DNA of 64,000 nt, taken from contig NZ_CP031115.1 in assembly GCF_003568865.1 (NCBI RefSeq), positions 620,001 through 684,000 of the forward strand, written 5' to 3'. The notes beneath the pieces were generated by a model. That model did no database searches and had not been told where the DNA came from. It was given only the letters and a program-made list of their open reading frames with translations. This document shows, piece by piece, positions 1 to 64,000 of the stretch. Source of the stretch: Rubrobacter indicoceani. GTDB lineage: Bacteria; Actinomycetota; Rubrobacteria; Rubrobacterales; Rubrobacteraceae. Numbering within the stretch: the stretch's first letter is position 1; the number at the start of each line of letters is the position of its first letter. The position numbers and the translations under genes are program-made.

Positions 1-1
1 G

Positions 2-148
2 CTCGTCGTCGGGGCGAGGCAGTTCTTTGTGAGCCGGAGGATGATCTCCGCCGGAAACTTCGAGTCCCGCCCGCTGCCGTACGTGGTCGTTGTCGCAGGC
101 AGCCTCGCGCTTGCTGCGGCCTTCGTGCTCTACGTCCTGATCGGCTGA
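2..148 (+). CDS. DUF202 family membrane protein, 3' end only
   Basis: The window opens inside this gene; 48 residues and a TGA stop are visible. They comprise a basic segment (RQFFVSRRMISAGNF) followed by one strongly hydrophobic helix (VVVVAGSLALAAAFVLYVLIG), which is how DUF202/YidH-type proteins end. The next gene, five bases downstream, is a fuller DUF202 protein, so this looks like a tandem yidH/yidG-like pair. Function in the family is not known. The start lies outside the window. Confidence 0.55.
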   Translation, partial: LVVGARQFFVSRRMISAGNFESRPLPYVVVVAGSLALAAAFVLYVLIG

Positions 149-153
149 GCAGG

Positions 154-501
154 ATGGAGCGACGGGTCCCCGACGGTGAGACCCTTGCCCGCGAACACCT
201 CGCGGGCGAACGTACGGTCCTCTCGTGGGTGCGCATCGGGATGAACGCCGTCGGGGTCGGGATAGTCCTGTACGCTCTTGCCGGCCTTGTTTTCGGTCAC
301 ATCGGGGAGTTTCGGGTCTTTGCGCTCGCGCTCGTGGTCTTTGGCGGCGGCGTGCAGGTTGTCGCTCTGGCGCGCTTCGTCGCCTTTACCAGAGGGTTGC
401 GACGCGGCGTGTTGACCTCCTCGGCGAACGTGTACCTGCTCCTTGTCTTCGGCTTTGTGCTGCTCGCCGCCGCCTACGCCGTTTTCGTCGGGGTCTCCTG
501 A
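154..501 (+). CDS. DUF202 family membrane protein
   Basis: 115 residues. The N-terminal motif LAREHLAGERTVLSWVRIGM matches the family signature (LA.ERT.L.W.R). Three hydrophobic segments follow, at about residues 27-50, 54-76 and 93-113, so it is an inner-membrane protein with little outside the bilayer. It directly follows another DUF202 gene and precedes xylulokinase by eleven bases, so the three may share a transcript. No enzymatic residues are evident and the role is unknown. Confidence 0.75.
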   Translation: MERRVPDGETLAREHLAGERTVLSWVRIGMNAVGVGIVLYALAGLVFGHIGEFRVFALALVVFGGGVQVVALARFVAFTRGLRRGVLTSSANVYLLLVFGFVLLAAAYAVFVGVS

Positions 502-512
502 ATGGGGCGCGG

Positions 513-1958
513 ATGTTCCTCGGCGTAGACCTCGGGACCGGCTCGGTGAAGGCCCTGCTGCTCGCCGCCGACGGCTCCGTCGTCCGCACGGAATCCGTCG
601 AGTACGCCGTACGCTCGCCGCTTCGAGGCCGGGCCGAATCCGACCCGCAGAGGTGGTGGGCCGCAACGGCCCGGGCCGTTCGAGCCGTTGTCCGGGAGAG
701 CGGAGCCGGGGTCGAGGCGGTCGGTCTCTCCGGGCAGATGCACGGCTTTGTGCTCTCGGGCCCGACCGGGGAACCCCTGCGTCCGGCGATACTCTGGGCC
801 GACGCCCGCGCCGCCCGCTGCCTCGGTGCGTACCGGCGGCTCGACGCCGAGATCCGGCGCAGGCTTGCAAACCCCCCGGCGGTCGGGATGGCCGGGCCGA
901 CCCTTATGTGGCTGCGCGAGGAGGAACCGGGCCTCTACCGGACCGCAAGGTGGGCCCTGCAGCCGAAGGACTGGCTTCGGCTCCGCATGACGGGCGAGGT
1001 CGCAACCGAACCCTCCGATGCGTCGGCGACGCTTCTATACGATCTCGAATCCGACGGCTGGTACGCCGGGGCCGTCTCCGCTCTCGGGCTCGACAACGAC
1101 CTGCTCGCGCCCGTCCGGAGTTCGACCGATGTGGCCGGGACCCTGACTGAGAGCGCCGCGGAAGCACTCGGGCTGCAGGCCGGGACCCCGGTTGCGGTCG
1201 GGGCGGCGGATACCGCGGCGGCCCTGATCGGGACCGGCCTGCAGGGGTCGGGAACCTTTCAGTTGACCGTCGGGACGGGCGCTCAGATAGTAACCCTCCG
1301 GGACGACTTCTCCCCCGACCCCACGAACCGAACACACCTCTTCAGGACCGCCCTACCGACCGAAGCCCCGTACTACGCGATGGCCGCTATGCAGAACGCC
1401 GGACTCGCCCTTGAATGGGTACGCAGAACCCTCGGGGTTTCCTGGCCGCAGTTCTACGACGAAGCCTTCGCGGAGGGGGTAAGGCCCGGCGCGGGGGGCG
1501 TTACCTTTGTGGCGCACCTCGGCGGCGAGCGGACCCCCGGCTTCCGACCCGAGGCCCGCGGCGCGTGGTCGAACCTCGGGCTGGAACACGAGCGCGGCCA
1601 TCTTCTCCGCGCCGCTCTTGAAGGCGTGGCCTTTTCCATCCGGGACGGCCTCGAAGCCCTCGAGGCCGCAGCGGAAGAGACCCCGCACAGACTGCGCCTC
1701 GCCGGGGGCGGGACCACGGACCCCCGGTGGCGGACGATGCTCGCGGATGTTCTCGGCAGGCATCTCGCCCTGCTTCCGGAGTTCGTCTCGGCCAACGCCT
1801 CGGCCCTCGGGGCGGCGATCGTCGCCGGCGTCGCCTGCGGGGGGCTGGCCGCCCCACCGTTCCTGGCGAAACCGGAGAGGTTTATCTCTCCCGACGCCGA
1901 CGCCCCTTACGAAGAAGCGTACTCGGCGTACATCGCACGACGGACCGGGGGCAGCTAG
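513..1958 (+). CDS. xylB: xylulokinase (FGGY carbohydrate kinase)
   Basis: Phosphorylates D-xylulose to xylulose 5-phosphate with ATP, feeding the pentose phosphate pathway. The 481-residue protein is normal for the family. Visible marks are the first phosphate loop (VDLGTGSVKALL), GLSGQMHG, the substrate-side LRPAILWADAR and LQPKDWLRLRMTG, and the C-terminal ATP motif LAGGGTTDPRW. The open frame extends upstream to 225, but those residues overlap the DUF202 gene in another frame and lack family similarity, so the ATG at 513, directly before MFLGVDLGTGS, is the start. No xylose isomerase or sugar transporter lies nearby, so the in vivo pentose is not certain. Confidence 0.9.
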   Translation: MFLGVDLGTGSVKALLLAADGSVVRTESVEYAVRSPLRGRAESDPQRWWAATARAVRAVVRESGAGVEAVGLSGQMHGFVLSGPTGEPLRPAILWADARAARCLGAYRRLDAEIRRRLANPPAVGMAGPTLMWLREEEPGLYRTARWALQPKDWLRLRMTGEVATEPSDASATLLYDLESDGWYAGAVSALGLDNDLLAPVRSSTDVAGTLTESAAEALGLQAGTPVAVGAADTAAALIGTGLQGSGTFQLTVGTGAQIVTLRDDFSPDPTNRTHLFRTALPTEAPYYAMAAMQNAGLALEWVRRTLGVSWPQFYDEAFAEGVRPGAGGVTFVAHLGGERTPGFRPEARGAWSNLGLEHERGHLLRAALEGVAFSIRDGLEALEAAAEETPHRLRLAGGGTTDPRWRTMLADVLGRHLALLPEFVSANASALGAAIVAGVACGGLAAPPFLAKPERFISPDADAPYEEAYSAYIARRTGGS

Positions 1959-2009
1959 ACCCCCGCGACCTCGCCGTGCACCCGGCGGCTGCGCGCTTTG
2001 GAGGCGGGC

Positions 2010-2798
2010 CTAGCCCGCCAGCGCGAAGATGCTCCTCATCTCCTCGTCGGTCAGCCGGAAATCAAAGATGTCCAGGTTCTCCTCCAGGTGCGCGCGGCCG
2101 GTCGCCTTCGGGATAGCGCTGACCTTCTCCTGCTGAACAAGCCAGCGAAGCGCAACCTGCGTCGGGGACTTGCCGTAGCCGGACGCTATCTCCCTGAGGG
2201 TCGCGTCGTCTTCTGTGCGGCCCTTGGAGATCGGGGTGTAGGCGGTTACGAGGTAGTTCATCTCCCGGGCCTGCTCCAGAAGCCCCGAGCGGTTCTCCTC
2301 CGTGTTGTACCTGACCTGATTGCAGAAGATCCCACCATACCGGGCGGCTTCTTCCATCTGAACCCCGGAGAAGTTGCTGACCCCGATGTGCCTGACAAGG
2401 CCCTCGTCCTGCAGCTCACGCATCGCGGTTACGGTCTCCTCCACCGGAACGTCCGGGTTCGGCCAGTGCATAAGAAGAAGGTCCACGTACTCCGTACCGA
2501 GCTTCTCTACGCTGTCGCGCCCGGCGGCCTTTGCCCTATCGTGCGTGAAGGTGTCGGTCCAGAGCTTGGTCGTCACGAAGAGGTCTTCCCTTGCGAGGCC
2601 GGAGTTTTTTATGCCCGCTCCGACCTCCGCCTCGTTGCCGTACATGCGGGCGGTGTCTATGTGACGGTAACCCACGTCGAGAGCGAGCTCCACGGCGGTC
2701 GTGCAGGACGACCCCGAGAGCCGCCACGTCCCGAGGCCGAGGGAGGGTACCTTCACGCCCCTGACGGTCTGGTGGCTCCGGTCTTCGGTGTCGGTCAT
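2010..2798 (-). CDS. aldo/keto reductase
   Basis: NADPH-dependent reductase of the AKR superfamily, 262 residues, cytosolic. It has the catalytic set expected for the TIM barrel: Asp and Tyr in HIDTARMYGNEAEVG, Lys in VTTKLW and His in LLMHWPNPD, with the C-terminal cofactor segment SAIPKATGRAHLEENL. Two in-frame ATGs exist. The inner one at 2798 has AAGGAG six bases upstream, while the outer one at 2822 has no Shine-Dalgarno, so the inner start is chosen. Subfamily resembles 2,5-diketo-gluconate/glyoxal reductases; the true substrate cannot be read from sequence. It is divergent from pyc. Confidence 0.85.
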   Translation of the reverse strand: MTDTEDRSHQTVRGVKVPSLGLGTWRLSGSSCTTAVELALDVGYRHIDTARMYGNEAEVGAGIKNSGLAREDLFVTTKLWTDTFTHDRAKAAGRDSVEKLGTEYVDLLLMHWPNPDVPVEETVTAMRELQDEGLVRHIGVSNFSGVQMEEAARYGGIFCNQVRYNTEENRSGLLEQAREMNYLVTAYTPISKGRTEDDATLREIASGYGKSPTQVALRWLVQQEKVSAIPKATGRAHLEENLDIFDFRLTDEEMRSIFALAG

Positions 2799-2832
2799 GA
2801 AAGGCTCCTTCTTGCGGTACATACCTGCTGAT

Positions 2833-2866
2833 ACCCCGCCGTACTTACCCGTTCACGGTGCGGGGT
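2833..2866. promoter_or_regulatory. inverted repeat between divergent genes
   Basis: ACCCCGCCGT at 2833-2842 can pair with ACGG and GCGGGGT at 2855-2866, giving a 7-bp outer and 4-bp inner stem. It lies in the 164-base gap between the aldo/keto reductase (-) and pyc (+) and could be an operator or part of a leader. No T tract follows, so it is not an obvious terminator. Confidence 0.3.
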
Positions 2867-2962
2867 AACGGCACTTGCCATACGCGGGTGGAGGCGCGAA
2901 GATACGGGTAGATGCACAGTTCATTTAGTGTGGAACCATACAGGCCGACGGAGAGGTTGCGG

Positions 2963-5900
2963 ATGCTGAAGAAAATTCTCGTGGCGAATCGGGGTGAGAT
3001 CGCGATCCGGGCCTTCCGGGCCGCCTACGAACTCGGCATCCGAACGGTCGCGGTCTACACCCCCGAAGACCGGGGTGCGATGCACCGCCAGAAGGCCGAC
3101 GAGGCCTACGAGATAGGCGAGCCCGGTCATCCCGTCCGGGCCTACCTCGACATAGAAACGCTCGTGTCCACGGCGAAACGGGTCGGGGCGGATGCGATCT
3201 ACCCCGGCTACGGTTTCCTCTCCGAGAGCGCCGAACTCGCCGAGGCCTGCGAGCGCGAGGGGCTTGTCTTTGTCGGGCCGCCGAGGGAGGTCCTGCACCT
3301 GACCGGGAGCAAGACTCGGGCCCGAGACGCCGCCGAAAAAGCGGGCGTCCCGGTAACAAAGGCCTCCGGGCAGATCACGACCGAGGACGAAGCCCGCGAG
3401 GCCGCCGAGGGGATCGGGTTCCCTATCTTCGTTAAAGCCGCCGCCGGAGGGGGCGGTCGCGGGATGCGCCTTGTGAAAGAGGAGCGCGACCTCAAGGAGG
3501 CGGTGGCGGCGGCGACCCGCGAGGCCGAAGCGGCCTTCGGCGACCCGACGGTGTTTCTGGAGCAGGCGGTCGTGCGACCCCGCCACATCGAGGTCCAGAT
3601 CCTCGCCGACGCGACCGGCGAGGTCATACACCTCTACGAGCGCGACTGCTCGGTGCAGCGTCGCCACCAGAAGGTCGTGGAACTCGCCCCCGCCCCGAAC
3701 CTCGACCCTGACCTCCGCGATACGCTCTGCGCCGACGCCGTGAAGTTCGCCCGAGCCGTCGGCTACCGGAACGCCGGAACGGTCGAGTTCCTTGTCGGTG
3801 AGGACGGAAGCCACGTCTTTATCGAGATGAACCCCCGCATTCAGGTCGAACACACCGTAACCGAAGAAACAACTGACGTAGACCTTGTGTCGAGCCAGCT
3901 CCGCATCGCGGGCGGAGAGACCCTCTCCGACCTCGGCCTCCGGCAGGAAGATATCCGCCAGCGCGGCTTCGCGCTTCAATGTCGCGTGACAACGGAAGAC
4001 CCCGTCCGCGGCTTCCGGCCCGACACCGGGCGCATCTCGGCGTACCGGTCGCCGGGCGGGGCGGGCATCCGGCTCGACGGTGGCAACACCTTCTCCGGGG
4101 CCGAGGTCAGCCCGTTCTTTGATTCGCTGCTCGTGAAGCTGACGGCTCGCGGGCGGGACCTCCCCTCGGCGGCCCGGCGCGCCCGGCGCGCCCTGGCCGA
4201 GTTCCGCATTCGGGGTGTGGCGACGAACATCGCCTTTATGCGGGCCGTTCTCTCCGATGAGGACTTTCTTGCCGGGCGCGTAAACACGAGCTTTATAGAC
4301 GACCGACCGGAGCTTACGGCGGCCACGACCGGGAAAGACCGGGCCACGCGCCTCCTTGCCCTGCTCGCCGACGTTACCGTGAACAAGCCGCACGGCGACC
4401 CGCCCGATGCCCCCGACGCCCGTACGAAGCTGCCGGGGCTGCCGGAGGGTGAACCGCCCGCCGGTTCGCGCCAGCGGCTCAGGGAGCTCGGGCCGGAGGG
4501 GTTCGCCAGAGAACTTCGAGAGGCAAAAGAGCTTCGCGTAACCGACACGACGATGCGCGACGCCCATCAGTCGCTCTTTGCAACAAGAATGCGGACGTTC
4601 GACATGCTCGCCGTCGCGCCGCACTTCTCGCGGCTCCTGCCGGAGCTGTTCTCGGCGGAGGTCTGGGGCGGGGCGACCTTCGACGTTGCGCTCAGGTTCC
4701 TTCACGAAGACCCCTGGACCCGGCTTGCGCGGCTCAGGGAAGAGATGCCGAACATCTGCCTGCAGATGCTTCTTCGCGGCAAAAACGCCCTCGGCTACAC
4801 CGGATATCCCGACGACGTTGTAGAGGCTTTCGTCGAGGAATCGTTTGAGTGCGGCATGGACATCTTCCGCATCTTCGACGCCAACAACGATATAGATCAG
4901 ATGCGCCCGGCGATACAGGCTGCCGTGCGCGTCGGGGCCGTCGCCGAGGGGACGCTCTCCTTTGCCGGGAACTTCGTTGACCCGAACGAGAAGCTCTACA
5001 CCCTCGACTACTACCTGAAGCTCGCGGAGCAACTCGTTGAGGCCGGGTCGCACATCCTGTGCATCAAAGACATGGCCGGGCTGGTTCGCGCCCCGGCGGC
5101 GGCGCAGCTTGTAAGTGCGCTCCGGGAAAACTTCGACCTTCCGGTTCACTTCCACACCCACGACACGGGCGGCGGGCAACTCGCAAGTTATCTGGCGGCC
5201 ATTCAGGCCGGGGTTGACGCCATAGACGGCGCGGCGGCCCCGATGAGCGGCATGACGAGCCAGCCGTCCCTCGCGGCGATAGTCGCGGCGACAAACCAGA
5301 CCGAGCGGGAGACGGGCATCTCCCTGAACGCTCTTGGAGACATGGAGCCGTACTGGGAGGCGGTCAGGACGCTGTACACGCCGTTTGAGGCGGGGCTTCG
5401 CTCCCCGACCGGGACGGTGTACCGGCACGAGATACCGGGGGGGCAGCTCTCCAACCTCCGGCAGCAGGCCGGTTCGCTCGGCCTCGCGGAGCGGTTCGAG
5501 GAGGTCGAGCTGCTCTACGCCCGCTGCGACGACATGCTCGGACACATCGTCAAGGTAACCCCGACGAGCAAGGTCGTCGGGGACCTCGCGCTCTACCTGC
5601 TCTCCGCCGGGATAGACCCGGATGAGTTCAGGGAGAACCCCGGCAGGTATGACCTCCCGGACTCCGTTATAGGGTTTCTGTGCGGCGACCTCGGGGAACC
5701 GCCGGGCGGCTGGCCGGAACCGTTTCGCACAAAGGCCCTCAAAGGCCGTGAACGCCCGCGCAAGGACGAGCCGGTATCCGCCGGAGACCGCCGGGCCCTC
5801 TCCGGCGCGGGCAAGCGCGACGCGCTCAGCCGGCTGATGATGCCCGGCCCGGCAAAGGAGCAGAAAGAGGCCGAGACCGAGTTCGGGGACGTATCGGTCG

Positions 5901-6337
5901 TGCCTACAAAGGCGTTTTTCTACGGGCTTGAGGCCGGGGAGGAGCTTGCGATAGACCTTGAACCGGGGGTCAGGCTCTACGTCGAGCTCGAAGCCACGAC
6001 CGAGCCGGACGAGAAGGGCGTCCGGACGCTGCTCGTGAGCCTGAACGGTCAGACGCGGGCGGTGGACGCGCAGGACCGCTCCATCGAGCCGGAGGTCGCG
6101 GCAAGGGAGAAGGCCAACATGTCCGACCCGGCGCAGCTTCCGGCCCCGATGAGCGGCGTCGTCAACTTCGCCGTCGAGGAGGGGCAGTCCGTCGCCGAGG
6201 GGGATCAGGTCGGCACCATCGAGGCGATGAAGATGGAGTCCGCCATCCGCGCCCCGAAAGCCGGGAAGATAAAGCGCCTCGCCCTTGCCTCCGGGACCCG
6301 CGTCGAGTCCGGCGACCTGCTCGCCGTGATGGAGTAG
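2963..6337 (+). CDS. pyc: pyruvate carboxylase, single-chain
   Basis: Carboxylates pyruvate to oxaloacetate with ATP and bicarbonate, the main anaplerotic step. 1124 residues in the standard order: biotin carboxylase from KKILVANRGEIAIR at the N-terminus, with the glycine-rich loop AAAGGGGRGMR near 170 and EMNPRIQVEHTVTEETT near 290; carboxyltransferase from RVTDTTMRDAHQSL near 525, including the metal site HFHTHDTGGG; and a C-terminal biotinyl domain with EAMKMES, where the modified lysine is about residue 1090. The open frame begins at 2912, but the ATG at 2963 has a GAGAGG element and begins exactly where homologues begin. Pairs functionally with pckA downstream. Confidence 0.96.
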   Translation: MLKKILVANRGEIAIRAFRAAYELGIRTVAVYTPEDRGAMHRQKADEAYEIGEPGHPVRAYLDIETLVSTAKRVGADAIYPGYGFLSESAELAEACEREGLVFVGPPREVLHLTGSKTRARDAAEKAGVPVTKASGQITTEDEAREAAEGIGFPIFVKAAAGGGGRGMRLVKEERDLKEAVAAATREAEAAFGDPTVFLEQAVVRPRHIEVQILADATGEVIHLYERDCSVQRRHQKVVELAPAPNLDPDLRDTLCADAVKFARAVGYRNAGTVEFLVGEDGSHVFIEMNPRIQVEHTVTEETTDVDLVSSQLRIAGGETLSDLGLRQEDIRQRGFALQCRVTTEDPVRGFRPDTGRISAYRSPGGAGIRLDGGNTFSGAEVSPFFDSLLVKLTARGRDLPSAARRARRALAEFRIRGVATNIAFMRAVLSDEDFLAGRVNTSFIDDRPELTAATTGKDRATRLLALLADVTVNKPHGDPPDAPDARTKLPGLPEGEPPAGSRQRLRELGPEGFARELREAKELRVTDTTMRDAHQSLFATRMRTFDMLAVAPHFSRLLPELFSAEVWGGATFDVALRFLHEDPWTRLARLREEMPNICLQMLLRGKNALGYTGYPDDVVEAFVEESFECGMDIFRIFDANNDIDQMRPAIQAAVRVGAVAEGTLSFAGNFVDPNEKLYTLDYYLKLAEQLVEAGSHILCIKDMAGLVRAPAAAQLVSALRENFDLPVHFHTHDTGGGQLASYLAAIQAGVDAIDGAAAPMSGMTSQPSLAAIVAATNQTERETGISLNALGDMEPYWEAVRTLYTPFEAGLRSPTGTVYRHEIPGGQLSNLRQQAGSLGLAERFEEVELLYARCDDMLGHIVKVTPTSKVVGDLALYLLSAGIDPDEFRENPGRYDLPDSVIGFLCGDLGEPPGGWPEPFRTKALKGRERPRKDEPVSAGDRRALSGAGKRDALSRLMMPGPAKEQKEAETEFGDVSVVPTKAFFYGLEAGEELAIDLEPGVRLYVELEATTEPDEKGVRTLLVSLNGQTRAVDAQDRSIEPEVAAREKANMSDPAQLPAPMSGVVNFAVEEGQSVAEGDQVGTIEAMKMESAIRAPKAGKIKRLALASGTRVESGDLLAVME

Positions 6338-6380
6338 CGAGCCGGGAGTCCGGAAGACCCGAACGGGGTACGAAACCGGT

Positions 6381-6644
6381 GTGGAAGATCCCGCTTGCAG
6401 AAAGGAGAAGATCGTCAGGAACCTCCGGCTCGCCGCGCTCACGGTCGCGCTGTTCGGGGGCCTGTTTTCGTTTGTGAGCGGGACATGGAGCGAGGGTTTC
6501 TTCGGTCTTGCGGTGAGCCTCGGGGTCGCCGTCTTCGGGTTTGGAGAGCGGCTGGGCGGCGAAGACCGGGCCGTTGGCCTCGTGCTGATCATCGTCGGGG
6601 TGATCGGGGCCGCAGGCCACCTCGTTCAGGTGTTTCTGTGGTGA
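6381..6644 (+). CDS. small two-helix membrane protein
   Basis: 87 residues from a GTG at 6381. Hydrophobic segments at about 17-33 and 67-86 with a short amphipathic middle make it a small integral membrane protein; no family was recognised. No Shine-Dalgarno precedes the GTG. A good AAAGGAG lies at 6401-6407, just before an in-frame ATC at 6411 that would give IVRNLRLAALTVALFG, a natural-looking N-terminus, but its three-base spacing is short. The start is therefore uncertain. It sits between pyc and pckA on the same strand. Confidence 0.5.
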   Translation: MEDPACRKEKIVRNLRLAALTVALFGGLFSFVSGTWSEGFFGLAVSLGVAVFGFGERLGGEDRAVGLVLIIVGVIGAAGHLVQVFLW

Positions 6645-6725
6645 TCCAACCTCCGTAAAGCCCTGTTTTTCGGGAGAAACGACCCGTCCCTGCGGACAAA
6701 CCCGGGCAAAGGCGAGACGGGCGGA

Positions 6726-6734
6726 TGTTAGACT
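6726..6734 (+). promoter_or_regulatory. possible extended -10 element upstream of pckA
   Basis: TGTTAGACT fits an extended -10 (TGnTAnnnT) about 90 bases before pckA in a 180-base gap. No convincing -35 is seen. Confidence 0.3.
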
Positions 6735-6825
6735 TCTACCGCACGAGGCGGGGAAGTCGTGAGACAATGGAGGCCGTTTACTAAACCGTTCCGGTTGGGG
6801 ACGGTTCAGGGTGAAAGGGGAAAAT

Positions 6826-8424
6826 ATGGATCTTGCGGTACGCAGGATGGCTCTTGAGAACCTCGGGGTCAGGCAGATCGGTGCGATACATGAAAACCTT
6901 CCGGCTGCAAGGCTCGTAGAGGCCTCGGTACGAAGGCGGGAGGGGATGATCGCCGACAACGGCGCGCTTGTAGCCCGCACGGGCAAACGCACCGGGCGTT
7001 CGCCGAAAGACCGTTTCATCATCGAGAATAGCCTGACGCGCGACCTGGTTGACTGGGGCGAGGTAAACCAGAAGTTCCCCTCAAAGAAGTTCGACGAGCT
7101 GCTGAGGAACGCCGCCGGGTACATCGAGAGCCTGGAGGAAGTCTGGGTAACGGACGCCTACGCCGGGGCAGACCCGCGTTACCGGCTGAACGTTCAGGTC
7201 GTCACCGAGTACGCCTGGCAGGCCCTCTTCGCCAAGCAGCTTTTCAGGAGGCCGAGCGCGGAGGATCTGGAGACTTTCGAGCCGGACTGGACGATCATCT
7301 CGCTGCCGAGGCTGCTGATGGACCCGGAGATCGACGATACAAAGAGCGAGACCTTTGTCGGGGTGGACTTCGAGAAAAAGATAGTCCTTATCTGCGGGAC
7401 GCGCTACGCCGGGGAGATCAAGAAATCCATCTTCGGCGTGCTGAACTTCGTGCTGCCGACCGAGAAGGACGTCTTTCCGATGCACTGCTCGGCGAACGTC
7501 GGGGAGAACGATGACGTCGCGCTTTTCTTCGGGCTCTCCGGCACGGGCAAGACCACCCTGTCGGCGGACCCGGAGCGGTACCTTATCGGGGACGACGAGC
7601 ACGGCTGGTCGGACTCCGGGGTCTTTAACTTCGAGGGCGGCTGCTACGCAAAGACAATAGATCTTTCCGAGGAGAAAGAGCCGCAGATCTACAACGCCAT
7701 CCGTTTCGGATCCGTCCTTGAAAACGTGGCGATGGACCGCATAAACCGCCAGGTCGACTACACCGACGACTCCCTCACCGAGAACACCCGTGCGGCCTAT
7801 CCTTTGGAGTTTATCGAGGGGGCGGTCAGGGACGGGATGGGCGAACACCCGAAGGCCGTTCTTTTTCTGACCGCCGATGCCTTCGGGGTCTTGCCGCCGG
7901 TGAGCGTCCTCTCGCCGGAGCAGGCCGCCTACTATTTCCTCTCCGGCTACACGGCGAAGCTCGCCGGGACCGAGGCCGACATGGAGACGGACGTGGAGGC
8001 GACGTTCTCGACGTGTTTCGGGGCGCCGTTTCTGCCGCTCCCGGCCACGACCTACGCGGGCATGCTCTCCGACCGTCTCAGGGAGCACAACGTGCCGTGC
8101 TACCTTGTGAACACGGGCTGGTCGGGCGGCCCGTACGGGGTCGGAGAGAGGGTGGACATCGCCGCGACACGGGAGATAGTGCGCGCCGCCATCAAGGGGA
8201 ACCTCGCCGGGCAGGAAACGGAGAAGGACCCGTTTTTCGGCCTGAACATCCCGGTTAAGCTCGAAGGCGTGCCGGACGACATCCTGAACCCGCGCGATAC
8301 GTGGGATGACAAGGGAGCCTACGACAGGCAGGCGAAGAAGCTCGCCGGGCTTTTCCGCGATAACTTCGAGAAGTTCAAAGACTCGGTGAGCGACGAGGTC
8401 AGAGACGCCGGGCCGAGTTCCTAG
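6826..8424 (+). CDS. pckA: phosphoenolpyruvate carboxykinase (ATP)
   Basis: Converts oxaloacetate and ATP to phosphoenolpyruvate and CO2, the entry to gluconeogenesis. 532 residues, the usual size for the ATP-dependent class. It carries RTGRSPKDRF (oxaloacetate/metal side), HCSANVGENDDVALFFG, the kinase-type P-loop GLSGTGKTTLSADP near residue 240 and the metal/nucleotide segment DDEHGWSDSGVFNFEGGCY. A GTG at 6811 is possible, but GAAAGGGG sits five bases before the ATG at 6826, so that start is taken. With pyc upstream on the same strand, both directions around oxaloacetate are encoded here. Confidence 0.95.
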   Translation: MDLAVRRMALENLGVRQIGAIHENLPAARLVEASVRRREGMIADNGALVARTGKRTGRSPKDRFIIENSLTRDLVDWGEVNQKFPSKKFDELLRNAAGYIESLEEVWVTDAYAGADPRYRLNVQVVTEYAWQALFAKQLFRRPSAEDLETFEPDWTIISLPRLLMDPEIDDTKSETFVGVDFEKKIVLICGTRYAGEIKKSIFGVLNFVLPTEKDVFPMHCSANVGENDDVALFFGLSGTGKTTLSADPERYLIGDDEHGWSDSGVFNFEGGCYAKTIDLSEEKEPQIYNAIRFGSVLENVAMDRINRQVDYTDDSLTENTRAAYPLEFIEGAVRDGMGEHPKAVLFLTADAFGVLPPVSVLSPEQAAYYFLSGYTAKLAGTEADMETDVEATFSTCFGAPFLPLPATTYAGMLSDRLREHNVPCYLVNTGWSGGPYGVGERVDIAATREIVRAAIKGNLAGQETEKDPFFGLNIPVKLEGVPDDILNPRDTWDDKGAYDRQAKKLAGLFRDNFEKFKDSVSDEVRDAGPSS

Positions 8425-8444
8425 CCGGTGCCGGAAGTAGCTCT

Positions 8445-8480
8445 GCGGCGGGTCGGGTTCTCCGGTCCGCCGCGTTTTCG
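8445..8480 (+). terminator. intrinsic terminator after pckA
   Basis: GCGGCGG at 8445-8451 pairs with CCGCCGC at 8467-8473, with an inner CGG/CCG extension, followed by GTTTTCG. The T tract is short. Confidence 0.6.
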
Positions 8481-8538
8481 CGTTCTGGGGCAAGGGTAAG
8501 AGCGGGATGTCAGGGTAGTTTTTTCGGGAAGGACAGGC

Positions 8539-8892
8539 ATGACTGCAAACGAGTCGGACAAGACCGTCAAGAAAGTAAGCTCTAAAACCTCGCCGGTGGG
8601 TGAGATGGGTCAGAAGTACCTCGCGGACGGCAAGAGCGTTTCGATGCGGATGTGGGAGGCGGCGGAGCCGGGGGAACCGAAGCCCGAGAAGAGCCGCGAC
8701 TACGAGACGGTTGGGTACGTCGTATCGGGGAGCGCGAAGCTGCATCTGGAGGGGCAGGTGATCCTGCTCGAAGCCGGAGACTCGTGGCTTGTCCCGAAGG
8801 GGGCTTCGCACACGTATGAGATCCTTGAAGAGTTCACCGCCGTCGAGGCGACCAGCCCGCCCGCCGAAGTCCACGGTCGGGACGACGGCTAG
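8539..8892 (+). CDS. cupin-domain protein
   Basis: 117 residues with one small beta-barrel cupin. The pattern runs from YETVGYVVSGSAKLHLEGQ through LLEAGDSWLVPKGASHTYEI to VEATSPP, matching the two cupin motifs, although the first motif lacks the usual HxH pair and only one His is clear. Such proteins bind small ligands or metals; no substrate can be named. The next gene starts four bases after its stop, so the two are probably co-transcribed. The N-terminal 20 residues are polar and probably disordered. Confidence 0.7.
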   Translation: MTANESDKTVKKVSSKTSPVGEMGQKYLADGKSVSMRMWEAAEPGEPKPEKSRDYETVGYVVSGSAKLHLEGQVILLEAGDSWLVPKGASHTYEILEEFTAVEATSPPAEVHGRDDG

Positions 8893-8895
8893 GCG

Positions 8896-9486
8896 GTGAT
8901 CCTCGACCCCGAAGACCTCGGCCCGAGGGAGACCTACAAGTTCCTGACGGCCTCCGTCGTGCCGCGTCCGATCGCGTGGGTCTCGACGGTGAGCGCGGAC
9001 GGGGTGAACAACCTTGCGCCGTTCAGCTTCTACACCGTCGCCTCCAGAGACCCGGCGACGCTCGTTATCAGCGTGGGGGAGAGAACCGACGATCAGGCCC
9101 CCGAGAAAGACACCTTGAGGAACATCGAGGACACCCGGGAGTTCGTGGTGAACGTCGTCTCCGTCTCGCTGGCGAACGCGATGCACGAATCCTCCCTGAA
9201 CCACGCCCCGGAGGCTGATGAGTTCAGGGCCGCCGGGCTTTCGGCCGCCAAAAGCGAGCTCGTGGCGGCACCGAGGATCTCCGAAGCCCGGATAAGCACC
9301 GAGTGCCGGCTTGATGGGATCATCCCCATCGGCAGCGATCACCTCGTCCTCGGACGCGCCGTGAGGTTCCATATACTGGACGACCTCTACAAGAGCGGTC
9401 GCGTAGACCTCGAAGCCCTCGATCCGCTCGGTCGCCTCGCCGGCAACTACACGAAGCTCGGCGGCATCTTCAACCTGCCGATGTAG
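8896..9486 (+). CDS. flavin reductase-like (FMN-binding split barrel) protein
   Basis: 196 residues, cytosolic. The segment TASVVPRPIAWVSTVSADGVNNLAPFSFYTVASRDP is diagnostic of the flavin-reductase-like FMN-binding split-barrel group, and NTREFVVNVVS-like and NESSLNHAPEADEF-like parts follow in the expected order. Members reduce or bind flavin; some are flavin reductases for two-component monooxygenases. The GTG start is four bases after the cupin stop, which suggests translational linkage. The physiological acceptor is unknown. Confidence 0.8.
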   Translation: MILDPEDLGPRETYKFLTASVVPRPIAWVSTVSADGVNNLAPFSFYTVASRDPATLVISVGERTDDQAPEKDTLRNIEDTREFVVNVVSVSLANAMHESSLNHAPEADEFRAAGLSAAKSELVAAPRISEARISTECRLDGIIPIGSDHLVLGRAVRFHILDDLYKSGRVDLEALDPLGRLAGNYTKLGGIFNLPM

Positions 9487-9621
9487 GCGTCGTCGGGAAG
9501 GTTCTCTTCTATCCGGAAATACCGGGGCGACACGACGCAGCCGGAAGGCACGAGGTCGCAGCCTCCGCAGGGAAACGCCGGGTTTCTCAAGTTCCTTGCG
9601 CCCGCGACCGATAAGCATCAC

Positions 9622-10566
9622 ATGGAAAGTACGAAGGGACTCAAGAGAAGTCGGGCCGGAGGATATGTCAGGGATCAATTCATCGGAAGAACGCGAGTCT
9701 GGCTGTACCTTTCGTTTCTGATTTTTCTGGTCTACGTTCCTCTGGCGTTCGGGGTTCTACTCTCCGGCGACGCCAGTTGGTCCGTTGTGGCTCTGATCAT
9801 CTTCTCGTTGCTTGGGGTTATGTATATGGTCCAGCACAAGATAGAAGCCGCTGATGCTACCTGGGGAAAAGGGGCGAGGGCCGAGCGAGCGGTCGGAGAC
9901 GAACTCGACAAGCTCTACAAAGAGGGTTTCCACGTCTTCCACGACTACAAGCCCGACAACTTTGCGAACGTGGATCACTTTATAGTCGGGCCGACCGGGG
10001 TGTTCGCTATAGAGACCAAGAGCTCGGAGGGTGAGATCACCTCCGACGGTATGGAACTCATGCTCAACGGTCGACGCCTCTCACACAAAAACCCGCTCAA
10101 GCAGGTCAGAGGCGAGGCAAAGCAGATCCACAACCTTATAAAGGACACCTGCGGTATGAGCCGCTGGGTACATCCCATTCTCTGCTACAGCGAGGCCGAA
10201 GTGAGGTTTCACGGGCGGGCCTGCGGCGTCGAGGTCATTAATCCCGGCTCTCTCGGCCGGCTGATAATGACCTACCGGGGAGGGGGCGAGAAACTCTCCG
10301 TTTCCGAGATTCGGGCTATCTCTGTTCTGCTCCAGCGCAGGATAGGCGTCTCGCCCGCAGCGGCCCCCGGCTCCCCGCCGGAGACGCCGGGGAAGATCAG
10401 AAGTATCTTCCGCCCGGAAAGGGTTCTCGTCGTTCTCACGGTTATGTACGTATTCATCGTCTCTGTAGCTTTCGCCGGGAATACCGCTTCTGCTTTCGAG
10501 GCTTTCGCAGAGCTTTATAGAGCCGTTGAGATGCTGAAAGAGTTTGTGATCGTCAGCATCCGCTAG
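9622..10566 (+). CDS. NERD-domain membrane protein
   Basis: 314 residues. Two hydrophobic helices lie at about 30-50 and 54-72, then a soluble NERD (nuclease-related) domain from about 85 to 190, and a further helix at about 270-290. The domain shows ERAVGDELDKL, then NVDHFIVGPTGVFAIETKS, with the Asp and ExK residues of the restriction-endonuclease-like active-site pattern. NERD proteins are suspected DNA-processing or envelope proteins, but the reaction here is not established. No Shine-Dalgarno is obvious at the ATG. It stands alone with ~140 and ~225 base gaps on either side. Confidence 0.75.
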   Translation: MESTKGLKRSRAGGYVRDQFIGRTRVWLYLSFLIFLVYVPLAFGVLLSGDASWSVVALIIFSLLGVMYMVQHKIEAADATWGKGARAERAVGDELDKLYKEGFHVFHDYKPDNFANVDHFIVGPTGVFAIETKSSEGEITSDGMELMLNGRRLSHKNPLKQVRGEAKQIHNLIKDTCGMSRWVHPILCYSEAEVRFHGRACGVEVINPGSLGRLIMTYRGGGEKLSVSEIRAISVLLQRRIGVSPAAAPGSPPETPGKIRSIFRPERVLVVLTVMYVFIVSVAFAGNTASAFEAFAELYRAVEMLKEFVIVSIR

Positions 10567-10723
10567 GCCTGCAGCAGCGAAAAACAGGCTGGAGACTCGA
10601 CTCTCAGGCTTCGGCGACATGTCCCGCATCGCCCGCTTGTCTTGCTCCGGTACCCAGACCGCGGTGACGGCGGCGCACCGTGCAGACGGCGCATCTTTCG
10701 GTGTCAGACCTCTAACCCCCACG

Positions 10724-10752
10724 TTGAAAAACAGGTAAACTGCCGTTATCAG
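10724..10752 (+). promoter_or_regulatory. possible sigma-70-type promoter
   Basis: TTGAAA at 10724-10729, a 17-base spacer and TATCAG at 10747-10752 lie 40 bases before the flavoprotein gene. The surrounding stretch is unusually AT-rich for this window. Confidence 0.45.
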
Positions 10753-10791
10753 GAATCGTTGTCATTTTTCGGATAGCCACTGGGAGAGTGC

Positions 10792-11835
10792 ATGTCTCTG
10801 GAAGAGGTTTACGACGTAACGATAGTCGGTGGCGGTCCGACCGGGTTGTACACGGCGTTCTACGCGGGGATGCGGGATCTCGGGACCAAGATCATCGAGT
10901 ACCATCCGCACCTCGGGGGCAAGCTGCACGTCTACCTGGAGAAGGTGATCTGGGACATAGGAGGATTGCCGCCGACCACCGGGGAGCGGGTCGTCGAAAA
11001 CCTTGTCGAGCAGGGTACCACCTTCGACCCGACGGTCGTGCTCGGTGAGAGGGTCACGAGGATAGAGAGAAAGGCCGGTGTCTTTGAGGTTCGCTGCAGG
11101 AGCGGAGCGGTGCATCTCTCGAGGACGGTCATACTCGCGCTCGGATACGGCGTTCTTAACCCGAAGAAGCTCACCATAGACGGGGCCGAGAAGTTCGAGG
11201 TCACGAACCTCTACTACACCGTCGGCAGCCTCTCGCGGTTTCGGGGCAAGCGCGTCCTTATCTCCGGCGGTGGCAACGCGGCCATAGACTGGGCGAACAC
11301 CCTTGAGCCGGTCGCGGAGCAGGTCACAATCTCCCACCGCCGCGAGGAGTTCACCGGACACGAACGAAGCATCCTTGACCTGCGCGCCTCCTCCGTCAGG
11401 ACGATGACTCCGTACTCCATAAAAGAACTCCACGCCGAGGGGGATGAAATCTCTTCTGTGTCGCTGGAGAACGCCGCAACGGGTGAGGTGGAGAAGATAG
11501 AAGTAGACGCCGTTATCGTCAACCACGGCTTTGACTCGGACGTGGGCTTTATCGAGGAGAACGACTTCAGGAGAAAGGGCGAGTACTGCATAGTCGTCGA
11601 CGAACACATGCGGACCGACATCCCCGGCATCTTCGCCGCCGGAGACCTCGTTTACTACGACGGCAAGCTCCACCTTATAAGCGGCTGCTTTGTCGAGGGC
11701 GCGACCGCCGTCAACAGCGCAAAGCTATACCTCGAGCCGGAGGCCGAAGAGAGCGCGTACGTCTCCTCGCACAACGAACGCTTCAGCGAGAAGAACCGCC
11801 GGCTCGAACTCCAGGGCGCGATAGGCGGACGGTAG
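10792..11835 (+). CDS. ferredoxin/flavodoxin-NADP reductase, thioredoxin reductase-like
   Basis: 347 residues with two dinucleotide-binding folds: FAD at the N-terminus (VTIVGGGPTGLYTAFYAGM) and NAD(P) in the middle (RVLISGGGNAAIDWANTL), then the C-terminal FAD contact GIFAAGDLVYYDGKLHL. There is no CxxC pair of true thioredoxin reductase. This pattern fits the type-2 ferredoxin-NADP reductases (YumC group), which move electrons between NADPH and ferredoxin. The SD GGGAG lies a few bases before ATG. Convergent with the ABC exporter genes twelve bases downstream. A different electron acceptor is possible. Confidence 0.82.
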   Translation: MSLEEVYDVTIVGGGPTGLYTAFYAGMRDLGTKIIEYHPHLGGKLHVYLEKVIWDIGGLPPTTGERVVENLVEQGTTFDPTVVLGERVTRIERKAGVFEVRCRSGAVHLSRTVILALGYGVLNPKKLTIDGAEKFEVTNLYYTVGSLSRFRGKRVLISGGGNAAIDWANTLEPVAEQVTISHRREEFTGHERSILDLRASSVRTMTPYSIKELHAEGDEISSVSLENAATGEVEKIEVDAVIVNHGFDSDVGFIEENDFRRKGEYCIVVDEHMRTDIPGIFAAGDLVYYDGKLHLISGCFVEGATAVNSAKLYLEPEAEESAYVSSHNERFSEKNRRLELQGAIGGR

Positions 11836-11846
11836 TCCGGCGCCCG

Positions 11847-13592
11847 TCAGGCGGCAAACTGAGCTTCGTAGAGCCTGCGGTACGCCGACGGACGGGACAG
11901 GAGTTCGTCGTGGGAGCCCTGTTCCAGAACCTTTCCATCGGCCAGGTAGAGGATGCGGTCGGCGCGTCTTACGGTCGAGAGCCGGTGTGCGATGACGATG
12001 GACGTCCGGCCTTCCAGAAGCCGCTCCAAGGCTACTTCGATCTTTGCTTCCGTAGCGAGGTCCACGCTGCTCGTGGCTTCGTCGAGGACAAGGATGCTCG
12101 GGTCGGCGATAAGCGCGCGCGCAAACGAGATGAGCTGCCGCTCCCCGACGGACAACCCGCCGCCGCGCTCCCCGACTTCCGTCTTGTAGCCGTTCGGGAA
12201 GCGCCGGATAAAGTCGTCGGCCCCGACGGCCTCGGCGGCTGCGACGACCTCTTCGCGAGAGGCGTCCGGGCGACCGTAGAGGATGTTTTCCTCGATCGTC
12301 CCGGTAAAGAGAAACGTGTCCTGAAGGACGACGCCCATGTGCGAGCGCAGGGAAGAGCCGCGCACATTTTTCAGGTCTTCGCCGTCGACGCGGATGGTCC
12401 CTGAAGTCGGGTCGTAGAAGCGCGAGAGAAGCTTGACGATGGTGGACTTGCCCGCGCCCGTCTCACCGACTATCGCAAGGGTCTCGCCCGCTTCGATGCG
12501 GAAGCCCACCCCGGAGAGGATGTCCGGGCCGTCCCCGTAACCGAATCCCACCCCGTCGAACTCCACCTCTCCGGTTATGGAGTCAAGGACTTTCGCGTTC
12601 GGTACATCGGCCCGGTCGGTCGTCGTGTCGAGGATGGAGAAGACCTTCTCCAGGGAGGCGATGGTGCTCTGGAGATCCGAGTAGAGCTGGCTGAGGGCCT
12701 GTATCGGCTGGAAGGCCATGCTTATGAGGCCGACGAAGGCGACAAGCGTACCGATCGTCGTCGTGCCGCCTACGACCAGGTAGCCGCCGTACAGAATGAC
12801 CACCGAGAGGCCGATCGCCCCGAGAAACTCAACGCCGGGGAAGTAAACGGCGGAGAGCGTCGTCGAGCGCTGGTTTGCTCTGCGGTAGGTCATGTTCCGC
12901 CGGTCGAAGCTGACTACGGACTGTTTTTCGCGGGTGAACGCCTGAACGACGCGCATCCCGGAGACGTGTTCCTGAAGGTAGGCGGCGAGCTCGGCCACGG
13001 CCTCCCTTGCCCGACGGAACGCCTTCATGGACTCGTGGCGGTAGATGATGGTGGCCACGATCATGACCGGCAGCACCGCCATCGTCGCAAGGGCGAGCCG
13101 CCAGTCGAGGTAGAAAAGTACCCCGACGACCCCGAGCAGCGTAAGACCGTTGCGGACAAGGTTCTGCACCCCGTCGTTCAGAAGGGTGTTGAAGTTCTCT
13201 ATATCGTTGGTGAGCCGGGAGATGATCCAACCGGCCTTCTGCTCCGAGTAGTACTGCAGCGACAACGCCTGCAGATGGTCGAAGAGATACTTTCTTAGGT
13301 CGAGGACCATATGCTGCCCGATCCAGCCCATCCCGATCGTCTCGACGTAGCTGAGCACCCAGACCGAAACGGCGACCGCGACGTAGAGCCCCGCCGCGAG
13401 GTATACGACGTTCAGGTCTCCGGCGCTCAGGCCGCCGTCTATGGCGTACCGGACAAGCAGAGCCTCGGAGATGGTGAGCGCGGTAACGACGGTCGTCACG
13501 AGGCCGAGGCCGAGGAGCCTGAAGCGGTACGGCCCGGCAAAGGTAAACAGCCGGACAAGCGGGAACTTCGCCATTGCTCCGAGGATGTTCAT
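11847..13592 (-). CDS. ABC exporter subunit, catalytically complete half
   Basis: 581 residues: six-helix export domain over about 1-310, then an ATPase. Walker A is GETGAGKST near 375, the signature is LSVGERQ near 480 and Walker B is LVLDEATSSVD near 500, with the catalytic Glu present. It begins inside the stop of the upstream ABC gene (TGATG, one shared base), which indicates tight translational coupling and a heterodimer. Such pairs export drugs or lipids; the cargo cannot be told from sequence. The partner has the degenerate ATP site. Confidence 0.9.
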   Translation of the reverse strand: MNILGAMAKFPLVRLFTFAGPYRFRLLGLGLVTTVVTALTISEALLVRYAIDGGLSAGDLNVVYLAAGLYVAVAVSVWVLSYVETIGMGWIGQHMVLDLRKYLFDHLQALSLQYYSEQKAGWIISRLTNDIENFNTLLNDGVQNLVRNGLTLLGVVGVLFYLDWRLALATMAVLPVMIVATIIYRHESMKAFRRAREAVAELAAYLQEHVSGMRVVQAFTREKQSVVSFDRRNMTYRRANQRSTTLSAVYFPGVEFLGAIGLSVVILYGGYLVVGGTTTIGTLVAFVGLISMAFQPIQALSQLYSDLQSTIASLEKVFSILDTTTDRADVPNAKVLDSITGEVEFDGVGFGYGDGPDILSGVGFRIEAGETLAIVGETGAGKSTIVKLLSRFYDPTSGTIRVDGEDLKNVRGSSLRSHMGVVLQDTFLFTGTIEENILYGRPDASREEVVAAAEAVGADDFIRRFPNGYKTEVGERGGGLSVGERQLISFARALIADPSILVLDEATSSVDLATEAKIEVALERLLEGRTSIVIAHRLSTVRRADRILYLADGKVLEQGSHDELLSRPSAYRRLYEAQFAA

Positions 13593-15352
13593 CAGGCGGA
13601 CTCCCGGTGGTCTTCTTCATCGCCGTACATCCCGGCGTAGACGCCGCGGTTTCTGATCAACTCGTCGTGGGTCCCGAACTCGACTATGCGTCCGGCCTCC
13701 ATGACGGCGATGCGGTCTGCGAGAAGGATCGTCGAGAGCCGGTGCGCCACGATAAAGGTCGTGCGTTTCTCACCGGATGAGAGCGCCTCCCTCAGCGCGG
13801 CCTGGATCTGTTTCTCCGTCTCCGCGTCCACGCTGCTGGTCGCGTCGTCCAGAAGGAGCAGACGGGGGTTCTTCACCAGAGCGCGGGCGATCGCGAGCCG
13901 CTGTTTCTGGCCGCCGGACAAGGTGATGCCCCACTCGCCGACAAGCGTATCGTAGCCCTCGGGGAAGCCTGCTATCTGGTCGTGAACGCCCGCTATCTTC
14001 GCGGCGCGGACTATCTCCGTGTCCGTCGCGTCGGTCGTGCCGAACGCGATGTTCTCCCGCACGGTCTCGGAGAACAGGAACGTCTCCTGCGGCACGATGC
14101 CGATGGCGCGGCGCAACTCGTCCATCTCAAGGGACCTCACGTCCATGCCCCCGATGCGGATCTCCCCGTCCTGCGGGTCGTAGAAGCGCGGCACGAGCGA
14201 GAGCAGCGTGGATTTGCCGCTCCCCGTCGCCCCGACGACCGCGACGGTCTCGCCCGGCCCGACGCTGAGATCCAGGCCACCGAGAACTCTCTCCCCGCTT
14301 CCGTAAGAGAAGGAAACACCCGCGAACTCGACGGAGAGCGCCCCCCCGGGCAGATGCTCCGGGTTCTCCGGGGGCGTTACCTCCGTCTCCGCGTCGAGGA
14401 CCTCAAAGATGCGCTCCCCGGAGGCGATGGCCCTCTGTCCCTGATCCACGACTATGCCGAACCCCTGCATCGGCCAGACAAGCTGCATGAGATAAAGCTG
14501 GAAGCTGACGAACGCCCCGAGCGAAAGCTCGCCGTTTATGACCGCCCGCCCCCCGAAAAAGACCAGTAGAACAACGGAGACCGCCGGCAGGAACGTCATG
14601 GCGGGGATGTAGAAGGCGCGGAGCGTGCGGGCGGCCAGGGTTTCGTTCATCACGCCCTCGGCCCTGCCGCCGAACCGGCCGGACTCAAACGGCTCGCGCG
14701 AGAAGCTCTTGACGACCCGGATGCCGGAGACGTTCTCCTGAACGCTCGTCGTTACGTCAGCGAGGCGACCCTGGATGCGCTTGAAGATGGGGTGGACCCG
14801 GCTCGCGAACCGCCACGCAGCAAGGGCCAGCAGCGGCATCGGCAGAAGAACTATGGCGGCGAGGCCGGGTGCGGTGTAGAGCAGGATCGCCGACACCACC
14901 ACCAGCGTAAGGACGCTTATGAACATCTGGAACATCCCCCAGCCGACGAAAAACCTTATAACCCTCAGGTCGTTGGTCGAGCGGCTGACGAGTTCTCCGG
15001 TTGAAGCGGCGTCGTAGAAGGAGTGCGAGAGGCCGAGCTTTTTGGCGAAGAGAGCGTTCCTGATGCGGTACTCGACAACGTGGCTCAGGTTGTTTGTCGT
15101 GTATCGCCGCAGCCCGCTGAACAGATACCGCAGGACGGCGACGCCTAGCGCGGCGACCGAGATCCACACCAGAGTCCGGTCGAGCGAGACGCTTCCGGCG
15201 TTGCTCAACCGACCGATGTGGTCCACACCCCGCCCGACGACATACGGGATGAACAACGTCGTGGCCGTATACCCCGCCGCGCACAGAAACCCGACGAACA
15301 GAAGCCATCGGCTGCCCCGCGTAAACTGCATCAACCTCAAAAACGTGCTCAA
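13592..15352 (-). CDS. ABC exporter subunit with degenerate ATP site
   Basis: 586 residues with the same domain order as its partner. Walker A is GATGSGKST near 376 and the signature LSGGQKQRLAIARAL is canonical, but Walker B reads LLLLDDATSSVD: Asp replaces the catalytic Glu. That is the mark of the non-hydrolysing half of heterodimeric exporters such as BmrCD and TM287/288. The TTG at 15352 is preceded by GAGGG six bases upstream. First gene of the two-gene operon. Its C-terminal stop overlaps the partner's start. Confidence 0.9.
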   Translation of the reverse strand: MSTFLRLMQFTRGSRWLLFVGFLCAAGYTATTLFIPYVVGRGVDHIGRLSNAGSVSLDRTLVWISVAALGVAVLRYLFSGLRRYTTNNLSHVVEYRIRNALFAKKLGLSHSFYDAASTGELVSRSTNDLRVIRFFVGWGMFQMFISVLTLVVVSAILLYTAPGLAAIVLLPMPLLALAAWRFASRVHPIFKRIQGRLADVTTSVQENVSGIRVVKSFSREPFESGRFGGRAEGVMNETLAARTLRAFYIPAMTFLPAVSVVLLVFFGGRAVINGELSLGAFVSFQLYLMQLVWPMQGFGIVVDQGQRAIASGERIFEVLDAETEVTPPENPEHLPGGALSVEFAGVSFSYGSGERVLGGLDLSVGPGETVAVVGATGSGKSTLLSLVPRFYDPQDGEIRIGGMDVRSLEMDELRRAIGIVPQETFLFSETVRENIAFGTTDATDTEIVRAAKIAGVHDQIAGFPEGYDTLVGEWGITLSGGQKQRLAIARALVKNPRLLLLDDATSSVDAETEKQIQAALREALSSGEKRTTFIVAHRLSTILLADRIAVMEAGRIVEFGTHDELIRNRGVYAGMYGDEEDHRESA

Positions 15353-15670
15353 ACCGAAACCCTCAAAACTCTCTCCGCATCCGACGGGTCTCTCCCGCCG
15401 AAAGGCCCAACAAAGCCGCAGACAGGCCCCGGACCTTCAGATTCTTGTAACCGTATAAAGCAACCGGAATTGTATACCCCCGCTACAGGGGGACGAATCG
15501 CCCCGAGGCCCCCGAGGGGCCGTTCGGTGAAAGACAACACGTAATCCGATGCGTGCTGCCCCCGTATGCCGCCGGGCTTCTTGTATCGGCCCTCCCTGCG
15601 CCGCGGGTTCGCTTTACGGGAGAGATGCTAACCCTTTAAGTACGCTTGAAGTCAAGAAGGATTTTCGGGG
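15353..15670. other. intergenic stretch, regulatory
   Basis: 318 bases between the ABC operon and the OsmC gene, both on the minus strand. No ORF with coding character was found. The part at 15450-15480 is AT-rich, and on the minus strand contains TACAAT at 15474-15469, a possible -10 for the ABC operon, about 117 bases from its start. Confidence 0.4.
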
Positions 15671-16174
15671 TCAGGCCCGACGCCACTCCGTCGTGACGGT
15701 CGGCGGGGTTTCAAGGGTCTGCATGACCACGCAGTATTGTTCCGTTTTTTTGCGCAGGGCTTCTATCTGTTCGGTGGTAGCGTCGGGTGCGTCTATATCG
15801 AGGACGAGGCGGATGCTCGTGAACCCGACGGGGGCTTCCTTGTCTATGCCGAGCGTACCGGCGAGGTCGAGGTCGCCTTCGGCGGTCGCGGAGATGTTGG
15901 AGGTCGGGACGGACATGGCGGTTGCGACCATCTGGCAGGTGATCTGGGCACAGGCCGCGAGCGCGCCGAGCAGCAGGTCCCCCGAGCAGGCCGCCGTCCC
16001 CGCGCCCCCAACCCCGGTGTGGGCCTCGGCGGCGTAGACGGCGCGACCGATGTCTACCGAGCAGGAGACGGGGGCGTCCGTCTCGCTGCCGGTCGCCGTC
16101 AGGGTGATCTCCGACGACCCCGGCTCGCTGCGGTAGCGGTCCTTCAGCGGCTTCTGTACGGAGCGCAGGTCCAT
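15671..16174 (-). CDS. OsmC/Ohr family protein
   Basis: 167 residues. OsmC-type proteins reduce organic hydroperoxides through two cysteines. Here the first candidate is in GALAACAQITCQMVA and the second in EQYCVVMQTLE, in the positions expected for the family. GVGGAGTAACSGDLLLGAL is the usual N-terminal helix entry. Peroxidase activity is likely but the physiological reductant is not given by context. It lies within a redox-rich stretch together with the ergothioneine genes. Confidence 0.85.
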   Translation of the reverse strand: MDLRSVQKPLKDRYRSEPGSSEITLTATGSETDAPVSCSVDIGRAVYAAEAHTGVGGAGTAACSGDLLLGALAACAQITCQMVATAMSVPTSNISATAEGDLDLAGTLGIDKEAPVGFTSIRLVLDIDAPDATTEQIEALRKKTEQYCVVMQTLETPPTVTTEWRRA

Positions 16175-16304
16175 GCGGGTTCCTTTCCTCGTTTCCCGCG
16201 TTACATACTACCCGAAGTCGTCCGAGGCGTGAGCGAAACGCCGCGCGGGTAGAACCTCTGAGAAGGTCGCCCGTAGATACCGGAAACAAAAGAACGGAGA
16301 AAGC

Positions 16305-16466
16305 ATGAACATACTCAGGATAGTCCTCGCCATAATATTGCCGCCCGCCGGGGTTTTCCTCACCGTTGGCATCGGGATGCAGTTCTGGATCAACATCCTG
16401 CTGACCGTACTGGGTTTCGTGCCGGGGATCGTACACGCGGTCTGGATCATCGCCAGGCGCGGCTAG
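16305..16466 (+). CDS. Pmp3/YqaE (UPF0057) membrane peptide
   Basis: A 53-residue protein of two hydrophobic helices, with the family hallmark LPPAGVFLTVGIGMQFWINILLT followed by LGFVPGIVHAVWII. GGAGAAAGC precedes the ATG, giving a usable SD (GGAGA) five bases upstream. Pmp3 homologues influence membrane potential and salt tolerance in other organisms. Its TAG stop shares the palindrome CTAG with the stop of egtD on the opposite strand. Confidence 0.85.
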   Translation: MNILRIVLAIILPPAGVFLTVGIGMQFWINILLTVLGFVPGIVHAVWIIARRG

Positions 16467-17479
16467 TTTCTACCGCGCTTTGCAAGCGCGAGGCTGAACC
16501 GCTCCTTCTCGTCGGTGTAGAGCTCGACGAGGTCCAGGCCGGACTGCTCCAGCGTGGACTCGACGGAGCGGCGGGTGAACTTGTGGCTCAGCTCCGTCCT
16601 CACGCCCTCTCCGGCCTCGAAATGGAACTCGGTCTCCAGTTTGCCGACCTTGACGGACAGGGCTTCCCTTGAGTGAAGCCACATCTCTATTCGCTCGTTC
16701 TGCTTGTCGTAGACGGAGCGGTGGGTGAACTTCTCCACGTCGAACTCCCCGGCGAGCCTGTCGTTCAGGACGCTCAGCAGGTTTTTGTTGAAGCTGGCCG
16801 TTATCCCGGCCGCGTCGTCGTAAGCGGCTTCCAGGGTTTCTCTGTCCTTGACGAGATCCATCCCGAGCAGGAGCGCATCGTCGGGGGCGAGCGCGGCCCC
16901 GATCTCCTCCAGAAACGCCGTCCGTTCCTCCGGCACGAAGTTGCCTATCGTCCCGCCGAGAAACACGACTAGCCGCTCGCCGCCCTCCGGTTCTCCGGCC
17001 AGCACCCGCCCGACGGAGCCGCCGCCGAAGTCCCCGACGTAGCCGCGGACATCGAGGTCCGGGTAGTCGGCCATGAGCGTCTCGCCGCTCTCCACCAGAA
17101 TACCTTCCGATACGTCGAGGGGGGAATACGTCGCACCGGAGCCGTTCGTGTGGGCGAGCATGGCCTCTATAAGGGTACGGGTCTTGGTCGAGGAGCCGCT
17201 TCCGAGTTCGATGATCTCCCGACAGCCCGTGCCGGCGATGATCTCCGCCGAGTATTCCTGCAGGATGGCGAGTTCCGTGCGGGTCTGGTAGTACTCTGGC
17301 TGGACGGTTATCTCCTCGAAGAGGCGCGAACCCTCGTCGTCGTAGAGGTATTTCGGCCACCGCGAGAGATCCTTCGGCTCTGACTGAAGACCCGCCTTTA
17401 TGTCCCGCACCATCTCCGCAAACTCATCGCCCGCGCTCCCGAGGGTGGTTACGCTTATCTCACCGCTACGTTCGCTCAT
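16463..17479 (-). CDS. egtD: L-histidine N-alpha-methyltransferase
   Basis: Transfers three methyl groups from S-adenosylmethionine to histidine, giving hercynine, the first ergothioneine intermediate. 338 residues. The start of the fold is LSRWPKYLYDDEGSRLFEEI, followed by the histidine-side PEYYQTRTE, the SAM motif IELGSGSSTKTRTLIEAM, and YSPLDVS. A GTG 18 bases further out is possible, but GGAAGG lies ten bases before the ATG at 17479. Third in the order egtB-egtC-egtD on the minus strand, 54 bases after egtC. Confidence 0.93.
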   Translation of the reverse strand: MSERSGEISVTTLGSAGDEFAEMVRDIKAGLQSEPKDLSRWPKYLYDDEGSRLFEEITVQPEYYQTRTELAILQEYSAEIIAGTGCREIIELGSGSSTKTRTLIEAMLAHTNGSGATYSPLDVSEGILVESGETLMADYPDLDVRGYVGDFGGGSVGRVLAGEPEGGERLVVFLGGTIGNFVPEERTAFLEEIGAALAPDDALLLGMDLVKDRETLEAAYDDAAGITASFNKNLLSVLNDRLAGEFDVEKFTHRSVYDKQNERIEMWLHSREALSVKVGKLETEFHFEAGEGVRTELSHKFTRRSVESTLEQSGLDLVELYTDEKERFSLALAKRGRN

Positions 17480-17533
17480 GCTCACCGTTCCTTCCACTGG
17501 AAATACACCGCCTCCAAACCGGAACCCTTTTCG

Positions 17534-18322
17534 TCAGAAGGGGACCGCCTCCACCGAGACCCGCCGGTCCCGCCCGACCAGAACCACCGAACCACCCGAA
17601 ACCTCCCGCCAGCGCCCGTCGTCGTACAGCCGCTCGGACGCGACGAGAGCCGAACCCTCGCCTTCAAGGTAGTAGAGCGAGTTCGTCGCCCCCGCCGTCG
17701 AGTACCGGACAAAGACCATCTCCTCCCCGTCCGTCAGAGCGAGGTTGAGCGTGGCTTTAGTGCCGTAGTCGCGACACATTGACTCTATAAAACCCACCGC
17801 GTCGAGTAGCGCGTCTTTCGGGGAACTTTCGTTGTCGAGCCGGTCAAGGACGAGCGCGAAGATCGTCTCCGAGTCGCTCGCCCCGGTTATCCCCCGGTAG
17901 CGTTTGTCGGAGAGGGAGGCCCGCATCGGGCGCATAACGGTTTCTCTGAAGTCGTCTACCGCGCCGTTGTGCATAAAGAGGTTTCGCCCCGAGGAGAACG
18001 GCGGCACGGCGGCGAGTTCGCTCGGCAGCGGCGGCGTCGCGTTCCGGAGCGCGGCGAAGTACGCCCGGCTGCGTATCTTCGGGGCGATGCCGTGAAACGT
18101 CGTGTCGGACCAGATGGGGTTCAGGGAGCGGTACACGGCGGGTTCTCCGTCATCGGCCTTGTTGTCCGCATACCATCCGACCCCGAAACCGTCGGCGTTC
18201 ACGACCCCGGAGAGCATCTCTTCGGGGGCGTAGGCCTGCCTTTCAAGGGAGTGCGGCGTCTTCAGGGTGTAGCGCGAGAGCGCGGTCGCGTCGTTCGAGA
18301 GGCAGGCTAGAAGTCGACACAT
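17534..18322 (-). CDS. egtC: gamma-glutamyl-hercynylcysteine sulfoxide amidohydrolase
   Basis: Class II glutamine-amidotransferase fold of 262 residues that removes the glutamyl group from the EgtB product. Cys2 (MCRLLACLS) is the N-terminal nucleophile after Met removal; NADGFGVGWY and the FMHNGAVDDF oxyanion motif are present. Three bases separate it from egtB and it lies before egtD, so the three form an operon. Its presence implies that EgtB here uses gamma-glutamylcysteine rather than free cysteine. Confidence 0.92.
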   Translation of the reverse strand: MCRLLACLSNDATALSRYTLKTPHSLERQAYAPEEMLSGVVNADGFGVGWYADNKADDGEPAVYRSLNPIWSDTTFHGIAPKIRSRAYFAALRNATPPLPSELAAVPPFSSGRNLFMHNGAVDDFRETVMRPMRASLSDKRYRGITGASDSETIFALVLDRLDNESSPKDALLDAVGFIESMCRDYGTKATLNLALTDGEEMVFVRYSTAGATNSLYYLEGEGSALVASERLYDDGRWREVSGGSVVLVGRDRRVSVEAVPF

Positions 18323-18325
18323 TAT

Positions 18326-19630
18326 CTATCTCGCACAGCGGAAGCCGACGAAAAGCTGGCGGCGGATCGGGAAATCCCAGTTGCGGAAGGTGTTTGAGAT
18401 GGCGCACGGGCGGGTTGCAAAGGAGCCGCCGCGCAGCACGACGTAGCCGTCGTCAAAGAAAACCTCGGAGTACTCGCGGTAGGGGAACGCCTTGAAGCCC
18501 GGGTAGGCGTGGAAGTCCGTGTCGGTCCACTCCCAGACGTCGCCGATCATGCCGAGAACCCCGTAGGCGCTCGCGCCCCTCGGGTACGCCCCAACCCGCG
18601 CCGGACGGAAGGCGAGCTGGTCGAGGTTGGCCCGGCCTCCGTTCCAGGGGGAGTCGCCCCACGGAAACAGCCTCTTGGAATCCGATGTCGGGTCCCAGGA
18701 GGCTGCCTTCTCCCACTCGGCCTCCGTCGGGAGGCGTTTGTCCGCCCACCTTGCGTATGCCTCGGCCTCGTAGAAAGAGACGTGCATAACGGGGGCGTCG
18801 AGGTCGAGCCTTTCGTCGAAGCCGAAGAGCTGCGTCCACCAGTCGTGTTTCTCCGGCTGATACCAGTGCTTCGGACCGTGGATGTGTTCGTCTACCTTCC
18901 AGTTCCAGCCGTCCGGGTCCCAGAGGTGTTTCTGTTCGTAACCGCCGTCCTCGACGAACTCGATAAACCGCCGGTTTGTCACCGGGACGGTATCGAGCTC
19001 GAACTCGTCCACGTAGACCTCGTGTGCGCCGCGCTCGTTGTCCAGGGCCCGGGCTTCGTTGTCCGTACCCATAAGAAAAGCCCCGGCGGGGATGCGCTTC
19101 ATCCCGTCCTGCGGGGTGTTTCCTTCGGGCAGCTCGACCCGGGGCTCCGGTCTGTAGCCGCTCTTCATCATGTTGAGGGTCTGGAGCATGGTCTCGTTGT
19201 GCTGCGCTTCGTGCTGGAGGACCATGCTGTAGACGAGCCCGTCCCGGAAGAGCTTTCCGGAGCCCGGGCCGAGGTCGGCGTCCCGCAGCGCTTCGATGGC
19301 GGCTTCCCGGACGGCGTCGAGGTAGGTGTTCGCATCGTTCCAGTCGAGCATGTCGAGAGAGGGCCGTTCCTCGCGGGGATGGAGGGAGGCGTCGTAGATG
19401 TCGAAGAGCTCGCGATCCGAGAGGGTCTTTCCGAACGCCTCGTTCAGAAGCCAGAGTTCCTCGTAGTTGCCGATGTGACCGAAGTCCCAGATCAGGGGCG
19501 ACATTATCTCGTCGTGCTGGATGGCGAGGTCGCGGTCGGAGACGGTCGAGAGCAGGTAGCGGGTGCGCTCCCTCGCTTCCTGCAGCCTGCGGATGAGGTC
19601 TTTGTTTAGAGTACTGCTTTTCGTATCCAT
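18326..19630 (-). CDS. egtB: hercynine oxygenase (sulfoxide synthase)
   Basis: Iron enzyme that joins hercynine to gamma-glutamylcysteine with O2. 434 residues: an N-terminal DinB-like helical domain (DEIMSPLIWDFGHIGNYEELW) carrying one iron His, then QHEAQHNETML with the other two, and a C-terminal formylglycine-generating-enzyme fold (RRFIEFVEDGGY, RLPTEAEWEKAA, DVWEWTDTDF). No Shine-Dalgarno is seen at the ATG; a TATCAT box ends seven bases upstream, fitting a leaderless message. Neither egtA nor egtE is next to it. Confidence 0.93.
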   Translation of the reverse strand: MDTKSSTLNKDLIRRLQEARERTRYLLSTVSDRDLAIQHDEIMSPLIWDFGHIGNYEELWLLNEAFGKTLSDRELFDIYDASLHPREERPSLDMLDWNDANTYLDAVREAAIEALRDADLGPGSGKLFRDGLVYSMVLQHEAQHNETMLQTLNMMKSGYRPEPRVELPEGNTPQDGMKRIPAGAFLMGTDNEARALDNERGAHEVYVDEFELDTVPVTNRRFIEFVEDGGYEQKHLWDPDGWNWKVDEHIHGPKHWYQPEKHDWWTQLFGFDERLDLDAPVMHVSFYEAEAYARWADKRLPTEAEWEKAASWDPTSDSKRLFPWGDSPWNGGRANLDQLAFRPARVGAYPRGASAYGVLGMIGDVWEWTDTDFHAYPGFKAFPYREYSEVFFDDGYVVLRGGSFATRPCAISNTFRNWDFPIRRQLFVGFRCAR

Positions 19631-19637
19631 GCGGTAG

Positions 19638-19643
19638 ATGATA
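19638..19643 (-). promoter_or_regulatory. -10 box of probable leaderless egtB transcript
   Basis: TATCAT on the minus strand, seven bases before the egtB ATG. Transcription would begin at or next to the start codon. Confidence 0.45.
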
Positions 19644-19669
19644 GCCTTGATTCCCCCGGATCGAAACGT

Positions 19670-19996
19670 TCAGGGTTCTTGCAGGGGGTTTGTTGCCGGA
19701 CCGCCCCGCCCGCTTTGTCTGAGGGAGAGGGTTATAAGCCGTCGGACCACGATGGTGATGGCCGTGCCCGCCAGGGCCTCCGGGGTCGGGGAGAGGATGA
19801 GGTTCAGGAGCGTCGCCCCGACAAAGAACTCGAGCCCGAGCGCGGCGTGCTCCCCGATCTGCCGGGCGCGGCGCGGGCGCCCGCCCGGACCTCGGGCTCT
19901 GAAAGCCCCCAGCACGAGACCCCAGAAAACGATAAGGCTTCCCGCACCAAGAGCCAGCAGCCTCAAGGCGTTCAGGATGGCTTCGTAGAGCGCCAC
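19670..19996 (-). CDS. DUF1622 family membrane protein
   Basis: 108 residues beginning at GTG two bases after the preceding DUF1622 stop. Hydrophobic stretches at about 5-30 and 50-70, then a TAITIVVRRLITLSL helix, match the DUF1622 layout, including GEHAALGLEFFVGATLLNLIL. Family function is unknown. It looks like a diverged tandem copy of the next gene (19999-20364) and sits 39 bases before egtB on the same strand, so read-through into the ergothioneine genes is possible. Confidence 0.8.
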   Translation of the reverse strand: MALYEAILNALRLLALGAGSLIVFWGLVLGAFRARGPGGRPRRARQIGEHAALGLEFFVGATLLNLILSPTPEALAGTAITIVVRRLITLSLRQSGRGGPATNPLQEP

Positions 19997-19998
19997 GC

Positions 19999-20364
19999 TT
20001 AACCCGGCGTCGTCTGCTGGCTCTCGGAGGAGGCAACGCTCCGACGCTCGGCTTCGAGTTCTTTTGAGAGAAAGTAGTTAAGGACCGTCCTTATGACCAC
20101 GATGGCCGCAAGAAGCTTCACGTCGTCGAAGGTCGGGGCGACGGCGGTCCCGAGGATGTCGGAGCCGAGCTGGAACTCAAGACCCAGCGCCAGGTAGCGG
20201 CCCAGAAAGAGCCGGATCTCGGCGTTGCTGTCCGACAGGACGCCTACAAGAGACAGGGCGTACCGGACGGCGGTCGCAATTACCCCGAAACCGATGACCG
20301 CCGCCCCAATGGCCTCGACCACCAGCCTGAGGTAGCCGACCGCCTCTACTAACAACTCCTCCAT
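19999..20364 (-). CDS. DUF1622 family membrane protein
   Basis: 121 residues; the segment RLFLGRYLALGLEFQLGSDILGTAVAPTF followed by LLAAIVVIRTVLNYFLSKELE is the family core. One helix near the N-terminus and two in the core. AAGGAG lies seven bases before ATG but inside the 3' arm of a small hairpin (TCTCC/GGAGA, 20371-20385). The second member of the pair follows after two bases. The C-terminus is polar and Ser/Gln-rich. Confidence 0.85.
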   Translation of the reverse strand: MEELLVEAVGYLRLVVEAIGAAVIGFGVIATAVRYALSLVGVLSDSNAEIRLFLGRYLALGLEFQLGSDILGTAVAPTFDDVKLLAAIVVIRTVLNYFLSKELEAERRSVASSESQQTTPG

Positions 20365-20400
20365 CTAGTCTCTCCTTAAGGGAGATACCTTCAACGAACC

Positions 20401-21357
20401 TTACAGACCGGCGACCTGAAGAACGATCTTCCCCCGACCGTGACCGGAATCGAGGATCTCATGCGCCCGTCCGACCTCGGAGAGCGGCATCACCTCTCCG
20501 ATAAGCGGCTTCACCTTGCCCTGCTCAATGAGGCGGGTGATCTCATCGAGGCGTGCCCGTTCTCGCGTCAGGAACGTCCCGTAGAGCGTCTGGTTTTTAA
20601 GGTAGAGCTGCGTGAAGTCCCCCTCCGGCCCGAGGATGGTCGCCAGCCGCCCGAACGGCCTGACGTACTCCGGCGCGCGCTGGAAGACCTCACCGCCGAC
20701 CACGTCGAAGAGCGCGTCCGCCCCGGCGCTGCCCGTGCAGGACAGCACGACCTCCGCGATATCCTCCTCTGTGTAGTCCACCGCTACGTCCACGCCGAGT
20801 TCCCTCAGGGTCTGCTGGTTTTCGGAGCCCGCGCTCGCTATAACGAACGCCCCGGCGGCTTTTGAGATCTGCACCGCAAAGGACCCGACGCCGCCCGCGC
20901 CGCCCTGTATTACGACTACCTCGCCCGGCCTGACGTTCAGGCGGCGCACTACTGCTTCGTAAGCCGTACCGCCGGCGAGCGGCACCGCCGCCGCTTCCTC
21001 GTGCGAGAGGGAGGCGGGTTTTCTCGCGACCAGCGCTGCCGGAGCCGTCGCGTACTCGGCGTAGGTCCCGTTTGAACGCGGCCCGAAAAGCTCCGGGGTG
21101 TAGTAGACCTCGTCGCCGACCGCGAAGTCCACAACGCCTGCGCCGATCTCCTCGATCGTCCCGGAGGCGTCCGCGCCGAGAACGACCGGGGCTTCCAGAA
21201 CCGGTATATCGCCGCTGCGGAGCTTCGCGTCTACGGGGTTTGTCCCGGAGGCGTGGACTTTTACCAGCACCTCGTTCGGCTCCGGACTCGGGCGTTCGAC
21301 GTCGCGCTCCTCGAAAAGACTCGCCGCCCCGAACTGTGGTGTAACCATCGCTTTCAT
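20401..21357 (-). CDS. zinc-less NADP-dependent quinone oxidoreductase (MDR family)
   Basis: 318 residues of the medium-chain dehydrogenase/reductase fold without the catalytic zinc cysteines. GTNPVDAKLRSGDIP and GADASGTIEEIGAGV form the N-terminal barrel, and VVIQGGAGGVGSFAVQISKAAGA is the NADP Rossmann loop. Such enzymes reduce quinones or enones. It ends 36 bases before the DUF1622 pair on the same strand. The substrate is not determinable; several quinone reductases share this pattern. Confidence 0.88.
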   Translation of the reverse strand: MKAMVTPQFGAASLFEERDVERPSPEPNEVLVKVHASGTNPVDAKLRSGDIPVLEAPVVLGADASGTIEEIGAGVVDFAVGDEVYYTPELFGPRSNGTYAEYATAPAALVARKPASLSHEEAAAVPLAGGTAYEAVVRRLNVRPGEVVVIQGGAGGVGSFAVQISKAAGAFVIASAGSENQQTLRELGVDVAVDYTEEDIAEVVLSCTGSAGADALFDVVGGEVFQRAPEYVRPFGRLATILGPEGDFTQLYLKNQTLYGTFLTRERARLDEITRLIEQGKVKPLIGEVMPLSEVGRAHEILDSGHGRGKIVLQVAGL

Positions 21358-21514
21358 ACGTGCTCCCTCTGAGAAGATCCCGACTTGTAGATGCAGCTAG
21401 ACGTATGCCCGGCTTCGGAGCGGCACAAACAGGGACGACCGGGCGGTTCGGCGCCGGTTGCGGGCGTTGCCGGGTGGGCCTCCGGCCCGGTGCGGGCTCC
21501 GGGCCGATATCCAG

Positions 21515-21520
21515 TAGAAT
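21515..21520 (+). promoter_or_regulatory. possible -10 element of the phasin-like gene
   Basis: TAGAAT, 44 bases before the start codon, in a very GC-rich gap. The same hexamer precedes two other genes in the window (41384 and 49605). No -35 is recognisable. Confidence 0.4.
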
Positions 21521-21564
21521 CCCCGTAAGACCGAAGGCGAAGAGGGGATAGAGGGGATTCTTAC

Positions 21565-22116
21565 ATGGCGCAGAAAAAGCAGCCCGACGGGGCGACGAAG
21601 CTCACCGAGGCTTTCGGGGAGTCCTACCAGAACGTTGTCCGCACGGCGATGGACAACCAGCAGCGCAACGTCCAGCTTGCGCAGAACTGGGTCGAGGGCA
21701 TAACGGGGGTCATGGAGAGCCAGGCCGAGACAAACCGCGCCCTGACGCGCGCTATGGAGTCCTACGCAAAGGTCGTGGACGAGGCGGTGAAAAGCCAGGA
21801 GCGCACGAGCCGCGCCCTCTCGGAGAGCCTCGACGCCTACCGGGAGGTCATAGAGCGCACGACCGACCTTCAGGAGCGCAACGTAAAGCTCGTCGAGAGC
21901 CTCTTCGGCGGGGTAACGGGCGAGTTGCGGGGTCAGATGCAGGGCTCGCAGGAGCTGGTCAAGGCGATGATGGAAGGCTCCGAGAAGCAGATGGGCGCGT
22001 TTCAGCAGATGCTTTCCGAAGCGACCAACTCCTACGCCGAGCTCATGAGCGCGCCCCTGAGCCTCTACAAGAAAAACCTGGAGGCTATGGGCTTCACGCC
22101 GAAGCAGAAAAAGTAG
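21565..22116 (+). CDS. phasin-like coiled-coil protein
   Basis: 183 residues, almost entirely amphipathic helix: repeated blocks such as RTAMDNQQRNVQLAQNWVEG, ESYAKVVDEAVKSQERTSRA and ERTTDLQERNVKLVESLFGG with few prolines. This resembles phasins, which coat polyhydroxyalkanoate granules, and ends with a lysine-rich tail. GAGGGG precedes the ATG. No PHA synthase is in the window, so the assignment rests on composition. It lies 31 bases before mmsA, which handles propionyl-type carbon. Confidence 0.55.
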   Translation: MAQKKQPDGATKLTEAFGESYQNVVRTAMDNQQRNVQLAQNWVEGITGVMESQAETNRALTRAMESYAKVVDEAVKSQERTSRALSESLDAYREVIERTTDLQERNVKLVESLFGGVTGELRGQMQGSQELVKAMMEGSEKQMGAFQQMLSEATNSYAELMSAPLSLYKKNLEAMGFTPKQKK

Positions 22117-22147
22117 AACGGCCGGCGGACCGGGGAGGAGCGGAGCA

Positions 22148-23608
22148 ATGCAGAGAGAGCGAACCTTCAGCGTAAAGAACCTTATCGGCGGGGAGTGGGT
22201 CGGGGGAAACGGCCGGGAAGAACCCGTCTACGACCCGGCGACGGGGGAGGTGATCGCAAAAACCCCCCTCTCGACGAAAAACGACGTCGCCGCCGCCGTA
22301 GAGCGGGCGAAGGCCGCCTTCCCCGGCTGGGCCGCGACCCCGGTAACGGAGCGTGCCCGCGTCATGTTCCGATTCAAGAACCTTCTCGAGGAGAACTTCG
22401 AGGAGCTGCGCGACCTTGTTACCCTGGAGAACGGCAAGGACAAAAAAGACGCGGGCGGCGAGGTCCGGCGCGGCATCGAGGTGGTCGAGTTCGCCTGTGG
22501 GATGCCGACGCTTATGATGGGCGAGTCGGTGCGCGACGTGGCCCGCGGGGTGGATAACGTCTCGCACCGCTATCCGCTCGGGGTCGTGGCGGCCATAACA
22601 CCGTTCAACTTTCCGTGCATGGTCCCGCTCTGGACCATTCCGGTCGCCGTCGCCTGCGGCAACACGTACATTCTGAAGCCTTCGGAGAGAACGCCGCTCT
22701 CCTCGCAGCGGCTCGGCGAGTTGCTCGGCGAGGCGGGGCTGCCGGACGGGGTCTTCAACATCGTCAACGGCGGGCGCGAGGTAGTGGACTCCATTCTGGA
22801 GCACCCCGGCATCGAGGCCGTCTCGTTTGTCGGGTCGCAGCCCGTCGCCGAGCACGTCTACAGAAACGGCGCGGCCAACGGCAAGCGCGTTCAGGCTCTT
22901 GCCGGCGCAAAGAACTCCATGATCGTGCTGCCCGATGCGGTGCTGGACCAGGCGGTCCCGAACATCATAAGCTCGGCCTACGGCAACGCCGGGGAACGGT
23001 GCCTGGCCGGCAGCGTCCTTGTCGCCGTCGGGGAGGCGGGCGATAAGATTGTCGCGGAGGTCAAGCGTCAGGCGGAGAACCTGAAGGTCGGGCCGGGCGG
23101 GGAGGAAGGCTCGGAGCTTACGCCCGTAATCCGGGACGAGCACCGCGAGAAGGTGCGCAGCTATATAGACTCGGGCGAGTCTGAAGGCGCGGAGGTCGTT
23201 CTGGACGGCAGAACCCCGCCGATGGACGCGGGCTTCTTTATGGGGCCGACGCTGCTGGACGGGGTCACCGGGGAGATGAAGGTCGCCCGGGAGGAGATAT
23301 TCGGCCCGGTCCTCTCGGTCGTTCGGGTCGATACCCTGAAGGAAGCGGTCGAGTTCACGAACGGATCGTCCTTCGGGAACGCCTGCTCCATCTTTACGGA
23401 GAACGGCGCGGCGGTTCGCTACTGGCGTGAGAACATCGAGGCCGGGATGCTCGGGGTGAACGTCGGGGTGGCCGCCCCGATGGCGTTTTTCCCGTTTAAC
23501 GGCGTGAAGAACTCCTTCTACGGCGACCTGCACGCGACCGGCAAGGACGGGGTCCGGTTCTTTACCGAGAACAAGGTCGAGATAACGCGCTACTTCTCGA
23601 AGTTCTAG
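22148..23608 (+). CDS. mmsA: methylmalonate-semialdehyde dehydrogenase (acylating)
   Basis: Oxidises methylmalonate (or malonate) semialdehyde to propionyl-CoA (acetyl-CoA), in valine, beta-alanine and inositol breakdown. 486 residues. Features that separate it from other aldehyde dehydrogenases are VAAITPFNFPCMVPLWTIP and ALAGAKNSMIVLPDA. The catalytic Cys lies in YGNAGERCLAGS and the general base region is present. GGGGAGG-like SD precedes the ATG. No CoA-ligase or transaminase partner is adjacent, so the pathway it serves is open. Confidence 0.9.
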   Translation: MQRERTFSVKNLIGGEWVGGNGREEPVYDPATGEVIAKTPLSTKNDVAAAVERAKAAFPGWAATPVTERARVMFRFKNLLEENFEELRDLVTLENGKDKKDAGGEVRRGIEVVEFACGMPTLMMGESVRDVARGVDNVSHRYPLGVVAAITPFNFPCMVPLWTIPVAVACGNTYILKPSERTPLSSQRLGELLGEAGLPDGVFNIVNGGREVVDSILEHPGIEAVSFVGSQPVAEHVYRNGAANGKRVQALAGAKNSMIVLPDAVLDQAVPNIISSAYGNAGERCLAGSVLVAVGEAGDKIVAEVKRQAENLKVGPGGEEGSELTPVIRDEHREKVRSYIDSGESEGAEVVLDGRTPPMDAGFFMGPTLLDGVTGEMKVAREEIFGPVLSVVRVDTLKEAVEFTNGSSFGNACSIFTENGAAVRYWRENIEAGMLGVNVGVAAPMAFFPFNGVKNSFYGDLHATGKDGVRFFTENKVEITRYFSKF

Positions 23609-23638
23609 CGAGGGTTCACCGGAGGGTGAGTTGTCCCC

Positions 23639-23682
23639 GGTGGGGAGTGAGCAGAGAAATACCGCTAACTCCCCACCTTTCT
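23639..23682 (+). terminator. hairpin after mmsA
   Basis: GGTGGGGAG at 23639-23647 pairs perfectly with CTCCCCACC at 23669-23677 over a 21-base loop, followed by TTTCTC. Probably terminates the phasin-mmsA unit; the long loop and short T tract leave some doubt. Confidence 0.5.
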
Positions 23683-23856
23683 CGGAGCTTCCTCTGTTTT
23701 CTCCAGCGTTTCGGTAGAAAAAACAATGAGATATGTTCCGCGGTCCCTTTACCTTCGGGGAAGTTCCGGTAGTATTCCGCGGGGTTTGTCGGGTGTTGCG
23801 GCTCCCGCTCCGGCTCGGCGGGGTGTGATCCGTTTTCAGATAAGGAGCCTTTCGTT

Positions 23857-24648
23857 ATGCTGGAGACAGTTCTGTTCGGCCTGCTGGTCGGGTTTCTGGT
23901 CGGCCTCACGGGGGTCGGCGGGGGGTCTTTGATGAGCCCGTACCTGCTGGCCATCGGGGTTCCGGCTCCGACCGCCATCGGTACGGACCTTATCTTTGCG
24001 ACCATCACCAAGCTCTTCGGTTCGGCCTCTCACTACCGGTTGAAGTCCATCAACTTCCAGGTTGTGCTGTACCTCGCGCTCGGGAGCGTTCCGGCGGGTC
24101 TGCTCGGCGTCGTGACCGTTAACTGGCTCCAGACCGTTCTTCCGGCGGAGACCGTCGAGTACTACCTCAAGACGGCCATCGGTTCGGTGGTTGTGTTCGT
24201 GGGGGCGACCCTGATCCTCCGCTTCTTTATCCCCGAACGCGGGGAGCGGGGGGACACCCCCGTCTGGGACGGCTTCTCGAAGATGACCCTTAAACGCCGG
24301 ACGCTGACCGTTGTGCTCGGGGCGTTCGCCGGGTATCTCGTCGGGCTGACCTCCATAGGCTCGGGGACCCTGATCGCGATAATCCTCCTGCTGCTCTACC
24401 CGCTTGCGACCTCGGTCGTCGTCGGGACGGATATCGCGCACGCGACCATCCTCTCGCTTGTCGTCGGGGTGGCGCACGCGGCCTCCGGGAACGTGAACTT
24501 CGGCCTGGTCGGGACGCTTCTTATCGGCGCGGTCCCGGGCGTGCTTGTCGGCAGCCGCCTTACAAAAGTCGTGCCGGGGAACCTTCTTCGCGGCATCCTC
24601 GCCGCGATGCTTATCTTTGTCGGAACCCGCCTCGTACTTACCGCGTAG
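23857..24648 (+). CDS. TSUP-family exporter (TauE/SafE type)
   Basis: 263 residues with about eight membrane helices in two halves. The first half opens GLLVGFLVGLTGVGGGSLMSP and the second repeats the pattern in GAFAGYLVGLTSIGSGTL, the duplicated TSUP motif. Members export sulfite, sulfoacetate and other organosulfur or organic anions. AAGGAG stands ten bases before the ATG. The gene end overlaps the end of the convergent inositol-phosphatase-family gene by eleven bases. The substrate is unknown. Confidence 0.87.
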   Translation: MLETVLFGLLVGFLVGLTGVGGGSLMSPYLLAIGVPAPTAIGTDLIFATITKLFGSASHYRLKSINFQVVLYLALGSVPAGLLGVVTVNWLQTVLPAETVEYYLKTAIGSVVVFVGATLILRFFIPERGERGDTPVWDGFSKMTLKRRTLTVVLGAFAGYLVGLTSIGSGTLIAIILLLLYPLATSVVVGTDIAHATILSLVVGVAHAASGNVNFGLVGTLLIGAVPGVLVGSRLTKVVPGNLLRGILAAMLIFVGTRLVLTA

Positions 24649-25441
24649 CCGAGTCGCCCAGAAGCCGCAGGACCTCCGGCAGGATGGCGGCGTTTGAGCT
24701 TACGGCCTCGTTCTCGTGGATGGTCCCGTTGCCGGACCAGTCTCCGAAGTAGCCCCCGGCTTCGCGGAGGATCGGGGCAAACGGGGCGCAGTCCCAGGGG
24801 TTCATCGCCGGCTCGACCATCGCCTCGACCCGTCCGGTCGCCACGAGCAGATGCCCGTAGGCGTCCGACCAGCCCCGGCACGAATACGCCGCGCTCCGCA
24901 ACCGCGACCAACGCTCCTCCTTCCCCTCTTCCTCGAAGGTTCCGGTCTCGGTAAAGCATATAACGCTCCTCGAAAGCTCTGGTTCCTCCGAGACGCGGGC
25001 GAGGCGACCGTTCCAGCGACAACCGAGGCCGTCGGCGGCTGAGATCATCTCTCCAAGCGCGGGGAAGTACGCAGCCCCGACGCGCACCGCGCCTTCTATT
25101 TCGAGGGCGATCAGGACCGCGTACAGCGGTACGCCGCGCACAAAGGCTTTCGTGCCGTCTATCGGGTCTATGTACCAGCGGTGGGTCGCGCCGTCCGGTC
25201 CTTCGCTCCCGAACTCCTCCCCTGCGATGGCATGGTCGGGGTAGCGCGACTTTATGGCCGTCCGGATCATCGCCTCCGCTTCGCGGTCGGCGACCGTTAC
25301 CGGCGTGTCGTCGGCCTTGAACTCCGGCCTGACGTTTGTCTGGAAATACCCGAGCGTCAGCCGTCCCGCCTCGAAGGCGACCTCCGTTGCGAAATCAAGC
25401 CGCTTCTGTAAAGGTTCAGTATCTGAAGTCAAGATCCTCAC
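24638..25441 (-). CDS. inositol monophosphatase-family phosphatase (histidinol-phosphatase-like)
   Basis: About 267 residues. Metal-binding motifs are EEFGSE, WYIDPIDGTKAFVRG and NPWDCAPFAPILREAGG, as in Mg-dependent IMPase-fold enzymes. The closest pattern is the HisN type of actinobacteria that removes phosphate from histidinol phosphate, but inositol or fructose-bisphosphate activity cannot be excluded. The open frame runs further out to 25537; that part has no family similarity. GTG at 25441 or TTG at 25432 are both possible; the GTG is listed. Confidence 0.82.
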   Translation of the reverse strand: MRILTSDTEPLQKRLDFATEVAFEAGRLTLGYFQTNVRPEFKADDTPVTVADREAEAMIRTAIKSRYPDHAIAGEEFGSEGPDGATHRWYIDPIDGTKAFVRGVPLYAVLIALEIEGAVRVGAAYFPALGEMISAADGLGCRWNGRLARVSEEPELSRSVICFTETGTFEEEGKEERWSRLRSAAYSCRGWSDAYGHLLVATGRVEAMVEPAMNPWDCAPFAPILREAGGYFGDWSGNGTIHENEAVSSNAAILPEVLRLLGDSATR

Positions 25442-25563
25442 ACCCCGGTCTCTGTACGTGAGCCTGCCGCCTGTGTTGTGTTTCGAAATATACCGGTACA
25501 CAAAGGTTACGGTCTTGCAACCACCCTGCAAAAACAATTCAAGAAAACACTAAAGAGGCATAT

Positions 25564-25690
25564 CTTCGCGGACGAAAACCGTATAGGATTCGGTCTGTGT
25601 AACAGGACGGTAACAGATTCAGGCGGCAAAACCTGCGCGAAGTCGAAGGACGGAACCGCGGAAAACGCAATATAGTTCTCCTGGAGGGGG
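25564..25690 (+). promoter_or_regulatory. structured leader candidate of the NlpC/P60 gene
   Basis: The 254-base gap before the hydrolase gene is AT-rich at its start and then contains nested complementary segments: CTTCGCG (25564) with CGCGAAG (25636-25642), ACCG/CGGT and CTGT/ACAG inside, plus a run GGCAAAACC and GGACGGAACCGCGG before the strong SD. Leaders of cell-wall hydrolase genes in actinobacteria are often riboswitches. The sequence does not match my recollection of the c-di-AMP (ydaO) consensus, so no class is assigned. A TTCAAG-17-TATCTT promoter could drive it from within. Confidence 0.35.
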
Positions 25691-25695
25691 ATGAA

Positions 25696-26676
25696 TTGAG
25701 ACGGTTGTTCTCGCTTGGTGTGGCCGGGATTGCGGCCATCCTTCTGGCTTCCGGCGTGGCGGCTGTCTCCGGTTCCGGGGCTCAATCGGCAACGCCCTAC
25801 ACGCAGGTCGTGGACAATACAGAGCAGGGTCGGTTCTCCGCGCCGGGGTGGAGTACGAGCAGCTACAGCACGGCCCGGCTCGGCTCGGACTATCGCTACG
25901 CGGAGCCGAAGAGCGTCAAAAAGCCCGCGACCTACCGCGTGAAGATCCCGACGACCGCCCGCTACAGCGTCTTTGCGCTGACCCCGTCGAACTCCGGCTA
26001 CAACGCGGCGGCGAAGTTCGGGGTAACGACCGCCTCGGGGATCAAGTGGACGACCGTCGACCAGCGCACGGACGGCGGGCAGTGGAAAAAGCTCGGCGTC
26101 TACAAGCTCCAGGCCGGAGACAAGAACATAGTGAGGGTCTCGCCTGCGAGCGAGTCCAGGGGGTACGTGATCGCGGACGGCATCAAGGTCGTCCGAGGCG
26201 ACGTCGCCGGTACACAGGGCGCGCCGCCGCCGAGCGGCGGTACGAACAGCGGCGGCACTACCGGAGGCAACACCGGGGGCGGTACCAGCTCGGCGGCGGT
26301 TACGGGGGCCGACGTTCTGAAGGAAGCCAAAACGTGGCTCGGGGTGCCGTACCGGTACGGCGGGACCTCCAAAAGCGGGGTGGACTGCTCGGGGCTTACG
26401 TACAGCATCTACCAGAAGCTCGGGATAAGCATCCCGAGGGTCGCCGCCGACCAGTACAACGGCGGGCCCGGGGTGAAGGTCGGCAACAGGGACTTCAAGC
26501 GCGGATACCTGGTCTTCGGGAATACGGGCGGCAGCGGCATCCAGCACGTCGGGATAATCACCGGAAGCGGGACCATGATCCACGCCCCCGTACCCGGCAG
26601 CGTCGTGCGTGAGGATCAGATGCCCAGCAGCTGGTACAACGTTCTCGGGATCAAGAAGATAGTACCTGCGGCCTGA
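25696..26676 (+). CDS. secreted NlpC/P60 cell-wall hydrolase with N-terminal golvesin-like domain
   Basis: 326 residues. A signal peptide (LFSLGVAGIAAILLASGVAAV) is followed by a domain starting VVDNTEQGRFSAPGW that resembles golvesin/Xly-type binding domains, a Gly/Thr linker near 180-200, and an NlpC/P60 peptidase. The catalytic Cys is in GVDCSGLTYS near residue 231 and the His in IQHVGIITG near 283. It likely cleaves peptidoglycan stem peptides outside the membrane. The start is TTG, with GGAGGGGG five bases upstream; an ATG nearby is out of frame and gives only two codons. Confidence 0.9.
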   Translation: MRRLFSLGVAGIAAILLASGVAAVSGSGAQSATPYTQVVDNTEQGRFSAPGWSTSSYSTARLGSDYRYAEPKSVKKPATYRVKIPTTARYSVFALTPSNSGYNAAAKFGVTTASGIKWTTVDQRTDGGQWKKLGVYKLQAGDKNIVRVSPASESRGYVIADGIKVVRGDVAGTQGAPPPSGGTNSGGTTGGNTGGGTSSAAVTGADVLKEAKTWLGVPYRYGGTSKSGVDCSGLTYSIYQKLGISIPRVAADQYNGGPGVKVGNRDFKRGYLVFGNTGGSGIQHVGIITGSGTMIHAPVPGSVVREDQMPSSWYNVLGIKKIVPAA

Positions 26677-26699
26677 GACGGGTCTGACGACCGGAAAGG

Positions 26700-26736
26700 A
26701 AGGCCCGTCGGGGAGATCCCCGGCGGGCCTTTTTCT
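26700..26736 (+). terminator. intrinsic terminator after the NlpC/P60 gene
   Basis: GGCCCGTCGGGG and CCCCGGCGGGCC form a 12-bp stem with one wobble pair, a four-base loop and TTTTTCT after it. A strong canonical terminator. Confidence 0.9.
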
Positions 26737-26791
26737 CCGCCTCCGACGCTCGCCGGTCGCAGAGACAGAGCCGGACAGAAGGGTGGCGAGC

Positions 26792-27847
26792 CTACCGGTT
26801 CAGGTCGGACCTGATCGCACCGGGAACGTAGAGGTACTGCGGGGTTCCGTTGAACTGCACGCCGGAGGCGCTCAGAAGCTGGGCGACTTCCGGTGGCTCG
26901 GGCAGGAAGCGGGAGGTCAGGAGGCTGCCGAGGCCCGGCTCCTGAACGTAGCGGACAACCGTCGGGTCGTCTTCGAGGTCGGCGTTGTCGCGGGCGACCT
27001 CGACGGCGTCTTCGAGCCCGCCGATGCGGTCCACGAGGTTCAGCTCTTCGGCCTGAAGCCCGGAGTAGACTCGACCGTCCGCGAGGTCGCGGACCTCGTC
27101 TTCGGGAAGGTCGCGGCCCTCGGAGATCACGTTTACGAACTCCTCGTAGTCCTCGTCTACGATGGACTGGAAGATATCCGCCTCCTCCGGGGAGAGTTCT
27201 CTGAGCGGGTCTCCCATCGTCTTGAACTCGCCGCTTCTTATGTAGTTCTGGGCGACGCCGAAGTCGTCGGCGGCCTCGGAGACGTTGAGCAGGCCGATGT
27301 AGACGCCCAGCGAGCCGGTCAGGGTGGTGCGCTCGGCGACGATGGAGTCGGCGGCGGTGGCGATGTAGTAACCGCCGGAGGCCGCGGTGTCGGCCATCGA
27401 GATCACGACGGGCTTCTCCGACTCGGCCTTGAAGTCAAGGATGTTGCGGTGCATCTCGGCTGACGGGGTAACGCCGCCACCGGGTGAGTTGACCCGTAGG
27501 ACGACCGCCCCGACCGAGGCGTCGTCCGCGGCCTGATCCAGCGCGGACTCAAGGCCACGCGGCGTGGTCGTCGGGAGCCCGTCCTCGGGTGAGCTGTTGT
27601 CGGAGAGGATGGTTCCGTCAACGGGTATGACGGCCACCCGGTCGGTGCCCTCGCCCGAGACATACTCCTCGGTAAAGGAGCCGGAAGACGAGGAGAAACC
27701 GCCGCCCCCGACCGAGAGGGCGATCAGAACCGCCGCCAGCACCAGCGCGCCGAGCAGGACCAGCCCGCCGACTATGCCGACAACCCAGGGCCACCGTCTC
27801 CGCCTTCGGGGCGCCGCCGGGGGCGCGGTACTTGTCTGCTCTGTCAT
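26792..27847 (-). CDS. sppA: signal peptide peptidase SppA (short form)
   Basis: Membrane serine protease that degrades cleaved signal peptides. 351 residues: a basic N-terminus, one membrane helix (VVGIVGGLVLLGALVLAAVLI), then a ClpP-like domain. The Ser is in ISMADTAASGGYY and the Lys in IRSGEFKTMGDP, the expected dyad of the 36-kDa form. The ATG at 27847 has AAGGAG six bases before it; the longer frame to 27919 lacks one. The stop is about 55 bases beyond the NlpC/P60 terminator, convergent with that gene. Confidence 0.92.
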   Translation of the reverse strand: MTEQTSTAPPAAPRRRRRWPWVVGIVGGLVLLGALVLAAVLIALSVGGGGFSSSSGSFTEEYVSGEGTDRVAVIPVDGTILSDNSSPEDGLPTTTPRGLESALDQAADDASVGAVVLRVNSPGGGVTPSAEMHRNILDFKAESEKPVVISMADTAASGGYYIATAADSIVAERTTLTGSLGVYIGLLNVSEAADDFGVAQNYIRSGEFKTMGDPLRELSPEEADIFQSIVDEDYEEFVNVISEGRDLPEDEVRDLADGRVYSGLQAEELNLVDRIGGLEDAVEVARDNADLEDDPTVVRYVQEPGLGSLLTSRFLPEPPEVAQLLSASGVQFNGTPQYLYVPGAIRSDLNR

Positions 27848-27952
27848 AGAAGCTCCTTGAGTGGTTGCCGACAATGCTTGCAACCGGGGTACGGGATCAC
27901 AGCCTTTTATGTTTCGCACAGATTATACGGTTGCCAGGGGCCGGGCGATGTG

Positions 27953-28844
27953 TCAGGTCTCCGTGCCGGGGAGCTGCACCCGGCGGTGACGTTTTCTAAG
28001 GATATCGTCCATCGCGTCGGCCTGCGTAACCCGGTTGCTGCGGGCTTCGAGGGCGAGGCGGTCCCGGTTGCGGACAACCCAGAGGTAGAGGTCAAGCTCC
28101 GTGCGTTTCGGAAAGAAAAGCAGGACCTTCTCCTCCCGGATCATCTCCGAGACCGGGCGGAAGGAATATTCGTACCAGTCCCGCAGGACCTCCTCCGAGG
28201 AGACGAAGCGGTGCCAGAGCTGCGAGAGCCGGAAACCGTGGCCCTCTATCAGGGTAGCGAGCGAGCGGTACTCGGAGACATCCGAGAGCCGCACCTCGAC
28301 CTCCGGCAGAACCCGGTCGAACGGCAGGCGCTCCAAAAGCAGTCGAAGCTCCATCTTGTGCAGAAGCTCCTCCGCCGTCAGGTGGGAATCTATCGGGACG
28401 CGGGTCTTCAGCATTATCACCTCGGCGTCTATCATCTCGATCTTCTGCTGCCGGGCGACCGAGACGCGGTGGTTTCCGTCCCGCACAAAGTAGGCGTCCC
28501 CTATCTTGAACAGGCTGACGGGCGGAACCCCCTCCGAAGACTGCATGAGGCGGTTGATTCTCTTCCACCGTTCGCCGAGTTCGCGCTTGGATGGCAGAAA
28601 GGCCCGGTCGAAGTCCCGGTGACGACCGACGCTGCCGACTATCTTCGACACCTCGACGGTCCGCATACCGAGGTACACCTGCTCGACCGCCCCGAGCGCG
28701 CTCTTGACCTCCTCGAAGGAGAGCAGGGTGTTGGAGGCCGGCTCGTTCTTGAGAAAAGACCCGACCTTTCTCAGAAACGCCCGCCGGCGAGCGCGGGTGA
28801 AGTCCCTGTCCGCCTGTTCGCCGGGGTCGGTGTGGCCGATCATG
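27953..28844 (-). CDS. ParB-like nuclease-fold protein (DUF4032-type)
   Basis: 297 residues from the ATG at 28844, or 311 from a GTG at 28888; neither has a clear SD. The segment VSLFKIGDAYFVRDGNHRVSVARQQ is the ParB/Srx-like core with the conserved DGNHR motif, and VEVSKIVGSVGRHRDFDRAFLP precedes it. Homologues are annotated as DUF4032 or ParB N-terminal-domain proteins of unknown action; they are not chromosome-partition ParB. A phosphosulfhydryl or nucleotide-binding role is only a guess from fold. Stands alone between sppA and the RTX-type gene. Confidence 0.6.
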
Positions 28845-28994
28845 AAAACAAATCTATCCCTAAACCCCCCCCGTCTCAAGCGAATCACCGCGAAAGTACG
28901 TAAAGACCGACGATAATGAAAGATAAACGGAAAAGAGCGGAAAGAAAGGGAGAGACCGTAGTCCCTCCCCGTGCTGCACCGTCAGTTTTACCCT

Positions 28995-29687
28995 CTAGCG
29001 GACGGCTCTTGCTCCGGCGGGGAGTTCGGCCCTGCCCGCTACCGGGAAGGAGCCGCTCGCCGGGGACCGGTCTTCCTTGACGAAGACGTTCTCGCAGGTC
29101 TCGCTCGCCACGTCGAGGTTGTCCACGTAGGCCGTGTCCTCGTCCGTCCCGCAGTCTATGGTGTCCCTGAACCCGTCAACGGTGTAGAAGCGGTCGTTGC
29201 CCGAGCCACCGAAGAGCTGGTCCCGACCCCGGTCGGTCACGGTGGTGGAGCCGAAGACGATGTTGCCGAGGAGGTCGTTGCCGGGTCCCCCGTATTCAAG
29301 GTCGTTGCCGGGCCCGCCCGCTACGTTGTCGGTGCCGGGGGCATCGGCGTCGGCGTCGCCTGTCAGGGTGTCGTTGCCCTTGCTGCCGATAAGCGAGTCG
29401 AGACCGGCCCGACCCTGAATGGCGTCGTTTCCGTCATCGCCGCGCAGGAAGTCGTCGCCGGGGCCACCGTTGATCTTATCGTCCGCCCCGTACCCGTAGA
29501 CTACGTCGTTGCCGCCGAGGCCGACGATTTTGTTGACCCCGTTTGTCCCGGTCAGACCGTCGGCCTGCTGGGTGCCCCGGCACGCGCCGCTCTCGGGGCA
29601 TACTTTGTTCACCGCGAGCGCGGCACCGCCCGAAACCGCGATGGCCAGCCCCGCCGCCAGCGCACCGACCATAAGCTTCTTTTTCAA
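28995..29687 (-). CDS. secreted RTX/hemolysin-type calcium-binding protein
   Basis: 230 residues. A Sec signal peptide (KKKLMVGALAAGLAIAVSGG) leads into nine-residue glycine/aspartate repeats (GGPGDDFLR, GGPGNDLEY, GGPGNDLLG) that form a Ca-binding parallel beta-roll. A single Cys pair (CPESGACRG) and later cysteines may form disulfides. GTG at 29693 lies directly on the GGGGAG, while TTG at 29687 is five bases beyond it, so TTG is chosen. No catalytic domain is attached; it may be a surface or matrix protein. Confidence 0.82.
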   Translation of the reverse strand: MKKKLMVGALAAGLAIAVSGGAALAVNKVCPESGACRGTQQADGLTGTNGVNKIVGLGGNDVVYGYGADDKINGGPGDDFLRGDDGNDAIQGRAGLDSLIGSKGNDTLTGDADADAPGTDNVAGGPGNDLEYGGPGNDLLGNIVFGSTTVTDRGRDQLFGGSGNDRFYTVDGFRDTIDCGTDEDTAYVDNLDVASETCENVFVKEDRSPASGSFPVAGRAELPAGARAVR

Positions 29688-29813
29688 GACCACTCCCCTG
29701 ACTTTTTCTGCTTGCCCTGTCTCCGGAACACCACTGCGGGCCGAGTATGCTCAGTCAACCCATCCCTTCGGATATGCTACAGAAGTCTTACGCCGTACGC
29801 TACGGGATTTTCT

Positions 29814-30419
29814 TTATGTTTCGATGAAATGGTTGCTGTAGACGTTGACGACCTTTGTCCGGCCGTAGAGGTTCTGCCGGGACCGTCGCGCCCCGTAGAG
29901 GTGAACGTGGCCGTGCAGCCAGAGGTCCGGTCCATGCCGGTCCATGAGCCTCAGAAACGACTCGAAGCCCCGGTGGGCGAAGTCCCTGCCGTCCCCGACC
30001 CCGAGGGGCGGCGAGTGCGTTACAAAAACCGTGGGTTTCGGGTGACCGAGCAGCCCGCGAGCGAATATGCGCCTCGAAAGAGCGCGGGCCTTGCGCCGCA
30101 TCTGGCGCTCGGTGTACTGGTTGTTGCCGTTCGAGTAGTTTATGGAACCGGACAACCCCGCGACCACCACGCCGCCGATATCCATCACCTTACCGTCGAG
30201 CGGGATGCAGCCGCCGGGGTAGTCCTTTGACTCCACGTCCGGGTCGTGGTTTCCAAGAACGTAGTAGAGCGGCACGCCGAGAAACGTAACGATGTACTCA
30301 AGATAGTCGAAGGGGAGGTCACCGCAGCTTATAACGGCGTCCACGCCTTCGGCGTAGGAGTTGAGCGTCGGACTGTAGAGAATGCTGTCCTCCCGGTCGC
30401 TTATGCAGAGCAGCTTCAC
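29814..30419 (-). CDS. calcineurin-like metallophosphoesterase
   Basis: 201 residues, cytosolic. The motifs of a two-metal phosphoesterase are present: CGDLPFDY, GNHDPD, VTHSPP and LHGHVH. The first motif reads SDREDS instead of the more common DxH. Targets range from phosphodiesters to cyclic nucleotides; none is indicated. Starts at ATG, with the upstream Nudix gene running the opposite way. Confidence 0.87.
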   Translation of the reverse strand: MKLLCISDREDSILYSPTLNSYAEGVDAVISCGDLPFDYLEYIVTFLGVPLYYVLGNHDPDVESKDYPGGCIPLDGKVMDIGGVVVAGLSGSINYSNGNNQYTERQMRRKARALSRRIFARGLLGHPKPTVFVTHSPPLGVGDGRDFAHRGFESFLRLMDRHGPDLWLHGHVHLYGARRSRQNLYGRTKVVNVYSNHFIET

Positions 30420-30544
30420 CGTTCTATCCCCTCACCATGCGCTAGAGGATACAGTTTTCCGGCTGCGGGGATGGTTTTGGCGACCCTCGACCCGGGAAGG
30501 TTTCTGAAACCGCAAAATCCCAGACCCGCAGGGAGAGTGCCGAG

Positions 30545-30949
30545 TTGGCCGCACCCGAGACCCCGAAGCTGACCGTGGACATCGTGCTGGAGCAGGCCGG
30601 CGGGGTGGTTTTGATCCAGCGTAAAAACGAACCCTTCAAGGGACGATGGTGTCTGCCCGGCGGTTTTGTCGACGTGGGGGAGTCCGTCGAGTCGGCGGCG
30701 GTGAGGGAGATGAAGGAGGAGACCGGGCTGGATGTCAGGATAGTCCGGCTCGTCGGGGTCTATTCCGACCCGGAGCGCGACCCGAGGGGGCACAGCGTAA
30801 CCGTTGCGTTTCTTGCCGGAAAGGTTGGTGGAAGGCTTCGGGCCGACGACGACGCGGCCGACGCAAAGGTTCTGGACCCTGAAAGCGTCGAGCTCGGTTT
30901 CGACCACGCGGAGGTGATCCGGGACGCCCTCGCGTCCGGCGAAGCCTAG
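30545..30949 (+). CDS. Nudix hydrolase
   Basis: 134 residues. The Nudix box is complete in GGFVDVGESVESAAVREMKEETGLD, giving the Mg-dependent cleavage of nucleoside-diphosphate-X compounds. GRWCLPGGFV precedes it and YSDPERDPRGH follows, reminiscent of ADP-ribose or NADH pyrophosphatase subgroups. TTG start. The TAG stop shares CTAG with the stop of the opposing ABC ATPase. Confidence 0.9.
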   Translation: MAAPETPKLTVDIVLEQAGGVVLIQRKNEPFKGRWCLPGGFVDVGESVESAAVREMKEETGLDVRIVRLVGVYSDPERDPRGHSVTVAFLAGKVGGRLRADDDAADAKVLDPESVELGFDHAEVIRDALASGEA

Positions 30950-31986
30950 CCGGAGAGCGGCCACAGGGAGGCCGCCGGGAGCTTTGTTTCTACCCTGGCC
31001 CCGACCGTGAACCGGACGCTCGGGGCCGTTGCGGCCCGCAGCTTCAGGCCGCCTGCTTCAAGGTCGTAGTGGACCTGCGTCCCGAGGTACGTCGCGCCGG
31101 TGATACGGGCGGGAAAAGAGTTTTCCCCGGCGCCCACGCCGAGCAGGACGGACTCCGGGCGGATGGTCAGGGTCGCCGGGCCGGGGGGAGCGGGGTGCCT
31201 GAGCTTCAGCGGCCCCAGCCCGGTGCTTACGAGAAGGGGGCCGTCGGCGTCGCCCTCGATAAAGTTCGTGGCCCCGAAAAAGCGGGCCACGCGGCGGGTT
31301 TTAGGACGGTCGTAGAAAGCTTCGGGGGTGTCGTACATCAGGAGCTCGCCGCCGTCGAGCAGGGCGATGCGGTCCGCGAGGATGACGGCCTCTTCCTGAT
31401 CGTGGGTGACGAACACCGTTGTATAGCCTCCCTCCTCCTGAAGCTGCAGGACAAGGCCCCGCATCTCTTCGCGCAGGTTTGCGTCGAGCGCGGAGAGCGG
31501 CTCGTCGAGCAGGAGCAGCTTCGGTTCCGTAACGAGGGCGCGGGCGAGCGAGATGCGCTGCTGCTCTCCGCCGGAGAGCTCGCGCGGGTTTCGGTCTGCG
31601 AAGCCGGACATCTGGACCCGGGCCAGAGCTTCAAGGACGCGGGCTTCGGCTGCGTCCGTTCTGCCGCGCATCCTGAGCCCGAAGCCGACGTTCTCGCGTA
31701 CGCTCATGTTCGGAAACAGGAGCGGTTTCTGAAAGACCATCGCCGCCTCGCGCTTCTCCGGCGCAAGCCCGATTACCGATGCGCCGCCCACCAGAACGTC
31801 TCCGCTTGTCGGGGCGAGCAGCCCGGCTACCATCTTGAGCGCGGTTGTCTTGCCGCAACCCGACGGCCCGAGCAGCGCGACCAGCTCCCCCGGCTCGGCC
31901 TTCAGCGAGAGCCCGGAGACCGCGGCGGCCTCACCCCGGCGGTAGCGAAAGGTGAGCGACTCGAGCTCGAGGGAGGCGCCGATCAT
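30946..31986 (-). CDS. ABC importer ATPase (Fe/thiamine/YnjD type)
   Basis: 346 residues. Walker A GPSGCGKTT, Q-loop MVFQKPLLFPNMSV, signature LSGGEQQRISLARAL and Walker B LLLLDEPLSALD are all intact, followed by a C-terminal TOBE domain (TLTIRPESV). It supplies ATP hydrolysis to the two permeases encoded upstream, from which it is separated by 100 bases. The loop composition is close to the FbpC/PotA group. Substrate is inferred only through the binding protein. Confidence 0.9.
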   Translation of the reverse strand: MIGASLELESLTFRYRRGEAAAVSGLSLKAEPGELVALLGPSGCGKTTALKMVAGLLAPTSGDVLVGGASVIGLAPEKREAAMVFQKPLLFPNMSVRENVGFGLRMRGRTDAAEARVLEALARVQMSGFADRNPRELSGGEQQRISLARALVTEPKLLLLDEPLSALDANLREEMRGLVLQLQEEGGYTTVFVTHDQEEAVILADRIALLDGGELLMYDTPEAFYDRPKTRRVARFFGATNFIEGDADGPLLVSTGLGPLKLRHPAPPGPATLTIRPESVLLGVGAGENSFPARITGATYLGTQVHYDLEAGGLKLRAATAPSVRFTVGARVETKLPAASLWPLSG

Positions 31987-32086
31987 CCACCCCGCCGGTC
32001 GCGCTTTGCGGTTCTCCCGACCGGTGCGTCGGGGCCGGGTCCGTAGTGGTCCATCCCGAGGATTATGAATGTCCCGGCGGCCGGTT

Positions 32087-32884
32087 TCACGTCGGCCTGC
32101 CGGGGGCGAGGTTTGCGTCGCCCCGAACGAACTTCAGGGCCGCCACAAGAGCTGCCAGGGCCGGAAGGGCAAAGACAACCGCAAGGACGGAGGTGATGAC
32201 GGGGTCGTTGCCCGAGGCGGCGGAGAAAAGGAGCATCGGCAGGGTCAGGACGCTCCCGCCTCCGACAAGGACCGTCAGGATGTACTGGCTCCAGGAGACG
32301 AGAAACGCGAAAAGCGCGGCGACGGCCACGCCGGGTACCGCCTGCGGAAGCGTCACGTGCAGAAAAGCCCGGAAGGGCGACGCGCCCAGGGTGCGGGCCG
32401 CCTCCTCCATCTCGCCCGTCATGTCGGCGAAGACGCTTGCGAGGATGATCGCGGTGTAAGGGACGGTCGGGATAAGATGAACGAGAAACACCCCGAGAAG
32501 TGTATCCGCAAGCCCGAGCCGGATAAACGTCAGGTGGATCCCCATCGTCGAGGCCAGGGGAGGGACCATGACGGGGAGCAGCACCAGAAACACCACGAGC
32601 CCCTTTGCCCGAAAGGCGTACCCGCCGATCGCCATCCCCGCCGGAAGCCCGACCGCGACCGACGCCACCGTCGCACCGACCCCGACGACCAAGCTGTTTA
32701 CGAACGCCTCCGAAAAACGGTTCCCCCCGAGATACGACCAGCCGCGCAGCGTCCACTCCGTTGGCAGAAGCTCTGGGAACTGCCACTCTCCCGCGAAAGC
32801 CCACAGGACAAGCGGCACGAACGGCAGCGCGACCAGCATCGCCGCAACGAAAAGCCAGATATCGTGACGACGTTTCTTTATCAC
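32087..32884 (-). CDS. ABC importer permease, second subunit
   Basis: 265 residues with six membrane helices. The EAA loop that contacts the ATPase is EEAARTLGASPFRAFLHVTLP. Its ATG overlaps the TGA of the preceding permease gene by four bases, so the two are coupled. Together they replace the single fused permease of YnjC-type systems. Domain BPD_transp_1. Confidence 0.88.
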   Translation of the reverse strand: MIKKRRHDIWLFVAAMLVALPFVPLVLWAFAGEWQFPELLPTEWTLRGWSYLGGNRFSEAFVNSLVVGVGATVASVAVGLPAGMAIGGYAFRAKGLVVFLVLLPVMVPPLASTMGIHLTFIRLGLADTLLGVFLVHLIPTVPYTAIILASVFADMTGEMEEAARTLGASPFRAFLHVTLPQAVPGVAVAALFAFLVSWSQYILTVLVGGGSVLTLPMLLFSAASGNDPVITSVLAVVFALPALAALVAALKFVRGDANLAPGRPT

Positions 32885-33771
32885 TTTCCGCGCCCGAAGC
32901 CGCGTCCGAGGCGGAGGTAGAAGGCCGCGATAACGGCGGTTACAAGGGCGATCACGACGTTTATAGCCATCGCTTCGGGCCTGTCCGAAAGCTCGGTGGA
33001 GCGGTACTCGTTGTACGCTGCGACCGGGAGGATGGTCGGGTAGTCCCGACCGAGAAGATACGGGACCTCGAACGACCCGAAAGTAAACGCAAAGACCACG
33101 AGGCTCGCCGCCACGACGCCCGGCGCGATAACCGGAAACACCACGTACCGGAACCGCTGCAGGGAGTTCGCCCCGAGCGTCCGCGCCACGTCCTCCAGCT
33201 CGGAGGCGACCCCGCGCAGCGCGGCCAGCACCACGAGCGCGATAAACGGCGTCTCCTTCCAGACGTACGTCAGGATGATCCCGACCGAGTACCTGTCGTA
33301 GAGCAGGGCCGGGAAATCCGCCGGACGCCCGACCAGCCCGAGCGCCGCGGCGAGCCGCGAACCGAGGCCCGTCTGGCTTACGATAAGCGCTATCCCGACG
33401 GCGGCCACCAGGTGCGGGACGGTGATGGGAACCTGAAAAACAACCGCGCTCAGCCGGCTCGACGAACGCCGGAGAGCCAGCGCGGCGAGAACGGCGAGAA
33501 CGGTCGAAACCACCGTGGAGGCGACCGCGATGTACAGCGTCAGGAAAAGCGAATCAAGAAAGCCGCTCCCCGTCAGAACTTCGCGGTAGGCGTCGAGGCT
33601 GACGCCTGTCTGGCCGATGGCGGGGAAGTAGCCGAGCGACTGCACGAAAGAGGCGCAAAGACCGCCGACGAAAAGAACACCGATGATCAGCATCGCCGGG
33701 GCGAGCAGGAGCGCGACCTTTATCCCTCCGCTGACCCTGGCCCCCGGAGGTCTCAACCCGAGCATCCGCAC
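32881..33771 (-). CDS. ABC importer permease, first subunit
   Basis: 296 residues, six helices; EAA loop EDVARTLGANSLQRFRYVVFP. It begins 185 bases after the binding-protein stop, a gap with no convincing gene. Forms a heterodimeric channel with the next gene. Same family as its partner. Confidence 0.88.
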   Translation of the reverse strand: MRMLGLRPPGARVSGGIKVALLLAPAMLIIGVLFVGGLCASFVQSLGYFPAIGQTGVSLDAYREVLTGSGFLDSLFLTLYIAVASTVVSTVLAVLAALALRRSSSRLSAVVFQVPITVPHLVAAVGIALIVSQTGLGSRLAAALGLVGRPADFPALLYDRYSVGIILTYVWKETPFIALVVLAALRGVASELEDVARTLGANSLQRFRYVVFPVIAPGVVAASLVVFAFTFGSFEVPYLLGRDYPTILPVAAYNEYRSTELSDRPEAMAINVVIALVTAVIAAFYLRLGRGFGRGK

Positions 33772-33956
33772 CGCAGAGGACCGCCCCCGATGCCTCCCGC
33801 AGGGAGCGGCAGCCGGAGGGAGCGTCTGGCTTTCGCCCCGCTGGACCGCGGGGGAACGGCCGGGATGTCGCTCACGTCCGGTGCCCCGACCTCTACGGAA
33901 CCCTCCGCATGGCGCTTGCGCGGTTTACGAAAACGCAAAATCCCCCGAAACCAACC

Positions 33957-35189
33957 CTAGTCTTTTCTTACTTCTTCGGTCCACGCCTCCTGCAGGGCGA
34001 GCGTCCACTCCGTCCGGGCCTCCGGCAGGCGGTTGGCTTGAAGCCTGTCGAGCGGTAGGACGGCCTCACCCCCGGCGGTGTCGGAGAAGTCCCGCTGCAG
34101 GTCGTCCGGCAGGCTCTCCACGTCGAGCGTTGCCAGCCCGCCGACAACGTTCTGCCTCTGCAGTTCAAGCTGTGCCTCGGGCGACTCCATAAAGTTCACG
34201 GCGACCTGCGCCCCGGCGGTGTTCGGCGCGTTAAACGGGATCGCAAGGTAGCTTGTGTTGCTGAGCGTCCCGTCCTCCAGAAGGTACGTGCGAGTCGAGT
34301 CGGGGAAGATGCCCGCGTCTATCTGCTGCTGGGCGAAGTACGGGTTGTACGTCACCGTCAGGTCCACCTCGCCGTTCTGGAAGAGCTCGTCCAGGGCCGC
34401 GCCCGATTGCGGGTACGTCTCGCCGCCCCGCCAGAGGTTCGGCTCGATGTCGTTCATGTACTCCGTGAAAACCCCGACGCGCTCATCGAATACCTGCTCG
34501 TCAAAGGGTTCCCCGTAGGTCGCAACGTCGTTGGTCAGGTCGTAGAAGGCCTGCAGGATAAAGGCGTTGCCGAAGAAGTCCGGCGGCGCGGGGTAGGTGA
34601 AGCGCCCGGGGTTTCTCTCCGTCCAGGCGCGGAGTTCCTCCATGTTGCGCGGCGGGTTCTCCACCTCAGCGGCGTTGTATATCATGACAAACTGAGCCTG
34701 GCTCCACGCGGCCTCCATGCCTTCTATCGGGTAGCCGAAGTCAAGGGCGATATCGCGGTCCCTGTAGTCTATGTACCCGGCGTTTGGGAGGCTCTCGGCG
34801 AAGGGGCCGAACCACAGGTCGGCCTGGGAGCCGGTATAGAAGTTCTGGCCGTTGACCCACACAAGGTCAACCGTTCCTCTGTTGTCGGCGGCCTGCCGTT
34901 CGTTTAGAAGCTTGTTGACGATGTCCGCCGTATCCCCGACGGGCGTGCGCTCGAATTCTATGCCGTACTCTTCTTCGAGTCTCGGCGCAAGCCAGTTGTC
35001 GAGGTAGGCGTTTGTCCGGTCGTCGCCGCCGTAGGCGAACATGCGGACGGTCGTCCCCTCCGCGGCGGCCTCGAGTTCGGGGAACGGTCGCGTCTCGCCC
35101 CGCTGCTCAGCCTCGCCGGAGCCTTCGCCACCACAGGAGGCCGCGAAGAGCAGCACGCACGTCAGGAGAGCTACGATTTTCGGCTTCAA
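33957..35189 (-). CDS. ABC importer substrate-binding lipoprotein (YnjB-like)
   Basis: 410 residues with a lipoprotein signal (LLTCVLLFAASCGGEGSG; the lipidated Cys is at about residue 19). The mature part begins with TTVRMFAYGGDDRTNAYLDN, close to the YnjB family, with later motifs DLVWVNGQNFYTG and PFNAPNTAGAQVAVNFM. YnjB-type systems are suspected thiamine or related importers in E. coli. No TPP riboswitch is apparent upstream, which weighs against thiamine. First gene of the operon SBP-permease-permease-ATPase. Confidence 0.82.
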   Translation of the reverse strand: MKPKIVALLTCVLLFAASCGGEGSGEAEQRGETRPFPELEAAAEGTTVRMFAYGGDDRTNAYLDNWLAPRLEEEYGIEFERTPVGDTADIVNKLLNERQAADNRGTVDLVWVNGQNFYTGSQADLWFGPFAESLPNAGYIDYRDRDIALDFGYPIEGMEAAWSQAQFVMIYNAAEVENPPRNMEELRAWTERNPGRFTYPAPPDFFGNAFILQAFYDLTNDVATYGEPFDEQVFDERVGVFTEYMNDIEPNLWRGGETYPQSGAALDELFQNGEVDLTVTYNPYFAQQQIDAGIFPDSTRTYLLEDGTLSNTSYLAIPFNAPNTAGAQVAVNFMESPEAQLELQRQNVVGGLATLDVESLPDDLQRDFSDTAGGEAVLPLDRLQANRLPEARTEWTLALQEAWTEEVRKD

Positions 35190-35298
35190 GACCGACCTTT
35201 CTTCCGGGGTTCTTATCCGGGGTCACGACTACGGATTCTTGCACGACGAGATACGGCTTGCGTGAAAAGGTAGATCAGACCCTTCCGCTCGGTTGCTG

Positions 35299-35346
35299 CC
35301 GGAACGACGCTCTGTCTGAAGCGTTGTTTCAGCAGCGTCGTTCCGG
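35299..35346. repeat. 48-base inverted repeat upstream of the binding-protein gene
   Basis: CCGGAACGACGCT at 35299-35311 and AGCGTCGTTCCGG at 35334-35346 are perfectly complementary over 13 bases. Inside, CTGAA and TTCAG (35316-35332) pair around a seven-base loop. No T tract follows on either strand. It lies in the 249-base gap between the flavoprotein stop and the importer start, both on the minus strand. Confidence 0.6.
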
Positions 35347-35438
35347 GATGAGCCTCACGCTGGCGCGGCGGCCCCGGTCCGCGCACCCGACCCGAGAAGA
35401 GGGTGCCATGCCCCGGAAGACGCTCCCGGATCGTGGCG

Positions 35439-36911
35439 TCAACCGGGCCGCCACACTTCCCGTACCCGCCCGAGCCTGCGTCGCGCTCCGAAGTACGCCC
35501 TGAACGCCGAACCCGCCGGACCACCGAAAAGCTTCTCGCGGTAGAACCCGTCCGCCGCCCGCTGGTTTACCTGAGCGAGCGTCGGGTAGACGTGGACGGT
35601 CTGGGAGATGTCCCCGACTTTTATGCCCTTGCGCATCGCCAGCACCAGTTCGTGGACTATGTTCCCGGCGTCCGGCCCGACGATGTGCGCCCCGAGGATC
35701 TCACCGTTCTTGCGGCAGACGATCTTCTCGAACCCGACCGTCTCGCCGTCGGCCATCGCCCGGTCAACACCCGAGAAGTCCTTGCGCCAGACCTTTACGT
35801 CGCCGTACTTCTCCCGCGCCTCGTTCTCCGTCAGCCCGACGCGGGCGACCTCCGGCGCGGTGAAGGTTGTCCACGGAACCGCGCTGTAGTCTATCCGGGA
35901 CCTCACCGGGAAAAGCGCGTTTCTGAGGGCGGTCTTGGCCTGAAACTCCGCTGCGTGCGTGAACGGCAGCATCCCGGTAACGTCCCCGGCGGCGTAGATG
36001 TTGTCGGCGGTCGTCCGGAGGTACTCGTCCACCGTGATACCCGACTTGCCGACCCTGACCCCGGCGTTCTCGAGGGCGAGCGTCCCGGTAACGGGGGAGC
36101 GTCCGGTGGCGACGAGGATCTCCTCCGAGCGGATGGTTATCTCCCGGCCGAGCCGGTTTTTTGCGACCAGCACCTTCTCCCCGCTCTCGACGGAGACGGA
36201 ATCGGCGAGAAACCCCTCGTGAACGGTGACCCCGTCGGCCTCCAGAACGGCTTTGATGAGGCGTCCGACCTCCGGGTCTTCCTTCGGGAGCGGGGCGGCG
36301 TCCGAGACGATGGTGACCGCGACGCCGAAGCGGGCGAATATCTGCGCGAACTCGCAGCCGATGGGGCCGGAGCCGAGCACCGTCAGGGAGCCGGGCAGCT
36401 CTTCCAGCTGCAGGACCTCGACGTTTGTCAGGTACCCGGCCTTATCCAGCCCGTCCACCGGGGGGACGCTCGCCTCGGAGCCGGTCGCGATGATAAAGCT
36501 TCTTGACCGGAGCCGCGCGCCTCCGACCATGACCGTATCCGAAGAGACGAAGCTCGCGCGCTCACCGAGCCGCACGTCCACGCCCAGGTCGCGAAACCGC
36601 CCGGGGTCGTCGGCCTCGCCCGCCTGCTCTATAACGCCGCGCATCCGGGCCATAACCGCCGGGAAGTCAATCTCCGGGGGGGAGGACTTGACGCCGAAGT
36701 CCGTTGAGGTGCGGACGGTCTTTGCGACGTGCGCGCTCTTTACCAGGGTCTTGGTCGGGACGCAGCCGTAAAAGAGGCAGTCGCCGCCGAGCCGGTCGTA
36801 CTCGACAAGCGCGACCCTCGCCCCGAGGGACGCTCCTCCCGCCGCCGACACCAGACCGGCCGTACCGCCGCCTATCACTACAAGGTCGTAGGGATCGTTG
36901 CTCCGGGTCAT
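35439..36911 (-). CDS. mercuric reductase/dihydrolipoamide dehydrogenase-like flavoprotein
   Basis: 490 residues. FAD site VVIGGGTAGLVSAAGGASLG, redox-active pair GGDCLFYGCVPTKTL, NAD(P) fold LTVLGSGPIGCEFAQIFARFG, and a C-terminal dimer segment HVYPTLAQVNQRAADG whose Tyr replaces the His-His-Pro of true lipoamide dehydrogenase. This is the pattern of MerA-like disulfide reductases without the metal-binding tail; mercury activity is not implied. The open frame extends far upstream but the ATG at 36911 has AGGAG eight bases before it. It overlaps the DUF457-type gene by four bases (ATGA). Confidence 0.85.
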   Translation of the reverse strand: MTRSNDPYDLVVIGGGTAGLVSAAGGASLGARVALVEYDRLGGDCLFYGCVPTKTLVKSAHVAKTVRTSTDFGVKSSPPEIDFPAVMARMRGVIEQAGEADDPGRFRDLGVDVRLGERASFVSSDTVMVGGARLRSRSFIIATGSEASVPPVDGLDKAGYLTNVEVLQLEELPGSLTVLGSGPIGCEFAQIFARFGVAVTIVSDAAPLPKEDPEVGRLIKAVLEADGVTVHEGFLADSVSVESGEKVLVAKNRLGREITIRSEEILVATGRSPVTGTLALENAGVRVGKSGITVDEYLRTTADNIYAAGDVTGMLPFTHAAEFQAKTALRNALFPVRSRIDYSAVPWTTFTAPEVARVGLTENEAREKYGDVKVWRKDFSGVDRAMADGETVGFEKIVCRKNGEILGAHIVGPDAGNIVHELVLAMRKGIKVGDISQTVHVYPTLAQVNQRAADGFYREKLFGGPAGSAFRAYFGARRRLGRVREVWRPG

Positions 36912-37612
36912 ATCGGGTTCTCCTGATCTACCGGTGGTTTTCTGAGTGATTGCTCTGACTTGAAGTACCTCGACGGGGCGGGGCTTGCAACGAGCAGCGC
37001 TGCAGAGACGGTGAAGACGCGCCGGTTGAAGCTCGGACCGCCGGAGAGGTTGCCGCCGCAGGCGCCCGACGCTGCAGGCGCCCGACGCCGAGGCGTTGGA
37101 GCCGACGATCGCCAAAGCCCCGCCAGCGCCAGCGCCAGCGCCAGCGCCAGCGCCAGCGCAAGAAGCGTGTGCTCCGCGACCGCTGCGATCCGTCCGTGCC
37201 GAGCCCGCTCCCGGTATGAGACCGGGCTTTTGAAACGCCACTTCAAGAGTGGCCAGAACTGCGGCCTCGCGTCGGAGGAGTGCGTCAGAAAGTCCAGGAT
37301 GAGGTGTCCGGCCCAGCCCACCAGAAACCCCCGTCCGGCGCCCGAACCTCGAAGAACGAGCGCCGCGCCGGAAAGCGAAAGAAACGAGTGAGCTGCCGCG
37401 TCCGGGAGGCGGAAAATGCTTCTGCCACAGACTTCCCTGTCGAAGTCTTTGCGGGTCGGTGAATGCTTTCCCGTCCACAGCCACGCCGCTCCGAGCCCGA
37501 CGGGGAGGTCGGGGAGTGTCGCCCCGAGCGCGGCGGTCATCGCCTCGGATCCCGGACGGTCTATCAGGCGGAGCGCGGCGTAGGTGAGGGCTGCGTGGGA
37601 GTAGGTTCTCAC
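36908..37612 (-). CDS. DUF457-type (metal-dependent hydrolase-like) membrane protein
   Basis: 234 residues. HAALTYAALR, ATLPDLPVGLG, DAAAHSFLSLS and GWAGHLILDFLTHSSDARPQFWPL give the His/Asp pattern of YdjM/DUF457 proteins, here with one N-terminal, two middle and one late hydrophobic segment. A hexanucleotide repeat encodes an Ala-Leu run near residues 152-165 in a membrane helix, and a 16-base duplication lies just after. GTG start with a TATAAC box eight bases away. Its TGA overlaps the flavoprotein ATG, so the frame to the end is functional. Confidence 0.6.
   Translation of the reverse strand: MRTYSHAALTYAALRLIDRPGSEAMTAALGATLPDLPVGLGAAWLWTGKHSPTRKDFDREVCGRSIFRLPDAAAHSFLSLSGAALVLRGSGAGRGFLVGWAGHLILDFLTHSSDARPQFWPLLKWRFKSPVSYRERARHGRIAAVAEHTLLALALALALALALAGLWRSSAPTPRRRAPAASGACGGNLSGGPSFNRRVFTVSAALLVASPAPSRYFKSEQSLRKPPVDQENPI
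37058..37089. repeat. 16-base tandem duplication in coding sequence
   Basis: GCAGGCGCCCGACGCT followed directly by GCAGGCGCCCGACGCC. The unit is not a multiple of three, so a change of copy number would shift the frame of the DUF457-type gene. Confidence 0.8.
37121..37159. repeat. hexanucleotide microsatellite (CGCCAG) x6.5
   Basis: Six perfect CGCCAG units plus CGC. On the minus strand it encodes alternating Leu and Ala within a predicted membrane helix. Confidence 0.9.
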
Positions 37613-37620
37613 GGGATCAT

Positions 37621-37626
37621 GTTATA
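37621..37626 (-). promoter_or_regulatory. -10 box of probable leaderless DUF457-type transcript
   Basis: TATAAC on the minus strand, eight bases before the GTG at 37612. No Shine-Dalgarno is present between. Confidence 0.45.
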
Positions 37627-37720
37627 CGGCCTGCGGGATATCGTCCCGATAAACCGCCTCCTCCGGGCCGCTATTTTAAGCGACCTCCATTACGGGAACC
37701 TTTCAACGGAGGCGTTAGCG

Positions 37721-37748
37721 TGATCCGGGTACGGTGATCCGGGTACGG
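37721..37748. repeat. 14-base tandem duplication
   Basis: TGATCCGGGTACGG occurs twice without a spacer, ending 26 bases before the epimerase start codon. Confidence 0.85.
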
Positions 37749-37774
37749 TGCGAAAACGAGTTGAGGAGTCGGGC

Positions 37775-38680
37775 GTGAAGATTCTTGTAAGCGGTGCAGG
37801 CGGGCTGGTCGGAACGGAACTGACGCGGGAACTGAAGGCGGCGGGACATTCCATAACCGCCCTCTCGACCTCGCAGCCCTCGTCCCCGGAGACTATCCGG
37901 TGGGACCCCACACGCGGGCAGGTGGACGCTTCGCGACTCGAAGGCTTCGACGCGGTTGTCCATCTGGCCGGAGAGAGCATCGTCGGCTCCAACCCGGTCA
38001 CGGAACGCTGGACCGAGGCCAAGAAGGCAAAGATAATGAACAGCCGCCGCGACGGTACGACGCTGCTCGCAAACACCCTGGCCGGGCTCTCCGACAAACC
38101 GGAAGTCCTTGTCAGCGCGTCGGCGGTCGGATACTACGGAAGCCGGGGCAACGAGCTTCTGACCGAGGAGAGCGCACCCGGAGACGACTTTCTCGCCGGT
38201 GTCTGCCGGGTCTGGGAGTTATCGGCGGATGCCGCGCGAAACGCCGGGATCCGGGTCGTGCATCCGAGAATCGGGATAGTCCTGTCAAAAAACGGCGGCG
38301 CGCTCGCGAGCACGCTCCCGATCTTCAAGCTCGGACTCGGTGGGAAGGTCGGGGACGGAAAGCAGTTCTGGAGCTGGGTTGCCCTGACCGACCTCGCGGG
38401 CTCCATCCACCACGCCATAGAAAACGATTCCGTCGAGGGGCCGGTAAACATCGGAAGCCCGAACCCGATGACAAACGCCGAATACACGGAGGTTCTCGGG
38501 GACGTACTCGGACGCCCGACGCTCCTTCCCCTGCCCGCTCCGGTGGCCCGGGTCGTGCTCGGCGAGGTCGCGGACGCGCTGCTCCTCTCGAGCGCGCGAA
38601 TGCAGCCGAGAGCCCTCGAAAACACCGGCTACACGTTCCGGCACCCCGAGCTCCGGGGCGCGCTCCGGAGTATCCTCTAA
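37775..38680 (+). CDS. TIGR01777 family NAD-dependent epimerase-like protein
   Basis: 301 residues, SDR fold. NAD loop KILVSGAGGLVGTELTREL, then DAVVHLAGESIVGS, the TERWTEAKKAKIMNSRRDGT segment typical of TIGR01777/SDR39U1 proteins, and LVSASAVGYYGSRG with the catalytic Tyr. The YfcH-type group has no firmly known substrate. The frame opens at 37748, but GAGGAG sits seven bases before GTG at 37775, where homologues begin. Followed twelve bases later by the deaminase gene. Confidence 0.9.
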   Translation: MKILVSGAGGLVGTELTRELKAAGHSITALSTSQPSSPETIRWDPTRGQVDASRLEGFDAVVHLAGESIVGSNPVTERWTEAKKAKIMNSRRDGTTLLANTLAGLSDKPEVLVSASAVGYYGSRGNELLTEESAPGDDFLAGVCRVWELSADAARNAGIRVVHPRIGIVLSKNGGALASTLPIFKLGLGGKVGDGKQFWSWVALTDLAGSIHHAIENDSVEGPVNIGSPNPMTNAEYTEVLGDVLGRPTLLPLPAPVARVVLGEVADALLLSSARMQPRALENTGYTFRHPELRGALRSIL

Positions 38681-38691
38681 GGCCGCGGGCG

Positions 38692-39135
38692 ATGCCGAAC
38701 CCCGAGGCCCACATGCGACGCGCCATCGAACTTGCAAAGAAAAACCCCTCACAGCCGTTCGGGTGTGTCATCGTAGACAGGCAAAACAACATCGTCTCCG
38801 AAGCCTTCAACGACGGCGAGAACCCCGTTCGGCACGGAGAAACGGCGGCGATCTACGACCTTGCATCGAAGGGAACGGACTCTGAATGGCGAGATCTGAC
38901 CCTCTACACGACCGCCGAGCCGTGTCCGATGTGCGCCGGGGCCGTGCTCTGGTCCGGCATCGGGCGGGTGGTTATAGGGACTTCCATCGAGACGCTCGTT
39001 GCGCTCGGGCTGCCGCAGATAGACATACCGCTTCACGAAGTCTTGGAACGTGCCTCCGAAGACTTCACCCCGCCGGAGGTAGAGGCCGGGTTTCTCGAGG
39101 CCGAGTGCGACGCGCTCTACCGGAGCATCTCCTAG
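38692..39135 (+). CDS. nucleoside/guanine deaminase-type zinc enzyme
   Basis: 147 residues of the cytidine-deaminase fold. Zinc ligands are in RHGETAAI (His with catalytic Glu) and TTAEPCPMCAGAVLWSGI (two Cys). HGE rather than HAE occurs in guanine-deaminase-like members. Substrate could be guanine, cytosine or a tRNA/nucleoside. Its stop shares CTAG with that of tyrA on the other strand. Confidence 0.88.
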   Translation: MPNPEAHMRRAIELAKKNPSQPFGCVIVDRQNNIVSEAFNDGENPVRHGETAAIYDLASKGTDSEWRDLTLYTTAEPCPMCAGAVLWSGIGRVVIGTSIETLVALGLPQIDIPLHEVLERASEDFTPPEVEAGFLEAECDALYRSIS

Positions 39136-40187
39136 CCGAGAACCTCCGAGGCGAAGCCGGAATCTCCAAGGAGCTTTCTTGCGGGCGCGACGGATTCCGA
39201 GTCAACGGTCAGGACAAGGGCGGCGCGTTCGGTGTTTGAGTGGCGCACGTAGAGGTCAAGGATGTTGATCGAGTTCGACCCCATGAGCGTCGTGACCTCG
39301 GCGAAGGTGCCAGGGCGGTTCTCGACCGGGATGGCGAGGTCCACGTTCTTTCCGCTTTTCTCTACAAGGATACCGCCGAGCGTGTCGTAGGCTTCGCGCG
39401 CGTCGGAGAAGCGACGTGTGATGGACTTTCTGTTCTCGACTTCCGCGCCGAGTTCTTCCAGCGTCTTGACGAAGTCTTCAAGGACTTCCTGAACCGCCCC
39501 GGAGTTCTCGGAGAGGATGTCCGACCAGAGTTCCGGGTTGGACGCGCCGACGCGGGTGAGGTCGCGGAAGGCCGGCCCGGCAAAGGAGAGCGCCTCGGGG
39601 GAGATGCCGGCGGCGACGTCGAGAAGGGCGGCGGCCATCATGTGCGGCAGGTGGGAGAGGGCGGCCATGAGCAGGTCGTGTTTCTCTGGTTCGACGGCGG
39701 TCGGAACGGCGCCGAGGGTCCGGACGAAGCTCTGGACTTCGCGGTAGTCTTCCGGGTCGGTACGGTCGGTGGGGGTGAGAAAGTAGCGCGCCCCGGTAAA
39801 GAGGTCGGCCCTTGCGTTGGCGACGCCGGAGAGCTGGCTTCCGGCCATCGGGTGTCCGCCGACAAAGCGCAGGCCGGACGCCTCGGCTGCGGCTACGATG
39901 CCCCCCTTCGTGCTGGCGACATCGGTTATCAGGGCGTTCGAGCCGGAGAAGCGGGGGAGGGTTTCCTTGATCCTCGATATCGGAGCGGCAAGAACGATAA
40001 CATCGGAGGCGCGCAGTTCGGTGAGCGTCGCCGCCCGGTCTATCGCCCCGACCGCCTCCGCAGCGGCGAGCGACCCCGGGAGATCAACGCCCGACACGTG
40101 CCAGCCCGCCCGTCTTGCGGCGAGGCCGACGGAGCCGCCGATCAGACCGACCCCGAAGATCCCGAGCCGACCCGCACCGTTTTTCAG
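39132..40187 (-). CDS. tyrA: prephenate dehydrogenase with C-terminal ACT domain, CTG start
   Basis: Oxidatively decarboxylates prephenate for tyrosine synthesis. 351 residues: NAD fold at the very start (GRLGIFGVGLIGGSVGLA), GGHPMAGSQLSGV, ALSHLPHMMAAAL, and an ACT regulatory domain from ENRPGTFAEVTTLMGSNSIN. The first conventional start codon, GTG at 40097, would remove the dinucleotide loop. Upstream the only candidate is CTG at 40187, with GGAGG seven bases before it and overlapping the hisC TGA as CTGA. No in-frame ATG, GTG or TTG was found further upstream in the part checked. Confidence 0.9.
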   Translation of the reverse strand: MKNGAGRLGIFGVGLIGGSVGLAARRAGWHVSGVDLPGSLAAAEAVGAIDRAATLTELRASDVIVLAAPISRIKETLPRFSGSNALITDVASTKGGIVAAAEASGLRFVGGHPMAGSQLSGVANARADLFTGARYFLTPTDRTDPEDYREVQSFVRTLGAVPTAVEPEKHDLLMAALSHLPHMMAAALLDVAAGISPEALSFAGPAFRDLTRVGASNPELWSDILSENSGAVQEVLEDFVKTLEELGAEVENRKSITRRFSDAREAYDTLGGILVEKSGKNVDLAIPVENRPGTFAEVTTLMGSNSINILDLYVRHSNTERAALVLTVDSESVAPARKLLGDSGFASEVLG

Positions 40188-41254
40188 GAGACGGCCTCCG
40201 TCCGGCCCGAGACAGCGGCTGCGACGCGGTCGTTCTCCCCCCGGTTGCCGACCGTTACGCGGCTCCAGCCGGGGTAGCCGAGGGCCTCGCCCTCGCGCAC
40301 CAGCACCCCGCTTCTCTCAAAGTCCGGGGCGGTGAAGCCGACCATGATGAAGTTCCCCTGCGATGGGATGTACTCAAGGCCCGCCTCGCCGAACGATCTC
40401 TGCAGCCGGGCGCGCTCCCCGATAACGAACCGCGCCCGCTCGGCAACCTTCTCCCGCGCCAGCATCGAGGCCGTTGCGGCGACCTGCCCGGCGAGGTTTA
40501 CCGAGACCGGGAACCGGACCCGCTCGGCGTAGTCGGCGATCCCCCCGGAGGCGATCCCGTAGCCGACCCTGAGACCGGCCAGCCCGTGAGCCTTGCTGAA
40601 CGTCCGCGCGACAAGGACGTTGTCGAACTCAAAAGCCAGCGCGTGAGAGCCCCGGTACGAGGGGTCGTCTATAAACTCCACGTAGGCCTCGTCGAGCAGA
40701 AGAGCGACGTTGTCCGGCAAAGCCCCGGCGAACTCTCTGACCTGTTCGAGCGTCAGGTAAGTCCCGCTCGGGTTGTTCGGGTTGCAGAGGATAACGGCCC
40801 GCGTCTCGGATGTGACGGCGGCGAGCAGGGCTTCGGTGTCGAGGTCGCCGGAGCTTCTCAGGGGAACCTGCCTTGCCTTCATGCCGAGTATCGCGCACAT
40901 CGCCGGGTAGAGGCTGAAGGACGGCCAGGGGAAAACAACCTCGCCCGCCGGAAAAAGCTGCAGAACGTTGAAGAGAACCTCGCTCGAACCGTTGCCGACC
41001 AGAACGTTGGACGGGGCCGAGCCGGGGTTCGCCTCCGCAACGACCTGCCGGAGGCGCGAGACGTGGCTGTCGGGGTAGCGGTTCAGCCTCGACAGTACCT
41101 CGCAGACCGCGGCCTCGGCCTCGGGGAGCGGGCCGAAGGCCAGTTCGTTTGAGGTGAGCTTTGCGTAGCGGTCCTCATCCTTGCCTTCGGCGGCCATCCG
41201 CCAGGTTTTCGGGGGGACGTAGGGTTTCAGCGGGTCTAGTTCGGCTCTGAACAC
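40184..41254 (-). CDS. hisC: histidinol-phosphate/aromatic aminotransferase
   Basis: 356 residues, fold-type I PLP enzyme. YAKLTSNELAFGPLPEA, GNGSSEVLFNVLQLF, CNPNNPSGTYL, DEAYVEF and the Schiff-base Lys in ARTFSKAHGLAGLRVGY are all in place. Next to tyrA, it probably transaminates 4-hydroxyphenylpyruvate or histidinol phosphate. GTG at 41254 has AGGAG five bases before it; the outer frame to 41392 runs into the promoter of the divergent kinase unit. The gene ends with TGA inside the tyrA start. Confidence 0.9.
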   Translation of the reverse strand: MFRAELDPLKPYVPPKTWRMAAEGKDEDRYAKLTSNELAFGPLPEAEAAVCEVLSRLNRYPDSHVSRLRQVVAEANPGSAPSNVLVGNGSSEVLFNVLQLFPAGEVVFPWPSFSLYPAMCAILGMKARQVPLRSSGDLDTEALLAAVTSETRAVILCNPNNPSGTYLTLEQVREFAGALPDNVALLLDEAYVEFIDDPSYRGSHALAFEFDNVLVARTFSKAHGLAGLRVGYGIASGGIADYAERVRFPVSVNLAGQVAATASMLAREKVAERARFVIGERARLQRSFGEAGLEYIPSQGNFIMVGFTAPDFERSGVLVREGEALGYPGWSRVTVGNRGENDRVAAAVSGRTEAVS

Positions 41255-41383
41255 GCTCTCTCCTGTTGGTGTGGCGTTCGTATTCGACGGACTGTAGCTT
41301 ATCGCGTCCGGGTGTAAAACAGGCGCGGCCCGCCGAAACCTACCGGGGTCCGGTCGGGTTCCCGGGGCGGCGCTCTCTTTTGC

Positions 41384-41389
41384 TAGAAT
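41384..41389 (+). promoter_or_regulatory. extended -10 box upstream of a short leaderless ORF
   Basis: TGCTAGAAT (TGn extension from 41381) ends eight bases before the ATG at 41398. Confidence 0.5.
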
Positions 41390-41397
41390 CAAAATCT

Positions 41398-41505
41398 ATG
41401 ATCCCGAGGCACATAGAGCGACGCTTCAAGGCAGTCCGACCCGGGATGGACCCGTCGGGGGAGGCTCGTCTTCAGGTCGGCGTCCCGGGTCCGGGGATTC
41501 GTTGA
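41398..41505 (+). CDS. 35-codon upstream ORF coupled to a kinase gene
   Basis: Starts ATG-ATC-CCG-AGG and ends TGA at 41503-41505, overlapping the TTG start of the kinase as TTGA. The peptide is basic at the start (MIPRHIERRFKAVRPGMD) and Gly/Pro-rich at the end. The -10 hexamer lies eight bases upstream, so it would be read from a leaderless message. It may only serve to bring ribosomes to the kinase start, which lacks a good SD. Homology is not known. Confidence 0.45.
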   Translation: MIPRHIERRFKAVRPGMDPSGEARLQVGVPGPGIR

Positions 41506-43115
41506 GGCCCGTCGAGCGCGTCGGGGACCGGTTTGCGCTGGAGCGGGAGATCGGCTCCGGCGGGATGTCCACCGTTTATCTCGGGCGCGACGAGGTTCTG
41601 GACCGGCCCGTAGCGGTGAAGATCCTGCGCGGCGGCGCATCCGGGGCGAGCCTCCCGGCGGACGCCGACCTCGGCGCCCGCTTCGAGCGTGAGGGGCGCA
41701 CCGCAGCGAGTCTCTCCCACGCAAACGTCGTGCAGGTCTACGACGCCGGCAAGGACGAGGTGGACGAGTCGGTCGCGGGGCCGGACGGCCGGGAACCCGG
41801 CGGGGAGACGAAGCTCAGCGTCTCGTACATCGTTATGGAGTACGTCCCCGGCGGGGATCTCAAAGAAGTCCTGGACCGGGAAGGAAACCTCTCCGGCAGG
41901 CGTCTGGCGCGGATCGGGGCGGCGGTCGCCTCCGGTCTGGCGCACGCCCACGAGCGCGGGGTCATCCACCGCGACATCAAGCCGCAGAACGTGCTGATGG
42001 ACGAGTACGGCAACCCAAAGCTGACGGACTTCGGCATCGCCCGGGCCCTCAACCCCGATGGTTCCTCCAACGCAACCAGCACCGGACACTACCTCGGGAC
42101 CGCTGTCTACTCCGCGCCGGAGCAGCTGAACGGCGAAGACGCAACCCCCAAAAGCGACATCTACGCCCTCGGGACGACGCTGTACCACGCGGCCACCGGC
42201 GCACCGCCGTTTACCGGGATGCCCCTTGAGATCGCCACCCAGAAAATGAACCGGACGCCCGCAAAGCCCTCGGAGGCCGGGGCGAACCTCACCCCCGAGA
42301 TAGAAGAGATAATCCTCGCCTGCCTCGCCCGGGGACCGGACGACCGTCCCGCCGCTCAGGAGGTGCAGAGAAGGCTTTACCGGGCCGGGCTCGCCGCCGG
42401 GGGCTTGCCGGAAGAGCCGCCCGCCCCCAGAACCGGGGTGCTCGGAGCGGATCCGAACTCGGACAGGCCGGGTGGAGGACCCGCCGAAACGATCAGCCTC
42501 CCGACGCGCACTTTCCAGGGCCGCCGCGACCGGGGCCCGCTGGTCGTCGGGGCCGTTGCGATCGTATTCCTGCTCGCCGTGCTGCTCGGCGGCTTCGCCC
42601 TGCTCGGCGGCGGCAACGAGACTTCCGGGGCCGGGAACGAAGCCGCCGGAGGGGCCGGCGAAGATCCTCCGAACGGCGGCGGGGCTTCGCCGGGCGGAGA
42701 AGATGTTGAGGTCGTCGAGCAGGAGGCAACTCAGGCCGAGGAGACCATCCCCCCGGTGGAGGAGACGACCGAGGCCGGGGATTCGGGACCGCTGCCCCCG
42801 ACGGACGCGGCGGGTCAGGTTGTATTTGATTACTACGTTGCGCTCGCCGAGGGTCGCTACAGCGACGCCTGGGCCTCACTCTCGGGTGACTACCGGGAAG
42901 AGGTCGGTGGCTCGGTCTCGGATCTGGAGGAGCGGGAATCCTCGCTGGCGGGGGTTTTCTTTGATGCGGGGGTGCCGCAGGCCGCGCTCGACGGACGGGA
43001 GGCGCGGGTGGACTTCACGGCTACGGAGACGAGATCCGGGGCGGAGCAGACCGTTTCCGGCACCTGGGTGGCCGTGAGCGAAGACGGTGAGTGGAGGCTC
43101 GACCGCCTGGAGTAG
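41502..43115 (+). CDS. membrane serine/threonine protein kinase with extracytoplasmic domain
   Basis: 537 residues. The Hanks-type kinase covers about 10-280: GSGGMSTVYLGRD loop, VAVK with Lys40, GVIHRDIKPQNVLMD, LTDFGIA and YSAPEQL. A membrane helix (VVGAVAIVFLLAVLLGGFALL) near 350 is followed by a Gly/Glu-rich linker and a C-terminal domain of about 100 residues (YYVALAEGRYSDAWASLSG to DGEWRLDRLE), similar in outline to SnoaL/DUF4878-type folds. There are no PASTA repeats. TTG start overlaps the stop of a short ORF. Its paralogue follows after 47 bases. Confidence 0.88.
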   Translation: MRPVERVGDRFALEREIGSGGMSTVYLGRDEVLDRPVAVKILRGGASGASLPADADLGARFEREGRTAASLSHANVVQVYDAGKDEVDESVAGPDGREPGGETKLSVSYIVMEYVPGGDLKEVLDREGNLSGRRLARIGAAVASGLAHAHERGVIHRDIKPQNVLMDEYGNPKLTDFGIARALNPDGSSNATSTGHYLGTAVYSAPEQLNGEDATPKSDIYALGTTLYHAATGAPPFTGMPLEIATQKMNRTPAKPSEAGANLTPEIEEIILACLARGPDDRPAAQEVQRRLYRAGLAAGGLPEEPPAPRTGVLGADPNSDRPGGGPAETISLPTRTFQGRRDRGPLVVGAVAIVFLLAVLLGGFALLGGGNETSGAGNEAAGGAGEDPPNGGGASPGGEDVEVVEQEATQAEETIPPVEETTEAGDSGPLPPTDAAGQVVFDYYVALAEGRYSDAWASLSGDYREEVGGSVSDLEERESSLAGVFFDAGVPQAALDGREARVDFTATETRSGAEQTVSGTWVAVSEDGEWRLDRLE

Positions 43116-43149
43116 GGCGGAAGTTTCACGCATCTCGCCGGAAAGACCA

Positions 43150-43155
43150 TATAAT
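43150..43155 (+). promoter_or_regulatory. -10 box of leaderless kinase transcript
   Basis: A perfect TATAAT, rare in sequence this GC-rich, ends seven bases before the kinase GTG. Position fits transcription starting at the G of GTG. No good -35 at 17 bases. Confidence 0.55.
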
Positions 43156-43162
43156 CGGACAA

Positions 43163-44938
43163 GTGCAGAGACCCGTACACCAGAAGCTACTCGGAAGATA
43201 CGCCCTGGAACGCAGCCTCGGTTCCGGGGGGATGTCCGATGTCTACCTCGGACGGGACGAAATCCTCGGTCGTCCGGTCGCGGTGAAGCTTCTCAAAGGC
43301 GGCCTCGTCGGGGACAAGGGCGAGGACATCGCCGCCAGGTTCCAGCGCGAGGGGCGCACCGCAGCGAGGCTCTCCCACGCCGGGATAGTCCCGGTCTACG
43401 ACGCAGGCGAGGCGATGCTCGCGAGGCCGGATTCGCTCTCCGAAGAGCCGGTCGAAGTCTCCTACATCGTTATGGAGTACGTCTCCGGTGGCGACCTCGG
43501 AGCGGCCATCGAGGAGAACGGCCCGCTCGGTCGGGAGGACCTTGTGAGGATCGGGTCCGCCGCCGCCGACGCTCTGGCGCACGCGCACGGTCGCGGGATA
43601 GTGCACCGCGATATAAAGCCGCAGAATATCCTGATAGATCACTCCGGCAGACCGAAGCTCGCGGACTTCGGCATCGCCCGGGCTCTTGAAGCAACCCAGG
43701 CAACGAGAACGGGCCAGTTTCTCGGGACGGCCCTCTACGCCGCTCCTGAGCAGCTCCGGGGCGAGAAGGTCGGTGGGCCGACCGACGTTTACGCGCTCGG
43801 GGTCACGCTCTACCACGCCGCGACGGGGCGACCGCCCTTTCAGGGAACGATGCTCGAGGTTGCTCAGGAGCACCTGAACAGCCTCCCCGTGCCGCCCCAC
43901 CAGCGCATACCCGGCCTCGACCGGAGCCTCTCGGAGACGGTTCTGGCCTGTCTGGCCAAAGACCCGGCCGATCGCCCGACCGCCGAGGAACTCTCGGGTC
44001 GGCTTTTGAGCGCCCTCGGCGGCGGACGGCCCGGGAACCTCTCGGAGCCGTCCGAGGCCGGCAACCCGCAGGAGAAAAGAAACCCGGAACCCTCCCCGAG
44101 AGCGGCGGGCGCTGCGATGCCGGTCAAGGGGGCGGACGCGGAGCGGGGCCCCGGAGGACCGTCCGGGGCTGGCCCCCCGTACGCGGGACGGACCGCCAGA
44201 CCTCGCGGCGGTCCGTCGGGAAGAAGAAAGTTCCCGGTTCTGCTCGGGGTCGCGGCGGTGGCCGGGGTCTTCGGCCTCGGCGGCGTCATGGCCTTCAACG
44301 CTATGAGCGCAAGCGACGGCCCCGCCGGACAGAACCCCGGCGGTACCGGGGAAGCCCGCAACATCGCCCCGGACCCCCGCCAACCCTCCGAAAACGCGGC
44401 TCGAAACGAGACCGCCGCTACCGGAGATGCCACCGGAGAACCGGCAACGGACGAAACCGCTACGGACGAAACCGCTACGGGCGAGGTTCGGGCTGCGGAC
44501 GGGCCCGACGGGGTGGCGGGTGGTTTCGAGGGCGAGGCCGCGTCGAGGGCTCCTGCGGGGGATGAGCAGGCCGGCGGTGGCGGTTCGGCGCCCGGGGGGG
44601 GCTCCGAGGAGCAGGCGGTCGAGACGGTCAGGCTGCTGTATTCGTCGGCGGTCGCGGGGGATTATGCTACGTCGTACGGTTTTCTGACCGACGGTATGAA
44701 GCAGACCTACGCCCCGACCGAAGAGCAGTGGAGCGGTCAGTTCGAGACGCTCCGAAGCCTGGAGTTCGTCCGGGAGCCGGAGGTCGAGGTCTCCGGGGAG
44801 GTCGCAACCGTTTCGGGGGTTACAAGGGCCGAGCACACCGACCGTACGGAGCTGAACACGGCGGTCTGGACCCTTCTGCTCGTGGATGGCGAGTGGCGGC
44901 TTGACAACCAGAGCATCCTGCAGCAGGAACTCGTATAA
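43163..44938 (+). CDS. membrane serine/threonine protein kinase, paralogue
   Basis: 591 residues. Kinase: GSGGMSDVYLGRD, VAVKLL, GIVHRDIKPQNILID, LADFGIA, YAAPEQL. A long Pro/Gly-rich cytoplasmic linker, a helix FPVLLGVAAVAGVFGLGGVM near 375-400, an external Thr/Glu repeat region (ATDETATDETATGE) and a C-terminal domain ending VDGEWRLDNQSILQQ, alike in pattern to the neighbour's. The frame opens upstream at 43091, but the GTG at 43163 matches the neighbour's N-terminus and lies seven bases after a TATAAT. HtrA follows on the same strand. Confidence 0.9.
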   Translation: MQRPVHQKLLGRYALERSLGSGGMSDVYLGRDEILGRPVAVKLLKGGLVGDKGEDIAARFQREGRTAARLSHAGIVPVYDAGEAMLARPDSLSEEPVEVSYIVMEYVSGGDLGAAIEENGPLGREDLVRIGSAAADALAHAHGRGIVHRDIKPQNILIDHSGRPKLADFGIARALEATQATRTGQFLGTALYAAPEQLRGEKVGGPTDVYALGVTLYHAATGRPPFQGTMLEVAQEHLNSLPVPPHQRIPGLDRSLSETVLACLAKDPADRPTAEELSGRLLSALGGGRPGNLSEPSEAGNPQEKRNPEPSPRAAGAAMPVKGADAERGPGGPSGAGPPYAGRTARPRGGPSGRRKFPVLLGVAAVAGVFGLGGVMAFNAMSASDGPAGQNPGGTGEARNIAPDPRQPSENAARNETAATGDATGEPATDETATDETATGEVRAADGPDGVAGGFEGEAASRAPAGDEQAGGGGSAPGGGSEEQAVETVRLLYSSAVAGDYATSYGFLTDGMKQTYAPTEEQWSGQFETLRSLEFVREPEVEVSGEVATVSGVTRAEHTDRTELNTAVWTLLLVDGEWRLDNQSILQQELV

Positions 44939-44977
44939 AAGAACGCATCTTTCGGTTTCAGAAGGGGAGGACGGACT

Positions 44978-46192
44978 ATCTTCAAGACGGTGATGACGGC
45001 TTTGATCTCCGCCGTGGTCGGGGGGCTTCTTACGGGGCTCTTCGTTTTCGTGGCGGTCGTGAGCTCTGGCTCGGGCGGTATGGTCGCAAGCGACGGCGGC
45101 GACCGGGAGAACGTCGAGATCCGGCAGGTCGCGCCCCCGGAGCGCGGGGATGCGGCGATCCCTTCCCCCGGTGCCGACAACGAGGCCGTTCGCGGCGTCT
45201 ACGAGGAGTTCGGTCCCGGCGTCGTCAGCGTGGACGTCAGCTCCTCCGAGTTCGGGGCGGGCGGCGGCTCCGGGTTCGTGGTCAGCGACGAGGGGCACAT
45301 CGTTACAAACCAGCATGTTCTGGAAGGTGCCCAGAGCGTCTCCGTACGCTTCTCGGGCGGTACGCGGGAGGAAGCCGAGATCATCGGTGAGGACGCTTCC
45401 ACCGACGTGGCCGTGCTCAAGGTCGACGTGCCGGGCGAGGAGCTCTCGCCCCTCACGCTCGGCAACTCCGGGGACGTCGCGGTCGGGACGCCGGTCGTTG
45501 CGATGGGCAACCCCCTCAACATCGGCCTGAGCGTTACGACCGGGATAGTCAGCGGGACGGAGCGCCCCATCAAGGCCCCGAACGACTACACTATAAACGG
45601 CGCGGTGCAGACCGATGCAGCTATAAGCTCCGGCTCCTCGGGGGGGCCGCTTCTGGACCTCGACGGAACGGTCATCGGGATCAACTCCCAGGTCGCCGGG
45701 GTCGCGGCGGGCGGGGTCTCGCAGGGCATAGGGTTCGCCGTTCCGGTGGACACGGTCCGGGAGTCGGTCGAGCAGATCATCGAAACCGGCTCGGTCGAAC
45801 ACGGCTATATCGGGGTGAGCATGTTCCCGGCGGGCATAGACGAGGTCTCGGCCTCCGTCGGGGTCTCCAAAGACGAACTCGCCGAACGCTTCGGTCTTCC
45901 GGAGAACGGAGCGATCGTCAGCCGTGCGGCCCCGGACGGTCCGGCGGAGGCGGCGGGCATAGCGGGCGGCGAGAGTGAGGAGGTCGGTGGTGCGGAGGTT
46001 CCCATCGGGGACGTTATAACGCGGGTCGAGGGCGAGCCGGTACTCTCGCCCGACGATGTTATAGCGGTCGTAAACCAGAGACAGCCCGGAGACACCATAG
46101 CCCTGACCGTCATCACCCCCGAGCCGGACGGCGAGGCCGAACCGCGCGAGGTCGAGGTCGAGGTCGTGGACCAGCCAAAAGATGGGAAGTAG
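44978..46192 (+). CDS. htrA: HtrA/DegP-type membrane serine protease with PDZ domain
   Basis: About 404 residues. One N-terminal membrane helix (ALISAVVGGLLTGLFVFVAVV), then a trypsin-like domain with His in VTNQHVLEGA, Asp in STDVAVLKV and Ser in SSGSSGGPLL, and a PDZ domain toward the C-terminus. It acts on misfolded or regulatory proteins outside the membrane. The annotated start is an ATC, seven bases from GGGGAGG; the conventional GTG at 44990 and ATG at 44993 are 19 or more bases from that SD. If GTG is used the protein loses four residues only. Confidence 0.9.
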   Translation: MFKTVMTALISAVVGGLLTGLFVFVAVVSSGSGGMVASDGGDRENVEIRQVAPPERGDAAIPSPGADNEAVRGVYEEFGPGVVSVDVSSSEFGAGGGSGFVVSDEGHIVTNQHVLEGAQSVSVRFSGGTREEAEIIGEDASTDVAVLKVDVPGEELSPLTLGNSGDVAVGTPVVAMGNPLNIGLSVTTGIVSGTERPIKAPNDYTINGAVQTDAAISSGSSGGPLLDLDGTVIGINSQVAGVAAGGVSQGIGFAVPVDTVRESVEQIIETGSVEHGYIGVSMFPAGIDEVSASVGVSKDELAERFGLPENGAIVSRAAPDGPAEAAGIAGGESEEVGGAEVPIGDVITRVEGEPVLSPDDVIAVVNQRQPGDTIALTVITPEPDGEAEPREVEVEVVDQPKDGK

Positions 46193-46502
46193 AGGGGGCT
46201 TGGATCCCGAACGACGCCGGAACGGTGAGCGAACCGTTGTCGGGACGGTCCGGTGGTTCTCGGAGGAGAAGGGTTTCGGGCTTATAGGGTTGCCGGACGG
46301 GGGTTGTGTCGTGGTGGATCATCCGGGCATCGCCCCCCTCGGAGCCAACGGCGAGACAAACGGCTTCCGGGTTCTTGCGGGTGGTCGCAAGGTGGAGTTC
46401 GAGCTCGTGCAGAACTCCAGCGGGAGGCTGTGCGCCGTCGGGGTCAGGGAAGTCGGCGCGAAAGACGGCGGAGAATTCACAGAAGGGGGGGCTGATCTTT
46501 GA
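46182..46502 (+). CDS. cold-shock domain protein
   Basis: Up to 106 residues. TVRWFSEEKGFGLIGLPDGG with VVVDHPGIAPLG is a diverged cold-shock domain: RNP1-like KGFGLI is present, RNP2 is altered to VVVDH. A TTG at 46200 is an alternative start; the ATG at 46182 lies within the end of htrA and lacks an SD. The C-terminal 30 residues are acidic. Its stop overlaps the rpiA TTG (TTGA). A nucleic-acid role is likely, but divergence leaves some doubt. Confidence 0.7.
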   Translation: MGSRGGLDPERRRNGERTVVGTVRWFSEEKGFGLIGLPDGGCVVVDHPGIAPLGANGETNGFRVLAGGRKVEFELVQNSSGRLCAVGVREVGAKDGGEFTEGGADL

Positions 46503-47200
46503 GCCAGACGGATGATTTCAAGCGGGATGCGGGGTACGCCGCCGTAGACCGGTTTGTCGAGAGCGGGATGACCGTCGGCCTCGGCACCGGAAGCACCGCC
46601 GAGTGGGTCGTCAGGCGCATTTCGCAGGGGCTTGAGTCCGGGTCTTTAAAGAAGATCATCGGCGTCCCGACCTCCGAGCGTACGGCGCAGCTCGCCGGGG
46701 AACTGGGCGTCCCGATGACCTCGCTCGCCCGGTCGAGGCCGGACGTGGTGCTGGACGGGGCCGACGAGATATCACCCGCCTTCGAAGCGATAAAAGGCCT
46801 CGGAGGGGCGCTCCTGCGGGAAAAGATAGTCGCCGCGTCCTCCGGTCGGAGCCTTGTCCTTGTGGCGGACGAGACCAAGCCCGTCGAGGTTCTCGGGAAG
46901 GTCTCCCCGGTCCCGGTCGAGGTGGAGATTTTCGGGTGGGAGATCACCGCCGAAGACCTGGCCTCTCTGGGTTGCACGGTTACCCTCCGGTTCGCCGGCG
47001 AGGATATGTCGGACCCCTACATAACGGACGGCGGCCACTACACGCTGGACTGCCGCTTTGACGGGGTCACCGACCCCGAAGCACTTGAAACCGAGATAAA
47101 GCGAATCCCCGGCGCCCTTGAGTGCGGCCTCTTCGTCGGGCTGACAAAGGCCGCCGTAGTCGCCGGGGAGAACGGGGTCGTGGTAACGGAGCGCTGCTGA
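46499..47200 (+). CDS. rpiA: ribose-5-phosphate isomerase A
   Basis: Interconverts ribose 5-phosphate and ribulose 5-phosphate in the pentose phosphate pathway. 233 residues. GLGTGSTAEW (phosphate site), DGADEISPAFEAIKGLGGALLREK (catalytic Asp, Glu and Lys) and DPYITDGGHYTLDCRF are intact. TTG start overlapping the preceding TGA; the SD GGGGGG lies in the end of the cold-shock gene. Linked in function to xylB near the start of the window. Confidence 0.93.
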   Translation: MSQTDDFKRDAGYAAVDRFVESGMTVGLGTGSTAEWVVRRISQGLESGSLKKIIGVPTSERTAQLAGELGVPMTSLARSRPDVVLDGADEISPAFEAIKGLGGALLREKIVAASSGRSLVLVADETKPVEVLGKVSPVPVEVEIFGWEITAEDLASLGCTVTLRFAGEDMSDPYITDGGHYTLDCRFDGVTDPEALETEIKRIPGALECGLFVGLTKAAVVAGENGVVVTERC

Positions 47201-47206
47201 CTGGAG

Positions 47207-47248
47207 CCAGCCTCCGGCGACCAGCCTCCGGCGACTAGCCTCCGGCGA
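47207..47248. repeat. three tandem 14-base repeats
   Basis: CCAGCCTCCGGCGA twice, then CTAGCCTCCGGCGA. The single A change in the last copy makes the TAG stop of the gene on the minus strand. Confidence 0.9.
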
Positions 47249-47501
47249 CGGCGAAACCGGCGCGGTTGCCCGAGTTCTTGACCTTCTCCTTCTCGATCAC
47301 GAGCTTGTAGACCTCGTCGAGCGTGAGGTAGACGACGGCCTTGCCGTCCTGCATCGTTACCTTCAAATGGTCGTCGGCGACCTCGATGTTTGTGATGTCG
47401 TCTTTCTCAACCGTAAAGGTGTCCCGGCGGTCGGAGACGATGAGGCTCGATGCGGCCTCTTTCGCTTCTGCAACGACCTTCTCTATAAGAGCCTTGTCCA
47501 T
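47235..47501 (-). CDS. small protein of unknown function
   Basis: 88 residues (MDKALIEKVVAEAKEAASSL at the N-terminus), mixed helix-strand composition with YLTLDEVYKLVIEKEKVKN; no domain recognised. AAAGGA is seven bases before the ATG at 47501; a further ATG five codons out is possible. The last residues and stop codon lie in a 14-base repeat array that separates it from rpiA. Cytosolic by composition. Confidence 0.6.
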   Translation of the reverse strand: MDKALIEKVVAEAKEAASSLIVSDRRDTFTVEKDDITNIEVADDHLKVTMQDGKAVVYLTLDEVYKLVIEKEKVKNSGNRAGFAVAGG

Positions 47502-47629
47502 GAGCGTTCCTTTCATCCGTGTACCTCGGCGGGACCTACCCGCACCCGCTATTCTACTGCGCTTGAAAGGGCTGGCGACTTCGGATAGCTTTCCTGCAGC
47601 GGGACGGCGGGCCGAGCGGAGGAACGGAT

Positions 47630-48169
47630 ACGAAACCGGGGCATCTCATAGAGGCGATCGTCAGGCTCGACCGCGCGGTTTTCCGGGCGGTTTTCCGGGT
47701 GAAGTGGCGACCTCTGAGCCGGGTTCTGACGTGGGCCACCGTTGCGGGTTCCGCCGGGGCGGTGTGGGGCTTTATGGCTTTTGCGGGCTTTCTCGCGACG
47801 TGGGTGCTGGCCGGTTTCTCTGCGGGAGTTCTCGCCCTTCCCTGGGCGGCGGTCGCGCTCTCGTGGACGGCGGCCGAGGGGACCAAGTTCGTTTTCAACC
47901 GCACGAGGCCGTTTCTCTACGACAAAAGCATCCTCCCGCTTATAAAGACCCCCTCCTCGACCTCGTTTCCCTCGGGTCACTCGGCGACGGCGGCGGCGGG
48001 GGCCATTACGCTCTCCGTTCTGTATCCGCCGCTCACCGTGGTCTTTGCCCTGCTCGCCTTCTCGGTGATGCTCTCGCGGGTCTATCTCGGGGTCCACTAC
48101 CCGTTCGACGTGCTCGCCGGGGCTTTGATCGGGGTGGCGGTTTCGCTGATCCTGCTCGGGCTTTTCTAG
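47630..48169 (+). CDS. PAP2-family membrane phosphatase, ACG start proposed
   Basis: Integral membrane phosphatase of lipid or isoprenoid phosphates, with about five helices. Active-site segments are KFVFNRTRP, SFPSGHSATA and SRVYLGVHYPFDV, the three PAP2 motifs. The conventional GTG at 47699 would begin inside the first helical region. The reading frame upstream is open to a stop at 47564, contains no ATG, GTG or TTG, and has GGAGG seven bases before an ACG at 47630, giving KPGHLIEAIVRLDRAVFR as the N-terminus. 179 residues from ACG. Confidence 0.8.
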   Translation, partial: TKPGHLIEAIVRLDRAVFRAVFRVKWRPLSRVLTWATVAGSAGAVWGFMAFAGFLATWVLAGFSAGVLALPWAAVALSWTAAEGTKFVFNRTRPFLYDKSILPLIKTPSSTSFPSGHSATAAAGAITLSVLYPPLTVVFALLAFSVMLSRVYLGVHYPFDVLAGALIGVAVSLILLGLF

Positions 48170-48229
48170 CGTTCCACCGGGTGAAAAGGCTTACCGGAGG
48201 ACGACGGGCTGCGTGTTACAAACAGAGAC

Positions 48230-48775
48230 ATGACTATAGTGCGCTATCAGACTGTGGGAGCCGTTGCGCCGGACCTCGACTCCGTTGCTGGGATCTCCGA
48301 GCGCGTCGAGGAGGCCGGGGGGGACCCCGGCTCGATCGTTGTTTTCTCCCGCAGGCGTGACGCAAAGACCGTCGGGGTCGCGCTGCCCGAGGCCGAGGTT
48401 CGCAGCCTCGATGCGGGCCTCACGCGGGCGCAGCGGGTGGAACTCGGGAGCGCGTACCTCGGGGTAACCTCGGTAAGCGTGCTGATGGGGGCGGTTCACC
48501 TGCCGACCGGCATCGTTGTTCAGGCGGTTATGACGCTCGCCGTTGTAGTGGGTCTTATCCTGCACTACCGCCGCCCGAAGGTGAGAAAGAAGATCTCCGC
48601 CCTCGGGCTTCCAAAGGACCTTGCCGAACGCTGGGACTCAGCCTTCGACGCGGAGGGGTTCGCGCTTGTTCTCGTCGTAGTGCCGGAGAGGGACTTCGAC
48701 GAGGTTCAGGACGCGTTTCTTGAGGACGAGGCCCTGCGCGAACCCCTCGCCGTAGACCGCCGGCCCGTTCTCTGA
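48230..48775 (+). CDS. two-helix membrane protein of unknown function
   Basis: 181 residues. A soluble N-terminus of about 85 residues, two hydrophobic helices at about 84-100 and 101-118 joined by a short turn, then basic RRPKVRKK and a soluble C-terminus (VVVPERDFDEVQDAFLED). No family recognised. It looks like a membrane hairpin protein with cytosolic ends, as some stress proteins have. Next to PAP2 on the same strand. Confidence 0.65.
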   Translation: MTIVRYQTVGAVAPDLDSVAGISERVEEAGGDPGSIVVFSRRRDAKTVGVALPEAEVRSLDAGLTRAQRVELGSAYLGVTSVSVLMGAVHLPTGIVVQAVMTLAVVVGLILHYRRPKVRKKISALGLPKDLAERWDSAFDAEGFALVLVVVPERDFDEVQDAFLEDEALREPLAVDRRPVL

Positions 48776-48864
48776 GCCGCCCGGAGAACCGGGGCCTCAA
48801 AACCGACCCCGGCGGGTAAAACCTACGCGTCGTAGCCACCTCGCAGACCTTGATCGGGGCGCAG

Positions 48865-49566
48865 ATGATCATACGCAGAATACCCGAAGGCTTTCTTCTG
48901 ATCCAACAGCACGAGCACGGTCTCCTCTCCGGCGAGTTTGCCCGAAACCTCTCGACAACGATAACGAAGGGCCGCCTGACTGACGAAGTACTTGAAGCCA
49001 TAGCCAACCACGACCGGGCGTGGCAGGCCCCGGATTCGCAGGTGCTATGGAACGAAAAAGAAAACCGGCCCTATTCCTTTCTGGACCACCCTCCGGCTCC
49101 GAAGACAACGGCCTACACGGCCTTTCTGGACGAGATGGAGTCCGAAGATCCCTACACCGGGCTGCTGTGCAGCGCCCACTACGGCTCGCTCGTCAAAGAC
49201 TCCGACGATGTCCACGAACAGCGGTTCGCCGACTCCGAGCGTGGTCGCCGCGAACGGCTGAGAAGGGCTCTGCCGGACGGGGCGCTCGAAGAATTCAGCC
49301 GGGATTTCGCCGTGCTTCAATTCTCGGACGACCTCTCGCTCTTTATCTGCCTGAACGACCCGGGGAAAAACGAACATCCCTGGTACCGGGACGGGATGCA
49401 GTTTCTGGAAGAGAAGATAATGCCCGTCTGGCGCGACGGGGAGACCCTGACCTTCGAGCCGTACCCGTTCGTCGGGGAGTTCGAGGTGAAGATTCCCTAC
49501 CGCATCTCCGGGGCCGACCGGTCAGAGCGGGGGGCTGGTTTCTACCGGGTCGGGGTCTCGCCGTAA
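48865..49566 (+). CDS. DUF3891 family protein
   Basis: 233 residues. GFLLIQQHEHGLLSGEFARN near the N-terminus, ANHDRAWQAPD and GLLCSAHYGSL are the family's conserved His/Asp pattern, suggestive of a metal-dependent hydrolase related to HD-type folds. No substrate known. A TTG at 48850 is in frame, but the ATG at 48865 is where conserved sequence begins. Stands between unrelated genes. Confidence 0.75.
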   Translation: MIIRRIPEGFLLIQQHEHGLLSGEFARNLSTTITKGRLTDEVLEAIANHDRAWQAPDSQVLWNEKENRPYSFLDHPPAPKTTAYTAFLDEMESEDPYTGLLCSAHYGSLVKDSDDVHEQRFADSERGRRERLRRALPDGALEEFSRDFAVLQFSDDLSLFICLNDPGKNEHPWYRDGMQFLEEKIMPVWRDGETLTFEPYPFVGEFEVKIPYRISGADRSERGAGFYRVGVSP

Positions 49567-49604
49567 CGAAAAGAGATCGCACCACCCCCGGCATCGTGGC
49601 GCGT

Positions 49605-49610
49605 TAGAAT
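49605..49610 (+). promoter_or_regulatory. possible -10 element upstream of the M42 peptidase
   Basis: TAGAAT, 43 bases before the GTG, the same hexamer and nearly the same distance as at 21515. Confidence 0.4.
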
Positions 49611-49653
49611 CGCCCGGTCGGATCAAGGTCTTCAAAGGAAAGCGAGTTTTATC

Positions 49654-50727
49654 GTGCGGGATTCTTCCCTGAAGTTTTTCAAGACGCTCCTCTCAACGCC
49701 GGGACCGAGTGGCTACGAGGAAAACGCCTCGAAAGTCTGGCGCGAGGAGGCCGAGAAGTTCTCCAGGGTAAGAAGCGACCGGATGGGCAATACGTTCGCC
49801 ACGCTCAACGTCGGGGGGACGCCCCGCATCATGCTCAGCGGGCACATCGATGAGATCGGGGTGATGGTCACCCACATCAGCGACGGCGGCCTGCTCTACT
49901 TCAAGGGCGTCGGCGGCTGGGACCCGCAGGTTCTCGTCGGGCAGCGCATCCGGCTCCGGCCTTCGGGCGAGGCCGCAAGCGGCGAGGTCGTCGGGGTTAT
50001 CGGCAAGAAGGCCATCCACCTCATGGGCGCGGACGAGCGCAAGAAAGTCTCCCAGATAAAAGACCTCTGGATAGATATCGGGGCAAAGGACGCGGAGGAG
50101 GCGAAGGCCATGGTGCGCGTCGGGGACGTGGGGGTTCTGGATCAGGACGTTCTGGAGCTCCCGAACGGTCGCCTCGCCTCTCGCTCGGTGGACAACCGCA
50201 TGGGTGCGTTCGTTGTGCTGGAAGCCCTGCGGCTGCTCTCGGAGGATTCGGACGGGCTGAACGCCGAGGTCGTGGCGTCGGCGAGCGTTCAGGAGGAGAT
50301 CGGCCTGAACGGCGCGCGCGGCGCGGCCTACGGCCTCGACCCGGACGCGGCGATCGCGGTGGACGTAACGCACGCCACCGACACCCCCGGCATCCCGAAG
50401 CAGGAGGTCGGGGAACACGCGCTCGGGAGCGGCCCGGTTGTAGACCGGGGCTCGACCCTGAGTCCCATCGTTACGGAAGGTTTGATGCGCGCCGCCGACG
50501 CGGAGGGCATCCCGTACACCATCGAGGCGAACGCCGCCCGCACCGGGACCGACGCCGACGCAATACACCTCTCGCGCGCCGGGATAGCGACCGCCGTTAT
50601 CTCCTGCCCGAACCGCTACATGCACTCACCCTCGGAGATGGTGGACCTGAACGACGTCGAGAACTGCGCGAAGCTCATCGCCGCCTACGTAAAGACCCTC
50701 GCCAAAGACGCAGACTTTATCCGCTAG
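49654..50727 (+). CDS. M42-family metallopeptidase (glutamyl aminopeptidase-like)
   Basis: 357 residues, cytosolic, two-metal aminopeptidase that finishes peptide breakdown. Metal and catalytic residues: LSGHIDEIGVMV, SVDNRMGAFV, QEEIGLNGA, DVTHATDTPG and the last His in CPNRYMHSPSEMVDL. Length and order fit the family, which forms tetrahedral dodecamers. GTG start. The EamA exporter begins 12 bases after its stop. Confidence 0.92.
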   Translation: MRDSSLKFFKTLLSTPGPSGYEENASKVWREEAEKFSRVRSDRMGNTFATLNVGGTPRIMLSGHIDEIGVMVTHISDGGLLYFKGVGGWDPQVLVGQRIRLRPSGEAASGEVVGVIGKKAIHLMGADERKKVSQIKDLWIDIGAKDAEEAKAMVRVGDVGVLDQDVLELPNGRLASRSVDNRMGAFVVLEALRLLSEDSDGLNAEVVASASVQEEIGLNGARGAAYGLDPDAAIAVDVTHATDTPGIPKQEVGEHALGSGPVVDRGSTLSPIVTEGLMRAADAEGIPYTIEANAARTGTDADAIHLSRAGIATAVISCPNRYMHSPSEMVDLNDVENCAKLIAAYVKTLAKDADFIR

Positions 50728-50739
50728 AGCGGCCCGAAA

Positions 50740-51630
50740 ATGACGACCGAAGCGCGCCAGGAGCGGCGAGCGTCCATCTGGGTGGAGGTCTCGCTGCTCC
50801 TGACGGTGTTTTTCTTTGCCACGAACTTCGTCGCCGTGAAGACCGTCGTGGAGGTCGTGCCGCCCGTGCTGTTCGCCGCCGTCCGCTTCACCCTGGTCGG
50901 CCTGCTCATGCTCGCGATACTTCGTTTCGTGGAGCCGGAGACGCGTCTTGCCCGGGGCGATCTCCCTACCTTTATCGGCCTCGGGTTTGTGGGGATTTCC
51001 TGCACGCAGACGGTCTTCACCATCGGCGTCGGGCAGACAACGGCGGCGAACACGGCGGTTATCTACGCGACCGCTCCGGTCTGGGGGATGCTCCTCGGTT
51101 TCTTTCTGAAGCTCGAACGCCCGCGCCTGACGGGCATCGTCGGGATAGCGCTCTGCCTCTTCGGGGTGGTAGCGGTCCAGTACGGCGGCCTCGAACTGGC
51201 CGGGACGAGCCTGACCGGGGATTTCCTGATTCTTCTCGCGGCCATCTTCTGGGGTTCTTACACCGTGCTCTCCATCCCGCTGCTCCGGCGATACTCACCG
51301 CTCGCGGTGGCGGCGTACTCGATCTTCCTGGGCGGCCTGATTGTCGTCCCGATCTCCCTCGTGGACCTCGATGTAAACTACGTCGACCTCACCGGGCTTA
51401 TCTGGTTCGCCGCGCTGTACTCCGCGCTTCTGTCGAGCGGTTTCGGGTTCTTCGGGTGGCAGCGCGGGGTCGCGGCGGTGGGCGCGAACCGGGTCTTGAT
51501 CTACCAGTACCTTATCGCCCTTACCGGGATTACGGCGGGGATTATCCTTCTCGGCGAGACGTTCGGACCGGGACAGGTTCTCGGGGCCGCGATCATTCTC
51601 GGCGGCGTATACCTCGCCCGCCGGAGGTAG
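50740..51630 (+). CDS. EamA/DMT-family transporter
   Basis: 296 residues with ten membrane helices in two five-helix halves: LTVFFFATNFVAVKTVVEVV opens the first and LLAAIFWGSYTVLSIPLL the second. Such proteins export metabolites or amino acids. Starts at ATG shortly after the M42 peptidase gene; amino-acid or dipeptide efflux would suit that setting but is a guess. Confidence 0.88.
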   Translation: MTTEARQERRASIWVEVSLLLTVFFFATNFVAVKTVVEVVPPVLFAAVRFTLVGLLMLAILRFVEPETRLARGDLPTFIGLGFVGISCTQTVFTIGVGQTTAANTAVIYATAPVWGMLLGFFLKLERPRLTGIVGIALCLFGVVAVQYGGLELAGTSLTGDFLILLAAIFWGSYTVLSIPLLRRYSPLAVAAYSIFLGGLIVVPISLVDLDVNYVDLTGLIWFAALYSALLSSGFGFFGWQRGVAAVGANRVLIYQYLIALTGITAGIILLGETFGPGQVLGAAIILGGVYLARRR

Positions 51631-51655
51631 CGTTGCGGCGCCCCCGACTTCCCGC

Positions 51656-51661
51656 TACCCT
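51656..51661 (+). promoter_or_regulatory. possible -10 box before the HIT gene
   Basis: TACCCT six bases before the ATG fits TAnnnT. No Shine-Dalgarno. Weak by itself. Confidence 0.3.
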
Positions 51662-51667
51662 GAAGGC

Positions 51668-52021
51668 ATGAGTGAGAATACAGAAAAGACGCTGTTCGAG
51701 AAGATGATGGCCGGTGAGATCGAAGCGGATTTCGTCCACGAAGACGACCTCTGCATCGCCATCCGCGACATCAACCCCCAGGCTCCGACACACATCCTTG
51801 TTATCCCGAGAAGACCCATCCCGACCCTCGATGACCTTACAGAAGACGACGAACCGCTCGTCGGACATCTCTTCACGGTCGCGCGGAAAGTTGCCGCCTC
51901 CGAAGGGCTTGCAAACGGTTACCGGACGGTCTTTAACTGCAAGGAGGACGGCCAGCAGACCGTGGATCACATCCACCTGCACGTGCTCGGCGGACGCAGG
52001 ATGAACTGGCCGCCCGGCTGA
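51668..52021 (+). CDS. HIT-family nucleotide hydrolase
   Basis: 117 residues, HinT-type. The histidine triad is QTVDHIHLHVLGGR near the C-terminus, and TLFEKMMAGEI and IRDINPQAPTHILVIP are as in Hint proteins. It cleaves adenosine phosphoramidates or aminoacyl-adenylates. Its end is three bases from the convergent M23 gene. Confidence 0.93.
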   Translation: MSENTEKTLFEKMMAGEIEADFVHEDDLCIAIRDINPQAPTHILVIPRRPIPTLDDLTEDDEPLVGHLFTVARKVAASEGLANGYRTVFNCKEDGQQTVDHIHLHVLGGRRMNWPPG

Positions 52022-52024
52022 GGG

Positions 52025-52741
52025 TCAGCCCTCCCGGTTCACGATGCCGCGCAGGAGCGGATATGGGTTTACCGCCCCGCTTGCGGAAGAAGTCGCCTGC
52101 GGCCTCTCCTCTCCGAACACGCCCCCGAAGCCACCGTACCAGCCGAGGTGAACGTGCGGCGGGAAGTCCGCGATCGTACCGGGAGCCTCCCCGGCGGTGC
52201 GTCCGACCGACCCGATACGGTCCCCGGCCTCGACTCTGGCTCCGTCTTCGAGCTGCGTCGGCCCCGCCAGATGAGCGTAGTAGAGTCGGTCGCCGCGCTT
52301 CACCGGCCCGGAGTCGCGGTCGGCCCGGATCATCACCGTGTAGCCGCCCAAGGTGTTCCAGCCCTCTTGGTCGGAGCCGTAAGCGGTTGTGACGGTCCCG
52401 CTCGTTACGGAGTAGACCGGCGTTCCCTCCGGCGCGTAGATGTCCGTTCCTTCGTGACCGCCCTGCTCTCGCGCAGCTCCCCAGTCGTTGGTGAAGGAGC
52501 CTGCGTAAGCCGCCGGGAGCGGGAAAACGGTCTCGCCCGGCTCTCGCTCGAAAAAGGACGCAAGGGAGACGGCCCTTTCGCGCAGGCCGTCGTTCTGCGC
52601 GGCGAAGAGCGCGAGGGAGAACAGGATCAGCAAAAAGAACACCGTCCCGCCCGGACCGCGCTTCCGGGACGGGCGCGCCGCAACGGGTCTGACTTCCCGG
52701 TCGTCGGGCCTCTGCATGGTTTTCGGGGAACGCCCTGACAT
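52025..52741 (-). CDS. membrane-anchored M23 (LytM-type) peptidase
   Basis: 238 residues. A cytosolic basic start, one membrane helix (GTVFFLLILFSLALFAAQNDG), then an M23 domain: HEGTDIYAPEGTPVYS with the His and Asp zinc ligands, and PPHVHLGWYG with the HxH. It lacks the usual third H/xH variation but the residues needed are there. Probably cuts peptidoglycan cross-bridges or anchors; may be a regulator if zinc sites are weak. Confidence 0.87.
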   Translation of the reverse strand: MSGRSPKTMQRPDDREVRPVAARPSRKRGPGGTVFFLLILFSLALFAAQNDGLRERAVSLASFFEREPGETVFPLPAAYAGSFTNDWGAAREQGGHEGTDIYAPEGTPVYSVTSGTVTTAYGSDQEGWNTLGGYTVMIRADRDSGPVKRGDRLYYAHLAGPTQLEDGARVEAGDRIGSVGRTAGEAPGTIADFPPHVHLGWYGGFGGVFGEERPQATSSASGAVNPYPLLRGIVNREG

Positions 52742-52800
52742 ACCCGGATTCTATCCCGGCCAGGGAGCGAAAGCGGTGTGGAGATATACGCTTCTCCGGG

Positions 52801-53877
52801 TCATTTCCACGTCTCTCTGAGGACCCGCAGCCAGTTCTCGTGAGCGAGCTTCCCGAGCTCCGCGTCACCGTAGCCGCGTTCCCTTAAAGCGTCCATGAGG
52901 CGCGGGAGCCCGGAGGCATCCCGGAGTTCAATCGGCATCATGGCCCCATCAAAGTCCGAGCCGAAGCCGACGCGCTCTATCCCGAGCTTCTCGACAAGGT
53001 AGTCTACGTGGTCCACGACGACCGAGAGCGGCGTGTCCTTGCGGTAAGCGCCGTCTTTTCTCAGGAAGCCGACCGCGAAGTTCACCCCGACTATCCCGTC
53101 CGAGTCGCGGATGGCAGCGAGCTGTTCGTCGGTCAGGTTTCGGGTGGACGGGCAGAGGGCGTGGGCGTTTGAGTGGGTGGCGACGAGTGGTGCGTCGGAG
53201 AGGCGCGCCACATCCCAGAAACCGCGTTCGTTGAGGTGCGAGAGGTCTATGAGAACACCGAGCCGGTTGCACTCCCGCACAAGCTCCCGGCCTTTTTCGG
53301 TGAGCCCGGCGCCGGTGTCCGGCGAGGCGGGAAAACGAAACGGGACACCGTTTGCGTAGGCGTTCGGACGGCTCCAGACAAAGCCGAGGGAGCGCAGGCC
53401 GCGCCTGTAGAACCCCTCCAGAGAGCCGGGTTCGTCGCCGAGGTTCTCCGCGCCCTCGAAGTGGAGGATCGCCGCGATGGTTTCGTTTGCCAGGCATCCT
53501 TCTATCTCGCCTACCGAGCGGACAACCTTCAGCGTGCCTTCCGACTCTGCTTCGAGCTCGAAGAGCTTGTCCGTCAGCCGCTCGGCGGACATAAGGGCGT
53601 ATTCCGGTCTCAGGGCGGGGGAATCGGTGACGACGTAGCCGCCTTCGCTCTGGACGAGGGCGTCGTCCTCGGTCCAGCCACCCTTCGGGTCGGGCGGGGC
53701 AAAGCAGGCAAAGAAACCGCCGCCGAAGTTGCCCTCCCTTGCGCGGGGGAGGTCGAGGTGGCCGATGTCGCTGCGTTCGAAGAAGGTACGGTTCCTGCCC
53801 CGGCCCTTCATGCTCAGGTTGAGGACGGTGTCGTTGTGTCCGTCGAAGATCCTGGGATAGTCCGTGCGATAAGTCAT
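52801..53877 (-). CDS. M19 membrane-dipeptidase-family enzyme
   Basis: 358 residues. FDGHNDTVL, ILHFEGAENLG, LIDLSHLNERGFWDVA, VATHSNAHAL and GFGSDFDG give the binuclear zinc site of renal-dipeptidase-type enzymes, which split dipeptides including D-residue ones. No signal peptide, so it is cytosolic. The frame extends far upstream through the MFS gene in another register; ATG at 53877 is chosen since conserved sequence starts there. A TATAAC box ends six bases before ATG, with no SD. Confidence 0.9.
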   Translation of the reverse strand: MTYRTDYPRIFDGHNDTVLNLSMKGRGRNRTFFERSDIGHLDLPRAREGNFGGGFFACFAPPDPKGGWTEDDALVQSEGGYVVTDSPALRPEYALMSAERLTDKLFELEAESEGTLKVVRSVGEIEGCLANETIAAILHFEGAENLGDEPGSLEGFYRRGLRSLGFVWSRPNAYANGVPFRFPASPDTGAGLTEKGRELVRECNRLGVLIDLSHLNERGFWDVARLSDAPLVATHSNAHALCPSTRNLTDEQLAAIRDSDGIVGVNFAVGFLRKDGAYRKDTPLSVVVDHVDYLVEKLGIERVGFGSDFDGAMMPIELRDASGLPRLMDALRERGYGDAELGKLAHENWLRVLRETWK

Positions 53878-53883
53878 ACGGAG

Positions 53884-53889
53884 GTTATA
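53884..53889 (-). promoter_or_regulatory. -10 box of probable leaderless dipeptidase transcript
   Basis: TATAAC on the minus strand, six bases before the ATG at 53877. Confidence 0.45.
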
Positions 53890-53909
53890 CGTCCGGGGCG
53901 GGCGAGTTT

Positions 53910-55109
53910 CTAGCGGTCCTGCCGGATGCTGTCTCCGGCATCGTCCTCGATGTGGAAACCGGGAGCCATGCGGGTGGAGAGGATTATCTGCGCGCAGGAG
54001 ATCCCGGCTAGCGCCAGCAGCGGCGTGGTGAAGCCGCCCGTTACGTCCCGCGCCGCGCCGATAACGGTCGGGCCGAGCGCGGCGACGGAGTACCCGACAA
54101 GAAAGCACGCGGAGGTGAGACGTCCGGCCATCTGCGGGGTGCGGGTGTTGTCGAGGGGCAGGGTGAGGGCGAGGGGGAAGAGCGCGCCCTGCGAGAGACC
54201 GAGAAGGGTGGCGCAGGCCCAGGGCATCCAGGGCGTCAGGCTCGGGACGAAGGCCATGAGAAGAAGGCCCGTGACCGTAGTGGCGATCACGCCGATGATG
54301 GCGGGGCGACGGTCCGGAAAGCGGTTCGTGATAGCGGGGATAACGAAGGCAGAGAAGATCTGAACCCCCGTGAACGTCGAGAGGATCAACCCGGACCTCA
54401 CCTGCGAGAGCCCTTCGTCTTCGTAGACCTGCGCTATCCACGAGAGGATCGAGAAATACATAAGCGAGGTCATCGCGAAGAAGGCCATCGTCAGCCACAC
54501 CCTCGAAACCCGGAGCGGAAGCCTCACGGCCTCGCTCTCTGCGGCGCGACGCTCGTCCTCCGTGTCGCGCACCGGAAGCCACGCCAGAAAAGCCGGAACG
54601 GCCAGAACCCCCCAGACCGAGAGCGAGGCGGGCCAGGAATCGAGGAGGCCCGTAAGCGGCACGACGGTGCTTGCGGCGAGCGTCGCCCCGAGGGCCATGC
54701 TCGCCGTATACGCCCCCATAAGCGTAGCGGACCGGTCCGGAAAGTTCTGTTTTATGATCTCCGGCATCAGGGCCTGAATGGTGGCGATGCCGATGCCGAC
54801 GGCGACCGCGCTGGCGAACAGCACGAACAGGCCGCCCTCGACGCGAAAGACCGTCGCAAGGCCGATAAAGACCACCGAGGTGAGGATCATGGCCCGCCGA
54901 CCGAGCCTGTCCGCGAACACCGATGCAAGCGGGGCGAAGACAGCCATACACAGAACGGGCAGGGTAACGATAAGGCCCGCCACCGCCCGCCCGATGCCGA
55001 GGTCTTCCTGAATAAAGCTGTAGACCGGGGAAACGGAGGCGAGCGCTATGCGCAGGTTCAACCCGGTCAGCAGGATCGCCGCGAGGAGCAGCGCCCCCCG
55101 GCCCTTCAA
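53910..55109 (-). CDS. MFS permease, CynX/NimT type
   Basis: 399 residues, twelve helices. The start LLTGLNLRIALASVSPVYSFI and the loop ADRLGRRAMILTSVVFIG after helix 2 fit the cyanate permease group. Members carry cyanate, nitroimidazole-like compounds or sugars; here unknown. TTG start at 55109 with AGG-like but weak SD. It follows the cysteine cluster terminator on the same strand, so it is probably separately transcribed. The dipeptidase follows after 32 bases. Confidence 0.87.
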   Translation of the reverse strand: MKGRGALLLAAILLTGLNLRIALASVSPVYSFIQEDLGIGRAVAGLIVTLPVLCMAVFAPLASVFADRLGRRAMILTSVVFIGLATVFRVEGGLFVLFASAVAVGIGIATIQALMPEIIKQNFPDRSATLMGAYTASMALGATLAASTVVPLTGLLDSWPASLSVWGVLAVPAFLAWLPVRDTEDERRAAESEAVRLPLRVSRVWLTMAFFAMTSLMYFSILSWIAQVYEDEGLSQVRSGLILSTFTGVQIFSAFVIPAITNRFPDRRPAIIGVIATTVTGLLLMAFVPSLTPWMPWACATLLGLSQGALFPLALTLPLDNTRTPQMAGRLTSACFLVGYSVAALGPTVIGAARDVTGGFTTPLLALAGISCAQIILSTRMAPGFHIEDDAGDSIRQDR

Positions 55110-55165
55110 AGCTCGACAGCGATCATCCGAAAACCCCTTGTGAAATGCTGCCCAAAACGAAAGGA

Positions 55166-55193
55166 CGAGGCCGGGGTTTTATCCCCGGCCTCG
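55166..55193 (-). terminator. intrinsic terminator of the cysteine cluster
   Basis: CGAGGCCGGGG and CCCCGGCCTCG form a perfect 11-bp stem with a six-base loop; on the minus strand it is followed by TCCTTTCGTTTT. It lies 37 bases after the MoeZ-like gene. Confidence 0.8.
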
Positions 55194-55229
55194 AAACCAT
55201 TGAACCCGGTAAAGCGTTCTGCCTGTTGC

Positions 55230-56411
55230 CTAGTACTTCGGGACGCTCGGGTCCACGTCGTCGGACCAGGCGAGGATACCGCCCCTGACGTTCTTTACGT
55301 CCTTGAAACCGGCGTCCTGCATCATCTTCACGGCCTGCGCGCTTCTTGCGCCGCTGCGGCAGTGGACGGCTATCGGCTCGTCTTTGTCGAGGTCATCGAG
55401 GTGATCCGGGAGCGTGTTGAGCGGGATAAGCTCGGCCCCGATGTTCGCTACGTCGTACTCGTGCGGCTCGCGCACGTCTATAACCTTGATGCCGCCGTTT
55501 CTGAGCTTCGCGTCCAGCTCCGTAACGGTCATCTCCCGAACCTCGGCGTTCTGCTCCGCCTCCTGACGGGCGGCCTGCGGCACGCCGCAGAACTCCTCGT
55601 AGTCTATAAGCTCGGTTACGGTCGGGTTCTCGCCGCAGACCGGGCAGTTCGGGTCCTTGCGGAGCTTCATTTCCCGGAAGCTCATCCCGAGTGCGTCGTA
55701 GAGCAGGAGCCGCCCGACGAGCGGGTCGCCCTCACCGAGGATAAGCTTCACCGTCTCGGTCGCCTGGATGATGCCGACGATGCCCGGGAGTATCCCGAGA
55801 ACCCCGCCCTCGGCGCACGACGGCACGAGGCCCGGCGGCGGCGGCTCGGGGTAGAGGCAGCGGTAGCACGGGCCTTCCTCGGCCCAGAAAACGCTCGCCT
55901 GTCCGTCGAAGCGGAAGATGGAGCCGTATACGTTCGGCTTCCCGAGCAGCACGCACGCGTCGTTTACGAGGTAGCGCGTCGGGAAGTTATCCGTCCCGTC
56001 AACGACGATGTCGTAGTCGGCGAAGATCTCGAGGGCGTTGTCGCTCGTGAGCGGTTCCTCGTAGCCGATAACCTCGACGTTCGGGTTGATGTTCTTTATG
56101 GTCTCGGTCGCGCTCTGCATCTTCGGCTTGCCGACGTCCGACGTGCCGTGGATGATCTGACGCTGCAGGTTCGACTCGTCCACTACGTCGAAGTCAACGA
56201 TGCCGATGGTCCCGACCCCCGCCGCCGCGAGGTACATCGCAAGCGGCGCACCGAGCCCGCCGGCCCCGATGGTGAGAACCTTCGCCGCCTTCAGCTTCTT
56301 CTGCCCGTCGAGCGCGACCTCCGGCATGATGAGGTGGCGGCTGTAGCGGCCTATCTCCTCGTTTGTCAGGTCGAGTTCGCCCTTCGGGGGCGTCTCTATT
56401 ATCGTCCTCAC
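55230..56411 (-). CDS. moeZ: MoeZ-type adenylyltransferase/sulfurtransferase
   Basis: 393 residues. N-terminal ThiF/E1-like domain (GAGGLGAPLAMYLAAAGVGT, DFDVVDESNLQRQ) activates the C-terminus of a ubiquitin-like sulfur carrier by adenylation. Zinc cysteines are CYRCLYP and CPVCG. The C-terminal rhodanese domain has IDVREPHEYDVANI and the active Cys in AVHCRSGARSAQ, which passes sulfur to the carrier. AAGGAG is seven bases before GTG. In mycobacteria MoeZ charges CysO. It is the last gene of the cluster, with a hairpin between it and cysO. Confidence 0.92.
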   Translation of the reverse strand: MRTIIETPPKGELDLTNEEIGRYSRHLIMPEVALDGQKKLKAAKVLTIGAGGLGAPLAMYLAAAGVGTIGIVDFDVVDESNLQRQIIHGTSDVGKPKMQSATETIKNINPNVEVIGYEEPLTSDNALEIFADYDIVVDGTDNFPTRYLVNDACVLLGKPNVYGSIFRFDGQASVFWAEEGPCYRCLYPEPPPPGLVPSCAEGGVLGILPGIVGIIQATETVKLILGEGDPLVGRLLLYDALGMSFREMKLRKDPNCPVCGENPTVTELIDYEEFCGVPQAARQEAEQNAEVREMTVTELDAKLRNGGIKVIDVREPHEYDVANIGAELIPLNTLPDHLDDLDKDEPIAVHCRSGARSAQAVKMMQDAGFKDVKNVRGGILAWSDDVDPSVPKY

Positions 56412-56469
56412 GTTACAGCTCCTTTTCGTTTATAAACTTGCTGATTACCCTAAATGAGCTTCTGAAATA

Positions 56470-56495
56470 CCCGCCGGGGAAATCTCCCCGACGGG
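56470..56495 (-). terminator. hairpin between cysO and moeZ
   Basis: CCCGTCGGGGA and TCCCCGGCGGG pair with one wobble on the minus strand but a mismatch on the plus strand, so it acts in the cluster's own transcript. Followed by TATTTCAG, a weak T tract, so it may attenuate or protect a processed end. Nearly the same stem as the terminator at 26700. Confidence 0.5.
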
Positions 56496-56507
56496 CGGAA
56501 AATTCCT

Positions 56508-56783
56508 CTAGCAGCCGCCCGCGATGGACGGGATGATGGAGAGTTCGTCGTTCTCCTCGACGCTCGTGTCCTGACCTTCAAGGTAGCGGATGTCCTCGTC
56601 GCCCTTGTAGACGTTGACGAACGACCGGAGCTTCCCGTCGCCCGTGTAGAGGTGCTGCTTGAGGTCGGGATGCGTTTCGACAAGCTGGCCGAGCGCCTCG
56701 CCCGCCGTGCCGCCCGTTACGTCTACCTCGGAGTTACCCGCGGTGTACTGCCTGAGTGGTGTCGGAATCCTTACCGTTGCCAT
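56508..56783 (-). CDS. cysO: CysO-type sulfur-carrier protein ending Gly-Gly-Cys
   Basis: 91 residues, beta-grasp ThiS/MoaD fold. MATVRIPTPLRQYTAG, LRSFVNVYKGDEDIRYLEG and ELSIIPSIAGGC are the CysO landmarks. CysO is thiocarboxylated on its final Gly and donates sulfur to O-phosphoserine through CysM. The characterised mycobacterial protein ends in GG; here a TGC codon adds Cys before TAG. The GGAG SD precedes the ATG. Next to mec, the JAMM protease that removes Cys from CysO. Confidence 0.9.
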   Translation of the reverse strand: MATVRIPTPLRQYTAGNSEVDVTGGTAGEALGQLVETHPDLKQHLYTGDGKLRSFVNVYKGDEDIRYLEGQDTSVEENDELSIIPSIAGGC

Positions 56784-56828
56784 GATGAAGCTCCTATCTC
56801 TTGTCTTGCTTTATTGACGGACCTGCCT

Positions 56829-57257
56829 CTAGCCGACGAGGTCTTCCTCGTCGTAGCCGCTCCGATCGGGCTTTAAGAGCCACGAACGGGTTGCGTTTAT
56901 ATCATCGCCGGAGACCGAGGTGATAACGTACGACCAGCCGGGCCAGGCGTGGTCGCGGTCGTACTCGGACGGCTCGGCGGGGTGATCGGGGTGCGAATGA
57001 TAAACCCCGAGGATCTCCATGTCCCGCTCGTCGGCCCGCTTCTCGAAGGCGATGTACTCCTTCGGGTCTATAAGGAAGCGGCGGCTGCGTTCGTCGCCGT
57101 GTGTGTTCTCCGCCCGCCACACGTCCACGACGACCTTCATCTCGCCCGTGTTCATCCCGACCATCACCCCGGAGCATTCCTCCGGGTAGGTCTCCTTTGC
57201 GTGGGCGTGGATGTGCTCCATATCGCCGCCCCCGACCTTCAGCGGCAAGCTACTCAT
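56829..57257 (-). CDS. mec: Mec-type JAMM metalloprotease
   Basis: 142 residues. The JAMM zinc signature is VYHSHPDHPAEPSEYD, with an upstream Glu in TYPEECSGVMVG. In mycobacteria Mec releases cysteine from CysO-Cys. ATG at 57257 overlaps the end of cysM and has GGGAGG directly before it; the TTG at 57248, nine bases from that SD, is an alternative that shortens the N-terminus by three residues. Between cysM and cysO. Confidence 0.9.
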   Translation of the reverse strand: MSSLPLKVGGGDMEHIHAHAKETYPEECSGVMVGMNTGEMKVVVDVWRAENTHGDERSRRFLIDPKEYIAFEKRADERDMEILGVYHSHPDHPAEPSEYDRDHAWPGWSYVITSVSGDDINATRSWLLKPDRSGYDEEDLVG

Positions 57258-58170
57258 CCTCCCAGAAGCTCTCGGAGAGGTACTTGTCCGCCCCGTCGCA
57301 AAGAACCGTTACGATGACGCCTTCTTCGATCTCCTTCGCCACCTGAAGCGATGTCGCGACCGCCGCCCCCGCCGAGATGCCGACAAGGATTCCTTCTTCG
57401 CGGGCGATGCGCTTGACCATGGCGTAGGCGTCCTCTGTGGAGGTCCCCCGGTTCTCGTCGGCGATGGACGGGTCGTAGATTTCCGGCACTATCGCCGACT
57501 CCATGTGCTTCATGCCTTCGAGCCCGTGAAACGGCGAGTCCGGCTCAAAGGAGATGACCTTTATCTGTGGGTTGTACTCCTTGAGGCGCGTCGCCGTTCC
57601 GACGAAAGTCCCGCTCGTACCGAGCCCGGCCACGAAGTGGGTTATCTCGCCGTCGGTCTGGTCCCAGATCTCCGGCCCGGTGCTTTCGTAGTGTGATCGG
57701 GGGTTCGCCGGGTTCGAGTACTGATCGGGGTAGAAGTACCGCTCCGGGTCTTCGGCGTAGAGCTTCCTCGCCTCCCGGATCGCCCCGTCCGAACCTTCGC
57801 CGGGGTCGGTGAGAACAAAGTCCACGCCGTAGGCCTTGAGGATCTTCTTCCGCTCCTCGCTTGCGTTTCTGGGCATGCAGAGCTTTACCCGGTACCCGAG
57901 GGCCGCCCCGATCCAGGCGTAGGCTATCCCGGTGTTGCCGCTTGTAGCGTCGAGGACGACCTTCTCCTTCGTCAGACGACCGGACCGCTCTCCGTCCCGG
58001 ATCATCCACATCGCCGGACGATCCTTTACCGAACCGCCGGGGTTCTTCATCTCGGCCTTCCCGAGTATCCGTACGCCCGGAACCTCCTCCGATATGCGAG
58101 CCAGTTCAAGCAGGGGCGTGTTGCCAACCAAGTCCGTTACCTTTGAGCCGATCTTATTCCTAGTAATCAT
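57250..58170 (-). CDS. cysM: cysteine synthase, CysM type
   Basis: 306 residues, PLP fold-type II. The Lys is in GGSVKDRPAMWM, the substrate loop is DATSGNTGIAYA and the phosphate loop is GLGTSGTFVGTATRL. GRSH-like loop residues are not typical, but neighbourhood (mec, cysO, moeZ) points to the CysO-dependent enzyme using O-phosphoserine. The frame extends to 58260; the ATG at 58170 starts at the conserved N-terminus. No SD is clear, and a TATAAT box lies ten bases away. First gene of the cluster. Confidence 0.9.
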   Translation of the reverse strand: MITRNKIGSKVTDLVGNTPLLELARISEEVPGVRILGKAEMKNPGGSVKDRPAMWMIRDGERSGRLTKEKVVLDATSGNTGIAYAWIGAALGYRVKLCMPRNASEERKKILKAYGVDFVLTDPGEGSDGAIREARKLYAEDPERYFYPDQYSNPANPRSHYESTGPEIWDQTDGEITHFVAGLGTSGTFVGTATRLKEYNPQIKVISFEPDSPFHGLEGMKHMESAIVPEIYDPSIADENRGTSTEDAYAMVKRIAREEGILVGISAGAAVATSLQVAKEIEEGVIVTVLCDGADKYLSESFWEDE

Positions 58171-58180
58171 GTCGGAATTG

Positions 58181-58186
58181 ATTATA
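58181..58186 (-). promoter_or_regulatory. -10 box of the cysM-mec-cysO cluster
   Basis: Perfect TATAAT on the minus strand, ten bases before the cysM ATG, predicting a very short leader of about three bases. No clear -35. Confidence 0.5.
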
Positions 58187-58247
58187 CCCCCGGCGCAACT
58201 CGATTCCACATCGTGCGCAAAGGATATTTCACAGAGCCAGACAAAAG

Positions 58248-58285
58248 ACCGGCCGGACAACTCCCCAGAGTCTCGCCCGGCCGGT
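58248..58285 (-). terminator. intrinsic terminator downstream of hemQ
   Basis: ACCGGCCGG and CCGGCCGGT, perfect nine-base arms, with an inner ACTC/GAGT stem; followed on the minus strand by CTTTTGTCT. Confidence 0.7.
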
Positions 58286-58523
58286 AAGAAGGTTGGTGCG
58301 TTAACGGGTATTTTATCTACCGTTCAGTCAGGAATCTATCGTGAAAACGTTAACATCGCTTTGGTTCACGAAACTTAATCTTCTTTTGGCCCGCGTTCAT
58401 CTGGACGGAACCTGTGTGCTTTTTATCGGGCTCTTCGTCGTCCCGGCGGTTCTGTTGCGGGCGGTGGAGCGAACGTTGTGTTTGTGCCGAGTTTGTACCG
58501 CTGTACAGGAATTCCCGGTTTCG

Positions 58524-59246
58524 CTACGCGAGAAGTTCTATTGTCTCGGGGAGGGCGCGGCGGCGGCAGGTGAAGATGGGGGTGTCGAGTTCGGTGTAAG
58601 AGCTGGCCTCGGACTCGCGCAGTTCCATCATCAGGTCCTGAAACTTCTCCGGGGATTCGGACTCGAAGCCGAGGATGAACTCGTAGTCTTCGATGCCGAA
58701 GGCGTAGGCGGTGTTGTTCTTGGTGGGGTAGTGTCTGCGGCCTATCTGCATGTGTTCGTTCATCATGCGCTGGCGTTCGTCGAGCGGGAGCGAGTACCAC
58801 TCGCGGGTCTTGACGAACGGGTAGACAAAGATGTACTCGCCCTCACCGGGGATGATGAAGCGGCGGTTCTCGAAGCCGGGGGTATGTTCTCCGACGTAGA
58901 TGGAGCGACGGGCGATGGCGAAGTACGAGTACGCGACGGTCAGGTACTTTCCGAGGCCGGACTTCATCGCGGCGGACTGCATCCGCTCGAAGGCGTCGAG
59001 GTCGTAGCCGATGCGCCAGAGCATGAAGTCCGCGTCCGAGCGGAGGCCCATCATGGAGTACGAGCGGATGAGCATGTCGGAGGAGTGGGTTTCTATCGCC
59101 TCAAGAAACTCCTTTTTGCCCTGCTCGCGTTCTTCTTCGGGCAACCGACGCCAGAGCGGGTCGAGCTTGTAGAAGATGTAGTTTATGTACTGCGACGGGG
59201 CTTTTTGTTCGGCGGCCTGCTGCGGGTCGGCCTGTGTGTCGGTCAT
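58524..59246 (-). CDS. hemQ: coproheme decarboxylase (chlorite dismutase family)
   Basis: 240 residues. Decarboxylates coproheme III to heme b in the coproporphyrin-dependent pathway of actinobacteria and firmicutes. SQYINYIFYKLDPLWRRLP starts the first ferredoxin-like half. YVFPFVKTREWYSLP-like sequence holds the probable catalytic Tyr and MNEHMQIGRRHYP the probable heme His; AYAFGIEDYEFILGFE is diagnostic. The chlorite-reducing Arg motif is not evident. No other heme gene lies in the window. It starts 21 bases after the aldo/keto reductase stop, so the two are co-transcribed. Confidence 0.9.
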   Translation of the reverse strand: MTDTQADPQQAAEQKAPSQYINYIFYKLDPLWRRLPEEEREQGKKEFLEAIETHSSDMLIRSYSMMGLRSDADFMLWRIGYDLDAFERMQSAAMKSGLGKYLTVAYSYFAIARRSIYVGEHTPGFENRRFIIPGEGEYIFVYPFVKTREWYSLPLDERQRMMNEHMQIGRRHYPTKNNTAYAFGIEDYEFILGFESESPEKFQDLMMELRESEASSYTELDTPIFTCRRRALPETIELLA

Positions 59247-59267
59247 TGTAAGGGCTCCTCTTGTTTT

Positions 59268-60272
59268 TCAGGCGTTCTTTACTTCGCGGGTGCTCGGCGT
59301 GACGCCGAAGTTGTCCCGGTAGAGTTCTGCGATGCGGGCGAGTTCATCCCCGGTCAGGTCGGGGGTGTCCGGGGCTGCGGCGAACTCGTCGAGCTGCTCG
59401 GAGTCGTAGATGTTCGGCAGGGTCGAGGCGATCTCCGGCGAGGCGAGGCAGAACTTGAGCGCGGCCTGCCCGAGCGTCCGTTCGCCCGAGTCCGTCAGGA
59501 AACAAAGGTTCTCGACCTTGCGGACGCCGTCTACGAGCCACTCCTTCGGGCGGTGGCGGCGGTGGTCGTTCTCGGCGAAGACGGTGTCCTCGGTGTACTT
59601 GCCTTCGAGCATACCGCTTGAATGTGGGACGCGGACTATCAGGGAGGTGTCCGTGCGACCGGCGGCTTCTATCAGGTCCCGTCCGGGGTCCTGCTCAAGG
59701 ATGTTGTGGATCATCTGCAGCCCCGCGAGGTTCGGACGGGTCTCCATCGCCCGGATCCCCTCGTCCTTCCAGCCGATCTTCGGCCCGAGAGCGACGCCGT
59801 AGGAGCGAATTTTCCCTTCCCCGACAAACACGTCCATCAGCTCGAAGAGCGCGTCGTCGTCCACGGCGTCCATCTTGACGTTGTGGAGCTGGAGGAAGTC
59901 TATGTAATCGGTGTCGAGGCGTTTCAGGCTCTCGCCGATGGCGTAGCGCAGGAAGTCCTCGGACCATTCCTGCGGGCGCTCCTGCTGGCCGCGGCGCTCG
60001 GTGAAGTTGTAGAAGTCGTAGCCGACTTTGGTCGAGATCACGACCTCGTCGCGCATCTCTCCGAAGGCGTCCGCAAGGATGGTCTCCCCTTTGCCGGAAC
60101 CGTAGGTATCCGCGGTGTCAAAGTAGTTTATGCCCTTCTCGAAGGCTTCGCGAAGCAGCCGGACGGACTTTGCGTCGTCCACCTCGCCCCACCAGCCGGT
60201 CGAGATGGTCCACACCCCGAAGCCGACCTCCGATACGGCGATGTCGGTTCCTGCAAGGTTGCGGTATCTCAT
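59268..60272 (-). CDS. aldo/keto reductase
   Basis: 334 residues, TIM barrel. Asp and Tyr in NYFDTADTYGSGKGE, Lys in ISTKVGYDFYN and His-like site in FLQLHNVKMD. Closest in pattern to the YghZ/AKR11-14-type group. The ATG at 60272 has GGGAGG six bases before it. The frame runs on to 60320, where a second, leaderless-type start is possible because TACACT lies just upstream. Precedes hemQ in an operon. Substrate unknown. Confidence 0.87.
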   Translation of the reverse strand: MRYRNLAGTDIAVSEVGFGVWTISTGWWGEVDDAKSVRLLREAFEKGINYFDTADTYGSGKGETILADAFGEMRDEVVISTKVGYDFYNFTERRGQQERPQEWSEDFLRYAIGESLKRLDTDYIDFLQLHNVKMDAVDDDALFELMDVFVGEGKIRSYGVALGPKIGWKDEGIRAMETRPNLAGLQMIHNILEQDPGRDLIEAAGRTDTSLIVRVPHSSGMLEGKYTEDTVFAENDHRRHRPKEWLVDGVRKVENLCFLTDSGERTLGQAALKFCLASPEIASTLPNIYDSEQLDEFAAAPDTPDLTGDELARIAELYRDNFGVTPSTREVKNA

Positions 60273-60460
60273 CGAAGGCCCTCCCGGCTTTTGTGGCATC
60301 CATGCTTCCATTTGACACATAGTGTAATCGTTCTGACCCCAGTGGCTGTGGAAGGTCTCGCCTCGGATCGGGGAGAATCGGGGGCGGCGGTCGGGGGGAG
60401 TTCTGTTGGTCGTAACCCGGGGAAGCCCCGGGCTCGCGGCGGAAGTTATTTAAATCCGGC

Positions 60461-60489
60461 TTGAGCGGAGCCGACAACACTGCTAGGGT
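60461..60489 (+). promoter_or_regulatory. sigma-70-type promoter of the RlpA gene
   Basis: TTGAGC, a 17-base spacer and TAGGGT. Predicts a leader of about 87 bases. Confidence 0.5.
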
Positions 60490-60521
60490 AGAAGGCAACA
60501 ACACAAACGCCTGCATCGTGC

Positions 60522-60541
60522 GCCCCGGCGGTCTCCGGGGC
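60522..60541 (+). promoter_or_regulatory. leader hairpin of the RlpA gene
   Basis: GCCCCGG and CCGGGGC, seven perfect pairs over a six-base loop, 26 bases before the SD. No T tract. Confidence 0.45.
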
Positions 60542-60582
60542 TCTCGTGCGGCCAAAAGATGATTCCGGAGGGGGGATCTACT

Positions 60583-61728
60583 TTGTCAGGAAGTATCGGC
60601 GCGCTTTCGCGCAGTTCAACGAGGTTGCTTTTTTCGATCTTTGCGGTGGCGGGTTTTCTAACCGTGACCGCATTCGTCGCGAACGCCGTGAGCGCTCAAT
60701 CTCAGCAGATGACGGCTACGTGGTACGGACCGGGTTTCGAGGGGGCGACCACATCCAGCGGTGAGGTTTTCGACCCGTACGGCTACACGGCGGCTCACAA
60801 GGAACTCCCGTTCGGGACCAGGCTGCTCGTCACCTACAACGGGGAATCGGTCGTCGTCGTGATCAACGACCGGGGGCCGTTTATCGAGGGTCGGGATCTG
60901 GACCTCTCCCAGGGCGCAGCGGAGGCCATCGGCCTGATTGCCGTCGGGGAAGGCGTCGTGGACGTCGAGTACGTGGATGAGTCGGTCCCGGTCGGACCGT
61001 ACGGTGGAACAGCGGCTCCCGTTGTGGAAGAGGAACCGGTCACGGAGCAGCCCGTAACCGAAACGCCCGCAGCCGAAGAGCCGGTTGGTGCAGAGCCCGC
61101 ACGATCGGCGACGGAAAGCCCCGGTAACGCCGCCGGGGACCAGTATGCAAACCAGACGGATGACGTCGCTTCGGACGATCAGTACAGCAACGTGACAGAA
61201 GAAGTGGCCTCGGACGATCAGTACAGCAACGTGACGGAAGAAGTGGCGTCCGACGATCAGTACGACAACGGCGAAACCCTCAGCACCACGACAGGGACCG
61301 ACGGCGCTTCAGAGGCCGTAGATGTTTCCGTCCCGGCCGCCGGAGCCGTACTGACGCCGCCCGCCGAACTGGCAACGCCGGGTTCGACGGTCGAGAAGCG
61401 GATCGAACTCGCCATCGCCGCGCCGCCCGCCGACTACGCCGGGCCGCTCCCGAGCGCGGAAGCGGCCGTCGAGGCGCCTGCAGCCGAAGAGCCGATAGCC
61501 GAAGAGCCGATAGCCGAAGAGCCGACCGTCGAGGAAGGTGCCTCGGTGGAGTCAGATGGGGAGATAGATGTAGTCTACGGGCCGTCCAGCGCACCGAGCG
61601 TCGAAGCCGGCCTGAGCGCACTCCCTGACACGGGTGGTGTGCCGCTGCTGCCGGTCGCCGGGGCTGTTGCGGCGATGATGGCCGGTGCGTCGCTTGTCGG
61701 GATGCGCGCCGTAATGCGCCGTTCCTGA
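60583..61728 (+). CDS. rlpA: RlpA-like double-psi beta-barrel protein with LPXTG-type anchor
   Basis: 381 residues. Signal sequence (LLFSIFAVAGFLTVTAFV), then an RlpA-like barrel (ATWYGPGFEGATTSSGEVF, LPFGTRLLVTYNGE, VVVINDRGPFIEGRDLDLS), a long Glu/Ala/Pro-rich stretch with three 13-residue repeats (ASDDQYSNVTEEV) and EEPIA repeats, then ALPDTGG followed by a hydrophobic helix and RAVMRRS. That ending is a sortase signal. RlpA proteins act on peptidoglycan. GGAGGGGGG lies seven bases before the TTG at 60583, within the outer ATG frame. Confidence 0.85.
   Translation: MSGSIGALSRSSTRLLFSIFAVAGFLTVTAFVANAVSAQSQQMTATWYGPGFEGATTSSGEVFDPYGYTAAHKELPFGTRLLVTYNGESVVVVINDRGPFIEGRDLDLSQGAAEAIGLIAVGEGVVDVEYVDESVPVGPYGGTAAPVVEEEPVTEQPVTETPAAEEPVGAEPARSATESPGNAAGDQYANQTDDVASDDQYSNVTEEVASDDQYSNVTEEVASDDQYDNGETLSTTTGTDGASEAVDVSVPAAGAVLTPPAELATPGSTVEKRIELAIAAPPADYAGPLPSAEAAVEAPAAEEPIAEEPIAEEPTVEEGASVESDGEIDVVYGPSSAPSVEAGLSALPDTGGVPLLPVAGAVAAMMAGASLVGMRAVMRRS
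61165..61275 (+). repeat. 39-base repeats, about 2.8 copies, in rlpA
   Basis: Units start at 61165, 61204 and 61243, coding for ASDDQYSNVTEEV with the last copy altered to DQYDNGE. A degenerate copy (GDQYANQTDDV) precedes. Confidence 0.9.
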
Positions 61729-61751
61729 GCGACCGCGAAACCTGAACTCGA

Positions 61752-61792
61752 GCCTGTGGACCGGAGCATGTGTTCCGGTCCGCAGGCTTTTT
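61752..61792 (+). terminator. intrinsic terminator after rlpA
   Basis: CCTGTGGACCGGA and TCCGGTCCGCAGG with one wobble pair, extended by a G-C, then CTTTTTCG. Confidence 0.88.
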
Positions 61793-61880
61793 CGTCCGCC
61801 CGAAGTGGCTCCGAGCGTCGGGATTTTTCGTATGATCCCGGCATGACCTTACACAGCACTTTCCGCAGAAGTTCAGCGGC

Positions 61881-62591
61881 GTGATCGCCCGCTACGCCGG
61901 TGGAACTTCCGGTGCGGGTCGAGCCGCTCGCTCGGGTGCGATGGTGGTGGTCGTTGATGCCTACCGGGCGAGCGCGACCATCGCCGTGCTTGTCTCGAAG
62001 GGGGCGAGCGTCATACCGCTCCTCTCCGTCGAAGCGGCCCGCACTTATCCGGCCGATTTCCGGGTCGGAGAACGCGACAGGGCAAAGGTAGCTGGCTTTG
62101 ACTTCGGCAACACCCCGACGGGCATCCTGCGCGAAAAAGACTTCCCGCCCGGCTCGACCTGCGCCATGACCACCACGAACGGAACCCGCATCGTTGAGGC
62201 CGGGGCGGGCAGCCCCGTCATACTCGCAGGGTCTTTCGCCAACGCCGGAACCGTTGCGCAAGACATACTTCTGCGCTTCGAGCGAGGTGAATCATCTGAG
62301 GTTTCGGTCGTGGGATGCGGCTGGCGCGGCAGACGAACCTCCGAAGACGAAGCGGCTTCGGCGGAGAGCCTCTCCCGCTTGAGAGGCTCGGGCATCCCGC
62401 GCCGGGCAGAGAAAGTCGTGGCCGACCACGAAAAAAGGCCCCCGGGCTCGCTCAGAAACAACGACGCCGCCCGACGGTTAAAGAGCCCCGGATACGAAAA
62501 AGACCTCTACTTCTGCCTCGAAAAAGACATCGTCCCCGTGGCTCCGGTTCTGGTAGGGGGAGCCTTCGTGGCATACGATGACCGCCGTTGA
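61881..62591 (+). CDS. 2-phosphosulfolactate phosphatase family (ComB-like)
   Basis: 236 residues. VVVVDAYRASATIAVLVSKGA, GFDFGNTPTG and TTTNGTRIVEA are the ComB-family landmarks. In methanogens ComB makes sulfolactate for coenzyme M; bacterial homologues often lack the other coenzyme M genes, as here, so another phosphate monoester may be the substrate. Metal-dependent, cytosolic. GTG start with no clear SD; other starts were not resolved. Confidence 0.83.
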   Translation: MIARYAGGTSGAGRAARSGAMVVVVDAYRASATIAVLVSKGASVIPLLSVEAARTYPADFRVGERDRAKVAGFDFGNTPTGILREKDFPPGSTCAMTTTNGTRIVEAGAGSPVILAGSFANAGTVAQDILLRFERGESSEVSVVGCGWRGRRTSEDEAASAESLSRLRGSGIPRRAEKVVADHEKRPPGSLRNNDAARRLKSPGYEKDLYFCLEKDIVPVAPVLVGGAFVAYDDRR

Positions 62592-62645
62592 GCGGCGTGT
62601 AATCGGCCCTACGTAGTAAAAGGCCGCGAGCGGGGAAAATTTACC

Positions 62646-62674
62646 TTGACAGTGTATCCGGGGGGAATTACTCT
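62646..62674 (+). promoter_or_regulatory. sigma-70 promoter of the small-protein gene
   Basis: Perfect TTGACA, a 17-base spacer and TACTCT. The clearest promoter in the window; leader about 97 bases. Confidence 0.75.
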
Positions 62675-62777
62675 GGATTCAGATCGAGCGAAGCAAACGT
62701 TACAAGCTCACCTGCAGAGTTACAAGGTAGGGCGGACGCAAGCGGAGCCACTCCGATCACGAAAGGAGGTGGAAGAC

Positions 62778-62978
62778 ATGACCATGACCATCAATCACGA
62801 GAAGGTTCGGGAGTACACTCGCGAAGACGTGGACAAGGCCATTGACGTTATAGAGCGTCACCTTGAGAAGGAAGCCAGGACGCGCAACCTGCTCGATGAG
62901 CAGGCGATCATGCGTCCGAAGGACCTGTGCAAGCAGCAGGGCCTCGACATGGTTTCCGAACTGCGCGGGATGGCCTGA
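62778..62978 (+). CDS. 66-residue protein of unknown function
   Basis: Helical, charged, soluble (TMTINHEKVREYTREDVDKA onward), with one Cys in MRPKDLCKQQGLD. AAAGGAGGT is seven to eight bases before ATG, the strongest Shine-Dalgarno in the window, so the longer frame from 62646 is not used. With a consensus promoter, high expression is likely. No family recognised. Followed by a hairpin and a structured RNA candidate. Confidence 0.7.
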   Translation: MTMTINHEKVREYTREDVDKAIDVIERHLEKEARTRNLLDEQAIMRPKDLCKQQGLDMVSELRGMA

Positions 62979-62984
62979 TCCGAC

Positions 62985-63008
62985 ACCTCTCCGGACAGCG
63001 GAGGGGTC
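62985..63008 (+). terminator. hairpin after the small gene
   Basis: CCTCTCC and GGAGGGG can pair across a seven-base loop; no T tract. May process or protect the small mRNA. Confidence 0.35.
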
Positions 63009-63152
63009 AACGCAGCAGGTAAGCCTGTGAAGGGGGATGCACAGTATTCTGCATCCCGAGGCCGCTAGCCGCTACCGGCAGCGACCCGACAGGCTGTTCA
63101 TCCCCCTTCAGCTAGGCTGCTAGAGGGCCGGGTTTTCCCGGCTCTCTTTTTC
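63009..63152 (+). ncRNA. structured RNA candidate with competing folds and terminator
   Basis: GAAGGGGGATG (63029-63039) is complementary to CATCCCCCTTC (63099-63109), 11 perfect pairs. The same stretch, GGGATGCA (63034-63041), pairs with TGCATCCC (63050-63057) as a local eight-pair hairpin, so the two exclude each other. AGCCTGT (63022-63028) also pairs with ACAGGCT (63089-63095). A terminator closes it. No ORF with coding pattern. Known class not recognised; it may be the 3' part of the small-gene transcript or a separate RNA, or a regulator of what follows. Confidence 0.5.
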
Positions 63153-63154
63153 GT
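63121..63154 (+). terminator. intrinsic terminator of the structured RNA
   Basis: AGAGGGCCGGG, TTTT loop, CCCGGCTCTCT, then TTTTCG. One bulged G in the left arm. Confidence 0.88.
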
Positions 63155-63310
63155 GTGTTTTTCTCACCTTCTACGTTTTTGCGGCCGGGTTCGGGCGAGG
63201 GTATTTCCCGGCTAGCGCGGGTACATCCGCAGTCACCACGTGCCCGAGAACTGCAGGAGACTACAGATCATGGGCCAGAAACCAACCGTGAGACGAGACG
63301 GAGATCAGAG

Positions 63311-63663
63311 ATGGGAGACCTGTGGAGCGAGAAGGACGTGCCTCAGAGAGTGCGGGTCTACTGGAAAACGCTTATAAGCAAAGGTTCGACCGCTGGCGAG
63401 AACCTCACCCCGGGCGTCGGTTGCATCCCCCGGCGAGGCGCTGCGCGAGCACCGGCACAGCCAGGAGGAGATCTACCTGGTGCTGCAAGGACGCGGGTTG
63501 ATCCGGGTCGGAGACGAGGAGTTGAACGTCGGGGCCGGATCAGCGGTCTTTACCGGGCGACGCGCTACATTACTGTGAGAACACAGGTGTGGCGGATCTG
63601 CAGGTGGCCTACGTCTTCCCGGCGGATTTCTTTGATGGGGTCGAGTACGTTTGCGAGAACTGA
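63311..63663 (+). pseudogene. cupin-domain gene broken by two frameshifts
   Basis: Three in-order pieces of one cupin are read in different frames: MGDLWSEKDVPQRVRVYWKT to NLTPGVGCIP, then EHRHSQEEIYLVLQGRGLIRVGDEELNVGAGSAVF, then HYCENTGVADLQVAYVFPADFF to a TGA at 63661. The metal-type His pattern is present. The first break is at the C run 63427-63431, where one base seems missing; the second at about 63552-63556, where two seem missing. Intact it would be about 118 residues. Read errors in C/G runs are an alternative. Confidence 0.7.
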
Positions 63664-63707
63664 ACGCGATGATTTCGCTGAAATCAGGTGGTTCATCGCT
63701 TAAAGAG

Positions 63708-63796
63708 CGGAGGAGGAGGGATTCGAACCCTCGATACCCCGTGAAGGATATAACACCTTAGCAGGGTGCCGCTTTCGGCCGCTCAGCCACTCCTCC
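63708..63796 (-). tRNA. tRNA-Ser(GCU)
   Basis: Acceptor GGAGGAG/CTCCTCC, D-arm TGGCTGAGCGG, anticodon loop CTGCTAA with anticodon GCT, a long variable arm, T-arm GAGGGTTCGAATCCCTC. The 89 bases and long variable arm fit a serine tRNA. The 3' CCA is not encoded. Confidence 0.95.
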
Positions 63797-63847
63797 GAGC
63801 GGGAGTATATCAGGTGGGCGGGGGGCTATAAAAGGGGTCCTGCGGGG

Positions 63848-64000
63848 CTATTTGGCCGCCGGGTCGGCCTCGTTTTCGGACAGGGTTTGGAGCACGGAGG
63901 GTTTGTCGTCGGCGGGCTTTGCGTCGAGGATCTCCTCCCCGGAGAGCTCTTCTTTCAGGCGCACGAGCGTGGCGTTCAGGGTCGCCCCGAAAAGAATGGC
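63848..64000 (-). CDS. YihY/BrkB-type membrane protein, 3' end only
   Basis: Fifty residues before the stop are visible, the 5' part being outside the window. AILFGATLNATLVRLKEEL looks like the last helix and tail of YihY/UPF0761 proteins (LLGAELNA), then a hydrophilic acidic tail (SGEEILDAKPADDKPSVLQ). The identification rests on this one motif. Confidence 0.45.
   Translation of the reverse strand, partial: AILFGATLNATLVRLKEELSGEEILDAKPADDKPSVLQTLSENEADPAAK

What the first reader, a model, noticed from the sequence alone, without database searches (positions are those of the whole stretch)
40184..40199. tyrA probably starts at CTG overlapping the hisC stop
The dinucleotide loop GIFGVGLIGG lies upstream of the first conventional start. 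In frame, only CTG at 40187 is available, with GGAGG seven bases before it and a CTGA overlap with the hisC TGA, the same geometry as ATGA/GTGA coupled genes elsewhere in the window. CTG starts are rare in bacteria.
Basis: partly seen in the sequence, partly recalled or inferred. Interest (0 to 1): 0.6.

Follow-up and report, generated by a model that had tools for sequence, protein, structure and literature searches.

The report
Rare CTG start codon for tyrA
The only tyrosine-making dehydrogenase gene found in this bacterium almost certainly begins at a rare CTG codon that overlaps the end of the gene before it, and relatives repeatedly show the same thing, which suggests that ribosomes finishing one gene can restart on codons normally thought too weak.

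Summary
On the minus strand, tyrA has no ATG/GTG/TTG before its dinucleotide-binding loop. CTG 40187 overlaps the hisC TGA as CTGA, with GGAGG seven bases upstream. The first conventional start, GTG 40097, would delete the first strand and GVGLIGG.

Comparison makes it convincing. In 36 of 39 held genomes of the family tyrA is found, and its start overlaps the hisC stop in 28: CTG 10, GTG 8, TTG 6, ATG 3, ATA 1. The 8 uncoupled genomes have no CTG. CTG needs about four changes on the TyrA tree. At seven other junctions only 1 of 102 comparable overlaps is a lone CTGA. A missed base or private error is excluded.

Best explanation: ribosomes terminating on hisC reinitiate on the overlapping CUG, helped by the Shine-Dalgarno site. 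The start position is well supported; coupling is inferred.

Following this outward, truB in the same family has ATA overlapping the upstream TAG/TAA stop in 24 of 30 genomes, 22 of them without a conventional start nearby. The A is kept although A is rare there. Mpg also has CTG in this genus. No protein data exist here.

The parts
40184..41254 (-). hisC (histidinol-phosphate/aromatic aminotransferase family), last codon TCC (Ser), stop TGA 40186-40184
   Evidence: TIGR01141 hisC 246.8 bits (under its cut-off 276.55) and Pfam Aminotran_1_2
40195..40199 (-). GGAGG, Shine-Dalgarno-like, inside the hisC 3' end, 7 bases before CTG
   Evidence: Sequence; predicted pairing -9.5 kcal/mol
40184..40187 (-). 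CTGA: tyrA CTG start overlapping the hisC TGA stop by 4 bases
39132..40187 (-). tyrA, prephenate/arogenate dehydrogenase (PDH_N + PDH_C + C-terminal ACT-like), 351 aa from CTG
   Evidence: only PDH_N match in the genome
40134..40154 (-). GVGLIGG dinucleotide-binding loop (residues 12-18 from CTG)
   Evidence: Translation; aligned to solved TyrA chains
40095..40097 (-). GTG, first conventional start codon of the frame, after the glycine loop; rejected as the start

Best explanation
tyrA is translated from CTG 40187. The ribosome that terminates at the hisC UGA does not leave; held by the GGAGG in the hisC tail it moves back one base and starts again with fMet-tRNA on the overlapping CUG. Because the first base of the start codon is the wobble base of hisC's last codon (TCC, Ser), it can drift silently. 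At this junction the four NTG codons are all tolerated, where most other junctions of these genomes forbid C. Shown: position, frame, recurrence in four genera, loss of the fold if any conventional start is used. Inferred: coupling as the reason CUG suffices, and a low need for TyrA as the reason it is tolerated.
For:: no ATG/GTG/TTG in 43 upstream codons; nine of ten solved TyrA chains and most curated profiles align from residue 6-11 of the CTG product, i.e. b1 and GxGxxG are part of the family; the GTG 40097 product loses about 30 profile positions; of 36 genomes with tyrA (39 searched), 28 have the start overlapping the hisC stop: CTG 10, GTG 8, TTG 6, ATG 3, ATA 1; of 8 without overlap, GTG 4, ATG 3, and one with neither at that column. 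So the column is a start wherever it is free of hisC; substitutions move to codon position 3 of the tyrA frame after this codon (e.g. 6,1,42 at the glycine loop; 13 pairs); the CTG label needs 4 changes on the tree (at least 3 forced by well supported branches); seven control junctions give 101 conventional NTGA and 1 lone CTGA; tyrA 10 CTG to 17 conventional (Fisher 3e-7, relatedness ignored); 8 of 10 CTG genomes have TCC as hisC's last codon, so ATG, GTG or TTG is one silent change away, yet CTG stays; one PDH_N match in this genome and no Biopterin_H (phenylalanine hydroxylase) family in 39 genomes, so TyrA is probably needed. SD pairing of the 10 CTG sites is moderate to strong (median -6.15 against a background mean of -3.1).
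Against: No peptide, ribosome profile or reporter. The coupled/uncoupled contrast (11 of 28 against 0 of 8 non-conventional) is only p = 0.076 and the genomes are related. The CTG sites do not have stronger SD pairing than the GTG sites (mean -6.78 against -7.38). Three of the ten CTG genomes (G021, G024, G028) have a GTG 19-28 codons upstream of the loop. CUG initiates poorly in E. coli. Control junctions were picked because G000 has a conventional start there, and tyrA because it has not; without the two genomes of this genus the tyrA count is 8 of 26.
Confidence: 0.72

Rival explanations
1. CTG 40187 is the start, but it is used by ordinary new initiation through GGAGG; overlap with hisC is incidental.
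For: GGAGG at good spacing, -9.5 kcal/mol. In the same genome mpg has a lone CTG with GAGGAGG upstream.
Against: No CTG or ATA start among the 8 uncoupled tyrA genes; ATA and truB ATAR cases also sit on stop overlaps.
Confidence: 0.2
2. Translation starts at another near-cognate: CTG 40268 inside hisC, or ATC 40160 / CTG 40145 further in.
For: They are in frame.
Against: CTG 40268 would add 27 residues read out of the hisC frame with no counterpart in the uncoupled relatives, whose starts lie at the overlap column. ATC and inner CTG cut strand b1 or the glycine loop.
Confidence: 0.06
3. hisC and tyrA are joined by a programmed -1 frameshift or stop bypass, so tyrA needs no start codon.
For: tyrA is in the -1 frame and open through the hisC end; that would make the codon free to drift.
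Against: No slippery heptamer is seen at GTCTCCTGA (by eye); relatives with a gap or a TAG stop have an ordinary ATG or GTG at the same column; in the two g3 genomes the genes lie some 320-620 bases apart.
Confidence: 0.04
4. Sequencing or assembly error hides an ordinary start.
For: General possibility for one genome.
Against: G001 and eight further genomes show CTGA at the same junction.
Confidence: 0.01

Closest known systems
Termination-reinitiation at 4-base stop/start overlaps (ATGA, GTGA)
   Same: Same geometry, frame shift of -1, SD inside the upstream gene.
   Different: Passages of PMC10666635 seen describe the 4-base overlap as ATGA or GTGA; here it is CTGA (and, at truB, ATAG/ATAA).
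Conserved non-canonical start codons of bacteria (infC AUU/AUA; S. aureus cvfC1 AUU, ccpN)
   Same: A weak near-cognate start kept across relatives, helped by SD pairing (PMC13009471, passages; E. coli infC AUU is recalled).
   Different: Those are single genes said to be attenuated for regulation; here the codon overlaps a stop, is CTG, and arose or was lost several times at one junction.
CUG start codons in bacteria
   Same: CUG initiation is structurally described for E. coli ribosomes (PMC11497404, passages); the seven strongest start codons there include CUG and AUA (PMC12350097, passage).
   Different: Switches to CUG are very rare: 2 of 61,358 ancestral AUG, 1 of 5,080 GUG, 1 of 2,468 UUG (PMC5622118, passage); tyrA here has 10 of 36.

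Membership tests
TyrA / prephenate dehydrogenase family | PDH_N and PDH_C domains | tested here: met
   PF02153 98.8 bits and PF20463 86.8 bits, both over cut-off
TyrA / prephenate dehydrogenase family | N-terminal b1 strand and GxGxxG loop | tested here: met
   Present only from CTG; absent from the GTG 40097 product
TyrA / prephenate dehydrogenase family | A curated NCBIfam equivalog cut-off | tested here: not met
   Best NF005107 211.8 bits against cut-off 414: a TyrA homologue, exact subfamily and substrate open
4-base stop/start overlap with termination-reinitiation | NTGA overlap, downstream gene in -1 frame, same strand | tested here: met
4-base stop/start overlap with termination-reinitiation | Downstream translation depends on upstream translation | not testable with these tools
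   Needs a reporter
Genuine CUG start codon | Translation begins there (peptide or ribosome profile) | not testable with these tools
   Only comparative evidence
Genuine CUG start codon | No conventional start can give the conserved protein | tested here: met
   for the window; 7 of 10 CTG genomes have none between -40 and -2 codons from the loop
Relaxed initiator tRNA (M1-like, weak start-codon checking) | Change in the three G-C pairs of the initiator anticodon stem | tested here: not met
   One GGGCTCATAACCC tRNA-Met in the genome

The most novel reading that the evidence does not exclude
In Rubrobacteraceae the start-codon rule is locally relaxed where a start overlaps the preceding stop: a terminating ribosome accepts CUG at NTGA and AUA at ATAG/ATAA. 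tyrA (CTG, in 4 of the 12 genera with tyrA), truB (AUA, kept in 10 of 11 genera with a TAG/TAA overlap) and mpg (CTG, this genus) are natural cases, invisible to gene callers that allow only ATG/GTG/TTG.
Probability: 0.5. Interest if true: 0.72.

Novelty: new variant of a known kind. Interest (0 to 1): 0.55.

Why it matters
CUG and AUA starts are treated as near-forbidden in bacteria. A junction where a silent one-base change would restore ATG, GTG or TTG, yet CTG persists or recurs in four genera, and a second junction where AUA is kept across the family, give natural, conserved test cases for whether termination-reinitiation loosens start-codon checking. It also says that callers limited to ATG/GTG/TTG will mis-start or clip such genes; here the clipped TyrA lacks its coenzyme loop.

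Tried and rejected
Missed base or assembly error: rejected by G001 and eight further CTGA genomes. Frameshift fusion: no slippery site seen, uncoupled relatives have ordinary starts. A globally relaxed initiator tRNA: canonical stem, and other junctions reject C. Dispensable tyrA: no phenylalanine hydroxylase family in 39 genomes. Stronger SD as compensation for CTG: not seen. General excess of lone CTGA in the genome: not seen; 4 of 59 lone NTGA overlaps in samples of G000, G013 and G024, tyrA itself included; ATA is not clearly enriched at sampled TAR overlaps in general, so truB is special. My first motif searches mis-anchored or missed some rows and a first tblastn run lost most N-termini; one search replaced them. 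The class-level search returned the same 39 genomes. One search failed for a file name. Literature: nine searches listed no paper on tyrA CTG, truB AUA or CTGA/ATAR overlaps in their titles and abstracts; only that library was searched.

Full report
What is there. The window lies on the main contig of a genome of 3.08 Mb in 3 contigs, G000. Its nearest named relatives in the one contig scan are Rubrobacteraceae. On the minus strand hisC (40184-41254) is followed by tyrA (39132-40187). hisC ends TCC TGA; the last C and the TGA read CTGA, and CTG 40187 is in the tyrA frame. GGAGG stands seven bases before it. The tyrA frame is open for 43 codons upstream but has no ATG, GTG or TTG; the first one downstream is GTG 40097, after the GVGLIGG loop.

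Why the protein must start before the loop. The CTG product (351 aa) matches PDH_N and PDH_C above cut-off and aligns with nine of ten solved prephenate dehydrogenase sequences from residue 7-10 on, strand b1 included. Most curated TyrA profiles begin within a few positions of that point; the GTG 40097 product starts about 30 profile positions in. It does not reach any NCBIfam equivalog cut-off, so prephenate or arogenate use is open. It is the only PDH_N match of the genome, and no Biopterin_H family protein is found in the 39 genomes, so a tyrA without a coenzyme loop would leave no obvious route to tyrosine.

The relatives. Of 39 held genomes of the family (also all of the class), 36 have a tyrA match. 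I read the junction in all 36 (four loci from the named scan look like copies of genomes already counted and were left out). In 28 the tyrA start overlaps the hisC stop by four bases: CTG 10 (G000, G001, G013, G014, G017, G021, G024, G028, G029, G031), GTG 8, TTG 6, ATG 3, ATA 1 as ATAA (G033). In 8 there is no overlap: GTG 4, ATG 3, and one (G011) with no start at that column but a TTG further up. Thus the column is an ordinary start wherever the genes are apart, and non-conventional codons occur only where they overlap (11 of 28 against 0 of 8; Fisher p = 0.076). In three of the ten CTG genomes a GTG lies 19-28 codons upstream of the loop, so CTG is not forced there; in seven none lies between -40 and -2 codons.

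History. On a 34-row TyrA tree (G005 and G008 dropped as too short) the CTG label needs 4 changes, at least 3 of them forced by well supported branches. CTG is in genera g1, g8, g10 and g12. The first base of the start is the wobble base of hisC's last codon: TCC in 8 of the 10, AGC and GGC in the others. From TCC or GGC every conventional NTG start is one silent change away. Retention between sister genomes (58-85% of C at four-fold sites kept) is what a neutral site would show, so I do not claim selection for CTG; I claim that it is not purged.

Is tyrA special? Seven other junctions in the same genomes (nuoJ, nuoK, nuoL, hypC, hypD, rpiA, mog; names by recall) were read from the loci: of 30, 30, 30, 24, 24, 30 and 30 loci, 18, 18, 18, 19, 19, 30 and 30 gave a hit. 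They hold 101 NTGA overlaps with A, G or T, 2 CTGA with a conventional start nearby, and 1 lone CTGA; rows without an overlap or with TAG/TAA were left out. The lone one (hypD of G024) looks like an ATC start instead. At mog the base is A 10, G 10, T 9, C 0, where neutral four-fold sites of tyrA have C 53.5%; at tyrA it is C 10 of 27, only mildly under neutral (p = 0.064), and differs from mog (Fisher p = 2e-4). These tests ignore relatedness, and controls were picked for a conventional start in G000. In 464 kb of G000, and 400 kb each of G013 and G024, lone CTGA overlaps are 2 of 18, 1 of 25 and 1 of 16. So CTG is generally rejected but tolerated at tyrA.

Coding signal. In 13 independent genome pairs the differences by tyrA-frame codon position are even upstream (47, 41, 37 just before), and shift to position 3 after the start (16, 7, 37, then 6, 1, 42 at the loop). 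This places the onset of tyrA coding at the overlap, though the signal in the first seven codons is weaker than further in. G000 itself was not in these pairs, because its overlap lies three codons further from the loop.

How it probably works. Termination-reinitiation at 4-base overlaps is established (PMC6728339, abstract in the listing and a term search without hits; PMC10666635, passages). PMC10666635 names ATGA and GTGA as the forms. CUG pairs poorly with the initiator in E. coli (PMC11497404, passages), and switches to CUG are very rare (PMC5622118, passage: 2 of 61,358 from AUG). I infer that a ribosome already parked over the stop, with GGAGG in reach, needs less from the start codon. 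SD pairing at CTG sites is decent but no stronger than at GTG sites, so SD alone does not explain it. The initiator tRNA has the normal stem. Whether CUG is also used to keep TyrA low is open.

Where it led. Asking for other genes of G000 whose coding signal begins ten or more codons before any conventional start gave 31 of 405 tested calls, tyrA among them; many look weak or explainable. Two others were followed through the family. truB: of 30 genomes read (37 of 39 had a match; loci were given for 30), 25 have a TAG/TAA stop of the upstream gene (NrnA-like in G013, below cut-off) overlapping the truB frame, and in 24 of these the overlap is ATAG or ATAA; 22 have no conventional start between -25 and -4 codons of the DKP motif. 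The upstream last codons are CGA 10, AGA 8, GGA 4, GCA 1, CAA 1: different amino acids, same final A. A stands before only about 11% of sampled TAR stops, so 24 of 25 (10 of 11 genera) is far beyond chance. In eight genome pairs the ATA never differs. TIGR00431 TruB aligns from profile position 2 at residue 7 after ATA, and from position 23 if the first conventional start is used (G013). In G000 itself ATA stands four bases after the upstream TAG, and a CTG follows, so the choice there is open. mpg: G000 and G001 have only CTG at the column where other genera have ATG, GTG or TTG; the DNA-3-methyladenine glycosylase profile TIGR00567 starts at residue 7 of the CTG product but at profile position 60 from the first conventional start. 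Several g4, g6 and g10 genomes show CTGA or CTAG at a shifted column with no other start, which I cannot explain.

Verdict. A single CTG start would be a curiosity; its recurrence at one junction, its absence from uncoupled relatives, and the truB AUA case make it a new variant of known things (near-cognate starts; stop-overlap reinitiation). No experiment here shows the N-terminus.

Noticed in passing
L265-L294 (e.g. L282:1486-1489, L273:1486-1489): truB of Rubrobacteraceae appears to start at ATA overlapping the upstream stop (ATAG/ATAA) in 24 of 30 genomes, 22 without a conventional start nearby; the A is conserved although the upstream gene's last amino acid varies.
   Followed up: partly
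L109:15309-15311 (G000), L236 (G001): mpg (DNA-3-methyladenine glycosylase) has a lone CTG start with GAGGAGG upstream in this genus, in the column where other genera have ATG/GTG/TTG.
   Followed up: partly
L237, L238, L241-L243, L245, L247, L249, L251, L252, L258: mpg of several genomes of genus codes g4, g6 and g10 has no ATG/GTG/TTG before its conserved FYxRD; only CTGA or CTAG overlaps the upstream stop three codons before.
   Followed up: no
L109:8230-8802 (G000): infC (IF-3) has no conventional start before its first conserved residues; ATC/ATA and a short SD-preceded leader ORF lie there. infC is a known rare-start gene.
   Followed up: no
L164 (G024): hypD seems to start at ATC (IKYVSEF against MRFVSEF in G000), with no conventional start in the frame nearby.
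   Followed up: no
L301:17493, L302:10384, L309:17806 (G013); L325:5815 (G024): Lone CTAG, ATAG and CTGA overlaps at the start of long coding frames; further candidates for non-conventional starts.
   Followed up: no
L112:15864-16643 (-), L109:10135-10821 (+): Polysaccharide deacetylase and SpoU methylase genes of G000 whose coding signal precedes any conventional start; possible CTG and ATC/ATA starts.
   Followed up: no

Follow-up and report, generated by a model that had tools for sequence, protein, structure and literature searches.

Our comparative analysis revealed a real, previously uncatalogued and strongly conserved RNA in the genome of Rubrobacter indicoceani (3.08 Mb) that is specific to the Rubrobacteraceae. 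Positions refer to the window, the whole 64,000-nt stretch that was analyzed (NZ_CP031115.1, positions 620,001-684,000, forward strand), in which the flagged segment occupies 63009-63154. A covariance model built for the RNA identified it as a single copy in 34 of 40 Rubrobacteraceae genomes, and a search with the same model under strict filters did not find it in about 358 further Actinomycetota genomes. Little can be read from the six absences, which fit assembly gaps: four of these genomes also lack the neighboring hemQ, and in the remaining two the contig stops before the locus (in G381, one of these two, the conserved 5'-UTR motif lies only 36 bases from the contig end). By blastn, the RNA was present in 22 of 25 family genomes, R. 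indicoceani included, and in 0 of 16 others; the small protein encoded next to it occurred in the same 22 genomes at 84-95% identity. In the named collection, where all close relatives were Rubrobacter, Rubrobacteraceae or actinobacterial metagenome-assembled genomes, each of 26 protein-bearing loci carried the RNA just downstream (26/26). The original prediction had recognized no known class, and an Rfam search of the segment likewise gave no match; across the whole window, nothing exceeded the threshold except a nearby tRNA-Ser, and relaxing E to as much as 10 added chance matches only. Library searches on Rubrobacter small RNA or 6S RNA yielded no description of this RNA, nor a described small RNA in the Rubrobacteraceae. 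Its identity as a conserved structured RNA of a 3' UTR is very probable. Our preferred reading, to which we assign a probability of roughly 40%, is that it forms the structured 3'-terminal domain of a one-gene Rubrobacteraceae transcript and acts as a 3'-UTR-derived regulatory RNA.

The transcription unit is made up of the following features:

62646-62674, + strand: sigma-70 promoter TTGACA-N17-TACTCT of the transcription unit, conserved in homologs.
62686-62709, + strand: 5'-UTR hairpin GAGC...GCTC with the loop AAACGTTACAAGC at 62695-62707; the stem covaries and the loop is conserved.
62762-62770, + strand: Shine-Dalgarno AAAGGAGGT of the small gene, read from the sequence and conserved in homologs.
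62778-62978, + strand: gene of the 66-aa orphan protein, 84-95% identical across the Rubrobacteraceae.
63017-63124, + strand: conserved structured RNA, the extent of covariance model R1 (79.7 bits, E 7e-24).
63122-63153, + strand: intrinsic terminator with U tract (hairpin 63122-63147).

The placement of the segment 3' of a small gene, its terminal intrinsic terminator and its lack of a coding pattern all proved to be as originally described; the ATG-started 28-codon frame within the RNA of the window is lost in relatives, and a coding function was rejected. Upstream of the small ORF, the TTGACA-N17-TAnnCT pattern is kept across the aligned homologs, an AGGAGG site precedes the ORF, and a GC-rich hairpin followed by a T run also lies downstream in the homologs read. 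The gene order is fixed as hemQ-AKR-(RlpA)-comB-ORF-RNA, often with tRNA-Ser(gct) after the RNA, and this fixed synteny, together with the finding of no viral contigs, ruled out a mobile element. The upstream gene at 61881-62591 encodes a divergent 2-phosphosulfolactate phosphatase (ComB-like), and its synteny with hemQ and the aldo/keto reductase is conserved. On the 3' side of the terminator, at 63300-63660, inspection by eye pointed to a decayed coding sequence of cupin type (HRHSQEEIYLVLQGRG...), whose frame contains no intact ORF, and one relative (L066) showed a weak match in the same place.

A generic promoter scan returned no match for the RNA itself, and the same scan also missed the conserved upstream promoter, whose copy in the window scores under its threshold. 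A separate promoter serving the RNA nevertheless seems unlikely, because synonymous diversity in the last codons of the small ORF is normal (0.459 versus 0.476 expected) and the RNA follows the ORF at a variable distance, 6-48 nt across all loci examined. The simplest view is that the small-protein mRNA has this RNA as its 3' UTR. Bacterial small RNAs derived from 3' UTRs form a general class whose members follow an ORF, show no promoter signal of their own and end in the intrinsic terminator of the gene. The Rubrobacter RNA resembles this class in lying directly after the ORF at the 3' end of the gene and in ending in the gene's terminator, and it probably also lacks a promoter signal of its own; what sets it apart is a long hairpin that dominates the fold, with arms that are paired and nearly fixed, and its linkage to an orphan small protein. 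The transcript as a whole is unusual, running from a conserved sigma-70 promoter through a covarying 5'-UTR hairpin and a near-invariant small protein to the RNA.

Folding of the 146-nt segment gave -78.4 kcal/mol compared with -53.1 kcal/mol for dinucleotide shuffles (z -6.3, none of 200 as good), and the segment without the terminator still deviated from its shuffles (z -4.4). The native fold is a long-range hairpin, AGCCUAUGAAGGGGGAUGCACAGU / GCUGUYCAUCCCCCUUCA..UAGGCU, with three parts:

63022-63045, + strand: 5' arm of the long stem, AGCCUGUGAAGGGGGAUGCACAGU, from folding, the covariance model and the alignment.
63046-63092, + strand: variable apical region, with 40-72 nt between the fixed points of the arms in relatives.
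63093-63118, + strand: 3' arm of the long stem, GCUGUUCAUCCCCCUUCAGCUAGGCU, whose paired core CUGUYCAUCCCCCUUC is constant in 33 sequences save for the unpaired Y.

The 11 perfect pairs originally proposed between 63029-63039 and 63099-63109 belong to this stem, in which 98% of the cells are paired across 33 distinct family sequences. The alignment was fitted to the structure of the covariance model, so that pair counts lean towards the model. The compensatory changes in relatives on which the original prediction had staked itself are present in the outer long-stem pairs only, at 6-116, 8-114 and 13-108 (alignment columns), with 8 cells compared with 1.5 in shuffles; 13 of the 16 inner pairs showed no variation. 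A C.C or C.U mismatch within the stem is kept in all sequences, and the sequence of the inner arms is more constant than pairing would require. The terminator and the apical region, by comparison, vary, and a separate, complete terminator comes after the RNA. Both observations speak against the RNA being only an elaborate terminator or stabilizer of the 3' end with no regulatory role, a reading that we consider highly improbable even though the RNA ends the transcript and is very stable.

Two clades have changes in the paired core: one carries A for G at column 17, the other C for G at column 17 and A for G at column 21. These substitutions always fell in the 5' arm and each left an uncompensated mismatch, while the 3' arm CUGUYCAUCCCCCUUC remained unchanged. 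Because uncompensated changes occur only in the 5' arm, the C-rich 3' strand may be the constrained sequence, although the asymmetry, with about three core substitution events behind it, suggests this only weakly.

The original prediction had also described two mutually exclusive folds and read them as bistability. The alternative is a local hairpin, H1:

63034-63057, + strand: alternative local hairpin H1, 63034-63041 paired with 63050-63057; not covarying.

Its eight pairs are present, and it does exclude the long stem; the two do not balance. With the 3' arm held unpaired, the fold was worse by 12.7-28.6 kcal/mol (median 24), and on this advantage of the long stem, 13-29 kcal/mol when rounded, equilibrium bistability was rejected. 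Prefix folding placed H1 as the predicted fold from 63050, in every tested prefix ending between 63050 and 63104, and the long stem took over at 63106. Covariation lent no support to conservation of H1 as a fold, since none was found in the family alignment, and the sequences in which H1 outperformed dinucleotide shuffles (p<0.05) numbered 8 of 32, mostly from the clade of the window and a few others. H1 is genuine in the window, as a folding intermediate and not as one state of a balanced switch; the prefix folds indicate that it is likely a kinetic intermediate at least in the lineage of the window.

A true two-state switch, in which a ligand or protein would shift the RNA between H1 (with a freed C-rich strand and a three-way junction) and the long stem, is unlikely in our assessment. 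The strength of H1 in the window's clade and some other sequences (GCAUCCC, GCGUCCCC, GCAUCUUCC) is in its favor, as is the complementarity between the apical segment and the 5' arm, for which the mean duplex energy in representatives was -10.3 compared with -7.4 kcal/mol in shuffles; these sequences are related, however, and the same C run can also pair with GGG in the apical stem, which confounds the comparison. The three tests of conserved bistability, by covariation, by single-sequence shuffles and by this complementarity, thus gave partial support at most. Against such a switch stand the lack of covariation and the few individually significant sequences, the energetic advantage of the long stem and a terminator that is independent of both folds. 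The riboswitch suggestion was dropped as well, since the RNA comes after the only gene of its unit, neither upstream of nor within a regulated gene, and the terminator hairpin (63122-63147) lies outside both folds. The seven pairs between AGCCTGT (63022-63028) and ACAGGCT (63089-63095), from which a pseudoknot had been proposed, are present in the window. The pseudoknot itself was unsupported: the pairing did not covary, one of its pairs is broken in 24 of 33 sequences, and alongside H1 it would amount to a regular outer stem instead of a pseudoknot.

Comparison with 6S and 6C/B11 RNA gave no match. The covariance model of 6S RNA (RF00013) matched nothing in the whole genome or the window. It has been noted that Actinobacteria lack a recognized 6S RNA and that Ms1 is flanked by a HAD hydrolase and an oxidoreductase (PMC9130861), a neighborhood different from that of the RNA described here. 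A polymerase-binding RNA of the 6S/Ms1 type, standing in for 6S within the Rubrobacteraceae, would suit this gap in the genome, and the long interrupted hairpin is loosely 6S-like. We nonetheless regard this as very unlikely, as we do the original suggestion of a 6S-like RNA: the RNA measures about 85-118 nt, whereas 6S has 187 positions (about 180-200 nt), and its continuous stem with one mismatch lacks the large central bubble that 6S carries between a closing stem and a terminal stem. Its location in a 3' UTR, its gene neighborhood and the lack of an Rfam match likewise set it apart from 6S and Ms1. The 6C/B11 model (RF01066) had no match in any of 41 genomes, R. indicoceani among them, and the Corynebacterium glutamicum control was positive. 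Binding of C-rich small RNA elements to G-rich ribosome-binding sites is an established mode, known from mycobacterial B11/6C (PMC10470900). The Rubrobacter RNA is similarly actinobacterial and has a C-rich stretch that could bind such sites, but 6C has two hairpins with C-rich open loops, whereas here a single C5 stretch is paired on the 3' arm.

The small protein is 64-66 aa long in the family, with a virtually invariant core (IERHLEKEARTRNLLDEQAIMRPKDLCKQQGLDMV), and had no sequence relative in Pfam, NCBIfam, PHROGs or the PDB. A single-sequence structure model predicted two helices at low confidence (pLDDT 73), and a fold search with this model gave zero matches. Distant paralogues (31-38% identity) occur within the family, elsewhere in several genomes (L048-L054), and the RNA was not found in the 200 nt downstream of the three that were read. 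Between the promoter and the AGGAGG site, the 5'-UTR hairpin has two stem pairs with double changes (21 sequences), and the small-protein gene is essentially the one place in each genome where its loop AAAYGUUACAARC occurs. The region 62686-62709 constitutes a second conserved RNA element, and several relatives might form other pairings close to the Shine-Dalgarno sequence.

These features bear on the main rival to our reading, a cis-acting, protein-bound autoregulatory element of the 3' UTR, which is a real possibility that falls well short of even odds. The long stem with its fixed mismatch would then be a site of protein binding or processing and, jointly with the hairpin of the 5' UTR, would determine how stable the small-protein mRNA is and how much it yields; the protein acting there might be the small protein or else an RNase specific for double strands. 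Such an element would agree with the fixation of both arms, including the C.C/C.U mismatch, and with the strict one-to-one linkage to the small gene, and the near-uniqueness of the 5'-UTR loop motif to this transcript suggests autoregulation. It fits less well with the small protein, for which no family, a roughly neutral charge and a low-confidence two-helix model lend RNA binding no support, and a stem serving stability alone would need no fixed sequence. In addition, the 5'-UTR loop paired with the 3' RNA no better than shuffled sequences did, and the same was true of the 3' arm against the start region of its own mRNA.

In the regulatory RNA reading that we prefer, the RNA would be transcribed as the 3' UTR of the mRNA for the small protein, and the nascent chain would pass through H1 during transcription before snapping into the long stem. 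Its functional sequence would be the C-rich 3' strand CUGUCCAUCCCCCUUC, which, once the stem is opened, would pair with G-rich ribosome-binding regions. By analogy, this strand might work as the C-rich loops do in mycobacterial 6C/B11; its pairing in the stable fold, in contrast to those open loops, argues against this. The trans-acting step is proposed tentatively, at somewhat less than an even chance. A search for a conserved target with an extended 17-mer complement, allowing two mismatches over 40 genomes, recovered the RNA itself and scattered chance sites; similar matches in other genomes were few, with no convincing common start-region setting. Near-perfect sites in the R. indicoceani genome lay near start codons in 5 of 28 cases compared with 3% of random positions, an enrichment as for any Shine-Dalgarno-like string. 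A PhaC-like gene (PHA synthase, named by eye) has a perfect 11-nt complement of the C-rich arm 19 nt ahead of its start codon (L114 1501-1511, G000:C1:2162901). This site, the sole perfect 11-nt match at a start region, was rejected as a candidate target because it is not conserved in relatives.

A bolder proposal would join these parts into a self-contained three-part regulatory module consisting of the 5'-UTR hairpin with its locus-specific loop, the orphan protein and a kinetically controlled 3' RNA, in which the passage from H1 to the long stem would briefly expose the C-rich strand and the small protein or another factor would trap the active form. We rate it a long shot, and to our knowledge a kinetically controlled RNA-protein pair of this kind has no counterpart. 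What remained of the original prediction is a conserved, non-coding structured RNA followed by a terminator and belonging to no known class; the balanced bistability, the pseudoknot, the riboswitch and the 6S assignment were not supported. The finding adds an RNA family not catalogued before, with one copy per genome, to a deep-branching family of radiation- and desiccation-tolerant bacteria. As the RNA strictly accompanies an orphan protein that is conserved to the same degree, the locus is a clear single target for genetics, and both the asymmetry of the arms and the co-transcriptional fold are directly testable.
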